From Salvia splendens (lineage: Eukaryota > Streptophyta > Magnoliopsida > Lamiales > Lamiaceae), in NCBI RefSeq assembly GCF_004379255.2, contig NC_056041.1, forward strand, positions 21,049,559-21,113,558: a stretch of 64,000 nt of DNA, written 5' to 3'. Under the pieces are notes generated by a model that saw nothing but the letters and a program-made list of their open reading frames with translations, was not told the origin of the DNA and made no database searches. Positions 1 through 64,000 of this stretch are shown here, piece by piece. Positions within the stretch are counted from its first letter, which is position 1. Each line of letters begins with the position of its first letter. The position numbers were made by a program, and so were the translations under genes.

Positions 1-3000
1 GCGCATCACATAAACTCCACAGTCAACTTTATTTGTATCGTTCTGCCATGGTAGAGTCATGTGTCTGATTTTTGACGTTTTGACAATACTCTCCATTGTT
101 GGATTAACACCATTTCCAAGATAATCTCGGAAGAAATTTTTCTATTCAAATAACACAAAACATACATGAGGTTGATTAAAAATGATATTATGTTTTGGTA
201 CTAAATGATATTGAATGCATTTAACTAAACATACCAGAATAGCTGGTGCACCTCCATATTTGTGCTTTACCATCTCTTCCGTAACCAGAGCATTGTCAAT
301 CACATCCAGCATTTGAATTTTGAGATTGAAGCACAGGATATAAAAATGATCGTGCGCCCATATCGGAAATAATATCTAATTTTCAAAACATTATATACAA
401 ATGTCATTTTCAAAAATATAGGTACGTTGTTCTGTAATGTATATCTCATTATGACTTACCATGTCATAATTTTCCCATTTGAAATCTTCAATCTTTGACA
501 CAAATTCATTTAATGCTGTGCAGAATTTTTCCTGCGCCTCGGGTTGAGTCCAATCAGGTTTCCTCGCAGCAATATTGTATACCTGTCATGTTTACATTTT
601 TGTAAATAAATTTAACTTTTAATGTAACGCTATTACTTATTTACCTGTTTACTGTACCGTAGGTGTGGTGTTAATGAAAAGACGACTCGGAGATGCATTT
701 GATTTGAATTTTTCATTGTAGTTGAGGTACACAGCCCATGCATCTATGATGTTGATACTGACGTACGTACGTGGAGCAAGGGTGTGGAAATCAATCTTGA
801 ATATGCTGATCATGTCGTTCTCATAAACCATCTCATAACTGATCTCAAAATCATATTTAATGTTAGTTAAAAGAATTTAATAAGAATATAATTATGTAAT
901 TCAAAACTTACTATTCGCTTTCTTCATCTTTCATCAACCAGTACATAATTTCCTTCTCTTCTTTACTCAGTTTTCCTTTTATATTTACTGCCCTGATATT
1001 GTAGGGAGAGCACAGTGCTTCAACAACTTTCTTTGTTGTTCTGGCAACTTTCTCCTTTTCAACAGGAGGTTCTTTGGAAACCTTCTTCTTACCTTTGGCC
1101 TTTTCCAAAACTTCTTCCCTCTCTTTTAAAACTTCATCATCTCCGGTTTCACCATGTATATCCTCCATGACAGTGGATATTATGGCACGTGCTCTTTCGT
1201 CCTTTCATTCAAAAATATAAATTGTTATTGACATAAGAGATATTATTTTACCCAATGGAACTCATATTATCATTTTATCTGCCAAAAATCTAAAGCTATC
1301 ATTATGAAACAAAAATTTCTTTTTATCACTGAACCTATCATTTTACCCACAGAAACTATCATTTTATTCCAAAGAAACTATCATTTTATCATTTCATGCA
1401 AAAGTATCATTTTATCATTTGAAACTATCATTTTATCAATGAACCCTATCATTTTACCCACTGAAACTATCATTTTATGCAAAAGTATCATTTTATCATT
1501 TGAAACTATCATTTTATCCCCTTACACTATCATTTTATGATGCAAAAATATTATTTTACAAATAAAACAGAGCAACCAAAAAACATCATCAAACATATAT
1601 CATCTTAACCATATAAACAATCATTTTATGTACTTAAACTATCATTTTTAAAAGTTACCTCAAATTCATCATTGAGAAACAATTCAACTTCTTTATCTGG
1701 AACTTTTTCCTTCTCTTCTTGAGCTGCTTTATTAACCATTTCATTCTCTGGAATTTTTTCCTTCTCTATATCCTTTTCTCGATTAAAATTTGGATTCTCA
1801 TCAGGAGTCTGGTCATATTCGGGAATCAGAGTGAATGTAGGGAACTCATCCCTATTTTTCAGTATATAAGTCCTCTCAGCAGCTTTAGTAAGTTCAATCA
1901 TGATATCGATAAATTCAGGATCATCAATATCATCATTGCTCAAAGCATCTGACATTGATTTCTGACTTTCTGTGACACTCTGCGTACCTTCCTCTCTGAT
2001 TCCCATTGCATTTCTTGTTGTGTCACAGATAATCTTAAAGCTATTACAATTCCTGATTTCAACCTGTGCTGCTTCAAGGAGATCAACAATTTTCGACATT
2101 GAGGCTTTACACTCACTGGCAGCCTCCTTCCATTGATCTATGAAAGTCTTTTGTTGACTTCCACTGGTTGTCCCCTCTTTGCCCTGATCTTTCATCTCCA
2201 ATGATTGTACATCTTCAGGTACATCATCTTCAGATTCAGATTCATCAACTTCATCGTTCTCTTCATGTTTTTGCTTTATATATCGGTCATACTTATGACC
2301 GAGACCAAACTCTGAAGCACTCATTTCTGCTCTTTGCCTTTCCTTCAGCAGTTCGGCAGTCCAACCCTTAACTGTTGGATAGCATCTTGGCACCATTTTT
2401 TTTTGAAACACAATTCTGTCGACGTAACAGGCCTACATTAACAAAAACTAAATATTAGTTTTTCTGTAAATAGATTCATAGACAATGGAAAAAAATATAT
2501 TCTTACCACTACAAAGATGACTGGTCCGATAAATATCTTTCTTGTGTTATTTTTCCATCGCTTTTGTGTTTCAAGCAGTTTGGATATGACATAGCCACAC
2601 CAATTGTATTCTTTGATCTTCTTCACATCAGCTATGTAATAAAAAACTTGTGGGCTCAGATTTCCATCAGCAGGGGTGTTGATCAAGGCATACTCAACCA
2701 GAATCATAAAATTCAATTTGAACCAGTCACCACCTTCTTCGTCTTTCATCATCTGTCCTACAACATAATCTGGAACCATATTTTTTTCTCCACCTTTACA
2801 GAATCTAGCAATTTCACTTTTAATGTTGATATTTTTCTGAAATTTGTTCCTACTCATAAGTAAAGGTCCAGTAGGGAACCCAAGAGTAATATGAACATCT
2901 TCATCATCTAAAAATAGTGATTCCCCGCTGTTCAATTTAATAGAACAACTATTATGGTTAAAGTTGTAAATCAGATGATAAGCCAATGATCGTGGGAAAC

Positions 3001-4802
3001 TTCTTATTTTGAAGTGTAGGAGTGTGCCAAACCCAATCTCTCTAACCGCTCTTCTTTGATTCTTGTTTAGAGAATCGAGCATGTTAACGAAGAAGTCAGT
3101 ATTCCTTCTTCCTGCCAAGGTTGGTGAGTCAATGGCTGCATCATCTTGAAGAACTATTTTCTTCCCCTTCTTTGCAGCAGCCTTCTTCTTACTTGCGTCA
3201 TCATTCTTTCTTTTCTTGTTATTTTTTATACTTTCTATTTCATCAGCCAATATTCTATCATCAGCAGCAGCAGCTGCATCACCTAATACACAAAAGATTT
3301 CAGTGTGTTAAACTGTTTATGTCATTATATTAAGTCAAAGTATCATTTTATCCCCAGAAACTATAATTTTACCCCCTGAAACCATCATTTTATCAAGTGC
3401 AACTAGTAAGTTTATCATTTTACCTACTGAAACTATCATTTTATTCCAAGAAACTATCATTTTATCATTTTATGCAAAAGTATCATTTTATCACTGAACC
3501 TATCATTTTACACACTGAAACTGTCATTTTATCCCCTGAAACTATCATTTTATCAAGTGCAACTATCATTTTACTTTCTGAAACTATCATTTTCAATGTA
3601 GAGATTTATTATTAATAAATAAAAGATTTATCATTTTACCTTCTGAAACCATCACTACTTGTCTATCATCATGATCAGCACCAGCATCAGGAATGTTTGT
3701 TCCTAATACACAAAAGATTTCAGTGTGTTAAACGATTTATGTCATTATATAAAGTAAAAGTATCATTTTATCCACTGAAACTATCATTTTATCCCCTGAA
3801 ACCATCATTTTATGAAGTGTAACTATAATTTTATCAATTGCAACTAGTAAGTTTATTATTTTACAAACTGAAACTATCATTTTATTCCCATAAACTATCA
3901 TTTTATCATTTGAAAAGTATCATTTTATCACTGAACCTATCATTTTATCCCCTGAAACCATCATTTTATCAAGTGCAACTATAATTTTATCCCCTGAAAC
4001 TATCATTTTCAATTTAGAGATTTATCATTAATACACAAAAGATTTATCATTTTACCTTCTGAAATCATCATTAAGAGTGTAACATCATCATCAGCAACAA
4101 CATCAGGAATGTTGTTTCCTAATACACAAAAGATTTCAGCGTGTTAAACGATTTATGTCATTATATAAAGTCAAATTATCATTTTAGCACCAGAAACTAT
4201 GATTTTATCACATTAAACTATCATTTTATCACCTGAAAATATAATTTTATCTTCTGAAACTATCATTTTATCACCTAAATTTCAATGACTTCAAAACAAG
4301 AGAGAGAGCAAAACTTGTCACTTAAGGTCAGGAGGTTAGAACAAAACACTACTCACAAAATCAGTACTCATATAAACTTCTTCGAATCTGCATTACTGCT
4401 GCATACATTTTTTTAAACCAAAGCGTTTTAATAATGTCATGAGGTTAGGATTTGGCTGCAGATACTGATAAACTAAAGGATCTCAACTATTCGCTTTATC
4501 AATATGAGTTTTGCCGCTATAGTCACACATTTGCTATAGACACTGATAAACTTCTTCGAATAAACCGCTGATTTAGAATGTAAAAATCGCTGAGTTAGGA
4601 TATAGAACAAGGTATGAAGTAAATTCTAAGTAATTTCATCATGGTGTCATATGTAACTCTAAATCTACACTAAAAAACTATAGAATCTAAAAAAAGGAGA
4701 ATCACAGGCAAAATAATAAAATCGAGCAAAAATAAAAGTAAAATAAGCAAAAAACTTCATCCAACCTTTCTTCGTTGATGCTTGAGCGTTTTCCGACGTC
4801 AT
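1..4802 (-). CDS. Ulp1-type (C48) cysteine protease with DUF1985-like N-terminal part; 3' end beyond window
   Basis: Predicted SUMO/ubiquitin-like-specific protease of the transposon-associated plant Ulp1 class. Ten exons join with no frame error and with GT/AG borders: 4802-4766, 4118-4056, 3702-3640, 3282-2507, 2432-1659, 1201-912, 838-658, 582-460, 375-235 and 141-1. This gives about 860 residues before the window edge. The catalytic set is complete: His in DHFYIL and Asp in LDVIDN (exon 9), Gln in LPWQN and Cys in VDCGVYVMR (exon 10). The DUF1985-like segment, including HITLGFPTGP, is in exon 4, after a Lys-rich nuclear-localisation-like stretch. Exon 6 is highly charged. The ATG at 4802 is chosen because its 37-nt exon supplies the phase-1 donor that exons 2-4 need; the reading frame upstream has no ATG. 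Introns 1-3 and 5 are full of minisatellite. Unlike its FAR1-type neighbour it shows no lesion. The family assignment is strong; the substrate and any role in transposition are unknown. Confidence 0.82.
1283..1545. repeat. TATCATTTTATC minisatellite in intron 5 of the Ulp1-type gene
   Basis: Degenerate head-to-tail units of about 14-21 bp around the core CTATCATTTTATC, separated by short spacers such as ACTGAAA, CCACTGAAA or ATGCAAAAG. On the gene strand the core reads GATAAAATGATA, a pair of GATA motifs. The array fills most of the intron between exons 5 and 6. Confidence 0.9.
3282..4300 (-). repeat. Tandem duplication of an exon-plus-intron cassette (about 418 bp)
   Basis: The acceptor-side sequence reading TTTTGTGTATTAG on the minus strand occurs three times, with exon starts at 3282, 3702 and 4118 (420 and 416 bp apart). 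Exons 2 and 3 of the Ulp1-type gene are each exactly 63 nt, phase 1 at both borders, and both encode a G-(T/N)-N-I-P-D start. The third copy is fused to the head of exon 4. Each intron copy holds the minisatellite. Because the cassette is 21 codons and phase-symmetric, copies can be gained or lost without changing the frame. Confidence 0.8.
3340..4280. repeat. Minisatellite blocks in introns 1-3 of the Ulp1-type gene
   Basis: Three blocks (about 3340-3625, 3765-4020 and 4165-4280) of the same TATCATTTTATC family lie between the small exons. They use spacers such as CCCCTGAAA and AAGTGCAA. Neighbouring blocks resemble each other in unit order, as expected if exon and intron were duplicated together. 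Confidence 0.88.
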
Positions 4803-5024
4803 ATTACAGAATTTGGATGGATTTACCTTCGAAACTGAAGAAACTACGGTTTGAATGCGATCGGAGAGTTTGGAAGCGATACGGAGGGTTTGGAAGCAAT
4901 TCAAAGGGTTTGAGTGTCAGAGAAATCAAATTTAGCGTCTAGTTCACGTTTCCTAACGACGCGCCAATTTGAAAACGAAATGACAATTTTGCCCTCATAT
5001 ATTTCTATCGGCTTCAAGTATCAT
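4803..5024. promoter_or_regulatory. Presumed 5' flank of the Ulp1-type gene
   Basis: This is the only non-minisatellite sequence directly upstream of the chosen ATG. It contains repeated GGAGGGTTTGGAAGC-like segments and a stretch, GAAATGACAATTTTGCCCTC, that resembles GAAATGACATATTTACCCTC in the terminal region near 17960. This suggests that promoter sequence is shared within the element family. No TATA box was assigned. Confidence 0.35.
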
Positions 5025-5777
5025 TTTATCATTTTATACGTTAGAAATATGATTTTATCTTCTGCGAGTAACATTTATCATTTTATAAACTCAGAGTATC
5101 ACTCTATCCGGCAAAACTATCATTTTGTCAACTCAGAGTATCATTCTATCGGCAAAAGTATCATTTTTCAACTCAGAGTATCATTCTATCGGGAAAAACT
5201 ATCATTCTATGCAATAAACCTAACATATATTATTTTATCATTTTATCAGTCAGTCAAAAGTATCATTTTATCAACTCAGAGTATCATTCTATCCTGCAAA
5301 ACTATCATTCTATGAAATAAACCTATCATTTTATCACAAAGCAATAAACGTATCATTTTATCAACTCAGAGTATCATTTTTATAAGGTTACTGTCATTTT
5401 ATCCGCTTAGATTATCATTTTATAAGGTAAAAGTATCATTTTATTAAACAAAAATGTCATTTTATACACCAAAAATGCCTATCATTCTATCGGCTGAAAG
5501 TATCATTCTACCAGGCAAAACTATCATTCTATCGGCTGAAAGTATCATTCTATCCGGCAAAACTATCATTTTATCAGTTTTATGTCATTTTGTCACGTTA
5601 AAGTATCATTTTATCAGCTTATATGCAATTTCTTCAGTTAAACTATCATTTTATCAGCTTATATGCAATTTCTTCAGCTAAACTATCATTTTTATAAGGT
5701 TACTGTCATTTTATCCGCTTAGATTATCATTTTATCAGGTAAAAGTATCATTTTATTAAACAAAATGTCATTCTATA
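5025..5777. repeat. Minisatellite array, left half, interrupted by a Copia element
   Basis: Continuous TATCATTTTATC/TATCATTCTATC units upstream of the Ulp1-type gene. The array stops at the Copia 5' LTR and resumes after its 3' LTR: the flanks match the continuous motif ATTCTATACACCAAAAAT found elsewhere in the array. The last five bases, CTATA (5773-5777), are the target duplication. Confidence 0.9.
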
Positions 5778-6754
5778 TGTGGAATTATGGACCACCTTTT
5801 GGGCTTGAAATTAATTCGGCTGGGCCGTTTTAATTGATTGCCCGTTCTAAGTGTAATGAGTCCAACTCTTCTTGGCCCATTACTTATGGAGCGATTACCT
5901 GATGGCTGCCACGTGTCATCTTCACCCGGATTATGGCGCTGAGCCGTTGGATTGTGAGGTGTGTTTTCTCTGAGTCTTTAATCGACTCTCAACTCTTCAC
6001 TCACTCATTCGATTCACTATTCTCTCTCTCTCTTCTCGAGCTTTCGCTCTGCCTTCTCTCTAAGAAACTCTCTCTCTCTCTGAAACTCTGGCCGATTTTC
6101 TTCTCCGATGGCTTCGATCTCTTCTTTTTGGTGAGGATCGAGTGTTATCTCTCAACCTCTGCGTTGATCTGGAGATTTGAGTGAGTTCAAACGGTTGAGT
6201 TTGTCCCTGTGTGATTTCTGGGAGGTTTATCGGTTGGTTTCTTAGATCCGTGAGATCCGAGGGTTCTTGAGGCCTTGTGGCTGTGATTGAGTCAGATCTG
6301 TGGCGTGAGGTGGCTGTAAGTGGTAGCAGTCGGGTAACCCTAGCTCGGGGTTTAGATTGGTTCCACGGTGCTCCCTTGTGACTTGTTGGATAGGACGGAG
6401 GAGGTCCTTGGCCCTGGTGTAGTCGTGGTTGCGACCTGAGCCATTTCTCTGTTCCTGGTGTTCTGTTTTTGTGTTTACAGTTTTCGATCCATTCTGGATC
6501 TGTTCCTTATATTACTAACTGATTTCTTGAGTGTGCAGGTGAATTGTGGTGAGAAGCCTGGTACTATTGCAAGAGGTTAAGTCTTGTAATAGATTAGGGT
6601 TTAGTCTACCAATTCTTGTACTCCCTGAATTGTTCTTGTTTGTAATATTTGGTGTTGTACTTGGCTTGTACCTTCTGAGATTAGCCATCTCAGTCTCTGT
6701 CATATAAAAAGAGGTCCCGGTAATTAGTGAACCCCGAGTAATCTGATCCCTACA
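5778..6754 (+). repeat. 5' LTR of the first Copia element (977 bp)
   Basis: Starts TGTGGAATTATGG and ends ATCCCTACA, just before the primer-binding site. It has a CT-rich section at about 6020-6080. The second half (from about 6272) has no counterpart in the 3' LTR. Confidence 0.88.
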
Positions 6755-6755
6755 G

Positions 6756-6767
6756 TGGTATCAGAGC
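6756..6767 (+). promoter_or_regulatory. Primer-binding site, initiator-Met tRNA type
   Basis: TGGTATCAGAGC, the classical plant complement of the initiator methionine tRNA 3' end, one base downstream of the 5' LTR. Confidence 0.9.
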
Positions 6768-7230
6768 CACGGGGGGATTACTTGGGCACGCCGGGTCGCT
6801 AAAAATTAAGGAGGTGGGCTCGTCAGAGTAAAGCTCGGCCTCCGGTATAGGCCCAGAGGTAAGACGGTTACACCTTAACGAAGGGTAACCGCTCTGGTAA
6901 ATTGGCTTAAATCCTTAAAACTTTTACTGCTTTCTAGTCTAGGATTGGGCAGTTGTTTCTGGTAGATACCACTGGTCGTGGTCTAGGCTTATGTGCTCCT
7001 GTGTTTCTGATTTGCTTCTTGATGCATTCCTGCTTAACTACTTCCGTTGATTACAGTCTGTTGTGTGCCTGGTTTGCATCTGTGTTTTCTGCATGAGAAA
7101 TACATGTATATCTGTTTTAAGTGGTCTCTCTAAGTCCTGTGTTCTTAAGTCCAGCTTCTGTGACAGTAAGGTTGTTTGCTGTGCTTTCTGGATTGCTAGT
7201 ACTGTTTTCTGTGTGAAAGTTTTCTTAAAA

Positions 7231-10200
7231 ATGACTCAACCAGTTGGTATTGTACCCTTTAATGGGAAAAATGATTTTACTATCTGGAAACAGAAAATAA
7301 AATGTATTTTAATTAAGCAAAAAGTTTTCAAAGCTGTGGAGGGAACTATTCCCGACACTGAACCTGCTGAAAAAATTTCTGAAATGAATGAATTGGCCAG
7401 ATCAACCATTATTTTAAACCTTTCTGATTCTGTGATTAGAAAAGTTGGGTCTATTGAATCTGCTTCTGAGCTATGGCAGAAACTTGATACTTTGTATATT
7501 GAAACCTCAATGTCCTCCAGAATGTATTTACTTGAAAAACTTTTCAAATTCAAACTTGATCTTTCTAAGGACATTGATGATAACATTGATATTTCCCAGA
7601 AACTTGTTCAGGACATTAAAAGGTCTGGTGACAAGACTATTGATGAATATACTAGTATTGCTTTGATGAATGCTATCCCTGACTCTTATAATGATGTTAA
7701 AGCTGCTATAAAGTATGGTAGGGATAGTGCTCCTCTGGACCTAATCATCAGTTCTTTAAAATCTAAGGAAATTGAAATTAAGGAACATAATGCCTTTAAA
7801 TCTGCTCAGTCTAAAGCCCTGCATGTTAGGGGTAGATCCCAAACCAGAGGGGGTAATGATAACAATAAATCTAATGATCAAGGAAAGAAGAAAGGAAAGG
7901 GAAGGTCTAGATCTAACAGTAGGAATCCTAAGGCTAATAGAAAGTGTTTTAACTGTGGTGAGGTAGGCCACTACAAGAAAGAGTGCCCCAACCCTAAGAA
8001 GCAGAAACATGGTAATAATAATCTGGATTCTATTGCTAACCTAGCTAAGAATAATGATCCTGAAGGAGTGTGCTTCATGACTCATGATATTCTGTCTGTA
8101 AATTCTTCTCTGGGTTGCTCTTTTACTGAAAATGATTGGCTGATTGATTCTGGATGCACCTATCACATATCTCCTTTTAAATCTGTGTTTTCTGATTTTA
8201 AACCTGTAGAAAATACTTTTGTTTCTATGGCAAATGACAAGAAGTGTCAAATTCTTGGCATTGGTACAGTGTGTTTAAAATTCAGCAATGGCTATGTGCT
8301 AAACTTGAACAATGTGAGATATGTGCCTGATCTGTGTTACAATTTGCTTTCCTGCACTTGCTTGAAGCTTGATGGGCTAGAGGGTAAGTGGGGGCAAGGA
8401 GTTATGAAGATCTGTAAGGGTGCTATGTGCTTGTTTAAAGCTGTGAAAAAATATAATCTCTGTGTGTGTTCTGCTCAACCTTTGGCCTGTGTGAATAATG
8501 TCTCAAGCCTGGCTCGGGTTAATAAAGCCATGTTGTGGCATAATATGGTCATATGAGTGAAAAAGGTCTAAATATTTTGAAGAAAAATGAGTTGCTTTCT
8601 GAAAATGATTTTCAAAATAGTCTTCCTTTTTGTGACACTTGTGTCTTGGGCAAACAACATAGGGTGTCTTTCCCAACACCTGTCACTGAAAATATCAGTC
8701 ACAGTGTGTTAGAATACCTACACATGGATGTGTGGGGTCCAGCCTCTGTGTCAACTCATTCTGGGTCAGTCTATTTTCTGTCCATAATTGATGATTTTTC
8801 AAGGAAAGTTTGGTGTTTCTTAATGAAAAACAAGTCTGAGGTCAGTGATAAGTTTTCTGCATGGAAAAATCTTATTGAAAATCAAACTGGAAAGTCTATC
8901 AAAGTGATTAGGACAGACAATGGTCTTGAGTTTTGTAATTCTCAAATGGACTCCATGTGTACTCAGTTTGGAATTAAAAGACACAAGACTACCCCCTATA
9001 CCCCTCAGCAAAATGGAGTTGCTGAGAGGATGAATAGAACCCTCCTAGAAAAGGTTAGGTGTCTCCTGTCTAAGAGTGGTATGTCCAAAAAATTTTGGGG
9101 TGAAGCCCTACTGACCTCAGCCTACCTTGTAAATAGGTCTCCTTCAGCCCCCCTAAAGGGAAAGTGTCCTGAGTCTGTTTTCACTGGTAGAAAAATTTCT
9201 CTGTCTCATCTTAGGGTGTTTGGCTGTAGTGCCTTTGTTCATACCAAGACTGACAAGTTAGAACCTAGGTCCAAGAAAAGAGTCTTCCTAGGTTACCCTG
9301 AGGGAGTCAAGGGTTATAGAATTTGGAACAGAAGTGAGCCTGGCTTCAGGGTCATTATAAGCAGAGATGTCATCTTCAATGAAGATGAGTTCCCCTGTGT
9401 TAGACCTGCCCCTGATACCACTCCTCTAAGTGTGGACAATGAGCCTCCTAGTGAGGTGGAGTCCACTGATAACCTCACTGAGGTGGAGGTATCTGAGGAT
9501 ACTCCAAGTGAGGTGGAGCAATTTTGGGTTCCAAATCCTATCACCACTGACCCTGCACCTGAGCCTGACCCTCAACCTGAACCTGAGCCTCAACCTGAGC
9601 CTGAACCAGCTTTACTTGATGACCAAGTTGTTAACCCTGGTCCAGACTTGAGTGATTATCTCCTGTCTAGAGATAGAGTCAGGAGGCACATTAGTCAACC
9701 TGAAAGGTATACTGGTTTGGTTAACTTGATTTCTTTGGCTTTTAATGTGCATGAATCTGATGGTGAGGAGCCTCAGTCTTATAAACAGGCTCTTAAATCT
9801 AAATTTTGGAATGAATGGCAAAAAGCCATGGAAGATGAGATGTTGTCTTTGAAAGTCAATTGTACCTGGTTACTTGTTCCTCTACCTGTTGGTGCTTCTG
9901 TTGTTGACTGCAGATGGTTGTATAAAATTAAAAATGAGGTAGAAGGTCTTAGGTACAAGGCCAGACTTGTGGCCAAAGGGTTTACTCAACAAGAGGGGGT
10001 AGATTATACTGAGATATTTGCTCATGTTGTTAAATATACAACTGTTAGACTTATGCTTGCTTTGTGTGCTCATTTTGACTGGGAACTTAAACAAATGGAT
10101 GTTAAAACTGCTTTCCTGCATGGTGACTTAGATAAGCCTATCTATATGAAACAGCCTGAGGGATTTGTAGATCCTAAGTATCCCAATCATGTTTGTCTGT

Positions 10201-11323
10201 TAAAAAAGGCCTTATATGGTTTAAAGCAATCCCCTAGACAGTGGAACATCAAATTTAATTCTTGTATGCAAAATCTTGGGTTCTGAGAAGTACCTTTGAT
10301 GCTTGCCTATATGTGAAAAATCTTGATAAAGTTCCTGTGTTTCTGTTGCTATATGTGGATGATATGCTGATTATGGGACCCTGCCTTAAATCTATTAAGT
10401 ATGTGCAATCTGCTTTATGTGATAACTTTGACATGAAGGATCTTGGGGATGCACAAAAGATCTTGGGTATTAATATCCATAGGAACAGAAAGGATTCTGT
10501 GCTTGTGCTTCACCAAGAACCATATGTGTTTAAAATCTTGCATAAGTTTAACATGTCTGCTGCTAAGTCAGCCTCTGTGCCCTTAGCTGCTCATTTTCTG
10601 TTGAGTAAAGATTTATGTCCAAAGTCTGAAGCTGATATCCATGCTATGAAAAAGGTTCCTTATGCTAATGCTATAGGTTCTGTGATGTACTTAATGGTTA
10701 GTACTAGGCCTGACATTGCTTATGCTGTTTCTTGCTTGAGTAGATACATGTCAAACCCTGGACCTGTGCACTGGGAGGCCCTGAAATGGCTTTTGAGATA
10801 TCTGAAACATACTTCTAAGTATGGTCTGTGTTTTATGAAGAGTGATGATGGTGTAAATCTATGTGGTTTTGTTGATTCCAATTATGCAAATGATAGGGAC
10901 AAAAGAAAGTCCACTACTTCTTATGTGTTTACTGTTTGTGGTTCTTGTATAAGCTGGAAGTCTCAATTGCAGCACATAGTAGCCCTCTCCACTACTGAGT
11001 CGGAATATATAGCCATCACAGAGGCTATGAAGGAAGCAATTTGGTTAAAGGGAGTTCTTTCTGAACTTAAATTCTTAAAATCTGTTCCTGCTTTATATTC
11101 TGATAGTCAGTCTGCTATTCAACTATGCAAAAATCCTGTTTTTCATGATAGAACTAAGCATATAGATGTTAGGTTCCATTTCATTGGGGATGTTGTTGAG
11201 AAACAAGAAATATTGTTGCATAAGGTGCATACTGATAAGAACCCTGTTGACATGGGAACAAAGTGTTTACCTGCTGATAAACTGTTTAGTTGCATTAAAA
11301 GATTGCATTTTGATTGTGGTTAG
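7231..11323 (+). pseudogene. Copia gag-pol polyprotein with two frameshifts
   Basis: Gag starts at ATG 7231 (MTQPVGIVPFNGKNDF), with a UBN2-type gag and a CCHC knuckle (CFNCGEVGHYKKEC). The protease DSG is in WLIDSGCTYH. The integrase zinc region breaks near 8545: LWHN is followed by a shift, and HMSEKGL resumes in another frame, consistent with a loss of about 4 nt. The integrase core (RTDNG), the C-terminal part and RT follow in the second frame to 10286. A one-base loss near 10283, in front of LRSTFDACLY, moves the rest (YVDDM, then RNase H with TTESEY) to the third frame, ending at 11323. An Ala-His replaces the usual Ala-Pro in the RT segment FAHVVK. Non-functional as written. Confidence 0.92.
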
Positions 11324-11578
11324 CATGTACATGTGCATGTCCCGGGGGAAGACCTTGTTGGTCCTCTAGACCTTGGTCTACTGGAATCCCAAGGCAAAGT
11401 TAAAGACCTACTTGACTAATGAGCTTTGTCTCTTTGGTGCCTTGTTAGACAACCTGGTTAGTTCTTGACTAATGAGCTCTGCCTCTTTGGTGTCTAGTTC
11501 TAACCTTGTAGGCTGTGATGAAGCAACACGATGACCAAGGCTCTCCTCTGTTTACCAAAGGTAGTCCAAGGTGGAGTA
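11324..11578 (+). other. Copia 3' untranslated region and polypurine tract
   Basis: Between the end of pol and the 3' LTR. It contains a direct repeat built on CTTGACTAATGAGCT with a CTCTTTGGTG tail (two copies). The purine-rich AAGGTGGAG just before the LTR is the likely second-strand primer. Confidence 0.6.
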
Positions 11579-12177
11579 TGTGGAATTATGGACCACCTTT
11601 TGGGCTTGGAATTAATTCGGCTGGGCCGTTTTAATTGATGGCCCGTTCTAAGTGTAATGAGTCCAACTCTTCTTGGCCCATTACTTATGGAGCGATTACC
11701 CGATGGCTGCCACGTGTCATCTTCACCCGGATTTTGGCGCTGAGCCGTTGGATTGTGAGGTTTGTTTTCTCTGAATCTTTAATCGACTCTCAACTCTTCA
11801 CTCACTCATTCGATTCACTATTCTCTCTCTCTCTCTTCTCGAGCTTTCGCTCTGCCTTCTCTCTAAGAAACTCTCTCTCTCTCTCTGAAACTCTGGCCAA
11901 TTTTCTTCTCCGATGCCTTCGATCTCTTCTTTTTGGTGAGGATCGAGTTATCTCTCAACCTCTGCGTTGATCTGGAGATTTGAGTGAGTTCAAACGGTTG
12001 AGTTTTTCCCTGTGTGATTTCTGGGAGGTTTATCGGTTGGTTTCTTAGATCCGTGAGATCCGAGGGTTCATGAGGCTTTTGGGGAGTACCCCAAGAGCAA
12101 AACCGTGAGGGCTTTTGCCCAAAGCGGACAATATCATACTAATGTAGAGTTCGGGTGTGCACCACCGATACCCAACA
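11579..12177 (+). repeat. 3' LTR of the first Copia element (599 bp), chimeric 3' end
   Basis: Positions 11579 to about 12072 match the 5' LTR. The last 105 bp do not: they hold a GCTTTTGCCCAAAGCGGAC stretch and end GATACCCAACA. The end is followed directly by the CTATA target duplication, so this junction appears to be the true inserted end and not a later deletion. Confidence 0.8.
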
Positions 12178-13140
12178 CTATACACCAAAAATACCTATCA
12201 TTCTATCGGCTGAAAGTATCATTCTACCAGGCAAAACTATCATTCTATCGGCTGAAAGTATCATTCTATCCGGCAAAACTATCATTTTATCAGTTTTATG
12301 TCATTTTGTCACGTTAAAGTATCATTTTATCAGCTTATATGCAATTTCTCCGGCTAAACTATCATTTTTATAAGGTTATTGTCATTTTATCCGCTTAGAT
12401 TATCATTTTATAAGGTAAAAGTATCATTTTATTAAACAAAAATGTCATTTTATACACCAAAAATACATATCATTCTATCGGCTGAAAGTATCATTCTACC
12501 AGGCAAAACTATCATTCTATCGGCTGAAAGTATCATTCTATCCGGCAAAACTATCATTTTATCAGTTTTATGTCATTTTGTCACGTTAAAGTATCATTTT
12601 ATCAGCTTATATGCAATTTCTTCAGCTAAACTATCATTTTTATAAGGTTACTGTCATTTTATCCGCTTAGATTATCATTTTATCAGGTAAAAGTATCATT
12701 TTATTAAACAAAAATGTCATTTTATACAACAAAAATACCTATCATTCTATCTGCTGAAAGTATCATTCTACTCGGCAAAACTATCATTCTATCGGCTGAA
12801 AGTATCATTCTATCCGGCAAAACTATCACTTTATGCAGTAAACCTAACATTTATAAACTAAAAGTATCATTTTATCAACTTAGAGTATCATTCTATCCGG
12901 AAAAACTATCATTCTATGCAATTAAGCTAACATATATCATTTTATCATTTTATCAGTTAGTCAAAAGTATCATTTTATCAACTCAGTGTATCATTCTATC
13001 CGTCAAAACTATCATTCTATGCAATAAACCTATCATTTTATCAGTCAGTCAAAAGTATCATTTTATCAACTCAGAGTATCATTCTATCCGGAAAAACTAT
13101 CATTCTATGCAACAACCCTAACATATATCATTTTATCATT
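12178..13140. repeat. Minisatellite array, right half, with 272-bp higher-order units
   Basis: Continuation of the array beyond the Copia. The marker ATGTCATTTTATAC recurs at 12442 and 12714, exactly 272 bp apart. The right part switches to a different unit order, with CAACTCAGAGTATCATTC spacers. Confidence 0.9.
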
Positions 13141-13410
13141 TTAAGTATTATTTGGCGAAATTCAGAAATCATGACCGTGGATGCTCCCTTTAATACTCAG
13201 TGGGAAGAGAATCAGACCACATAACTATACTATCTTATTTTGTTTGTTATTTTTCATATTTCATTCTTTTTTCTATTAAATTTTAAGTATCAATTTCTTA
13301 AACTTTATATTTAAGAAAATGCTTCAATAAGCTTGGAACGGAAAGAGTACACTTTCCAAATTTAAAGAACAAAACCAATAATATCACTGCTCAAAATGAA
13401 CATACACAAC
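13141..13410. other. Unique A/T-rich spacer between minisatellite blocks
   Basis: About 270 bp without minisatellite. It begins GGCGAAATTCAGAAATCA, close to GCGAAATTCAGAAATTAA at the right terminus of the 17.1-18.1 kb element. This hints at a buried, rearranged terminal region. No coding potential was seen. Confidence 0.35.
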
Positions 13411-13566
13411 ATATCATTTTATCATTTATCAACTCAGGGTATCATTCTATCCGGCAAAACTATCATTTTATATAGTAAACCTATCATTTATATACCAAAA
13501 ATATCTATCATTTTATTGGCTGAAAGTATCATTTTATCGGCTGAAAGTATCATTTTATATCAAATG
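13411..13566. repeat. Short minisatellite block at the 3' end of the FAR1-type pseudogene
   Basis: TATCATTTTATC/TATCATTCTATC units immediately downstream of the pseudogene stop. The surrounding sequence on both sides is not repetitive. Confidence 0.8.
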
Positions 13567-13569
13567 GCT

Positions 13570-16500
13570 TCAATCTGTCTTCTCATTCACTCTACCACAA
13601 TTTCTTGAATCATGACGACCCATCTCATGACATTTACCACACCGTCGTAGAGGCGTATTTGCTTTCCTTATTGCACTCTCCCTCTTTGATACTTTGTCAC
13701 TAGCTGATCCTTTGGTTCTAACAACATCTGGAGGATGTACATCAATTACATCAGGTACTGTCATTCCATAAAATTCCTCAACCATCTTTTTCTTTTCAAT
13801 GACTGAAGGTATTGCACAATTTCCAAATATATGCTCTTCCAAATCATCAAGACCAGCACATAACAAAGACAGATGATCCATACTTCCCTCAGACTTTTGG
13901 ACTAATCGATAAAAGTTGGAGAACAACTTTTTCTTAACTTCCTACTTTTCATCCAAATCTGCAAGGTAAAAGATAACATTATTACAATAAATACTATCAT
14001 TTCTCTGACTGAAAAAATAGAGTTTTTACAATAAGGTTAAAAATGGAGCACACGTTCAAATGGTTGTATCTCCTCAGATGGTAGACCATGTGCTGCCTTT
14101 AGTAAAGAGCTCTTCAACCACCTTCGACCAAAATATTTCTCAGGAATGAGATTAGCAGACTTATTCTTCAACAAACAAAATATATGACAGCATAACAAAC
14201 CAATTCTGGAAAATTTCTTACAACTACACTCGAATGTGTCTTGCTTACAATCATACTTAACATCCCATATTCTACCATATTGGTCCTTGACCTTATGCAT
14301 CTTGATGTTATCCTCAACAGTTATCGAAACAATCTCACATACCATACTTATTTCCTGTTGTACATGTTTGAAATATTATCAGTGTAGATTGTAGATGCAT
14401 GCTTCTCAATAGGCAATTGGGTTGACAAATCAGGAATAGTTGAGTAATCCAAGTAGTTCAATCGTGAATTAGCATTCCTTTGATCTCCAACAGCACAGTT
14501 AAAGAAATTCATGAACTGTACAAGATTTGCACGAGGCTTTGTATAGTTTTTAAAAAAGCTATTCTCTGATTCAGACATCGATGTAGTCCTAAGAAGCGAC
14601 CCCATGGGAAAATCTCAAAAATAAGCAAGAACCCAGAATTCTCTATCTTCAAACATCGATCCAAACCAGTGGACGTCTTCTAATCCATACCGTTCCATAA
14701 TATCATTCCATATTATATCAAACTCATCAGGCTCTAACAAATCAGACCAAACACATGCATTAAACTCTTTTTTGAAAGTATCATTCTATCCGGCAAAACT
14801 ATCATTTTATCAGTTTTATGTCATTTTGTCACGTTAAAGTATCATTTTATCAGCTTATATGCAATTTCTCCAGCTAAACTATAATTTTTATAAGCCAACT
14901 GTCATTTTATCTGCTTAGATTATCATTTTATAAGGTAAAAGTATCATTTTATTAAACAAAAATGACATTTTATACACAAAAAATACCTATCATTCTATCG
15001 GCTGAAAGTATCATTCTACCCGGCAAAACTATCATTCTATCGGCTGAAAGTATCATTATATCTGGCAAAACTATCATTTTATCAGTTTTCTGTCATTTTG
15101 TCACGTTAAAGTATCATTTTATCAGCTTATATGCAATTTCTCCAGCTAAACTATCATTTTTATAAGGTTACTGTCATTTTATCCGCTTAGATTATCATTT
15201 TATAAGGTAAAAGTATCATTTTATTAAACAAAAATGTCATTTTGTACACCAAAAATACCTATCATTCTATCGGCTGAAAGTATCATTCTACCCGTCAAAA
15301 TTATCATTCTATCGGCTGAAAGTATCATTTTATCCGGCAAAACTATCATTTTATCAGTTTTATGTCATTTTGTCACGTTAAAGTATCATTTTATCAGCTT
15401 ATATGCAATATCTCCAGCTAAACTATCATTTTTATAAGCTAACTGTCATTTTATCCGCTTAGATTATCATTTTATAAGGTAAAAGTATCATTTTATTAAA
15501 CAAAAATGTCATTTTGTACACCAAAAATACTTATCATTCTATCGGCTGAAAGTATCATTCTATCCGGAAAAACTATCATTATATCAGTTTTATGTCATTT
15601 TGTCACGTTAAAGTATCATTTTATCAGCTTATATTCAATTTCTCCAGCTAAACTATCATTTTTATAAGCTAACTGTCATTTTATCCGCTTGGATTATCAT
15701 TTTATCAGGTAAAAGTATCATTTTATTAAACAAAAATGTCATTTTATACACCAAAAATACATATCATTCTATCGGCTGAAAGTATCATTCTACCCGGCAA
15801 AACTATCATTTTATCAGTTTTATGTCATTTTGTCACGTTAAAGTATCATTTTATCAGCTTATATGCAATTTCTCCAGCTAAACCATCATTTTTATAAGCT
15901 AACTGTCATTTTATCCGCTTAGATTATCATTTTATCAGGTAAAAGTATCATTTTATTAAACAAAAATGTCATTTTATATACCAAAAATACCTATCATTCT
16001 ATCGGCTGAAAGTATCATTCTACCCGGCAAAACTATCATTCTATCGGCTGAAAGTATCATTCTATTCGACAAAACTATCATTTTATCAGTTTTATGTCAT
16101 TTTGTCACGTTAAAGTATCATTTTATCAGCTTATATGCAATTTCTCCAGCTAAACTATTATTTTTATAAGCTAATTGTCATTTTATCCGCTTAGATTATC
16201 ATTTTATAAGGTAAAAGTATCATTTTATTAAACAAAAATGTCATTTTGTACACCAAAAATACTTATCATTCTATCGGCTGAAAGTATCATTCTACCCGGC
16301 AAAACTATCATTCTATCGGCTGAAAGTATCATTCTATTGGCCGAAAGTATCATTTTATACACCAAAAACTATCAACTCAGAATATCATTGTATCCGGCAA
16401 AACTATCATTTTATGATGCAAACCTAAAATTTATAAGCCAAAACTATCATCTTAACACAAAAACGGCACTACATAATTTAATTAAATAAGAATTTCAGTA

Positions 16501-16653
16501 CATCAGAAACATAAACCAATCGACAACTAATATTCATCAAAAATCAAATTCAATACATGAATCAAAACAATCAATAAAATAAAATATGAACACAATCAAT
16601 AAGCTAAATAATAGATAATGATTGTTACCTTCGTTATTTGCTACGTTCTCCAT
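13570..16653 (-). pseudogene. FAR1/FHY3-type MULE transposase gene, core lost and C-terminal half decayed
   Basis: The minus strand starts with a small first exon (ATG at 16653, peptide MENVANNE, donor GGTAAC). Coding sequence resumes only at 14770 with the end of the MULE transposase domain (AYF-stop-DFPMGSLLRTTS), so the FAR1 DNA-binding domain and most of the DDE core are missing. Their place is taken by 1.7 kb of minisatellite. Lesions in what remains: TGA near 14606 where Arg (CGA) is expected, a one-base gain in an A-run near 14352, and TAG near 13946 in LDEK-stop-EVKKK. The SWIM zinc finger is recognisable (CSCKKF followed by LLCCHIFCLL). A CCHC knuckle (CGKCHEMGRHDSRNC) lies near the C-terminus. 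It cannot encode an active transposase. Confidence 0.85.
14777..16455. repeat. Minisatellite with higher-order 272- and 230-bp units
   Basis: The marker ATGTCATTTT recurs at 14962, 15234, 15506, 15736, 15966 and 16238, giving spacings of 272, 272, 230, 230 and 272. The 42-bp difference equals two basic 21-bp units (the second CATTCTATCGGCTGAAAG pair). The array abuts FAR1-type coding sequence at 14770 with no obvious splice acceptor. Confidence 0.92.
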
Positions 16654-17082
16654 CGAAGCAAATTCTGACAGCTATTGAACAGATAATCAATGAAAATCTG
16701 GAGATTATTGAATAATGAACCAAATCGGACGGAAATCTGGAGTCTATTGAAATAATCGGAAGGAAATCTCTATGGAAATAATCAGAAGGAAATCTGGAGT
16801 CTATGGAAATAATCGGAAGGAAATCTGGAGATTATGGAAATATGGAGATTATGGAAATCTGAAACCAAATCGCGGAGAATAGGAAAGAATCGAACTGAGA
16901 AAGAGTGAAAGAATGGAGCGAAATTCAGATATTTAAATGAGCGAAATGATATATTTACCCCCGCGCCTTTTTTATGAAGTAAATCTAAGTTTGAATCTAG
17001 ACCGCGTGATTTTAAAAACGTGTGGTCCAGATTTAGTTATAGGGTTATTACGTAAATTGGGGTTATCATTAAAACGCACCCC
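16456..17082. mobile_element. 5' flank of the FAR1-type gene and right terminus of the large element
   Basis: Positions 16654-16910 have tandem GGAAGGAAATCTGGAG-like direct repeats, probably promoter or leader sequence of the FAR1-type gene. From about 16918 to 17082 the sequence matches the right end of the neighbouring element (17931-18098), and it ends in an inverted GGGGTGCGTTTTAATGATAA. The left terminus of this element is not in the window; whether it would include the Ulp1-type gene is inference. Confidence 0.6.
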
Positions 17083-17103
17083 TATATATATAATATATAT
17101 ATA
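17083..17103. repeat. Short TA-rich spacer between two inverted element ends
   Basis: About 21 bp of TA repeat between the converging terminal repeats at 17082 and 17104. Confidence 0.85.
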
Positions 17104-17205
17104 GGGGTGCGTTTTAATGATAACCCCTATTTATGTGATAACCCTATAACTAAATCCCCACCACACATTTTTAAAATACGTGGTCTAGATTTAATCTAAC
17201 AAAAC

Positions 17206-17389
17206 TATGAGCTCCTTGTCTTGATGGAAAGGCGGCTGGTTGAGGCTGCGATTTTTGCACAGCCCGAAACAACAGATTCCTCATCTTGGATTACTAGGAA
17301 TCCACTGTTTGGACCATCGGGTGTTGCTCATACACTTTCTGCTGATTTTAGAAGCAAGGTTGATTTCTGGTCTCTCTGAGCTTTTTGCT
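17206..17389 (+). pseudogene. Captured exon-like fragment inside the derivative element
   Basis: Open frame reading YELLVLMERRLVEAAIF and on through SWITRNPLFGPSGVAH to SKVDFWSL-stop. Composition and codon use look protein-coding, unlike the A/T-rich flanks. The AG/GTTGAT at about 17360 may be a retained exon-intron border. I do not recognise the parent gene. Transduplication of host exons is common for Mutator-like elements. Confidence 0.45.
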
Positions 17390-17519
17390 TTATGAACTAC
17401 TTCTACTTTCTCCTATTAGTTGGTAATTTCGGATGAATACACGTCTCCGACGCTTGACTTACAAAATTGACTTTTCAATCTAATCGACTTACACCACCAT
17501 CGGAGGATAATCACCCAAG

Positions 17520-17932
17520 ATTATCATTTTATCAGTCATAAGTATCATTTTATCTGCTGCAAGTATCATTTTGTCATTTTATAGGTATGAAGTATCATTT
17601 TATCTGCTGCGAGTATCATTTTATCATTTTATAGGTTAGAAGTATCATTTTATCTGCTGTGAGTATCATTTTATCATTTTATGTGCTGTGAGTATCATTT
17701 TATCATTTTATAGGTCAGAAGTATCATTTTATCTCCTGTGAGTATCATTTTATCATTTTATCTGCTGCGAGTATCATTTTATAGGTCAGAAGTACCATTT
17801 TATCTGCTGTGAGTATCATTTTATCATTTTATCTGCTGCGAGTATCATTTTATCATTTTATAGGTTAGAAGTATCATTTTATCTGCTGTGAGTATCATTT
17901 TATCATTTTATCATGTTATCATTTTATCACGA
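17520..17932. repeat. Minisatellite block in the derivative element
   Basis: TATCATTTTATC units with spacers CTGCTGCGAG, CTGCTGTGAG and AGGTTAGAAG. Same core as the arrays at 1-16.5 kb but a different local unit, so it expanded independently. Confidence 0.9.
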
Positions 17933-18096
17933 GCGAAATTCAGAAATTAAATGAGGGAAATGACATATTTACCCTCTGCGCCTTTTTTATGAAGGAAAGC
18001 TAAGTTTGAATCTGAACCACATGATTAGAAAATATGTGTGGTCCAGATTTGGTTATAGGGTTATCACACAAATTGGGGGTTATCATATGATCATCT

Positions 18097-18098
<2 letters not shown>

Positions 18099-18149
<51 letters not shown>
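18099..18149. repeat. (TA)n microsatellite
   Basis: About 50 bp of pure TA repeat between two element ends. Confidence 0.95.
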
Positions 18150-18151
<2 letters not shown>

Positions 18152-19187
18152 TGTGATCAAATACAAACTTATATCTATAATACAAACTACAAACTTTAAT
18201 CCTCCACACTCCTTGTAATTGATCAACGGTTCACGTTTGGGATGCATATGGGGATATCAACGCTTAACACAAATTATGTCACTGGGGGTGTTTATGGAAT
18301 GTGATTCATGCTTCGGTTACAAAAAGCCCTCATTTCACTCCAACCATTCCTTAACTTTGTCAATAACATTTCACTGATATGTTCCAGATATGTTCCCAAT
18401 TTCGTGTTGCCATTTGTGTGGTGCCTTTGTGGTTCTACTGATATTCCGTTGACATTACCCAAATATTCTGTTGACATTATCCACTACCCATGATATATAT
18501 ATATTCTGTTGACATTGTGGTTTTACTGATATTCTGTTGACATTCCCACATAATTAGGCGTTAACATTGCAAAGTAAACACACTACCCAAATATTCTGTT
18601 GACATTATCCACTGCTGACATTGAACTTTTTTTTTTATGATGGCTAATGAGATTATGTATAGAGAATTGGTGCATTTGTGGTATGTTGCTGTTGAAGTTT
18701 GCACGCATAATTTACAAATATGATACTGACATGATAATGTTTTATTTCTCTACCTAACTTTCAAAATCGAATTGAAATCACGAAGATTAAAATTGGTGCA
18801 AAGGTCACCGGAGAACTCATGTCACCGGAGCATAGGTCGCGTCAACACCGATTATTCGAACGATTGCTGGAGGCTTGGTTCCTTGAAGAAACGCGATTGA
18901 CTGCAGTAGATCATCGAAGGGTTCGGATGGAGGAAATGGGAGAGAAGAAACGTGATTAAGGGGTGGATGTTGAAAAGGAGTAACTGACTGGATTCTCAAT
19001 CACAACTTAACGCCTAATTATGTGGGCTGCTTAGTTACATCACTAAATTACCCTTAGTGAACAATTATATAGGTAATGTTGACATTATGTATACAATCTA
19101 TACTAACCGTTGATTATTTCTAATAAACGTGTAGGATTAGAGTTTGCATAGTTTGTATCTTAAGGGGTTTGTAGTTTATCACACCCC
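18150..19187. mobile_element. (TA)n-flanked non-autonomous DNA element, about 1.04 kb
   Basis: The left end GGTGTGATCAAATACAAAC pairs with the inverted right end (GTTTGTAGTTTATCACACC). The match continues inward through ACAAACT/AGTTTG pairs for about 45 bp. The interior has four or five copies of ATTCTGTTGACATT or close variants, and no convincing gene. (TA)n on both sides. Confidence 0.7.
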
Positions 19188-19206
19188 TATATATATATAT
19201 ATATAT

Positions 19207-19436
19207 CCCTTAGATCCTTTATTCTTCTTAATATGGGCCGTTAGATCTCATTCATCAACGGTCCAGATGATCTGCATTATTACACTATAATGGTGATTAT
19301 TAGTCGGTGTGCATTATTCAACTGAAAATCTACATTATTAAATGACACGTGGCACCAATCTAACCGTCGGATGACAAAATCGTGGGGCTGAGATTAAAAA
19401 GAACAAAGAACAAAAGATACAAAAAGGAAATGAATA
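19207..19436. mobile_element. Small MITE-like element between TA repeats
   Basis: The left end (CCTTAGATCCTTTATTCTTC) and the inverted right end share TCCTTT and TTCTTTTTAAT blocks. The interior is rich in NCCGTTAGAT/ATCTAACCGTCGG-type inverted segments. Preceded by TA repeat and followed by (CA)n(TA)n. The exact right border is uncertain. Confidence 0.5.
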
Positions 19437-19440
19437 CATC

Positions 19441-19496
<56 letters not shown>
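19437..19496. repeat. Compound (CA)n(TA)n microsatellite
   Basis: A run of CA repeats followed by about 40 bp of TA repeats. Confidence 0.95.
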
Positions 19497-19500
<4 letters not shown>

Positions 19501-19782
19501 TTTGATCTATGCAAAACTAGATTTAAATACAGAAACGCAGAACAATATCATAATTAGGTCACTTATAGGTCATAATTAGGTAATTTTTAGGTCATGCTAA
19601 CAAAGCATGACCTAAAACGATCTTATCATGACATTAAACCCAAATATTATAATATGACCTAAAATTGCTTAATTATGACCTTCCGTGTTTTTGGTTAATT
19701 ATTGACCATTAGATCATCTAATCCTAGGGCCAAGATTTGGTCTGCATTTCTGGATTTAAACACATACTTATTTTGATCATCT

Positions 19783-19786
<4 letters not shown>
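19497..19786. mobile_element. MITE (290 bp) with GGTCAT repeats, flanked by TA repeats
   Basis: The left end GGGTTTTGATCTATGC and the inverted right end (GGGAGATGATCAAAAT) begin about 45 bp of imperfect terminal inverted repeat, including TTTAAAT(A/C)CAGAAA. The interior has several AGGTCAT/ATGACCT motifs in both orientations, allowing a long hairpin. (TA)n follows from 19787 to 19830. Confidence 0.75.
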
Positions 19787-19833
<47 letters not shown>

Positions 19834-19864
19834 AAGACAAGATCATCGACCTGATAGACAAGAC

Positions 19865-20090
19865 ACGCGCACTACAATAAAAAAAAGCAAAAATCAGATA
19901 AGGACACTTTTTAATGCTATTAAGGACACTACTTTGTGTGTCTTTATATATATGATAAGACATGATCATTGACTTGGTAGACAAGACAAGCACACTACAA
20001 CAAAAAAAATCAGATAAGGACACTTTTTAATGCTATTAAGGATATTTTTTTAATGCTATTAAGGACGCTAATTTGTGTGACTAATTATAC
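19865..20090. mobile_element. CACTA-like terminal fragments in direct repeat
   Basis: Two CACTACAA(T/C)AAAAAAA starts (19872 and 19993), each followed by CAGATAAGGACACTTTTTAA and TGCTATTAAGGAC. The spacing is about 121 bp. This resembles plant CACTA termini, but no inverted partner end was found nearby, so it is treated as a fragment. Confidence 0.4.
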
Positions 20091-20298
20091 CACCAAAGCT
20101 TCATAACGTGTACTTATTGTTAATGTTCCAACTTAAATTAGGGGCCACAAATAGAAACATCTTTAAAAAAACAAAAGATTAAGATAATTTTCCCTCAATT
20201 TAGGGACACTTTTTCTTTTGTGTCCTAAATTATGATTATTTTTTAAAAATTTCAAACGTTAGTAATTGCGTCTCAATTTTTGTGTCCCTAAAAATATG

Positions 20299-20545
20299 GA
20301 GTACTACCTTCGTCCTTAAAAAAAAGACTAATTTTATCGCTTTGGGTTTTCCACTAAAATGAGACCAATTATAAATATGAAAATTTTTAAACAAGTACAA
20401 CCTTACATATCATTCAAATGTGGACCGCACAAGTCACTAATACTACTTCCACCACTTTTTCTCTTCATCTCTCTTACTTTACTAATTGCACATTAAAATC
20501 CGTGTCATTTACAACTTTGTCTATTTTTTATGGACGGATATAATA
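20299..20545. mobile_element. Stowaway-like MITE remnant
   Basis: Left end GTACTACCTTCGTCC, right end TTATGGACGGATATA. Diverged from the common plant end CTCCCTCCGTCC. The interior (ATGAGACCAATTATAAATATG, TCTCTTACTTTACTAA-type text) is typical of such MITEs. Confidence 0.5.
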
Positions 20546-21072
20546 AGGTTATTGTAATGGCGACACTTATTAGAAAAGTGTCACTTACCAACTTAAAAGG
20601 CCTCACATAAGAGAATTATCTACACTTATATAAATGAGACAAGATCCTCACTATATTGAACGAGATTTAAAAGATTTTTTAACAAAGAATTGAGCAGATG
20701 CATGCATTAAATAAAAATTGTGTACGAAAAAAGCAATTTCTCCCAACCCTTTTCTTTTTGCACTTTACTAACCAGAATCTTGAATGCAGATTTGCACCTG
20801 ATATATTATTCCCATAAATAATGCTTTTCCCCCCTTATTAAATTTAGGTCCGAAATTTCATTGATTCAAGTTGTTGTTAGGCAAGGCTCACTAGCAATAT
20901 GCACGAGGATTTAGTTAATTTTTGCAGAGCTAAGAATAATCATGTGCTCTTGATATTGAATATATACCCTGGTCCCTAGAGTATTCCACGTGAGATAATT
21001 AGTTACAGATGCCAAAAAATTATTTGGGAATCATATATCCATATGTTCTTGAGTGTGTGTGTGTGAGAGAGA

Positions 21073-21103
<31 letters not shown>

Positions 21104-21424
21104 TAAAACAAAGTTATCTTTTTTCTTTTTTAAATAGGGTGATGGATTGGACAAAGTTCCAGTACACCATTCTTTACTAGTAGTATTATTTTTGTGTTAT
21201 AAAAAAAATCTACTTTGACATTGTTTTCTTCAAGGAGAGGAGAGATCATTGTTCATGCCTATCCAGTTAAGGAATAACTAACACCCCTTTAAATTTCAAG
21301 ATATTTGCATCATATAAGAAGAGGAGTTTTCTCTCTTCTCAGGTTCTTGAAATTTCACACTGTTTAATGCCACATGTTTGGTTTGAGTCTACTCTAGGAA
21401 TCTGTTTTTTAGCTGTCAGAAACA
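20546..21424 (+). promoter_or_regulatory. Upstream region and leader of the MYB-CC gene
   Basis: About 0.9 kb without another gene. It holds a (TA)n at about 21075-21100 next to a GTGTGTGTGAGAGAGA stretch, and a leader rich in TTTTCTCTCTTCTC just upstream of the ATG at 21425. No core promoter element was assigned with confidence. Confidence 0.35.
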
Positions 21425-23022
21425 ATGAAGAAAATACACCACAACTATGGCCATCCTAGTGAGTTTGTCTCACAATTTCCTGACTACTGCCCTCAAAATC
21501 TCCACTCTCAAATGGGACTCCCAAACCAACCCACACACCACAACCCGTGGCACGAAAACTCATCCGGCACGATCATAGGTCGGATCGGATCACCTGCTGC
21601 TGCTTTCTGTGCAACTGAGATTGCTATGGGCTTATCTCAGTATGATCTCCCAGAGAGCTGCTCCCAGCAATCCAAGAACCCTCACCCCGCAAACGGTCTT
21701 TTTCAAGAATCCCCGGCTAGAAACGACGCAGACTACCATATGATCAGAAGTGGTGGATTTTATAGAAATCACCTGCTCAACACTATATCTGAGAGAGAAC
21801 AGATACTTCACCTCAAAAACAAGCTACTCGGTGATCTCGATTATTCAAACAGGCGAAGCCCTCCCGCTCCATTCGACACAAATCATGATCTACAAGTAAG
21901 AAATCAGAAATCAATACATCCCTTTTTCTCCTTGACCAAATGATACTTATGTGTCCAAATTTAGGTATCACATAGTAATCTATATGCAACTCATCCGGCG
22001 CAAATAAAGCAGCTCGGGAGGCTTCCCACTCCGATAAACAGCAGCTCATCGTCGCCCTCATCAAACAAGACGCGAATAAGGTGGACGCAGGATCTGCATA
22101 ACCGGTTTGTGGAGTGTGTGAATCGCCTTGGTGGCCCCGACAGTAAGTGGTCGTATGTTTTTCGTTGTCGAGGCTCGTGCATTTAACCAACGTTCGTGTT
22201 TTCAGAAGCAACGCCGAAACAAGTACTGAAGTTGATGGACACTGAAGGGCTCACCATTTTCCATGTGAAGAGTCATTTGCAGGTGTTTAGAATGTCACTG
22301 AATTTGAATCTTGTTATTTTTGTAACACCTAAAATGGCTTCTGTTTTATCTATTTGTAGAAATATCGAAACGCCAAATACTCACCGGAACCTGTGGAAGG
22401 TAACCAATCAATACTCATCGCACAAATCTTGATCGAACAAAAATAAAAATGCGTCTTAATACAGAAATGCAGCCCAAATCGTGGTACTAAGATTAGGCGA
22501 TCTGATGGTCAATAATTCTTAATCCGATATACATTCATTTTTTGTGCAGCAAATGGGAAAGCAGAGAAGAAGACTAATAGCAATAACGCAGCAGAAATCG
22601 ATATCCAAACGTAGTGCTCCTCCTTATTAGTGCATAAAACAACATACTCGACACAAATTGATGGAAACAATTTCTTTTGCAGCGGGCTGCAGCTCAAGGA
22701 GGCACTGCAGATGCAGCTAGACGTTCAGAGGCGTCTGCACGAGCAACTAGAGGTAGGTAGCAAAACCATATCTTGAAACGTGATAAAAAAAAGGAGATTT
22801 TAACTTTAGATGAAAATGCAGATACAGAGGAACTTGCAGCTAAGGATCGAAGAACAGAACAAACAACTGAAGATGATGTTCGATCAGCAACAGAAGACGA
22901 CGCAAAATCTCACAGAAACAAAATGTGTGATCAATAATAAGAGCGCGGTAGATTCAGATCCTGAGATCCTTATCTTGGACGGTTCTGATGACGACATGGT
23001 CTTCCCGTCCAAGATAAGCTAG
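21425..23022 (+). CDS. MYB-CC (PHR1-like) transcription factor
   Basis: Seven exons: 21425-21895, 21965-22142, 22206-22282, 22360-22399, 22550-22610, 22683-22752 and 22822-23022, all GT/AG. They total 1098 nt and a 365-residue protein. The SANT/MYB DNA-binding domain spans exons 2-4: IRWTQDLHNRFVECVNRLGG, then ATPKQVLKLM, TIFHVKSHLQ and KYR. The coiled-coil (MYB-CC) domain follows in exons 6-7 with the diagnostic LHEQLE and QRNLQLRIEEQ. The N-terminal 160 residues are family-variable and rich in His, Ser and Asn. The acidic tail (ILDGSDDDM) is C-terminal. Proteins of this family bind P1BS-like GNATATNC sites as dimers; PHR1-type members control phosphate starvation responses. Nothing appears broken. 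I cannot tell which PHR1-like subgroup it belongs to. Confidence 0.9.
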
Positions 23023-23475
23023 CTGGCCGGGAACGAGGGAAAAACGAGCATAAGTGTAATGGAAAGAAAACATAGTAGCCAAGCTATTGAGTCTGAGTGA
23101 ATCAATTCATGCATTGCATGATATATACCAGAGTTTTTGAATTTCAACATTTGATATAAATCATGTACAAGAATGTCCAAATTAAACTACATGGTAGATT
23201 AAACTTTTATAGAGTTTATTGTTTTTATTTATTTATACTCATATAATGTTCAATTTCAAAAGAATTGGTATCTTAGTGGTGGAAGGTATTTTTTGTTCCA
23301 TGCCCACTTAGTGCTAACATTTTTTTTGTTCTTTTTTCGTGGTCTTTCATTTTATCCACTTTTATTCGTTTTTATTTTTTATTTTATTCATTCTCTTTTG
23401 ATTTGAAGCCACATATATATGTCATTAATATTTTAAATTAAATTGAATTAACTTTGTTTATAAATTTAGTTAGTA

Positions 23476-24367
23476 GGGGGTGTGTTCCGTTGCTAACTTT
23501 TTTAAAGTTGCTAACTTGTTAACCCATCAACATAGTGTATTAAAAATGTCAACACGATGATAATGAAATGTCAACATAAACTTAAATTGATATTTTAATA
23601 CATTTTTTATTGACATTTTTTTTATTAAGGAGGATCGACGATGGTTCCCCATCTACCCCCGAAGTGACTCGGACCCCCGCCTAACGGTCGGAGGTGAAGC
23701 GTCTTACCACTGAGACGCGCTTCGTTGTCGGGATGGGAAGGAACGAGTCAGCCAACCTTCCCCAAGCACGGGTCCAGACCAATCTCCCCCAGCGCCTGAG
23801 TCCCAAGCACGGGTCCAGACCAGGACGGGAAGGAACGAGTCAGCCAACCTTCCCCAAGCACGGGTCCAGACCAGTTAACTGTATCAACCCAATCAAGGGT
23901 ACCAAGTTAACCTATCTACCCAGCCAAGTTGCGTCTCCCAAGGGTCGAACTCGTGACCTGTAGGATAGGAAGGAACGAGTCAGCCAACCTTCCCCAAGCA
24001 CGGGTCCAGACCAATCTCTCCCAGCGCCTGGGTCCCAAGCACGGGTCCAGACCAGTTAACTGTATCCACCCAAATCAAGGGTACCAAGTTAATCTATCTA
24101 CCCCAGCCAAGTTGCGTCTTCAGCCAACCTTCCGCTAGCCAACCTTCCCCAAGCACGGGTCCAGACCAATCTCCCCCAGCGCCTGGGTCCCAAGCACGGG
24201 TCCAGACCAATTAACTGTATCAACCCAATCAAGGGTATCAAGTTAACCTATCTACCCAGCCAAGTTGCGTCTCCCAAGGGTCGAACTCGTGACCTGTAGG
24301 ATGGCGCGATATCCTTGCCTCCCTCCTCAACCACTTGAGTTAGAGGGCTTGGATTTATAATGCACCC
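23476..24367. mobile_element. Possible outer TIR element enclosing the SINE-like array
   Basis: The left GGGGTGTGTTCCGTTGCTAA and the inverted right end (GGGGTGCATTATAAATCC) both start GGGGTG. Flanks are TTAGTTAGTA on the left and TGGTTAGTAG on the right. This could be an element carrying the array or chance similarity of ends. Confidence 0.3.
23630..24360 (-). repeat. tRNA-derived SINE-like element with two tRNA-like heads and internal tandem repeats
   Basis: On the minus strand a pol III A-box-like CTCAAGTGGTTGAGG (near 24335) is followed by a B-box-like GAGTTCGACCC (near 24270). About 600 bp further on, a second tRNA-like region has TCTCAGTGGTAAGACG (near 23712) and GGGTCCGAGTC (near 23672). 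It ends near a TTAATAAAAAAAA tail. Between the heads, a unit with AAGCACGGGTCCAGACCA and TTAACTGTATC is repeated about three times (about 225 bp each). G/C-rich compared with its A/T-rich surroundings. Confidence 0.6.
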
Positions 24368-24369
24368 CT

Positions 24370-25875
24370 GGTTAGTAGTATATAAATTTAATTAGCATGT
24401 GAGTATTGTAGATAAGAAAATAATATAGAGATGTAATATTTGTTTCAAGAGATTAGCTCAGTTTATTTAAAATCCGATAAATTTGGATTCTACCTACGGT
24501 TTTATTTTAGGCTTCTCAGACAGTTAAATTTGGCTTTAGTAAATCATAAACAGACTTTATAATTTGTTTTTAAAAATACTATATACGTAACATTCCTCAA
24601 ATTTTATTGTGTGGTGTTATTGAGGGTTAAATTTTTCAATAAATAAATTAAATAATGATTGTATAATGCATTTGTTAAATTTTAGTACTCCATATATTAA
24701 TTTTCACATATATATGAATTAATAGTTTTTGTTCTATGTCGTTTAGTCGTTTACAATAAGCAAAGAAATCAAATTATAGATTTATATTTTCTCATGATGT
24801 TAATCCAATTTTAATGTATTCAAATTTTCATAATTGTATGATATTTATTTAAATTATATTTTTTAAACTAGTACCGTGTTAAATTTATAGTATTATAATC
24901 ATTTTTATCATACTTTTAGGAGATAATATTTAATTCAATTTTGAAAATATGAATAATCTATCACAATTTATATTGTTAACTCAATCAATTTTTCTATAAC
25001 AATATAGTATATGAATGCATTAGACAGACTCATAGCTGATGTAGGGAACAAAGAGCATGTTCTTCACTATTTATAGGTCATACTCCAATTTTATTCCTAT
25101 TTTATTCCATACTCTTAATTAAGGCACAATGTCTATAATCAAAGAGCATGCTCTTCACTATTTATGAGTCTTATTATTCTATTATTCAATTTAAAAACTA
25201 CAATTCCTAAAAACATTGCATTAGTAATAAAACTTCATAAAAAAATTCGAAAGTATCATTATAAATTTTTTAAAAATTAATATTTACATCAGTAAAATTT
25301 TAAAAATTAAATATTAGTACATAATTTAAATTCTAAAAATAAAAATCACATTAAAAGTGAGATAATTTAAAATCATATTTAAAAATAAAGAAATTACTCC
25401 TTCGGCTCTCTTATTATGTTAGTACTATGATTTAACGTATTGCTAATTATAATTATCAAAATTAATTATAAAATAATTTCATAATATAATTAAATCACAT
25501 AATTTTTTTAAATCAATTTGCTTTTAATAATTTTATAATTAAATTTAATGATTTTTCTTTTTTATTTATGTTTTGCTATTTCTCTTTCGCTTATCCCTAT
25601 ATCTTCTGTCAATTTCGAAAATATAAACTACGCTGTGTATAAGTAACTAACAGTAAACATAAAAATATTTTTATTATTAGGGGAAATTTGTGTTTTTCTT
25701 AGTGAAATTGGAATAGAATTTCTTACATAGTTACATCTTTTGAAAAAAAATGTTACTTTTACTTAAAATTAATCAGTTCCAGAATTTTCGAAATAATGAA
25801 AAGACTAAATTTATCAGTATTCAAATTTTAAAAATTACAGCTTTCGTTTTTAATTTCTATTCTATTTTCCTTTTA
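24370..25875. other. A/T-rich intergenic region, no gene seen
   Basis: Very A/T-rich with no usable frame. One small repeated block (AAAGAGCATG followed by TTCTTCACTATTTAT or CTCTTCACTATTTAT, near 25049 and 25140), the core of which is palindromic, is probably an old MITE. Confidence 0.6.
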
Positions 25876-27965
25876 GGGCATCCGCAGTGGTGCAGATGTC
25901 CCGGCGGACATCTCCAAAATACCTCATGCCACTTCATACGGACTTTCCACTGCGGATGCCACGTCATACGGATATCTCACTGCACAGTGGCGGACATCCC
26001 GACGGACTTCATATATTAAAAAATCCACAAATTCACCAATTTAATAATTTACGGAAGTAAAATTTCGACACAAATATGAAGAAAATGAGAACATTTTATT
26101 AAAAAAAACATACTTAATTAAAAAAATACATAAAAAAATTATATAAATATAAAAAAACCGCCTTCTCACTCCTCGGATTCTCCGCCGCCGGTACCCTCGT
26201 CGTCGCCGCCGCCACCCCCCTCGCCGCCGCTAACCGACATCTCGTCGAACCCCAAATCGCACCGCATACTGTTTAGGAGGGGTTTAAGCTTCCGCTTGTA
26301 ATGGGGGTCGGTTGCTTGGCGCCATTCAACCATTGCACGTAACAAGGTTTCATGTGTCGCGATGCGGACGAATGAGGGGTTCTGGGGATCGTTTTGGGTG
26401 GGTACTGCAGATTGGGCCTTGGCGGATCCGCTGCCGCTTCCCCCCGGAGTCCCCGTCGCGGCCTTTTGCCCACCCGGGCGACGGCGGCGGTTCGACGATG
26501 TGGGTGTGGGGAACTCTGCCTCGGCGGGGGGAGCTCGTAGGAACCAGCACTGCTACTATACTCCCCGTATGCGCTAATCCTCATTCGCTTCGGCCAGCCA
26601 GATTCAACGCCCGCAGTGAACTTGGCCGAATCCTGCACCACGAGATAGACATCCCAATACTTGAATTCCTCGAACCCCTTTGAAGGATCGATGTACTGCT
26701 GGTGCGCGGCAAGCTTCACGTCCTCGGCGGACATGCCGCTGGACGCCATGCGGAGATAGTTCGTGTAAAGGCCGGCAAAGCAGCTGAGCTGCCTCCTCAG
26801 CTGCTCCCACTGTTTCCGGCATTGTTCGCCGTTGTGAGGCTTACCCCCTGCCGGTTTGAACTGGAGGTAGCTTTGGCTAATGCGGCACCACATCCTGTCG
26901 ATGTGCTGGTTCGCCCTGACGTATGGATCCTCCACTACACTGATCCACGCCTTCGCCAGCGCAATGCACTCCTCCATGCTCCAGATGGTCCTCTTGTTCC
27001 CGCTGGACCCCTCCCCCACCTCAGCGGCCCCCGATCCACCATCGTACACCGCCGCAGACGATGTAGTGTCCCGTCCCCTCCCCTTTCCCTTTCCCCTTCT
27101 CCCCATGGGCGTCGGCGCGTCGGTGGGAAAATTCCGGATCGGAGATAGTCCCAACTCCTCCAGCGAGAACGTGTCGAGGCCAGTGAACTGGGTCTCGACA
27201 GGAGTACTCGTCGGGTTGTCCGGCGACAGTAAATCCATGTAAGGCCGGTAGACGTTGTCCACCGGTGATTAGGGGACCCCCCTACCTACTCCCCCCCCCC
27301 CCCCCCCCCCGCACCCGCCGACGACCCTGCATCATCCCCGGCATCATCATATCGGGCATCTGGTCCATCATCCCCGACATTTCAAGCATCATACCCGGCA
27401 TTCCGGGCATCATACCTGGCATTTTGGGCATTCTGGAACTCCCCCGGGCATCTGGGACATTTGGCTCATCATCCCATACCACTGCGGGTACATGTTGTAG
27501 TACCCGGGCATCATCCCCGCCGGCATTTGAGGTTGGGGCTTCGCGGCAGATATCGGCGCCGTTCCGCCGACGGGAAAAAAAGGCGACGGTGAGTCGCTCG
27601 AAGCGGGGGAATCGCTATCGTGGTGCTCCATTGCTCTTCGAAAGAAAAGTGTGTTAGAGAGAGAGAAACTTGTTAAAACAAGTGGTGCGATTGAAATGAA
27701 GTGCAACGAGACGTATTTATAGAATTTTTTTTAAAATTAATGCAAAAATCGGGATTTTAAAAAAAAATTAATGCAAGAATCGGGAATTCCGCACCGACGT
27801 CCGTGGGAGTCAACGCAATGGTGGACGTCCCGACGGACGTCAGCAAAAAGGCGCGGACATGCGGTATCCGTATCGGACGTCCGTATCCGTTGAACAGTTG
27901 CACAATGGTGGACGTCGCGCACGCCGGTCTGACATCCGCGCGGAAGTCCACCATTGCTGATGCTC
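25876..27965 (-). mobile_element. PIF/Harbinger-type DNA transposon (2,090 bp) carrying only ORF1
   Basis: Ends GGGCATCCGCAGTGG and, inverted, GAGCATCAGCAATGG, flanked by TTA at 25873-25875 and 27966-27968, the standard 3-bp target duplication of this superfamily. The subterminal regions repeat GGACGTCCG/CGGACGTC-like inverted motifs. Coding capacity is limited to the Myb-like ORF1; there is no DDE transposase, so it must rely on a partner elsewhere. Confidence 0.88.
26166..27631 (-). pseudogene. Harbinger ORF1 (Myb/SANT-like DNA-binding protein), interrupted in homopolymers
   Basis: Start at ATG 27631 (MEHHDSDSPASSDS); end at the TGA at 26166-26168. The N-terminal part is low complexity, Met/Pro/Gly-rich (many MPGMM repeats). 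The central trihelix/Myb-like domain runs from RTIWSMEECIALAKAW to the KGFEEFKYWDVYL region. The C-terminal part includes NPSFVRIATHET. The frame changes in the Met/Pro-rich part, near the (C)20 run at 27291-27310, and again in the C-run near 26528. Both main breaks lie in or near homopolymers, so sequencing error is possible. In Harbinger elements ORF1 binds DNA and helps import the transposase into the nucleus. Confidence 0.75.
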
Positions 27966-28303
27966 TTAGTTTAATCTCCAATGAGGGCGTATACTGTAGA
28001 GAAAGCTGTAGGCTGTATCTCCACATTTTCTCGAAGCTCGAAGCCTCATGTCCAAACTTCTTCAAGAAAACCCGATCAAGGTGATAAACTCAACCCTAAA
28101 AAAAGGAACACTCATTTTCTTTAATTCTTTAATTTGTTACAAATTTTGCAAAAAAATAATAAATTCATGAGCAGATTACAGATTATCAGAGCACCCCATT
28201 TGTTGCGTTGGATTTCTTTACCAAGCGCTAATAGCAATTTTAAATCATCAAAATCCAATTTTTATGGTTATGGCTCGCATCATCTTGTACAAAAGGTTAG
28301 GTT

Positions 28304-28312
28304 GTATACAAC
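28304..28312. repeat. Left 9-bp target-site duplication of the MULE
   Basis: GTATACAAC, repeated exactly at 36640-36648. A duplication of 9 bp is characteristic of Mutator-like insertion. Confidence 0.93.
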
Positions 28313-28384
28313 GGGAAAATCGGGTTTATAGGGCACTTGGCCTTTAAAATAACGAAAATGTACCCATTTTGTTATCTATTCCAT

Positions 28385-28690
28385 ATATGGGAAAAACGCC
28401 AATGACATTGGCGTGTCTATAAGTAAAAACGCCAACACAGTTGGCGTTTTATAGTGTCATCGTATTTGAGGCGTATTTTCTACAAATACAGTTATATTAA
28501 AACGCCTTTGGGGTTGGCGTGTTTATTATAGTAGAAACGCCGAAGGGATCGGCGTGTTTATTAAACGACGCCAACAAGGACGGCGTTTACAATTAAAATA
28601 CGCCAACACGAGTGGCGTTTTACAATCAAAAGACGCCAACACAAGTGGCGTTTTACAGTTAAATACGCCAACACGAGTGGCATGTTTTCA
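28385..28690. repeat. Left subterminal array of GCCAA/TTGGC palindromes
   Basis: Repeated short hairpin-forming units such as AAAACGCCAACACAGTTGGC and ACGCCAACACGAGTGGCGTT, with loops of about 4-7 bases, spaced roughly every 35-45 bp. The same unit is found inside the right TIR and between the two genes. Confidence 0.88.
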
Positions 28691-28699
28691 CAGACCTGA

Positions 28700-29366
28700 T
28701 ATAACAGCCTCACCTTCCCCAAATCGCGAAAAACACACCACACACTTCGCGAAAAACACAAAACAGCGCCTCTTGTTGGGAATTCGCCCTCCTCTACGTG
28801 ATTTCGCCCTCCATTCATCAATCGGTGCTATTCTTCCCCAAATTCATATATTTTCTTCGGTTAGTATGCTTATCTTTTACATTATTAGAGTAATTGTTGG
28901 ATAGTTAGCTAGGGTTTGTAATGGGTTGTGAATTGAGTTGAAATATTGTGAATTTTGGATTGTTTGAATGCCGTTGTTGTTGATTATTATGTTGCATTGT
29001 TTGGGTTTAAGTGAATTTGTATATAATTTTGATTATAAACCTAAACCCTAGGTTGTTATAACATAAAAATTGGGCAAATTGATTTGGTTTATGTGGGTTT
29101 TTGTTGATGTATAGTGTTTAGTTTGAATTGTTACTTTTGTGTATATTGTTAGGTTGAAATTGAAATTGAAATTGTTAATTGAAATTGTTAATTGAAATTG
29201 AAATTGAAATTGTTAGGTTGGTGTAGGTGAATTGTGAATTGTGAATTGTGAATTGTGAATTGTGTAGGTGAATTGTGAATTGTGTTATGCTTTTGAATGT
29301 GCAATGTTGTGTAGGTGAATTTGTGTATTGTTTAATTTGGGTTGAGGACTAATGTGTAGGTAAATT
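28700..29366 (+). promoter_or_regulatory. Presumed promoter and leader of the PMD gene
   Basis: Follows the palindrome array. Contains a candidate leader (CTTCCCCAAATCGCG and following), a likely intron, and a low-complexity stretch of GAAATT and GAATTGT repeats (29150-29290) shortly before the ATG at 29367. Confidence 0.35.
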
Positions 29367-31481
29367 ATGGCATCATCTTCAACTTCTCGTCGTCGGCTTG
29401 CATGTGGTCCTGCGGATCCTTCTGTATTGTATTTTCAGAGACAACACGTCTATAATAGCATATGGGCAGGAGTTCCATCCGAAGACGTACGCTGCTGACG
29501 ATATGAACGAATAATTTGGAAGGTTCCCATACATCCCCGTGTTTTGACAATAGTGGACCAGATGGGGTTCGACGGTATATTGAGGTGTGGTCAACCAAAG
29601 GACATTGACCACCATCTTATCACCGCTTTGATTGAACGTTGGAGGCCAGAGACTCACACGTTTCACTTTCCAGTCGGTGAAGCGACTGTGACATTGGAAG
29701 ACGTGGAGGTCTTATGGGGCCTCAAAGTTGATGGAGAGGCTGTGACGGGTTACCTCCCCCCGACGGATGTGGGATATTGGAAGGACAGGTGTCTGGATTT
29801 TCTAGGATTCATACATGACGCATCTGAGTTGAAAGAAATGGCTTTTAAGCAGACAAGCTTATCGCGTCAATTGAGGATTGAGCTGACTGATGACCACGAG
29901 CACTACATATATGCTCAGCGGGGTCGTATCTATTGTCTGCTATTACTTGGAGGTCTGATGATTCCAAACGCCTCCGGGAATAAAATTCCGTTCTTCTACC
30001 TGTAATTTTTCATGGATGTAGAACGGTGTTCTACTTATAGTTGGGGTGGTGCGACGCTTGTTTGCTTGTACCACAATTTGTGTGAAGCTGTCGTTGCTAA
30101 GATGACCGATGTCGGGGGAGCTTTAACTTTGTTACAGCTGTGGGCTTGGGAGAGAATCCCAAATATTAGACCGATGATGCTAGATCCCGTGCATACAGAC
30201 TATCTACCATGTGCAAGCGCGTAAGTTATTCACTAATTCATTTTTTAAGCTTAATGTTCATCAATTTCGTGTTATTCGCTCATAATTTAAATTTTTTAGA
30301 TGGAATGGTCCGGCGTCTTATGTAAAAGCACCCAGGCATTGTATTGAAAATTTCCGAGATCAGTTCTCCATGATGCATGCCAACCAGGTACTTCATATAC
30401 CTATAAATTGTTTTTTGTTTGTTGTTTTTTATTGAAATTATTGTGAATAAATTTGTGTCACATGTAGTTTATTTGGAGGTCTTATCTCCATCGGGAGTTG
30501 CCGCAATGTTGTGATGCCGCGTCCTATATGGATGTAGATAACAACGCTTATTTGCTGGAATCTGGCTGAGCCACACCTGCCTCAACGAGTGTTGCGCCAA
30601 TTTGGGATTGTCCAACCGTATATCCCGAACCTCCCCCAATTCCACGGTACTGATTTTGCGAAACAGGATTGCCGTGGAAAATCTGGTCGGAATTGGGTTG
30701 AATGGCACGCCCATTATATACAGGAGTGGGACAATAGACACTTCTTGGTGTGGACTGATCTGGAGGACAGTGATGAGCCTGTTGCAACCGAAGAGTATAT
30801 GAATTGGTTTCGCCAAATAACTGTGGTTTATTTAACCAAACCTGGCGTGCATGCTGAAAAAGGCTTCCATGAAACGGCATCTTCTCATAACTTCGTGGTA
30901 AATTACAAAAACTTTTAATTATTTAAAGCCATATTATGATATGTAATTAACTTTGAAAATTGTAGGTGGAGACGCTTCATAATATACGCCACTTTCTAAG
31001 TGGCCAAGATATGACAGAACATCCGGCTTTGGAAACCATTTCGAGGATGGTTCAAGACGGACTGCAGATATCCGGGGAGGCTGAGCTGATGGACTACCGT
31101 CCTTCCCAGCGCTCTGCAATGGACGTGGACGTACCCGTTAGGCAAAAGGGAAAACGACGAACCAAGAAGAAAACTGCCTGCGGAGAGTCGTCATCTCAGT
31201 TCGTACACCACTCCGATGATGATTTTGTGGAACCACCTCCACCTAGATCTGCAGTTCGAGGCCGTCATTCTGTCAGCCACACCGGTGGTACCGGAGAAGA
31301 TATTGGCCTCAGTGATGTCCCCGCTTCTCCATCGCAGTTGTCTGGGCGAGATGATTTATTTGGGGTGGATCTAGAGAACGCTGTTGTTCAAGATACTCCT
31401 CCCTCTAGGATCCCTAGATCTACATCCAGAATTGGGAAGGGGATACGAGGCCTATTTATGCGGAAACAGCAAGACGATTAA
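29367..31481 (+). pseudogene. Plant mobile domain (PMD, aminotransferase-like) protein gene of the MULE
   Basis: Four likely exons: 29367-30220, about 30300-30388, about 30469-30900 and about 30967-31481. The PMD signature is clear: HPRVLTIVDQMGF, LITALIERWRPETHTFHFP, GEATVTLEDVEVLWGL and, later, LRQFGIVQPYIP. Lesions: TGA near 29498 (RC-stop-RYER, where CGA Arg fits), TAA at about 30003 (FFYL-stop-FFMDV) and a frameshift near 30545. The last exon has a basic patch (KGKRRTKKK) and a tail, RSAVRGRHSVSHTGGTGEDI and on to the stop at 31481, that is homologous to the tail of the transposase gene on the opposite strand. PMD proteins are found in MULEs and in host MAIN/MAIL silencing factors; their role in transposition is not known to me. 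Confidence 0.85.
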
Positions 31482-33121
31482 ACTAATTTGAACTCTTTAT
31501 ATTAGTAATTTGATACATCATCTTGATATTGATGTTTTTTCATTGATTTGAACTCTTTAATTTAGTAATTTGATAAATCCTCTTTTTATACGTTTTCATA
31601 TTGATAATTTGATAAAATATGATAAATTGTTTTGGATATATGATATTAGTACTCCCTAATTAAAATGAAAAAGAGACAATAAAGAGATAGAGGAAAGCAC
31701 GTTTTCTTTGACATTCTGAACAAACTTTCCTGTCAAGTTGGCGTGTCTTAGTTTTTCTGAAAAACGCCATTCGCAATGGCGTTTCTAAGTTAGAACAAAA
31801 TTTGGTCAATTTTTTCCATGCAGGAATCGGACATTCTGAACAAACTTGCCAGTCAAGTTGGAGTGTCTTAGTTTTTCTCAAAAACGCCATTCGCAATGGC
31901 GTTTCTAAGTTAGAACAAAATTTGGTCAATTTTTTCCACGCAGGAATCTGACATTCTGAACAAACTCGCCAGCCAAGTTGGCGTTTCTTATAAAACGCCA
32001 ACATAGTTGGCGTTTTTCTAAAAAACGCCATTTGCAATGGCGTTTCTAAGTTAGAACAAAATTTGGTCAATTTTTTCCACGCAGGAATCGGACATTCTGA
32101 ACAAACTCGCCAGTCAAGTTGGCGTGTCTTAGTTTTTCTCAAAAACGCCATTCGCAATGGCGTTTCTAAGTTAGAACAAAATTTGGTCAATTTTTTCCAT
32201 GCAGGAATCGGACATTCTAAACAAACTCGCCAGTCAAGTTGGCGTTTCTTATAAAACGCCAACATATTCTAAAAAACGCCATTTGCAATGACGTTTCTAA
32301 GTTAGAACAAAATTTGGTCAATTTTTTCCACGCAGGAATCGGACATTCTGAACAAACTCGCCAGTCAAGTTGGCGTTTCTTATAAAACGCCAACATAGTT
32401 GGCGTTTTTCTAAAAAACGCCATTTGCAATGGCGTTTCTAAGTTAGAACAAAATTTGGTCAATTTTTTCCACGCAGGAATCGGACATTCTGAACAAACTC
32501 GCCATCCCCATTGACGTGTTTTTATCAAAAAACGCCAATCCATTTGGCGTGTTATATTAAAAAACGCCAATCCATTTGGTGTGTTATATTAAAAAACGCG
32601 AATCCAGTTGGCGTTTTTAATGAAAAACGCAAATAAAGTTGGTGTGTTTTAATAAAAAATCAACTAGGATTATAAACAATACAATGTTGAATTCAATAAA
32701 CAACTAGGATTATAAACAAAACAATGTTCAATTCAACTAAATAGTTGTTAAACGTTCAATTGTCTCTCCTTTTCCGCGTAAAAAAGCTACGGATACCCTT
32801 CCCGATTCTGGCGGTTGAGAGTCTAGACGGAGGAGTATCTTGCATAACGACATTCTCTAAATCAACCCCGAAAAAATCGTCTCGCACAGAAGACCGAGGT
32901 GGAGAATGTGGGACATCACTGAGACCGATGTCTTCGCCTGTACCACCAGTGTGGCTGACAGAATGACGACCATGAACTGCAGATCTTGGTGGAGGTGGAG
33001 GCATAAAATCGTGATCGCCAACATCAGTGTGGCTGACAGAATGACGACCTCGAAATGCAGATCTTGGTGGAGGTGGAGGCATAAAATCGTCAGCCGCCTC
33101 ATCTACCAACTGAGTATCCAT
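31201..33121. repeat. Inverted duplication: homologous 3' coding ends of the PMD and transposase genes
   Basis: 31201-31481 (+) and 33121-32756 (-) encode alignable tails: PPPPRSAVRGRHSVSHTGGT against PPPPRSAVHGRHSVSHTGGT, GEDIGLSDVP in both, GVDLENAVVQDTPPSR against GVDLENVVMQDTPPSR, and IGKGIRGLF against IGKGIRSFF. The DNA also aligns, so this is duplication and not convergence. The transposase copy has an extra internal repeat of the DDFMPPPPPRSAF/RGRHSVSHT block. Confidence 0.85.
31660..32640. repeat. Tandem repeat and palindrome array between the two converging MULE genes
   Basis: Units of about 121 and 143 bp repeat the segment GGTCAATTTTTTCCACGCAG, then CGGACATTCTGAACAAACTC and AAACGCCATTCGCAATGGCG. 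Longer units carry one extra palindrome (AAACGCCAACATAGTTGGCG). The right part (32500-32640) becomes plain AACGCCAATCCATTTGGCGT palindromes. Same GCCAA/TTGGC core as at both ends of the element. It sits where both transcripts should terminate. Confidence 0.9.
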
Positions 33122-35704
33122 CCTTGCAAGAGCATTCGGGCAGTTGCGCCTGTCGTGACCTGGTTGACGGCAATGTTTACATCAGCGTCGGGCTCGTGGC
33201 TAGTCAGCTTCAGGGACATCCATCTGATTAGGAATCCTAGTAGTACGGTATCGACCACGACTTTTAGGCATTAACTGAGCTCGTGAACATTGCAAAGTCC
33301 ATTCAGGCACGGCCCAATAATCTTGGTGTCTGAGTGGATTGAACACCGTAGAATATTGGTGTACCCAAACACTTGTGCGGTATACGGGATCAACAAGCGA
33401 CAGCATGTTGTCGTTTCTAAACCGCGCAACTGCCGCTGCATGTGAACATGGAAGTCTCCACATCTGCCACTTTTGACATTTGCACTTCGACTCCAAGTAC
33501 TTTACCTTCCACTTGTTATCACCCTTTCCACCAAGTCGACTTTTTGTTCGAACCAAATAAATCCCTGCAATTGTGTTTGATGCTCTGACATTATGTAACT
33601 GACCTTTTACATCATGTTTGCACACTTTCTCATGCGCCCACGGGGTAAGTGGCGTGACACACTGTGTTGCTGCAATTGACCGCTCATTGAACCATTCTAC
33701 AGTCCTCCAGAATATCATGTCAATGCAAACTTTGATTGGGAGTTGTCTTGCGCCTCTCAACACATTGTTGTAAGATTCCACAATATTAGTGGACATCTCA
33801 CCCCATCTTTTGTGTTTGTCGTACGCCAAATTCCATTTTTCTAACTCCACGGCATCAAGATACTGCAAATCCTCGTTGTTGACGTTTCGAAGTAAACGAT
33901 GTCTGATCTTAAACTTGCGCTTCTTGGTAGCAATACCAATTTTCCAAACAAGTCTTTTGACCATGATACCTTTGTGATTCTGCAAAACATTCTTTCTGAC
34001 ATGTACCAAGCAAAATCTGTGATGACCCACATTGGGTTCTTCTTTCCATATGGGAGAATTCATTGCATCTATGATTCCCACATGCCTATCAGATATGATA
34101 CATATTTCATGCTTTGCTACATGAAGTCTAATGCGTTCCATAAACCAATTCCAACTTTCTTTGGTTTCCTCATCAGCAATGACATATGCAACAGGCAAAC
34201 ATTTTTTAGTAGCATCAAATCCAACGGCAATAAGAATTTTACCTCGACATCGTCCACATAGATGAGTTCCATCAACCGTTAAAACTGGTTTGCATAGTTG
34301 AAAAGCCTCCACAGCTGGTCCAAAAGCCCAGAATACGTACTTGAATACGTTGTTCATACCATTGCTTAATATGTCATCGTGCAACCATTCCACAATTGTG
34401 CCAGAATTTTGTCTTTGCATTTCATTCAAATAAGCTGGTAAAACTTTGAACGACCACTCCCATCCACCGTATACAAGCTCAATCGTTGTCCTCCGAGCAT
34501 ACCATGCTTTCTTGTAACTAACTTTGACATGAAATCTATTTTCAATATCCGCCACAATTGTTTTTACCTTGTAGCAAGGATCGTTTTCTATCTGATGTCG
34601 AACACTCAATGCTATCATACCCGACGAAAGATTAACGTGCCCATTATAGTTACGATCCCCCATGCAAGTATGAGCAGTGCTAAACACTCTAATTTGCCAG
34701 TGTTCGTCATGCTTTCTCAGTGTTGCTCGGCACTCCCACATACATTTCGGTAATGAGGTATCCTTCGGATTTCCTTGTGGCCACTTACAAACTGCATGCC
34801 ATCTCTTTCCTTTACTTTCAACAACTGTATATTGTCGGATTTTTTCCAAATGCCAATGAGTCACAGCTGCCTTCAATTCCAACTTCGTTCTAAATTTAGT
34901 ATGCAAACCGACATTGCTAGGATCTTTTTCACTCCAATAATGCACACTGGGATCATCACGCTCAAAGTTTTTGGGATCAAAACTATCATATGGACCTGGT
35001 AAGGTGCGAAAATAGTTGATTCCACGCTGTGGGAACTGTGGAACTACTCTTCCTCCAACTGTCCTTCCACCAACTGATGTTTCTCCAACTGTTGTTTCTC
35101 CAAGTGGAATGGATGGTCTTGAAGCAACAAATTGTTCATCATCCGACGGATCACCATCTGAGTCTGTACTAACCGGGTCGGAATCTTCAGAATAATAAGG
35201 TGATTGTGGATCAAGAAAGTCAGCTTTATCAGGACCTATTATGTCCTCAACCACATCACAATTGTCACTTTCCCCTAAATGCACGCCTCCAGCTTCAAAA
35301 TCTTGTGTTGCAGCAAAATATAGTTCTTTGGCTCTCGTAGACGTACCAACATCATAACTTATGACATGATGACTATGATGTTGAGTAATTGCCGAATACT
35401 CAACATATAATTCAATTAGATCTCCAATAACCATACTCTTACTAAACATTAGTTGCATGCATACTTCTTCTAGTAGAATACCTACAAACGTTACTCCGGA
35501 TCCAAAGCATATAGTACGTTTCCATATTATTTGAATTTTGTTTTCATATATGCTTATCCCCATCCTTTCACAAATTTTTTCCACAAGCTCATCGTACGAA
35601 ATTGTTTCATCCAACATAATGAATCCTTTAGCAAAAGGAGGGTACGGAATAACTGCACCGGGAATTATCTTTCCACCCCAATATAAATTCGCACACCACG
35701 TCAT
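32756..35704 (-). pseudogene. MURA-type (MuDR) transposase of the MULE; two stops before a CCHC tail
   Basis: An open frame runs from ATG 35704 (MTWCANLYWGGKI) to a TAG at 33200, about 834 residues. It has an N-terminal PB1/MuDR-like region, an acidic linker with TTVGETSVGGRTVGG repeats, the MuDR DNA-binding-type region (FRTKLELKAAVTHW), the DDE core (LTVDGTHL, IISDRHVGI, and CLVH of the C-x2-H motif), and a SWIM zinc finger (CKCQKWQMWRLPCSHAA). The same frame continues after TAG and a nearby TGA into a CCHC knuckle (CKHCRQPGHDRRNC) and a proline-rich tail ending at 32756. The TGA probably replaces CGA. Catalytic parts look intact, so a protein ending at 33200 might be made, without knuckle and tail. 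A first exon further upstream is possible. Confidence 0.85.
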
Positions 35705-35839
35705 ACTATCTGCAATACTGTAAAACACAAATAAATATGTATTATTTTTACATTCATCATTATGTAGAGTGAGCCAAAAATTAGACAAAATATTTCTATT
35801 AAATACACTACAATATATATTATCATAACAATCCATTAA

Positions 35840-36080
35840 ATATTGGTAACAAAATTAGATATACTACAACATATAATAGCATAACAATTGGTCAAAATAT
35901 TTCTATTAAAATATATACTATCATAATAATCCATCAAAATATTAGTGTGCCCATAACAATTGGTCAAAATATTATATTAATTACACTACAATATATATTA
36001 TCACAACAATCCATCAAATATTGGAAGACTAATATTTGGAAGATTGAGTCTAAAATTTGATATACTAACCGATTAGAAGG
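35840..36080. repeat. Imperfect tandem repeats upstream of the transposase ORF
   Basis: About three copies of a unit containing ACACTACAATATATATTATC, ACAATCCATCAAATATTGG and ATTGGTCAAAATATT. Likely 5' intron or leader sequence of the transposase gene. Confidence 0.6.
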
Positions 36081-36261
36081 AATAATGTTTGGAAGAATGA
36101 GCAAAAATCGAAATCTCCACGCTCAAATCCACCACCGGTTCGACCCGAGCAAGGATTACCTTAAGGTTTTTCCGCCTTGGGAAGGGTTTTCGCGTTTTGG
36201 GGAGGGAAAGTATTTAGGGTTCGCCAAGTTGGGGGAGATCTGATTGGTATATATGGTTCAA

Positions 36262-36565
36262 CAGAAACACGCCGACCAGGGTGGCGTGTTTATGTTAAAA
36301 ACGCCGACCTCATTGGCGTTTATAGTTGAACACGCCAACTACATTGGCGTTTTTAAAATTGAACACGCTAACGCAGTTGGCGTTTTTTCTTGTAACACGC
36401 CACTTGAGTTGGCGTTTTTATCGTAGCTGTATTTTGGAGAAAATACAGCTAAAATACGACGCCATTATAAAACGCCAATGTTGTTGGCGTCTTAACTTAT
36501 TGAAACGCCAATGCGTTCGGCGTCTTTACTTAGAGAAATACCAATGCAGTTGGCGTTTTTCCCAT
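36262..36565. repeat. Right subterminal array of GCCAA/TTGGC palindromes
   Basis: Units such as AACACGCCAACTACATTGGC and AACGCCAATGTTGTTGGCGT lie just inside the right TIR, in mirror position to the left array at 28385-28690. Confidence 0.88.
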
Positions 36566-38252
36566 ATATAGAATAGATACTAAAATGGGTACATTTTCGT
36601 TATTTTAAAGGCCAAGTGCCCTATAAACCCGATTTTCCCGTATACAACAGAGAGCTCAATTGATTTGAAAAAAAAGTGTGGGTTTTGGTGGGAGTGGGAA
36701 AATGGGGCGTATAGTGAAAGCACAAGCACAATCTGCTTTGGTAGAGTACTTCCATTCAACTAGGAGTTTGAGGATCATGGATGCTGAAAATATGGGGAAA
36801 AATACCCTAGAGTTTTTCAATAGGTTGATGAAGAGAGTGGCTATAGATGATGATAGCAAGATTAAGCATTCCGTGATGCGTTTTTAGAGGTACCATCCAG
36901 TTAATGAGTTTGAGCCCTTCTTTGAGAGCATAGGATTGAATCGTTCCGAATACGTGGAGTATCTTCCTAGAAACTTGATGTTTTTGTGTGATGATGAGTT
37001 GTTGTTGGACAATTATTATGTTCTGTATAACTATGGCATTGAAAGGAATAGGATTGGGAAGATTTTCAGAGAGGCTAATGAGGTATTCCGGGGTGACTAC
37101 GGCTCTCTGCAGGCAAAGCTTCGATCTTTAGAGGATTTGGGGCTGAGACGGTCTCTCGTTGCCAAGATTGTTGCTGCGAGTCCTCGTCTTTTGAAGGTGG
37201 ATGTTGATGAATTTGTTGAGTTTCTGGAGATGTTAAAGATGGTGGGGATTGAATGCGAATGGCTTTCGGAGAATATATGCGAGGAGGATTCTTACAGCTG
37301 GAAATGCATGCTTCAGCTCATGTGCTTATTGTGCAAGTTGGGCTGGAGCGAGAAGCAAGTCGGGGAACTGATTAAGCAGCATCCCGATCTTCTGCTCGAG
37401 TGCTCTGGGCGCGTTACCTATGGCCTAATCGGGTTATTGTTAAAATTCGGAGCCACAAAGAGTGATCTACACACTCTTTTTCATCAGTTTCCTCAAATAC
37501 CAGTTTTGAAGTTTACTAAGAATTTACATACCTCCTACATGTTCCTCTCTGAAATAGACATGGCTGCCCGAGATATCGGTAAAATAGTCTGCTCGTACCC
37601 TGCACTTTTGGGTTCCATTGAATTAAAAAAAGTGAAAAGCATATTAAGCCTACTGTCCTGTGGCAAGAACAGGCTCTGTCAAATGGTCAACGATGATCCG
37701 TTCACAATGGAGGCATGGGTCCTTGGTAGGAGATTCGAACGACTAGAAACTCAAAAGAGGGCTGCTAAAAGTATGGCTTTGAAAACTGAGTTTCTGATAT
37801 GCCTAGGCTTCAAAAAGAATTCAGAGGACTTGGAAAAGAGTCTTAAAATGCTTCGGGGCAGAGGAGTTGAACTTCAAGAGAGGTTCAACTGTTTAATGAA
37901 GAATGGCCTGAGCCGCGAGGAGGCAATAAAGATGGTCAGAATATCTCCTCAAATCCTCAACCAGACTCGTGATGTTATTGAGACGAAGATTCGGCTTTTC
38001 TTTGAGGAGTTGGGCTACGGAGTGTCTGGTTTACTCACTCATCCCAAAATTTTATCCTACACAATTAAGAGGGTGAAGCTTAGGCTTTTAATGTACAGAT
38101 GGCTTAAAGGTCAAGGAGCAGTGCGTCCCGGTTTGTCCCTGAGCACGCTCTTGGCTACTACGGATGAAGAATTTTTCAGAGCTTATGTAGTTCCTCACGC
38201 TAGAGGGCTTGAATTTTGGATAAGTCTGAATAAAAAACATATCTTTAAATAA

Positions 38253-39105
38253 TTTAGTTTCAACGAGCTCTTGGACCGGAATTCTTATGGCAGGCAGGCG
38301 TGGAAAAGTATGGTTTGCTACCTGCAGAATCTGAATAAGGCAGACGATACATAAGTGCAGGTACATGCTAATTAAACTTGGGTGTTAACATTACAATATC
38401 ACTGCAAACTATAGCTAAATGGAGATGTCCTCACTGTTTGGTTTCTTCCTAATGCAGTTTCCCCTTAATTGTCGGTGAATGAGATTTTACTCAAAATGTC
38501 TCTGTTATTCAATCTGTCATTCTATCACTGCTTTGTTATGATGTTCTATCTCTATTTCTTGTCTCCTTTACACCTGTTGGGATTTGGGAATTGCTTTGAC
38601 AGTAATGCTTTTGGTTAAATCTGTTTGAAAAGCCTATAAAAACTCGAATTTCATCAAGAGTCATAAGTCCATGTTGGTAGAAATGAGGAAAAATCGAGGA
38701 AATGTGTCCTCGCAAAACTTGTGGCTGGGCTGTGTATTTCACAATATCTGCCTTTTATGCTTGTAGTGATTCTCAGCCGTAAACTAGCTACGCAGATAGC
38801 TCAGATTGTTGAACTGGGAATGAATGATGATCTATTGAAATGGAGATTGCTAAAACTTAAAGATTGAGTCAAATTTCTAATTTTGCTGAAATTTGTTATA
38901 AAGTTTTCTGGTTACATGCTTCATATATAAAACTCATCCCTTCTTCTCTTGAGTTTTGCCCCCTTAGGTATGTACAAAATGTGGAGTTGTTTCATTGGAA
39001 TGACTAAGTTGGTAAAACAGATCACATTGAAGCTATAAATATTATGAGTTCCAAGTCTGAATACAATACAAGTTCACATCAAGATCATTAAATGTTTGAC
39101 ATTTA
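38253..39105. other. 3' region downstream of the mTERF gene, no gene seen
   Basis: Probably 3' UTR followed by unique intergenic sequence. No coding potential or repeat structure was recognised. Confidence 0.5.
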
Positions 39106-39471
39106 GGGCGCGTTTGATAGGGTAGATAAGGGCCTTATCTTGATAGAAGTGGGTGTTCGGTATCCATGAGTCCTATTCTTCTCTTCCTCTTGAGGTGATG
39201 AAGAAAAGATATTAGAAGGCTCATTGCTTGACTTTATCACCAACTTTGCTGGCAAACAAATTACTATTCGGTGGTGTTCGGTTTCCAAGATAAAATAATA
39301 TCAAGATATAATCTAGGATTGAGTTGTGAGATTATTTTTGTCATGGAGGGTTAGCTATGACTAATTATTCTATGATTATCCATCTAAGATTGAGTTGTGG
39401 GATTGAATCTTATGAACCAAACACACTACATATTTAATCCCGGGATACAATCTTGCAAACCGAACACCCCC
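39106..39471. mobile_element. MITE with GGGCGCGTTTGATAGG-type ends
   Basis: The left GGGCGCGTTTGATAGG pairs with the inverted right end (GGGGGTGTTCGGTTTGC). Inside, GGTGTTCGGT recurs near 39153 and 39273, suggesting nested or duplicated ends. The superfamily is uncertain; the ends resemble the common GGGSYGTTTGGT plant MITE type. Confidence 0.55.
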
Positions 39472-40250
39472 TTCTAGTACTATATAATTATTTTTTGGTG
39501 TTAGTGGATTACATGTTTTATGATCTTTTCCTTATAACATAACTATACTACTTTGTGCCTTTTTGTTGATTCATTAGCTCCAATAAGTTGCTTTGTACTA
39601 TTTTGCAAGACAACAATAAGTTTGGTGTTTCTATTATTGTGCATGAATTAATACCATCATTAATAAAAGGGCTCTTGTTATTACTAAGATTTCATTTGTT
39701 TTATTTTTATTTGGAATAATTTAGCATCATTATGAAATGAGTGTAAATAAACATTAACATTATAAAGTTTTGTCGGATTTCAAGAACTTTATTATGAATT
39801 ACTTGAATTGTTGAAAGAATGAGTCAGTTAAGAGAAGAGAGAACTACATTTTTAATCCTTGTACATTGCACTAATATCATTCGCGGTTCTTATTCTTTGA
39901 AAATATTGTCAGACATCCCCAAACATCGATATAATGTCGCTGGAAAGACTTTTGCACTTTTTAATGACTCAAATTATAAGCACAAATAGCCTTCTTCTCC
40001 CTTAATTCAATCTTCAATTTGCAGATTCAATTAACGATTCAGATTTCAAAGGAGTGCAGTGCAGAGCTCGGCTATCTAGTGAGCCGGGACAGACACCGGG
40101 CAGAGGACGGTTGTGGCATTGGGGTTCGGGGTCCGGTGGCTTGGCCCCAAAAATACACATTTCGGGGTTCGGGGTCAGATTTCATCGGGATTGCTACGGT
40201 CTCTCTCTATACCTGAAGAGGCTTCATCTCAAGTGAGCTTGGAGTTTATA
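39472..40250. other. Intergenic region, no gene seen
   Basis: A/T-rich up to about 40010. It then holds a short G/C-rich patch (40050-40190) with repeated GGGGTTCGGGGTC that I could not identify. Confidence 0.45.
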
Positions 40251-40264
40251 GAGGGCTCATGAGG

Positions 40265-40732
40265 AAACTTCAATCTTGGTGGTGGTGGACTGGACAAACT
40301 AACTAAATATGAACATTTTGCTATCCATATGCTGCTATTATAGTGGCTTAGATAACATCTTCAACTTACATGGTCTTCCCAATATTCGTATAAGTGATAG
40401 AGATGTTATATTCTTGAGCAAATTTTGGCAAGACTTCTCTAAGTTGTTGGGTGTTGAACTTAACATGCCAACATGGTCAAACGGAGGTGATAACAAACTT
40501 TTACATATCAGAAATGAAAGAGAGGTTTCTCTTCAATCCACCTATTTAAGTGTACCATTCGGTGGCTGTTTAATCACCGCCGATCCTGAAACGTTGAACG
40601 AATCAAAGTGGCTGATTTATCACCGTACCAAGGTGACGCTGAAGAAGAAGCAGATGAAGTAGACTCGAGCTCGAGTCTTTTTCAAGATGGGGATTATGAT
40701 GCAAATATAGTCCACAAAAACTTATAAATGCC
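40265..40732 (+). pseudogene. Ty3/Gypsy integrase fragment, internally deleted
   Basis: KLTKYEHFAIH is followed, after a frame break, by GLPNIRISDRDVIFLSKFW, a Gypsy integrase core (SDRD). This is fused soon after an ATGGTCAAACGGAGGTGAT (DGQTEV-like) stretch to what looks like the polyprotein C-terminus (DAEEEADEV). No LTRs recognised. A dead remnant. Confidence 0.7.
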
Positions 40733-41257
40733 GCAGTCTCGGAATGACATGAAATTCACGCGAGACTTGAAATTCAATGTATTATTTATTTAAAATACTA
40801 ACATAGTCAAAATGCTCTTCATGGCTTTAAGAGCTTTTTAGTTTTAAAGAAATGAAAATTTTGTGCAAAGTGCAATGTTCAAAAAAATTTCCATGATATT
40901 AAAGAATAATTGTGTCACTTAAATTTCAAACTTGGAACTTGGAAGTAAGTATCAGAGGTAGGTATTAAAAAAATGAGTTGTAAATATATATCACTATTTA
41001 ATTTCAAACACAGAAACACTGCTTTTTGAAATCCACCTCGATATATATGAGTATTTACTTATAAGCAGTGAACACAAAAGAGCAGCCTTTCAACTCATGG
41101 CTTCTTTTTTTGAGAGAATACCAAAAAAGAAGCCATTTTTAATTGAAAGACCCAATTTTTATGACACCCCATTTCATTCCATTTTAAAATAATGCATGTG
41201 GGGTTGAATAATCTGATTCACAAAACAGCCTCAATGGATGGTCTGTAGAGAGCAAGA

Positions 41258-42747
41258 ATGGAAAAGGGCTCTTCTTCTGGCAAGAAGGGGAGGACTGCAC
41301 CTGTGTGTCAGGTGGAGGGCTGCAGAGTAGATCTGACTCATGCCAAGCCTTACTATTCCAGGCACAAAGTTTGTGGGATGCATTCCAAATCTCATACTGT
41401 CATTGTTGCTTCCCTTCACCAAAGGTTTTGTCAGCAGTGTAGCAGGTCATCTCTCTCTCTCTCTTGATTGATTGTAAATTGTTTTTATTTTTCAAGGTCA
41501 TTGCTTTTTCCTTGCTTTATAATAGTATGCCCTTGCTTTCTTGTTTATTTGTAGATGTTGATTGGGCTTTGATACTGATGTTTGAGGTTTTACAGTTGGC
41601 ATATATATTTATGTGTGTGAAATATTGCTGCTTTTGTTCTTTTCTGGAGTGAGAACTAATTCATATAATTTGGCTTAGCTAATGTGATAGGGATGCACAA
41701 GCCATTGAAGTTCACTTGTAACTCAATTTTTAAGCTGTTTTCTTTCATTTTCAGTGAACTAGTATTACAAAAACCTTCTACTTTTAAATGATGGAAATTT
41801 TATCCATGATTTGAAATGTTCCAAAAGAAAGAAAAATGCTTCATTAAAGGCAGCAGCCATTTCTAGCTAATCAAGTTTACAATTGATATAATCTGATTGT
41901 CTAAGTCTTAATAGTTCACATCTGGTTCTGTCAAATGAAATGATAGAAGATTAAATATGACAAAGAATTTGGTGAATTTGCAATGATTATGAATAACACA
42001 TACCTTCTATTTTTACTATAATATGTTGGCCTTGTTCTAGATTTCATCAGTTGCCCGAATTCGACCAGGGAAAGAGGAGTTGCCGGAGGCGCCTAGCTGG
42101 GCACAACGAGCGTAGGAGGAAGCCACCAGCAGGATCCTTGTTGTCTCCTCGCTATGGAAGCCTTTTCCCGTCCATTTTTGGTTAGGCATCACTGACCTAA
42201 ACTCCTTTCTCTCGCTCGCTCTGTGAATATTAACTAACAGATCATGTGAGAAGACCGCAGAAATTCTGGAGGCTTTGTGATGGACTTCAGCACCTACCCG
42301 ACTCTCAATGGACTGGATACATCATCAGAACGAGTACCGGGAAATCAAGCTTCGATAACACGAAAGTCCCAGCTTCCACTGCAGAGCAGCTCACATAACC
42401 CTCTGCCTGGTCCCGGATCATCCTTACACGGATGTTTCAATGGGGTCTCCGACTCCACCAGTGCTCTCTCTCTTCTGTCAACTCAGCCCTGGGGCTCAAG
42501 AACGAGCTCCAACAGCCTTGGAGCAAGCAATTTTCCTGGAAACAACGGTGCACTGGTGCCCATGGTTCAACCATTCATCAATAGTCATGGTGCTCCACTT
42601 TCATACAACCAGGTTCATGATGCTGGTCACGGACAGACCACTCATGGCGCCAGCAATGAGTTCATTGGGGACCTCGGCTTGGCTCAGCCAAATGAGGGGC
42701 ACTTCGATGGCCAGGCTTCCCTTCAGCATATGAATTGGTCTCTTTAA
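41258..42747 (+). CDS. SBP-box transcription factor (SPL9/15-like), miR156 target
   Basis: Three exons, 41258-41445, 42041-42180 and 42251-42747, give 825 nt and 274 residues in one frame. The SBP domain is split by intron 1. The first zinc site is in [30 protein letters not shown] and [12 protein letters not shown]; the second continues to [18 protein letters not shown], which also holds the bipartite nuclear signal. Exon 3 carries the miR156 site encoding ALSLLS. The exon 3 acceptor is placed at ATGTGAG/AAGACC because only this keeps the frame ([15 protein letters not shown]). SPL proteins bind GTAC cores and promote phase change and flowering; miR156-controlled members decline with high juvenile miR156. 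The size and one-site layout resemble SPL9/15, but the subgroup was not tested. Confidence 0.92.
42461..42480 (+). promoter_or_regulatory. miR156/157 target site in the SPL transcript
   Basis: GTGCTCTCTCTCTTCTGTCA pairs with miR156 with one mismatch to the perfect complement, at a position that varies among natural SPL sites. It lies in the coding part of exon 3 and encodes ALSLLS. Predicted to cause transcript cleavage or translational repression. Confidence 0.92.
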
Positions 42748-43660
42748 ACTCGAACTCAGTCGAAGCTCGGGTGTTTTTAATAATCGACAATGTACTTGTA
42801 GAACGTGTGATGTTATTATTGTCTGCTGTTTGTTCCTCTGCAGATAGCACATACTTGCATTTGATATCCTAAGCTGATTATGATGATCAGCTATATGCTG
42901 TTTTTCTTGAAGGTAACTGCCTAAACTCTTGAATATCTGCTTCTGTTAGAACTGAACTTTAGCAATGGTGACAGAATTGGATGATTATATCAAGCTGTTT
43001 GGACGAAATACAGTAAACAACTGAAATTTATTACTCCATTTAAACCTGAATCTTTGATACAACTAAGATTGATGTTTCTAGTTATTTCAGAATGAAATAG
43101 ACCATTTGCTGATCTCACAGAATGATAGAAAATTCTTCAGGAGTAGTTGTCTAGATATTTAGAATGCATCATCCTGTCTAGCTTTCCCACGTTATAAGAA
43201 TTCGGTGTAGACCAAGTCTGAGGTGGTGCCTGTAGGTTTTAAAGTTTGGTGGTTGTATTCATTAATCCCGAGGCAGCTTGATTCGAAGGTCTCCATGGAC
43301 TCGTACTGAAAATGTTTAAGGTTAAAAACCAGCATTCCGCATTAAAGTTAAGCAACAGACATGGCATTCAATCACTGTTACTGCGATCTTTTTACCTGGC
43401 ATCCACAGCAGAGACTATTTGAACTCATTTCTTAGCTTCAGCTATTATACTTATTAAGAAAATCCTGCATCAAAGGAAAGATACAATTAACCAACAAGAT
43501 AATCCATGATTAGCCAAGGTGCGAGCTTGTTAAGCATGAGATGATGGTATCAAAGAGCTATCACTTGGAACCTTCTAGTACCAAATGCAGATAGAAACAC
43601 AATTTTCATGCACCATTTCAACTTTAGAACTATAAGAAAATGACACCAGTCACCAGATTG
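42748..43660. other. SPL 3' UTR and intergenic sequence
   Basis: The first 150-200 bp are likely SPL 3' UTR. The rest has no recognised gene or repeat. Confidence 0.5.
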
Positions 43661-43696
43661 ATCAAGCCACACACACAATTTTATTTTTTCGAAAAT

Positions 43697-43872
43697 ATTG
43701 TATTTGTACCTCTTCTGTAATTTCTTCTTCCTCTTCTTCACATTCTTTTTCCTCATCGTCTTCTTCCTTCTTCTCCACCTTAACCTCCCTATTTTCAAGC
43801 TGCGCTAGAGCAGCATCTGCCTTTCTGAAGTTCAATACGACTCTCCTCCTTCCCACTTTAACTAAGAAAACC
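43697..43872 (-). other. Isolated exon-like segment, acidic coiled-coil peptide
   Basis: Between an acceptor-like TCCGGTTGCAG and a donor-like GAAGAG/GTACAA, the minus strand encodes VFLVKVGRRRVVLNFRKADA followed by a Glu/Lys-rich stretch. It lies just downstream of the PPR pseudogene on the same strand. It could be a terminal exon of a fused transcript or a stray exon. The family was not recognised. Confidence 0.25.
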
Positions 43873-44907
43873 TGCAACCGGAGAAAGAAAAGGAACTTCT
43901 TCAACTTCTTTCCTTTCATTCTAGAGTTATGTAACCTTATACAATCAACAATCAAACCAAACAGTGTGTACCTTTGAGAAAATGTTGATCTCTAGTTGAA
44001 GGTGGGAACATCCCCAACCTCAGAGATTTGCAACAATAACTCATCCAAAGTCAAAAATATCACGTCCTTTTCCTGATGCAGTCCATCTTTTGCTGTGAAA
44101 ACGTGGATCTGATCCTTGACTTTGATCCATATCTGTCCACGGAGTTTCTTGATGCCCTTCTCTCTCATCGAAGCTCTCAAACAGGCCACATCTTTCCAGT
44201 TGCCAGCAGAGGCATGTATGTTGCACAGTAAGACATGAGCAGCAGGGTTGGAAGGATCAACCCTCAAGATCTTCTCAGCAACACGCCTTCCAACTTCAAC
44301 ATTGCCACAATTTTTACAAGCAGCCAATAGAGTTTTCCATGTCATTACATCCGGTTCGAATCCCAGTTGATCAATGAAAACTTCTGCATCATGGATACGA
44401 CCAGCTCGAGCAAGAAGGTCAACAACGCACGAGATGTGCTCTCGTGTAGGGATCACACCATGCTCGTGTTCCATAGATTTCAAAAGCTGTATCCCCTCAT
44501 CCACCAGTCCAACATGACTACAAGCAATCAAAACTCCTACAAATGTAACCTGGTTAGGTTTTATGCCGTGTTTCTTCATTCTTCTGAAGAGATTCAGAGC
44601 TTCTTGTCCCAAGCCAAACTGTGCATATCCCACAATTAAACTACTCCACGAAACAACATTCGGATTGGGCATGCAGTCGAAGACCTTCCAGCGCTTTCAA
44701 GGGATCCTCACTTGACATACATATCAATCAATCCATTCATGACAGCAATGCCAGAGTCGAGCCCATACTTCACAGCGCAACAGTTAACTTGATCCCCCAT
44801 CTCTAATGTGGCGACTTTCCCACATGCTCTGATAACATTGGCCAAGATAACACCATTGGCCACAGAGCAGGGAACGGACAGTGATATCATTCGGTGCTGA
44901 CCCAGAA

Positions 44908-45350
44908 TGATAGGAGTGAAAGGCGAGGGGAGAGGAGAGGGAGCATGAGATATTCTCTTGTTTCGATATGTAAATTGTATGGGTAATAATGAAGGAATCG
45001 ATCACTTGGATTGCTGAAATAATAAGAGAGAACACTCCTCCGCAGAGGCTTACGACTTCAGTCGTCCAATTACAAATGATCTATCCCAGATAAAAAGAGC
45101 TTCCTAATTACCTTTATTTATACTAAGCGGAACTTAACTAAAAGCATAAATCTAGGAATGCATGAGAAAAGGAAAGCAGCTGAAACTGCCGTGCATGAGA
45201 ATAGGAAAGCAGCTGAAACATAAATGAGCTGGCGGCTGACTTCTTCAACCCCTTGCACCGGCTCCCTTCTTTTCCTCGCCGCCTCCAACGTCCTTCCCCT
45301 TATTGCGGCGTGTGTATACCTTCCAACCGCCCAGGCCGCTGACCGTATCA
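44908..45350 (-). repeat. Gypsy 3' LTR (443 bp)
   Basis: Plus-strand borders TGATAGGAGTGAAAGG and GACCGTATCA. The uninterrupted copy of the LTR pair. Confidence 0.92.
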
Positions 45351-48300
45351 ATTGCCCCGCCCGTCGGAACAGCCTTGTCCGCAAGGCTGAAGAAAGGAAA
45401 CTGGCCGCGGACGTCCGCCTCGTCCATCCAAGTTGCCTCGTCATCCCCCAGGCCGACCCACCCAATGAGAACCTGGTCGACGGTATCGTCATCTCGGCGC
45501 TCAGTTCGACGTGCCAGCACCTTGTCCGGAAGGAAAGGGGGCGCGACATCGACTAGGCTGTCGGGTAGCGTGGTTTCCACAGGTGCGTCTCCCACGGCCC
45601 GTTTGAGGAGGGAGACGTGGAACACCGGGTGTATGCGGGCTGAGTCGGGAAGCTGCAGCCGATACGCCGTTGCCCCAATACGCGCCTCGATTTTAAAAGG
45701 CCCAAAAAATCGGGGGGTGAGTTTCCTATTTCGGGTCGTGAACAGCGAGGACTGCCGGTGGGGCCGGAACCGTAGGTAGACCATATCGCCAACGCAGTAT
45801 TCGACATCCCGATGTCGCTTGTTCGCGGAGGCCACCATGCGGTCCTGGGCTCAACGCAGGTGGTGCCGCAGCAGCTCCAGCATCTCGTCACGGGAGCGTA
45901 GAGAGTCCAAAACGGACTGGGCCGGACCTCCCCTGGCAAGAAGGCGTGCAACGTGGGCGGGGGACGACCGTAAACTGTTTCGAACGGAGTCATGCCCGAA
46001 GCAGAATGGGCGCTCGTGTTATAGCAGTACTCCGCCCATGGGAGCCACTTGTTCCACTGCTTCGGCCTGTCGGAGGAAAAACAACGCAAGTATGTCTGTA
46101 GGCACCGATTTAGCACCTCCGTTTGGCCGTCGGTTTCGGGGTGATAGGCGGAACTCATCTTGAGGGTAGTGCCCGTGGCCCGAAATAGATCTTTCCAGAA
46201 AGAGCTGAGGAAAATGGGGTCGCGATCCGACACGATGGACCGGGGAATGCCGTGGAGACGAACCACCTCGTCGGTAAAAACGTCCGCGACCTGCCGGGCT
46301 GTGAACGGGTGTCGAAGGCCGATAAAGTGGGCGTATTTGGACAGACGGTCGACGACTACAAACGCGCAGTCCAGACCCCCAGCTCTCGGCAGCCCCGAGA
46401 CGAAATCCATGCTGATATCTTCCCACACGCGGCTCGGTATTGGCAGGGGCTGGAGGAGGCCGGCCGGGGACTTGGTGTCGGCCTTGTGCCTCTGACACGT
46501 TGTGCAAGCCGCTACAAAATTCGTGACGTGCTTCATCATCCCGGGCCAGTAAACGTTTGATGCGATCCGTCGGTATGTGCGGTAGGCTCCCGAGTGCCCC
46601 CCGGTGGGGGTGACATGGAATTCGGCCAGGAGTCTCGGGATCCACGGAGAATGGGGTGGCACGACTATCCTCCCTTTATAGAATAGGGTCCCATGGATGA
46701 GCTCGTAGTGTGGGGAAGTGCGGTGGCTGGCCTCCAAAGCGGTCTTGATTTTTGCCAAAGATGGGTCGGCCGAGAGGGTCTCCTGGACCGAGGACCAGTC
46801 TGGCCAAGACGGAATGGAAATCGCCGCGAGCTCCGGTGTGTTCTCGTCCCGCCGGGACAGCGCATCGGCTGCCCGATTCAACCTGCCCTCCTAGTATACG
46901 ATGGCGAAATCATAGCCCAGCAGTTTTGCCGCCCAGTTTTGTTGTGCCGGGGTGGCCAGGGGGTGGGCCACGGGGTGGGCCAGGACTTCTCTGATCCGTG
47001 TGCACGACGAATCGCCGGCCCAACAAGTAGGGACGCCAATGATGGATCGAGAGGACGAGGCCCATGAGCTCCTTCTCGTACGCCGACTTGGCCAACCAAC
47101 GAGAGGACAGTGTCTTGCTGAAATATGCCACCGGCTGGCGGTCCTGCATTAGAACAGCGCTGAGGCCCCGCCCCGAAGCATCGCACTCTATGACGAACTC
47201 CTTTGTAAAATCCGGCATCCGGAGCAGTGGTGCCGATGTCGGTGCCGATTTGAGGGTGTCGAAGGCAGCGGCTGCCGCCGGCGGCCAATCCCATGCGGCC
47301 TTAGATTGGGTGACGAGGGGCTTTTTCAAGAGCTCCGTCAATGGGGCGGCAATCTTGCAGTAGTCCTTGATGAAGCGGCGTTAGTACCCGTCAACCCTAG
47401 GAACCCGCGGATGCTTTTTAGGGACGTCGGCGTCGGCCAATGGAGGACAGCCGAAATTTTGGCCGGGTCCATTCTAACGCCGTCGAACGACACAATGTGG
47501 CCGAGATACTCGAGGAGCGACCCAGAAGACATTTCTTCGCGTTGATCACCAGTGCATGGGCGTTAAGTACCTCGAAGACTCGGCGAGATGGCGCACATGA
47601 TCATCCCACGACGTGCTGTAGACGAGAATGTCGTCGAAAAATACCAAAACAAACTTCTGAAGGGCCGGGCGGAAGATGTCGTTCATTAGGCTCTGGAACG
47701 TGGCGGGCGCGTTGGTGAGGCCGAAAGGCATGACCAGGAACTCGTAGTGGCCGGAGTGGGTTCGGAATGCCGTCTTCGGAACGTCCCTGCTGGCCACCCG
47801 AATTTGGTGGTACCCTGCTTTCAGATCGATTTTGCTGAACCACTTGGCGCCGTGCAACTCGTCTAGCAGTTCCTGGATCACCGGGATAGGATATTTGTCC
47901 GGGACTGTTCTTTTGTTGAGCTCCCTGTAGTCGACGCAAAACCTCCATGAGCCGTCTTTCTTGCGTACCAGGAGTACCGGGCTCGAAAAGGGCTGGTGCT
48001 GGGTTGAATTACCCCGGAACTTAACATCTCGGCGACGAGCTTTTCCATCTCATCTTTCTGCAAGTGGTTGTATCGATAGGGCCTTACCGAGACGGGGTCG
48101 GTGCCGGGAAGAAGTGGGATCCTGTGGTCCGTCCGGCGGCGGGGGGTAACCCGACGGTTTCCCTCGTCATTGCCGGGAACTCCTCAACCAGCCTCAGGAG
48201 GTGCGACTTGGCTGCGGTTGGCAGTGCCGGATCGAACCCGAAAGGCTCGGCCGCGGTGTCCTTCTCGAGGGCGTGGAGGACCCAGCAACAGTCCCCGTCC

Positions 48301-49817
48301 TCGAGGCGGCGAAGGTCGCTGGTGGAGCATGCTCGGCGCATGAGGGACGGGTCTCCCCTGAGTGAGACCGGCCGACCGTTGACCTTGAAATCCATGGATG
48401 ACCGCTGCCAATTAGCCATGACGTAGCCGAGGGATGCGAGCCAAGCGACCCCTAGAATGACGTCGATGTTCCGGAGGGGAAACACGTAGCACGCCACCAC
48501 AAACTCCTCGTTCCCCAATATAAGTGGCACGGTCCTACACATCCCGGCTGCCCGACGTGTGGAGCCGTCGCCTAGTACCACCTAATAGGGCGAGGTCGGG
48601 GTAATCTGTAGTTCGAGTCGCCGTGCGCACTCCTCGGATATGAAGCAATAGTTGGCGCCGCTGTCGATCATTACTTTTACTTGTTGTGATGCGATTTCCC
48701 CAAAAAGTTTCATCGTATTCGCCGTGTCTAAGCCGTTTAGAGACAAGGCCGACAGTTGGGGTTCCGCCCCAGTCTCCAAAATCTCCGAGTCTTCAGCGTC
48801 GGGGTCCTCTTCCGCAACTTCCTCCTCGTCGCATATCATGACATTGAGGGTTCTGGGAGGGTATCTATGGGCTGGCCCAAACTTCAGCCCACATTTGACA
48901 CAGGTTCCCGCTGCTATGTGTCGCCTATACTCCTCCGGGGACACGTTACGGAAACGTTTTGACACCGGTTTCGAGGAAGCCGTGGAGTACGCGGGGCCTG
49001 GGGAATACCCCTTGGAGGTCGACCGGTTTGAGGGCGCCGGAAAGGAGGGCGTTTGAACCGTGGTCTGGGAAGAGGCAGCCCGTTGGGGCTGAGCCGAGGC
49101 TATGATGTCTAGATCGAGGGCCATTTCGACCGCGTCTTCATAGGTCGTGATCTTGGCGGCCTTCATTTGGAGACGCACCTCTGGTCGAAGTGCGGCCATG
49201 AAGAAACCGAGGTACTGCTGGCAAGAAATGTCCGGTACTTGCGCGAGGCGTGCCTCAAATGCCGCGACAAATTCCGCCACGGAACCCGTGTGCCTGACCG
49301 CTGCGAAGGCTTCGTATTCATTCAATGCTCCGGTGCCCCCGAAACGTTTCATCAGTTCCCTTGCGAATCGAGCCCACGGCAGGTCCGGAACTCGAAGCCG
49401 CAGCAATTGGTACCACGGAAGGGCCTAGCCCGCCAGGGCCACCATCGCGAGACCCACCCGATCCTCGGGGGCAGTCCCTGCGATCAAAAAGTATTGCTCC
49501 GCCCGTGCCAGCCAGGCGAGGGCATCCGAGCCATCGAACGTGGGCATGGGAGACGCCGAAACGCCCCCGGTGGCCGGCTGCCTGGGGCCGTGGTTCGCCG
49601 ACGTGGATCCATCTGCTGGGTTAGTCGTGTCTTTGAGTTTCAGTGACGCGAAACCCTCGCGCATCTCCTGAAGCATGGCCGCTACCTGTTCCTCCGTATG
49701 GCGGAACTGAGTGTTTAGTTCCTTCACCGCGGCGTCCAGCGAGAGGCTGGTCTGGCGCAGGTCACTCGTCGCCTTCTCCAATTCATCCAGTCGCGTGTCC
49801 GCCCTAGAGTTCACCAT
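45238..49817 (-). pseudogene. Gypsy chromovirus gag-pol, several stops and frameshifts
   Basis: Gag begins near 49817 (MVNSRADTRLDELEKATSDL). A TAG near 49424 interrupts LAMVALAG-stop-ALPWYQ. Protease: VMIDSGANYCFIS, then an in-frame stop near 48582, then [31 protein letters not shown] and FFDDILVYS. RNase H: FVIECDASGRGLSAVL. Integrase: HHCC in HVTPTGGHSG and CTTCQRHK, core DFVSGLPRA and SDRDPIFLSSFW. The C-terminal part ends in a chromodomain-like segment (DQVLIGWVGLGDDEATW), which places it among chromoviruses. Frames change in the RT, RNase H and integrase C-terminal parts. The G/C-rich coding composition contrasts strongly with the flanks. Confidence 0.9.
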
Positions 49818-49833
49818 TGTTCACCGCACCAAT
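49817..49833 (-). promoter_or_regulatory. Candidate primer-binding region of the Gypsy element
   Basis: Directly inside the 5' LTR the minus strand reads ATTGGTGCGGTGAACAA, where the primer-binding site must lie. The tRNA was not identified. Confidence 0.5.
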
Positions 49834-50140
49834 TGATAGGAGTGAAAGGCGAGGGGAGAGGAGAGGGAGCACGAGATATGCTCTTGTTTCGATATGTAAA
49901 TTGTATGGGTAATAATGAAGGAATCGATCACTTGGATTGCTGAAATAATAAGAGAGAACACTCCTCCGCAGAGGCCTACGACTTCAGTCGTCCAATTACA
50001 AATGATCTATCCCAGATAAAAAGAGCTTCCTAATTACCTTTATTTATACTAAGCGGAACTTAACTAAAAGCATAAATCTAGGAATGCATGAGAAAAGGAA
50101 AGCAGCTGAAACTGCCGTGCATGAGAATAGGAAAGCAGCT

Positions 50141-50827
50141 TGTAATAATGGAGTGCTCATTTCAGTTGGAAGAAGCTCGGCCAGAAAGGAGTTCGGTAAG
50201 CTCGGCTTACCGAGCTGGAACTAGCTTGGAACTAGCAGAAGAAGAAGGAAGCTCGGCTTTGAGCGCGGCTTTGAGTTCGGCTTTGAGCCGAGAAGACAGT
50301 TGGTCTTGAGCCGAGAAGCAAAGGAGTTCGGTTTGTGTACCGAGAAAGGAGTTCGGTTTGTGAACCGAGAAGGGAGCTCGGTTGTGAGCCGAAGAGAGTG
50401 CTCGGTTGTGAGCCGAAAAGAAAGTTCGGTCTTGAGTCAAGAATAGAGTTCGTCTTGAGCCGAAAAAGAAGAAGCTACAGTTCGGTCTTGAACCGAGAAG
50501 GAAGTTCGGCCTAGAGAAACTAGCCGTTGGTGCAGCAGTTAGTTAGCCGAGATGTAGCAGTTATTCTTCTTGCTTTCTTGATTCTTCTTGTAGTTAGTTA
50601 GTAGCAGTTGCTACTTGATTGTAGAGCTTTAAATAGCTCAAAACCATGTACGTAGTTAGTAGTGAAAAAATCAATAAAGAGTTTTCAAGTTTTCTCTCCA
50701 AGATTACCATCTTCGATACTCTAAGTGTGAGTGTGTGTTCTTCTGCATTGTGAGTGATCATACAACTGTGAGTGTGTGTGTGATTCACCTGAGTGTGTGA
50801 AAGTCTTGTGCGTATTGAATCCCAACA
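50141..50827 (+). repeat. 5' LTR of the young Copia (687 bp)
   Basis: Starts TGTAATAATGG and ends GAATCCCAACA. It is full of short alternating TTCGG and GAGCCGA motifs (50160-50520), many pairing as small palindromes (for example GCTCGGCTTACCGAGC). A likely transcript leader follows with GTGAGTGTGTGT repeats. Confidence 0.93.
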
Positions 50828-50828
50828 A

Positions 50829-50844
50829 GTGGCGCCGTCTGTGG
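50829..50844 (+). promoter_or_regulatory. Primer-binding site of the young Copia
   Basis: GTGGCGCCGTCTGTGG, immediately inside the 5' LTR; a TGGCGCC-type PBS, unlike the initiator-Met type of the first Copia. Confidence 0.75.
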
Positions 50845-50891
50845 GAAGGGGATATTGAAGCTGATTTGCAGAGGATCAAACGGTTTCAGAG

Positions 50892-53800
50892 ATGGCAGCA
50901 AGGCTTGATGCAGAAAAGTTCACAGGCAAGAATGATTATAGCCTGTGGAAGATGAAGATGAAGGCGGTCTTGATTCAACAAGGCTTGGCCGCAGTTCTTG
51001 CAAATACAGAAGAGAAAGGAAAGGCTCCAATGCTTGATGATAAAGCTCAGGCAAAGATGGAGGAGATGCAGCTCAAGGCACATTCTGCAGTGATTCTGTG
51101 CCTTGGAGATAAGGTCTTGAGGGAAGTTCAAGAAGCCAAGACTGCGGTGGAGATCTTGAACAGGTTAGATGAAGTTTACCTGGCAAAATCTTTGGCTAAC
51201 CGGCTGTATCTCAAGAAGAGGCTCTATGCCTATAGTTTTTCTGGTGAAAAATCTATCATAGAGCAGTTGGAGGAGTTCAATAAGATCATTGATGATCTGG
51301 GCTCTGTGGATGTTAAAATTTCAGATGAAGACAAGGCCATTCTTACATTGAATGCCTTGCCTAGCTCGTATGACCAGTTGAGTGATGCAATTATCTATGG
51401 CAGAGATAAGGCTATCACCTATGCAGAAGTCTACTCGGCCTTGATGGCTAAGGAACTCCAGAAGACTACCAGCAGAAGCTCTGCAAGCTCCAATGTTCAA
51501 ACTGCAGAGGCCTTGAATGTGAAGAAGTTCAAAAAGCAGAACTTCAAGAAAAAGTTTGAGGGCTCTAAACCCTCAAGTTCTGATGCTCAGAAGGAAACCA
51601 GAGCATGTTTTTGGTGCAAGAAACCAGGGCACTTGAAGAAGGACTGCCATGCCTGGAAGAGAAAACTAGCCTCTGAGGGCCACAACACTTCTGATTGTGT
51701 AGAGAGTACTGATCCCCCTGCTCAACTCATGAATGTAAGTGATAATGAGATCAGTCACAGGTGGATAATGGACTCAGGGTGCAGCTTCCATATGTGCCCC
51801 AACAAATCTTGGTTTCATGATCTTCAGGAAGCATCAGGGACTGTAGTTCTTGGAAATAACCATGTGTGTCAGATCAAAGGGATAGGGAAAGTGAAGCTAA
51901 GTTTGCAAGATGGCTCTATAAAGATCCTAACTGGGGTGAGGTATATTCCGGAAGTGAAAAGAAATCTCATCTCATTGGGAATGCTGGAGGAGAAAGGGTT
52001 CACCATATTGATGAGTCAGGGAAAGATGCTTGTGAAATCTGGGAATGCAGTGATGATGGAGGCTGACAGAGAGCACATTCTCTATTATCTGAAGGCTAAG
52101 GCTGTTGATGGAGAAAGCAATGCAGTGTCAGATGATTCCATAATGCTATGGCACAAGAGATTGGGCCATCCAGCAGAAGGAAGCTTGAAAGAACTCATCA
52201 AGAAGGGCCTGATCTCTGGAGATTTCAACAAGATGGACCCCTGTGAGCAGTGTATACTTGGAAAAGCAAAGAAGGCACCCTATCCTACAGGTATTCACTC
52301 TTCTACAGCCCCATTAGACTACATACATAGTGATCTCTGGGGCCCTTCACCTGTAAGCTCAATTGGTGGTGGGAAATACTACCTTGCTATTATTGATGAC
52401 TACACTAGGAAACTGTGGGTGTATATACTGAAAGAAAAATCAGAGACATTCACAAAATTCAAGATATGGTGTAAAGAGGTGGAGCTAGAGAAGGGAAGGA
52501 GTGTTAAATGCCTAAGAACTGACAATGGCTTGGAATTCTTGTCTACTGAGTTTGATCTGTTTTGCAAAGAGAAGGGTATGAAGAGGCACCGCACTGTTCC
52601 TGGTAACCCCCAGCAAAATGGTGTTGTGGAGAGGATGAATAGGACTATCCTAGAGAGAGTAAGGTGCTTGTTACTCAGTTCTGGTCTGAGCAACAGATTT
52701 TGGGGAGAGGCTGTGTATACAGCAGCCTATCTCATAAATAAGTGTCCATCTACTGCCCTTAAGTCTGAGACTCCTGATTACATGTGGTATGGAGCCCATA
52801 GTGACTACTCAAAATACAAGGTGTTTGGGTGTGCAGCCTATGCTCATGCTAGGCAAAGTAAGCTTGAGGCTAGGGCTCTAAAATGCATATTGCTGGGTTA
52901 TCAGAGGGGTGTTAAGGGGTATAGGCTCTGGTGCATTGAGCCTGGTAGGCAGAAGGTGGTGGTGAGTAGGGATGTTGTGTTCTTGGAGGATCAGATGCCA
53001 TACTTAAAAAGGAAGCTGGACTCCAATGAAGTTGAGAGTGATTTCCTCAAGGTGGAGCCAGTGGGACTTTGCCAAGGAGCAGGTGGAGCCTCTGACTCAG
53101 AAAGTGAGTCTGAACCAGAGGATGATGGTGCTCTAGCTCGAGGTAGAAAAATTGATGAGCCTACAGCAGACTCTGCCAGAGAGTACCAGATAGCAAGAGA
53201 TAGAGGCAGAAGAAATACAAGACCACCTGAAAGGTTTTCTGATGTGGTCTACTATGCACTTTGTGCTGCTGAGGGCATTGATATTGCAGATCCTCTCACA
53301 TATAAAGAAGCCATGAAGAGTAAAGACAGAGAAAGGTGGATTGAAGCCATGAATGAGGAAATGGAATCTTTACTCAAGAACAAAACATGGATTTTGGTGG
53401 ATAAATCCAGACTGACTACAGATGGAAAAGAAAGGAGGCTGATCAGTTGTAAGTGGTTGTTTAAGAAAAAGATTGAGACCACTGATAAAGATAGAATCAG
53501 ATTCAAGGCAAGGCTGGTGGCTAGGGGCTTCACACAGCAAGAAGGAATTGATTTCAATGAAGTATTTGCTCCAGTTGTTAAGCACACTTCTATTAGGATC
53601 TTGTTGGCAGTTGTGAACCAGCTAGACTGGGAGCTACAACAGCTTGATGTGAAGACAGCCTTCCTCAATGGGGATCTAGAGGAGACTATCTTTATGGAAC
53701 AGCCAGAGGGCTATGTGAAGACTGGAGAAGAAGGCAAGGTGTGCCTGCTACAGAAAAGTCTTTATGGACTTAAGCAAAGTCCTAGACAGTGGAATAAGAA

Positions 53801-54989
53801 GTTTGATGCACAGATGAAGAAGATTGGCTTCTCCAAGTCAGAATATGATGATTGTATTTACATCAAGAAGGCAGGCAGGACTCCCATTGCCTACCTATTA
53901 CTCTATGTGGATGATATGCTACTTGCAGGCCCTTCTATGACAGAAATTCAGAAAGTTAAACAAGATCTGAAGTCGAGCTTTGAAATGAAGGATCTAGGAG
54001 AGTCAAGGAAGATCCTAGGCATACATATTCAGAGAGATAGAGGCTGCAAGAAGCTGTGGATGCTGCAAACTGATTATATTGACAAAGTTATGCAGAGATT
54101 CAGAATGGAGAATGCTAAACCTGCCTCAACACCCTTGTCCCAGAGTTTCAGATTATCAAAGGAACAAGCTCCTAAAACTAAGCAAGAGGCTGATGAGATG
54201 GAGGCTATCCCTTATGCTAGTGTTGTTGGGAGTATCATGTACACTATGATTTGTACAAGACCAGATCTTGCTCATGCTATCTCAGTGACTAGCAGATACA
54301 TGGCAGACCCGGGGAAGGAGCATTGGAATGCTCTTAAATGGATATTGAGGTACATGAAGTCAACTAAGGACTGGGGGATTGTGTTCAATGGCTGGGAAGG
54401 TGGATCTGAGGAGGTTGTGCAGGGGTATTGTGATGCAGACTATGCTGCAAATCTGGACACCAGAAAGTCTCAAACAGGTTATTTGTTCACCATGTTTGGA
54501 ACTGTGATCAGTTGGAAATCAGGTCTGCAGAGTGTAGTTGCTCTCTCAACTACAGAATCAGAGTATATAGCTCTCACTGCAGCTGTACAGGAGAGCTTTT
54601 GGATCCAGGGAGTAATTTCTGATTTTGGTTTTGACCAAGAAACAATGGTGATTCATTGTGACAGCAGCTCAGCTATATGCTTGGCTAAACATCCGGGTTT
54701 CCATGAAAGGAGCAAGCATATAGACATAAAGTTGCACTTTATTAGAGATGAGATTGAAAGGGGAAGGGTGAAGGTGGTTAAGATTAACACCTTGCACAAT
54801 CCGGCAGATATGCTAACTAAATCTCTAAGTAGAGACAAGTTTGATCATTGCAAGAAGTTGATCAATGTTTGTGCACGAACTGAGATGAGCCCTCAGGTGG
54901 AGAATTGTAATAATGGAGTGCTCATTTCAGTTGGAAGAAGCTCGGCCAGAAAGGAGTTCGGTAAGCTCGGCTTACCGAGCTGGAACTAG
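50892..54989 (+). CDS. Copia gag-pol polyprotein, intact (1365 residues)
   Basis: A single frame from ATG 50892 (MAARLDAEKFTGKNDYSLWK). Gag (UBN2 type), then the CCHC knuckle CFWCKKPGHLKKDC (about residues 239-252), protease WIMDSGCSFH (Asp about 294), integrase zinc region LWHKRLGH (about 419) and C-x2-C, core RTDNGLEF (about 542-549), an acidic linker (SESESEPEDDG), RT with YVDDML (about 1005) and RNase H with TTESEY (about 1220). The order int-RT is that of Copia. The stop lies 84 bp inside the 3' LTR, so the last 27 or so residues are encoded by LTR sequence; the polypurine tract is itself coding. No lesion found. Confidence 0.95.
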   Translation: MAARLDAEKFTGKNDYSLWKMKMKAVLIQQGLAAVLANTEEKGKAPMLDDKAQAKMEEMQLKAHSAVILCLGDKVLREVQEAKTAVEILNRLDEVYLAKSLANRLYLKKRLYAYSFSGEKSIIEQLEEFNKIIDDLGSVDVKISDEDKAILTLNALPSSYDQLSDAIIYGRDKAITYAEVYSALMAKELQKTTSRSSASSNVQTAEALNVKKFKKQNFKKKFEGSKPSSSDAQKETRACFWCKKPGHLKKDCHAWKRKLASEGHNTSDCVESTDPPAQLMNVSDNEISHRWIMDSGCSFHMCPNKSWFHDLQEASGTVVLGNNHVCQIKGIGKVKLSLQDGSIKILTGVRYIPEVKRNLISLGMLEEKGFTILMSQGKMLVKSGNAVMMEADREHILYYLKAKAVDGESNAVSDDSIMLWHKRLGHPAEGSLKELIKKGLISGDFNKMDPCEQCILGKAKKAPYPTGIHSSTAPLDYIHSDLWGPSPVSSIGGGKYYLAIIDDYTRKLWVYILKEKSETFTKFKIWCKEVELEKGRSVKCLRTDNGLEFLSTEFDLFCKEKGMKRHRTVPGNPQQNGVVERMNRTILERVRCLLLSSGLSNRFWGEAVYTAAYLINKCPSTALKSETPDYMWYGAHSDYSKYKVFGCAAYAHARQSKLEARALKCILLGYQRGVKGYRLWCIEPGRQKVVVSRDVVFLEDQMPYLKRKLDSNEVESDFLKVEPVGLCQGAGGASDSESESEPEDDGALARGRKIDEPTADSAREYQIARDRGRRNTRPPERFSDVVYYALCAAEGIDIADPLTYKEAMKSKDRERWIEAMNEEMESLLKNKTWILVDKSRLTTDGKERRLISCKWLFKKKIETTDKDRIRFKARLVARGFTQQEGIDFNEVFAPVVKHTSIRILLAVVNQLDWELQQLDVKTAFLNGDLEETIFMEQPEGYVKTGEEGKVCLLQKSLYGLKQSPRQWNKKFDAQMKKIGFSKSEYDDCIYIKKAGRTPIAYLLLYVDDMLLAGPSMTEIQKVKQDLKSSFEMKDLGESRKILGIHIQRDRGCKKLWMLQTDYIDKVMQRFRMENAKPASTPLSQSFRLSKEQAPKTKQEADEMEAIPYASVVGSIMYTMICTRPDLAHAISVTSRYMADPGKEHWNALKWILRYMKSTKDWGIVFNGWEGGSEEVVQGYCDADYAANLDTRKSQTGYLFTMFGTVISWKSGLQSVVALSTTESEYIALTAAVQESFWIQGVISDFGFDQETMVIHCDSSSAICLAKHPGFHERSKHIDIKLHFIRDEIERGRVKVVKINTLHNPADMLTKSLSRDKFDHCKKLINVCARTEMSPQVENCNNGVLISVGRSSARKEFGKLGLPSWN
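54892..54905 (+). promoter_or_regulatory. Polypurine tract of the young Copia
   Basis: CAGGTGGAGAAT directly before the 3' LTR, within the coding frame. Purine-rich, as needed for plus-strand priming. Confidence 0.6.
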
Positions 54990-55592
54990 CTTGGAACTAG
55001 CAGAAGAAGAAGGAAGCTCGGCTTTGAGCGCGGCTTTGAGTTCGGCTTTGAGCCGAGAAGACAGTTGGTCTTGAGCCGAGAAGCAAAGGAGTTCGGTTTG
55101 TGTACCGAGAAAGGAGTTCGGTTTGTGAACCGAGAAGGGAGCTCGGTTGTGAGCCGAAGAGAGTGCTCGGTTGTGAGCCGAAAAGAAAGTTCGGTCTTGA
55201 GTCAAGAATAGAGTTCGTCTTGAGCCGAAAAAGAAGAAGCTACAGTTCGGTCTTGAACCGAGAAGGAAGTTCGGCCTAGAGAAACTAGCCGTTGGTGCAG
55301 CAGTTAGTTAGCCGAGATGTAGCAGTTATTCTTCTTGCTTTCTTGATTCTTCTTGTAGTTAGTTAGTAGCAGTTGCTACTTGATTGTAGAGCTTTAAATA
55401 GCTCAAAACCATGTACGTAGTTAGTAGTGAAAAAATCAATAAAGAGTTTTCAAGTTTTCTCTCCAAGATTACCATCTTCGATACTCTAAGTGTGAGTGTG
55501 TGTTCTTCTGCATTGTGAGTGATCATACAACTGTGAGTGTGTGTGTGATTCACCTGAGTGTGTGAAAGTCTTGTGCGTATTGAATCCCAACA
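54906..55592 (+). repeat. 3' LTR of the young Copia (687 bp)
   Basis: Same start, end and length as the 5' LTR, offset exactly 4765 bp. No difference was found by reading. Confidence 0.93.
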
Positions 55593-56813
55593 CAGCTGAA
55601 ACATAAATGAGCTGACGGCTGACTTCTTCAACCCCTTGCACCGGCTCCCTTCTTTTCCTCGCCGCCTCCAACGTCCTTCCCCTTATTGCGGCGTGTGTAT
55701 ACCTTCCAACCGCCCAGGCCGCTGACCGTATCACAGAATGCCTCATCCGAGAAAAGAACAGCATTGCTCCATTTGCATCACCACCATATGCAAAGCCTGC
55801 TAGCACTGCATTCCATGATACTATATCAGGATGTTTGATCAGTTTAAATGCAGTTTTGGCCAAATACAAGAAGCCACATCTTGCATACATATCAGCCAAG
55901 GAGCAACCAGCAAAAGCATTGGCTTCAAACCCATAATTAACACTAACCCCATGTATCTGCCTGCCATATTCTGGCTGACCAAGAGATCCACAAGCTCTAA
56001 AAACACTCCCAAAGATCCACTAACCCCGTGACAGCATTTCCTTAAAACAACTCAGAGCTTCTATCTCATAACCCAGTTTTGACAACCCTGCAATAATTGA
56101 ACTCCAGGAAATCAAATCCTTTAATTTGATTAAGGAGAAAGCATCCCATGCCTCGTTAATTCGACCAAACTTGTTGTACATTGCAATGAGAGCATTTTGA
56201 GCTATTAGGTGGGAACCAAATTCAGACTTAACAACCTTGGCATGCAACTGCTCCCCCAAACCAGCCTCTGACAGACGTGAACAAGCTTTAATCACACCTC
56301 CAAAAGTGAAGTGATCGGGCATAAAACCAAACCACTGCATTTCGATATACGATTCAATGGCTTCAATGTCCTGGCCGTACTGCGAGTATCCAGCAATCAA
56401 TGCATTCCAACTCACCACATTTCTCTCCCACATACTGTCGAAACTTCCTCAGCATCCCCTGTTAATCCACATTTTCCATATATATTGATTAGGTGATTCT
56501 CAAGAATCATATAGGGGAGCAAGTTAGATCTCAAGAGATGATCGTGAACTTTCCTTCCATATTCCACGGATCTCAAAGCTGAGCACGCAGAAATCAAATG
56601 AATATATGTGCTAGGATCAATCACACAATCTGCTTTCTTTCGTAAAGCATCAAAGGCGTGAAGGGCATCCCTGAAAAGCTTCTGATTGCACAAGGAGCCT
56701 ATATACACATTAAAAGGCTGTTCATTCTTGAAACTTGAACTCGCAGCATTGTGAATGCCGCAGTTGACATGGCTGCAGGAACATTTCAGAGTAGACTGCA
56801 ATCTTCTCATCAT

Positions 56814-57897
56814 CTTCTGGTGCAGAAAACACCAGATGCTTTCAAAACGTATCTACCAGATATAGCATCTAGTCTGTGTGCACAGAAAGCATAACAACGA
56901 ATGCATTCACATTGTTCTTCCATAGGTATTCATCCAAACGAGCAAAGATCACTACGGTTACGTGTTATCTAAAGCTCGTCTTGTGTAACATAACTGTTTC
57001 ATTCTTTGTCGAATTAGAAAAAGACGTTCTGCTCGAAAGTAATAGTGATGCCAGCATCAAGTTCTTCAGTTTCTTGTATGATCACCACTTCAAAAGTGGA
57101 AGAAATACAATGTTTAGCAACCGCTGATTGCACATCTATTTTACATCGCTGATTGAACAGAGATTTCCCCCTAAACCTTAGTGGGGAATTTCGTCGAGTA
57201 GGTTGCCTGCAATTGGCCAACAGGTTTTTTCAGATGCATTCTTTATGATTTGAGTGGAGCTGAGTATCCATCAATAAAGCTGATGAGATAAATTCTCAAA
57301 TCCACTCAAATTATCACACCCTAATCAAAATTCAAATTAAATTCAACAAATTTCCTAATAAATTAACCAATTTCAATCGAATTTCCAAAAAAACATCAAA
57401 TTTTCAAACAAATTCACCAATTTCAGTGGACATACCGTCGATAGGAGTGGTGGAGGATGAGGGTTCCTATCCTCTTATATGGGTCGGTCACAGCGGCAAG
57501 GATCCTCTGCAGTGTATTGAAGATTCTAACATCATTGTCAAATAACGAAAACAATTTCTCTCTTATTTCATAAATTTATACTCCAAAACAAATCATCTCC
57601 TTACATTCAATGATCCAAACTAACTTAAGCAAAAAATTTAAAAATGACCAACTTAATTAAAAGCATAAAAAACATAACATTCCACTAATATGTCTAATTT
57701 ACTTTTTTACCACTTTTGATAATTATACCACACTCCACTAACTTTACGTCACTCATATTTTTATTGTTGTATGAACCTCTTGTTTGTTGTAGTCCCCTTA
57801 TTATCCCTTATTATGGTTCCATTTCATTTTTAATATTTTTTTATAACAAACACCATATTTCACTAACTCAATTTCATTCGTATTTTATTATAAAATT
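56814..57897. other. Upstream region of the PPR pseudogene and intergenic sequence
   Basis: No gene recognised. A/T-rich from about 57250. The segment 57420-57530 has a less A/T-rich patch (GGGTTCCTATCCTC) of unknown nature. Confidence 0.45.
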
Positions 57898-58152
57898 AAT
57901 ACTTCCTTCGCTCATTAGTAAATGTCTCATTTTTTCTTGGCTCGGGTTTTAAAAAATTATTTAATTTTGTAAAAAAAAAACTAAAAAAGGACTAGTGGAA
58001 CGTGGATTATATTTGTATATTATATTGGTTTTTATAATAAATGTGAGTAAAACGTGGGTTAGTAGAATGTGAGATCCCCTTGTTGAATATAGTAGGATAA
58101 CATTTATGGCGGACATATTAAAAAGGAAAAATGAGACATTAAGTATATAAAA
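57898..58152. mobile_element. Stowaway-like MITE, diverged
   Basis: The left end TACTTCCTTCGCTCATTAGT pairs loosely with the inverted right end (ATACTTAATGTCTCATTTTT); both contain an AATGTCTCATTTTT block. Typical small non-coding element. Confidence 0.55.
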
Positions 58153-58479
58153 ATAGGATCCACGTACCACTAAGTTTATCGATCTGCTTTTTTTTTTTAT
58201 ATTTCTAAAACCTAGAGTCAAAATGAGACCCATATTGAGACGAAAGCAATATACAAAAGTATGATCAATTTTCCACGAATCTCTTTCATTCAATTTTTAG
58301 ATTTTGTAAAATTCGTGCCATATTAAATAATTATGGGGTAATAAGAAGAGTTTAATTTGTTGGGCTGGGAAATGGAGTACATACATTTGAATAACTCAAT
58401 TATGAAGTATACCTAAAATTAATTAAGAGCCCAACCATATTGCTCCTTCTAGGTTTAGCCCCAAATTTCTAAGCCGGCG

Positions 58480-59987
58480 CCGAACCCTAAGCTGAATCTG
58501 ATTAGATCATCTGAGTGGAATATGTGTTGTTAACGTAGGCGGAGAGAGCTCGAACGGAGAATCGGAGGCTCTGCTTCGTCAATGGAGAGAATTAAGAGCT
58601 TTGTAACTGCATTGTAGGTAAGGTTTTGTTTGTTTCTGAAATTTGGTTCGAGATTGTTTGTTTTCTACAACCGATGAGTTGAACGCACTGTGCAGCCCAA
58701 TTCCACTCATATAGTTATATGCAGCATGCCTTCATGAGATGTGCAGAACAAAATCTATTCTTGGTTTGCCAATTGAGAATATACTGTTAAAGCAACCAAA
58801 TTTCACTTGAAAAATGAAAAATCTGCATTTAACTGTTTTAGGTGTGATTTTGGATTTTCGATACTAGTTGCTATATGTATATGTGATGTCTGCATTTAAC
58901 TGTTTATTTGGAAATATCAACCCTCAATTTACTGAACCTCTTTATCAGGATTTTTGTCAGGTATAGGTCCTCTTGAAGGTTGCAAGCTCATTCAGAATAA
59001 AAAGGTGAGCTTCAGTTGTTACTTGCTAACATCTCTTTGCCAGTATGGGGATAACAAATCTTACTTGCAAACATCTCTTTGCTAGAATAACATCTTTCTT
59101 GGCTCTAAGTATTGTCTAAGCTCTTTTTCTATGCGATAATTACTACTAATATGTACCATATTATGTCAAATAAATATTTCTAGACTTTACTAATATAGTA
59201 TGCCGTATCCTAATTATGTCAGAAGTTTTTTAGCATACACATTGCTGGAACTTACTAATTTGTTGATATATTATCTTATCTTTTGTCTTATTGCAACCTA
59301 ACAGATGTCACTTGTGCATGCCTTCATAGTCATGAAGAATGAGGCAATTGAATGGAGGCATGCACAAGAGACATCTTTTAGGTTGCAGAAAGAGAGTGAA
59401 ACCAAGAGAAGAGAGTGAAATGAACATGGAAACAAATAAATGGTGGCTGGTAATTATAGACAAATTCTTAGTGATTTTGCTCTTTTTTCAAGTTTGAATT
59501 CGAATTTTGTCATATATCTCGGAAATCAGAATCAGAAAATCTATTCTAAAAAATCTTTCACACTATGTCAGTATCCCATTATCTTTAATAAAATCATCCT
59601 GTAGCCAACCTTTTTTACCACATAAATTTAATATTCACGCACAAAGCTAGATATGTAATGCAGCTTCACAATACAGAGCACACGGCTCGAGATACACATG
59701 TATTAACCAATTGACAGTTTTAGTTTTTCTCAGTCTTTAATACAACAGCTTCTCTGAAAATTATATAATATGCATTAGATGTACATAATATTATCTTTGA
59801 AATCATTTAATGATTTCCTGCCAAAATTAGCTAGAATGGGATTTTGTGAATTTTTAGAAAAATCTGTCATTATAGATGTATAGATGTATAGATTTTTGTC
59901 TGAGCGGTTCTAATGTATTTTGTTTTGTCTAATTTGTTTTTCAAGGCCCTTTTTATACCCTTATTGTTTAGAGTAGTGAGTCAAGTG
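58480..59987 (+). promoter_or_regulatory. Promoter side and 5' UTR with introns of the CFIm68-like gene
   Basis: A likely first non-coding exon ends at about 58617 with CATTGTAG/GTAAGG. A possible second lies near 58960-59005 (GGTTGCAAGCTC and CAGAATAAAAAG/GTGAGC). The last leader intron ends at TTTTTCAAG near 59945, in front of the exon with the start codon. No gene was found in the introns. Confidence 0.45.
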
Positions 59988-62135
59988 ATGGATGTAAATG
60001 AAGTTGGAGGTGGAGGTGCTGGTTATGGTGGAGATCCGAATGAGCAGTTCCACCGAAACGAGGCAATCTCAGCTGTTGCTGATGATGATGGTTTTCTTGG
60101 CGAGGAGGATGACGACTATGAGGATCTCTACAATGACGTTAATGTTGGTGAGAACTTCCAGCAGTCTCTTCGTAGGAATGAGGACAACCCAACGCACAGG
60201 AACGAGGAAGTGCAAGACAAGAAGCCGAAGGTGGCCCAACCCACGCCACAGCTGCAGTTGCAGCCACAGCTTCAGCTGCAACCTCAATCACACCTAGAGG
60301 GTGGAGGTATTGGTTTGCCAGATGATGCAGCTTCATCCAGGATTCCTGGTGTAGTAGAGGGGTTTCACGATGTAGGATTTAGAGGGAATGCCAGTGCAAG
60401 TGACGTGGGACTTGGTAGAGGTGCGGGAGGGCTAGTTCCTGGTGGTGGGGGTGGATTTAGAGTTGAGTTAGGGCAGTCATCGAATAAAATAGCTGATTTG
60501 GAAGAGCGGGCCGTAAACAGCAATGTCCCAAATAACCAACAAATGGTTCATCATCAGCAGCCACATGCGGCTAACTTAGGGACTTATGATAATGCTAGGA
60601 GCACGGGGAATATGAACGGGTCTGGTGGAAATGTGTATGGAGCTGATGGTGTGAGTGGAGGGCCTGGCGGTGGAGGTGATGGAGCAGTTGGAGGTGGAGG
60701 TGGGATTGGCAGTGGGGGTGGAGGGACAATCCTCTTTGTCGGTGACCTTCATTGGTGGACAACAGATGGTGAACTGGAAGCAGAACTTTGCAAGTATGGA
60801 CCAGTAAAAGAGGTGAAGTTCTTTGATGAGAGAGCTAGTGGCAAGTCCAAAGGATACTGTCAAGTCGAGTTTTTTGATCCTGGAGCTGCCACCTCCTGCA
60901 AAGAAGGAATGAATGGCCATGTTTTCAATGGACGGCCCTGCGTTGTTGCTTATGCCTCACCATATACTGTGAAAAGAATGGGAGAGGCCCAGGTTAACAG
61001 AAATCAACAACAAATGGGTGGGACAGCACTTAACCAACCTAGGAGAGGTCCTGCGGATTTACCTAGTAAACCTGGTGGAGTTGGTAACAATATACCTGCT
61101 GTTGGAAATCAGCATAGTGCTGGGGATAATAGTGGCAGGGGCTTTGGGAGAGGAAACTGGGGTAGAGGTAATGCTCAGGTAGGGATTAATAACAGAGGCC
61201 CAGTTGGCCCAATGAGGAATAGGGCTGGTGGAATGGCTGGTCGTGGCTTAGCTGGTAATGGATTTGGTCAGGTTGGTGGAGCCCCTCCAATGATGCACCC
61301 TCAGGCTATGATGGGCCAAGGTTTTGATCCTGCTTTTGCAGGTCATATGGGGAGAATGGGTGGTTATGGTGGATTTCCTGGAGCTCCTGCAGCTCCCTTT
61401 CCGGGCATCATGTCTTCATTTGGGCCTGTTGGAAATGTCGGTTTGCCCGGTGTAGCTCCACATGTTAATCCTGCGTTCTTTGGGAGGGGGATGCCCTTGG
61501 GTGGCATGGGGATGGGTCCCACTCCTGGAGTTGAGGGGCCTAATATGGGAATGTGGTCAGATCCTAATATGGGAGGATGGGCAGGTGATGAACATGGAGG
61601 GAGAGCAGGGGAATCTAGTTATGGGGAAGAAGCTACTTCGGACCATCAGTATGGGGAGGGGAGTCAAGAAAGGGGGCCGTGGACAAATACCACGAAGGAT
61701 AAAGATAGAGGGTCAGAAAGGGACTGGTCTGGCTCTTCTGAAAGAAGGTACAGAGATGATCGAGGAGCTGGGTATGAAAGAGAAGCGCCTAGAGAGAAAG
61801 CTGTTCGTCAAGATCTTGATTGGTCAGAAAGGAGACATCGTGATGACAAAGATGTCGGCAGAGACAGGCAAAAAGAGCGGGAAAAGGATCGTGAGCGTTC
61901 CATAGACCATGAGCGTGGTGGCCGTGAGCGTGACAGAGAACGGCATAGAGATGATAGAGACAGATATGCGGATCACCATAGGCACAAAAACCGCGAGGCA
62001 GAATATGATGATGATTGGGACAGGGGAAGATCATCAAGATCCCATGGCAAGTCAAGGGTGTCTCATGAGGAAGAGCATAGATCACGATCAAGGGATGCTG
62101 ATTATGGGAAGAGGCGACGTCTGACCTCTGAGTAA
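59988..62135 (+). CDS. CFIm68/CPSF6-like RNA-binding protein
   Basis: One coding exon, 715 residues from ATG 59988 (MDVNEVGGGGAGYGG). The first 25 codons of the longer open frame are judged to be leader, because they include an intron acceptor. An acidic N-terminus (DDGFLGEEDDDYEDLYNDV) is followed by a Gln/Leu repeat, a Gly-rich stretch, one RRM (about residues 247-325; RNP2 LFVGDL, RNP1 KGYCQVEF), a long Gly/Met/Pro-rich region and an Arg/Asp/Glu-rich tail with RERDRERHRDDRD-like repeats (about 565-715). This order is that of the large subunit of cleavage factor I, which with the 25-kDa subunit binds UGUA sites and guides poly(A) site choice in the nucleus. The RS/RD-like tail would mediate protein contacts and nuclear import. 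Intact. Confidence 0.88.
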   Translation: MDVNEVGGGGAGYGGDPNEQFHRNEAISAVADDDGFLGEEDDDYEDLYNDVNVGENFQQSLRRNEDNPTHRNEEVQDKKPKVAQPTPQLQLQPQLQLQPQSHLEGGGIGLPDDAASSRIPGVVEGFHDVGFRGNASASDVGLGRGAGGLVPGGGGGFRVELGQSSNKIADLEERAVNSNVPNNQQMVHHQQPHAANLGTYDNARSTGNMNGSGGNVYGADGVSGGPGGGGDGAVGGGGGIGSGGGGTILFVGDLHWWTTDGELEAELCKYGPVKEVKFFDERASGKSKGYCQVEFFDPGAATSCKEGMNGHVFNGRPCVVAYASPYTVKRMGEAQVNRNQQQMGGTALNQPRRGPADLPSKPGGVGNNIPAVGNQHSAGDNSGRGFGRGNWGRGNAQVGINNRGPVGPMRNRAGGMAGRGLAGNGFGQVGGAPPMMHPQAMMGQGFDPAFAGHMGRMGGYGGFPGAPAAPFPGIMSSFGPVGNVGLPGVAPHVNPAFFGRGMPLGGMGMGPTPGVEGPNMGMWSDPNMGGWAGDEHGGRAGESSYGEEATSDHQYGEGSQERGPWTNTTKDKDRGSERDWSGSSERRYRDDRGAGYEREAPREKAVRQDLDWSERRHRDDKDVGRDRQKEREKDRERSIDHERGGRERDRERHRDDRDRYADHHRHKNREAEYDDDWDRGRSSRSHGKSRVSHEEEHRSRSRDADYGKRRRLTSE

Positions 62136-63680
62136 CTCTTATGGATTGCAGAGCAACTTGAAGATAATTCTTCTCTTCTTGCTGGATGCTAGTAAGTCCT
62201 TCAACTCTATTGTTCTCATTTAATTTATGGTAGACTTTTCTTACCTTGCTATTCGTTTCAATTGCATCTCTTCTTAATAATGTAAAATTAGCCTTTGATT
62301 TCTTTGTTATGTTGTTATAGCTGGATCATCTCACATAAGTAAAGCACTAGATTTTCCTTCTTGAAATTCTAAAACAAAAGTTGAGCTGCCTATTAAGGTT
62401 TAATTTTAAATCTTAACAGACAGTTTCCAATTCTTAGTAGTTAGGTACCTCTCAGCCTTGTTAAACTTGAGAATATAAGTGCATTACCTTAACTTCTTTC
62501 TTTTTCACGGGATAAGTCTTCTCGGCAAAAAATATCAGTTTAGTTGAAAAACTTAAGCAAGAATTAAAAGTTAGATAGTACTCCCTCCGTTCCGCAGTAG
62601 TTGAGTCATTTCTTTTTCTGCACTCGTTTTAGAAAAATGATAATAAATAGTTAAAGTAGAGAAATAGTAAAGTAAGAGAGGCAATACTGTAGAGAGGAGT
62701 CTTATCTATATTATTCTCTTTTTTACTTCATTTCTTCTCCAATTTTAATGCAAAATTGTGAAAGTAAGAGAGATGTAGAGAGAAAAAGTAATTAAAGTAT
62801 TGTTAGTGGAGAATGAGCCCCACCTCATTAGAGTGAAAAGAGTTTCCAAAATTGGAAAGTGCATATTCGTGTGAGACGAACTAAAAAGGAAAGAGTGCAT
62901 ATTCATGTGGGACGGAGGGAGTATTATTTTTCCAAAACGAGTGCAGAAAATGAAATGACTCAACTACCGTGGAACGGAGGGAGTAATAACTATCACTTGG
63001 CAAGCTAGAGTATAAAAGGATCACACAAGAACTTAATATGCAAACATGATTATAGTATAATTATAAACACTCTCGAAACAATAGGAGTCAACAAAAGTGA
63101 TAATCTTCTGCTCCCTAGCGCTGGGCCAGCTATTTCCAAAATGAATCTTCGATGCCTTTGTGTTCGGAAAACAACCTATTTATTTTACCGAGCCGGGACA
63201 AAATGTCCAAAGCCTGACCGTTTCTGGGGGGGGGGGGAGTTTCTGAGATGTGTGTGCCTCAGTGAGTATCACCTTTATCTGTTGCAACACAATACTCATG
63301 TATAGATTATATGGATCTCCAAATTGTCATCTTAATTTGTTCCATGTTTTTATTGGATGTTGGTTATTACCATATATGTTCTCCCTGTAAATATTTGGAA
63401 ATAGAAAAGTGAGAACTGCATTTAGCTCTCTGATCATGAAATGAACGGAACCCTGTCAACTATGATGCATAGTTACTTGTATACGTCGTGTTGGATACCT
63501 TTATTTTTAATTAAATCTGTCCATTTAATCAATCATTCTGATTATGTCATTGATATTGCCATTGGGGGTGCTGTTTTAAGCTCAATTACCACTGCAACAC
63601 CCCGATTAGATATCTGGTTGACACTAATAGTATATAACTCGTGTCTAACATATTTGTTCTGACCGTAGTTGGGAGGCATT
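62136..63680 (+). other. 3' UTR of the CFIm68-like gene with a long intron
   Basis: After the stop, a donor-like GGATGCTA/GTAAGTCC (about 62192) and a distant acceptor-like TTCTGACCGTAG (about 63670) suggest a 3' UTR intron of about 1.5 kb holding a MITE. A (G)13 run at about 63226 lies within it. Confidence 0.4.
62579..62986. mobile_element. Stowaway-type MITE, about 0.4 kb
   Basis: The left CTCCCTCCGTTCCGCAGTAG and the inverted right end (CTCCCTCCGTTCCACGGTAG) are a strong TIR pair, with TA at both borders. A second GGGACGGAGGGAGTATT end inside (about 62918) shows a nested or duplicated copy. Confidence 0.88.
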
Positions 63681-64000
63681 GATATTCCGTTGGAGGTTGT
63701 TCGCTGAAGTCTGGAATCCAGCAAAAGCAGAGGGTGCATAAGATTCTACTTAGTAGAGGATGAGAAGTCATGGTTAAACCTCGTAGTGTTCGTTAGGCAG
63801 AGAACCTTCTATTTAGTTGTCAGACATTTCATTTATGTTAAAACTCGATTGTGTCTTTTTCAAATCAATGTTGTGGATGATGGGTTAAAAGGCATAGTGG
63901 ATATTTGAAAATGAGATGTTGTATGCATATGATGTAATTAGATTAAAAGACTTAGGATGTTCCCTCTTTGCCCATATTTTTGTTTTGAATTTTGTTCATG
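63681..64000. other. Probable last 3' UTR exon and downstream sequence
   Basis: No coding potential. May contain the poly(A) region of the CFIm68-like gene. Confidence 0.3.

Follow-up and report, generated by a model that had tools for sequence, protein, structure and literature searches.

Two genes of one transposable element in Salvia splendens run towards each other and end in tails that can be aligned, although the proteins that they encode, a plant mobile domain (PMD) protein and a MURA transposase, are otherwise unrelated. The element lies in a stretch of 64,000 nucleotides, which was analysed as a whole and is termed the window. The locus raises the questions of which gene owned the tail, how the other gene acquired it, and what role a tail shared by two such proteins would have.

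A Mutator-like element with two converging genes

Positions 28313-36639 of the window are a single Mutator-like element (MULE) of 8327 bp, with inverted ends and an exact 9-bp target duplication (Table 1), in agreement with the preliminary description of one MULE with two genes for unrelated proteins. The PMD gene (plus strand) and the MURA gene (minus strand) converge. The PMD protein is encoded inside the element, and its domain is detected by Pfam on two exons (PF10536, 6.1e-29 and 2e-12); the exon layout of the window copy was proposed by eye with the help of tblastn. The minus-strand frame has MULE (Pfam, 3.8e-16), Transposase_mut and SWIM domains above cut-off, with a zinc knuckle on the C-terminal side. 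Both genes are broken in the window copy, MURA by two stops and PMD by two stops and one frameshift; the 21 stretches that were compared, L017-L036 together with the window, include elements whose MURA frame has at least 995 residues and whose first PMD exon is open.

Table 1. Features of the window copy and its target site (window positions)
Feature	Position	Strand	Remarks
Left target-site duplication, 9 bp	28304..28312		identical to the right one
Left terminal inverted repeat (TIR), begins with GGGAAAATCGGG	28313..28449	+	88-89% identity to right arm
Left subterminal array, 4 palindromes CGCCA-N7-TGGCG	28397..28650		0.05 expected per whole window
PMD gene	29367..31481	+	proposed exons 29367-30220, 30300-30387, 30467-30896, 30966-31481; degenerate here
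PMD C-terminal tail	31215..31481	+	
Central array, 12 palindromes, between the two 3' ends	31765..32549		
MURA transposase reading frame	32756..35854	-	two internal stops near 33182-33199
Captured MURA C-terminal tail	32756..33121	-	first part tandem-duplicated
Zinc knuckle CKHCRQPGHDRRNC	33140..33181	-	named a knuckle by eye; tailless relatives end just past it
SWIM zinc finger	33422..33505	-	Pfam, residues 784-811
MULE transposase domain	33989..34285	-	Pfam, residues 524-622
Right subterminal array, 3 palindromes	36333..36489		
Right terminal inverted repeat	36503..36639	-	arms of about 137 nt, 88-89% identity
Right target-site duplication	36640..36648		identical to the left one

Apart from its tail, MURA looks ordinary. 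Residues D559 and E663 are invariant and D498 is present in at least 90% of the MURA proteins; we take these three residues to be the DDE triad. The top fold match of MURA is the ISCth4 transposase (E 1.6e-8), presumably a relative of IS256, and comparison by sequence with solved structures gave no match. Perfect target duplications of 9-10 bp, differing in sequence, flank eight of the nine elements whose ends were examined, which indicates real insertions; the ninth, L017, has no target duplication and a doubled TIR start. Residues 1-107 of the L017 MURA resemble a PB1 domain in the fold search (E 4e-3).

Two further reading frames lie outside the element. An mTERF-family frame (PF02536, 4e-34) occupies 36888-38252 on the plus strand, starting 240 bp past the right target duplication, with a possible start codon at 36702, 54 bp past the duplication. 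A Myb/SANT-like frame at 26273-27268 on the minus strand, below Pfam's cut-off, is possibly the second gene of a Harbinger-type element.

The proposed homology of the two tails was upheld at both levels, with 75% identity over 88 residues of protein (BLASTP, E 3e-44) and 77% across 270 nt of DNA (E 2e-59). As the BLASTP search was run with a low-complexity filter and composition adjustment, the similarity is not one of low complexity. The tail pair is the longest inverted repeat listed by a repeat search for 28000-37000. In the 21 stretches, both tails are present in 17, only the MURA tail in one (L027) and only the PMD tail in three (L033-L035); L017-L036 are 10-kb stretches picked through tail matches, and this proportion is no census. 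In the PMD-only stretches, the MURA body is cut short (L033, L035) or was not found (L034). Relatives with open MURA frames have both tails.

A search of the S. splendens genome (805.9 Mb) gave at least 150 matches to the MURA tail (the best 150 of 727 candidates) and at least 150 to the PMD tail (the best 150 of 832). Forty-nine of the 150 MURA-tail matches listed, as counted by eye, fall in open frames that are all 1078 residues long, and many score equally, suggesting that the family was amplified recently. The tailed lineage also has dozens of copies (L017-L022 and others) that are almost the same and whose MURA frame is complete, which likewise points to its recent amplification. The tandem duplication in the window's MURA tail is present in more copies in the 1078-residue lineage. 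When protein sequences were searched with the MURA tail, candidates being limited to about 540-1718 residues, two of 627 matched, both of them S. splendens PMD proteins.

Origin of the transposase tail

Sequence comparisons support the view that the tail is native to PMD and that MURA acquired it once, in one lineage. The proposal that one gene had gained the tail of the other by inverted duplication was thus borne out, with PMD as donor and MURA as recipient. Two loci fetched through their PMD tails and read for both genes (L015 and L016) carry a tailless MURA beside a tailed PMD; their MURA is 90-92% identical to that of tailed L017 over the stretch read and stops directly after the knuckle. 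A search for tailless junctions found at least 40 places (the best 40 of 316 candidates), of which 12 were fetched and 11 were usable for the tree, L054 being left out for its short coverage. The stop lies just past the knuckle in 12 of 13 MURAs from the fetched places and L015 and L016, L056 being the exception.

In the MURA tree, all 23 tailed copies group in a single clade (100/100); tailless copies are found on either side of the midpoint root and are more diverse than the tailed ones. With outside proteins added, the tailed clade is kept (87/87) and support at the deepest forks is weak. The tail is absent from all 34 proteins found by the MURA query, many of which end soon after the knuckle; several are truncated models whose sequence breaks off ahead of the knuckle, and their missing tail says little. 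In two of these relatives (P0005 and P0008) a GRHS occurs by chance, at a distance from the end. In a sister element, L057, a MURA 98.5% identical to P0005 faces a P0049-type PMD end, of which the stretch includes only the last 29 residues, and this MURA is tailless. The single tailed clade, the tailless MURAs within the family, the 34 relatives and L057 together indicate that MURA gained the tail.

The preliminary description had proposed that related MULEs be searched for the shared tail. The outcome was mixed, as the MURA of L057, a PMD-MULE whose genes converge as well, lacks the tail; the shared tail is therefore a derived trait of one lineage. With this element, a rule by which PMD-MULEs in general share the tail is not supported. 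A search with the P0049-type PMD tail (the best 150 of 502 candidates) gave no full MURA frame among the matches listed, the open frames of which are of at most 283 residues.

The junctions preserve the order of the insertion. In tailed MURA genes, the knuckle is followed by the PMD tail and PMD 3'UTR, and then by the old MURA 3'UTR. Using five tailless loci as queries, the 3'UTR of tailless MURA was found behind the insert in 17 of the 23 tailed copies, with no match in 460 shuffled stretches. The PMD 3'UTR piece is kept in 8 of the 23, and L025 and L005 have both pieces in order. Three PMD types are distinguished here (I, IIa and IIb); the similarity of type IIa to MURA extends along the tail and for about 95 nt into the 3'UTR. 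The tail tree separates MURA plus type II from type I (100/99) and gives lower values for MURA with IIa alone (76/61); a tree constrained to keep IIa and IIb as one group could not be rejected (p 0.43). In the tree of PMD bodies, types II (95/97) and I (98/96) are each a clade. Read plainly, these sequences would stem from a single event in which a type-II PMD 3' end was duplicated, inverted, into the MURA gene that faces it.

That both genes had tails from the beginning and that tailless MURAs lost theirs is very improbable. The unrooted tail tree taken alone would be compatible with such losses, and the rooting by outside proteins is weak; however, the greater diversity of tailless MURAs, the related MURAs without a tail, the tailless 3'UTR behind the insert and the 3'UTR piece common to the insert and type IIa all argue for a gain by MURA.

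Gene conversion between the tails of one element was rejected, as the tails cluster by gene rather than by element: all 23 MURA tails lie on one side of a branch (100/97), as do all 26 type I PMD tails (100/99). Many rows of this tree are identical, and three PMD places were entered twice (L010/L033, L012/L034 and L014/L035).

PMD modules have been swapped between elements with near-identical MURA halves. Between L024 and L026, Ks is 0.02 for MURA and 0.71 (exon 1) and 0.58 (exon 3) for the PMD bodies. The two elements are 97.9% identical across 3.7 kb of the MURA side and 76% identical across 3.3 kb of the PMD side, and the switch comes immediately beyond the MURA stop. The PMD tail goes with its own PMD body.

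Selection on the tails and the candidate role of the PMD protein

Comparison of the PMD and MURA tails of the same element gives Ks of 0.47-0.91, Ka of 0.09-0.17 and Ka/Ks of 0.17-0.24 in 13 elements, in a list that leaves out L024, L027 (no PMD tail), L031 and L032 and in which seven of the 13 Ka/Ks values are distinct, L017-L022 and L029 giving one identical value. A test for purifying selection in seven elements gave p from 4.5e-9 to 1.8e-6. As free drift of one copy, on an equal branch, would give by estimate a ratio near 0.6, both tails appear to be held by selection, and these values support purifying selection on both since the capture. The same residue is found in at least 90% of both tail sets at 40 of 88 aligned columns, which include GRHS.SHTGGTG and TPPSR; the basic tail end (RKRRD) varies across the sets.

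In structure models, pLDDT is below 50 for MURA residues 881-1022 (residue 975 apart) and PMD residues 443-565, and both tails are probably disordered. Together with the DNA-binding fold relative of the PMD core, this predicted disorder makes DNA binding by the tail itself less likely. In the preliminary description, a partner or DNA site bound by both tails would make this a two-component transposition system; purifying selection on both tails fits a shared role and names no partner. That both tails were retained suggests a partner which PMD and MURA alike have to meet.

The fold relative of the PMD model is VANC, a DNA-binding protein. Comparison of the PMD profile by sequence with solved structures gave three matches only, with E of 0.9 or worse. 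VANC belongs to the sequence family DUF1985, the profile of which scores 20.7 bits on P0001 against a cut-off of 35.1 and reaches 6 of 27 PMD proteins at E 0.01. The element has a candidate binding site in a rigid 17-bp palindrome, arrays of which are restricted to its non-coding zones (Table 1). A longer form of the palindrome occurs at 574 places in the genome, and the palindrome is absent from 3.5 kb of the sister element L057.

On this basis we propose a two-gene MULE in which MURA captured the PMD tail once, PMD binds the palindromes, and the tail docks a partner and so brings MURA alongside PMD, a reading to which we give slightly better than an even chance. The tail codons of a type-II PMD gene, with about 95 nt of its 3'UTR, would have been copied in inverted orientation into the facing MURA 3' end, landing between the zinc knuckle and the old 3'UTR and thereby giving the transposase its tail. 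PMD would be a site-specific DNA-binding factor with a VANC-like fold, acting on the palindrome arrays near each end and on the central one; bound there, it might counter silencing or organise the element. The tail would be a docking segment for a partner, encoded by the host or the element, and the tailed MURA would reach this partner or place, coupling the transposase to a protected or assembled element. Whereas the capture and the selection are directly supported, we infer the binding, the partner and the effect, with confidence falling from the DNA binding through the docking to the coupling. Tentatively, PMD may have a VANC-type DNA-binding fold and be a palindrome-specific anti-silencing or assembly factor, with the captured tail docking MURA in the same complex, and the host silencing factors MAIN and MAIL1 may share DNA-binding ancestry with transposon anti-silencers.

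Other roles for PMD and its tail were weighed against this proposal. PMD might mimic the host proteins MAIN and MAIL1 and titrate their complex (such as PP7L) rather than bind DNA as an anti-silencer, its VANC-like fold reflecting only distant ancestry. According to the available text of the respective papers, MAIN and MAIL1 belong to PMD-C and interact with PP7L (PMC7156037), and MULEs have been speculated to use a captured PMD for anti-silencing (Ikeda et al., 2017, PMC5418596); such mimicry is nevertheless rather unlikely, as it leaves the palindrome arrays, laid out like VANC targets, without explanation. The tail might instead be only a segment for nuclear import or solubility, with which MURA is imported or folds better, the role of PMD being unconnected. 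This would accord with the basic end and the predicted disorder of both proteins, but conservation runs along the whole tail and it is the basic end that varies, so that we consider this account unlikely.

It is less probable still that selection acted on RNA, through a new 3'UTR or an altered overlap of the converging transcripts, and that the protein tail merely came along. The insert did include PMD 3'UTR, and the genes do converge; however, the 3'UTR piece is recognisable in only a minority of the tailed copies and the codons are under purifying selection. An inverted copy would also risk silencing through a hairpin, as available text describes for maize Mu killer (PMC3440606).

Relation to known elements and significance

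VANDAL elements lack TIRs to our knowledge, and the Salvia element, having TIRs, is not filed as a VANDAL; nor do we know of tail capture in VANDAL21 with its protein VANC21. VANC is in another Pfam family than the PMD of the Salvia element. The likeness to VANDAL21 lies in a second protein encoded by the element, in family-specific short motifs repeated in non-coding parts, according to available text, and in the fold of VANC21, which matches the PMD model; the VANC21 motif is given there as the 9-base YAGTATTAY, in contrast to the 17-bp palindrome here (Hosaka et al., 2017, PMC5735166).

PMD-carrying MULEs of rice, other grasses and Amborella likewise unite a MULE transposase and a plant mobile domain in one element; in available text they are described as transposase fusions (Ikeda et al., 2017, PMC5418596), whereas the Salvia element has two converging genes, and its MURA bears a duplicate of the PMD tail. 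Maize MuDR resembles the Salvia element in having two genes, mudrA and mudrB, for a transposase and a helper in opposite directions (PMC9168764), with TIRs of about 200 bp and a helper that is required for integration (PMC8224964); available text of these two papers makes no mention of tail sharing, and MURB enters the comparison by description alone. Barley Abermu, set beside the Salvia element by description, is also a MULE whose additional gene runs the opposite way; according to available text, that gene has no identity with mudrB (PMC9168764). In Zingiber, Centaurea and Heliosperma, annotated proteins that combine a PMD with a MULE domain (P0024, P0031 and P0033-P0035) represent either PMD-MULEs in plants other than grasses and Amborella or gene models that were joined.

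The PMD-carrying kind of MULE is already known, and what is filed as new here is a transposase with the captured tail of its accessory protein. We know of no other transposase that has gained its helper's tail in this way, and no earlier case was found in the open-licence literature. That literature also gave no paper on S. splendens that combined transposable elements and Mutator, and none in which the plant mobile domain and VANC both occur as whole words; PMC6419827 mentions both topics, apart.

For the role of PMD in MULEs, available text of Ikeda et al. (2017, PMC5418596) goes as far as speculation on anti-silencing. The Salvia family offers a natural experiment that links PMD to the transposase, in that the PMD tail was taken over and kept, and as tailless and tailed states occur in one genome, the effect of the tail is directly testable. 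With the palindrome arrays and its VANC-like fold, PMD has a named candidate DNA site. If the proposal is true, host PMD-type silencing proteins would be linked to transposon anti-silencing proteins.
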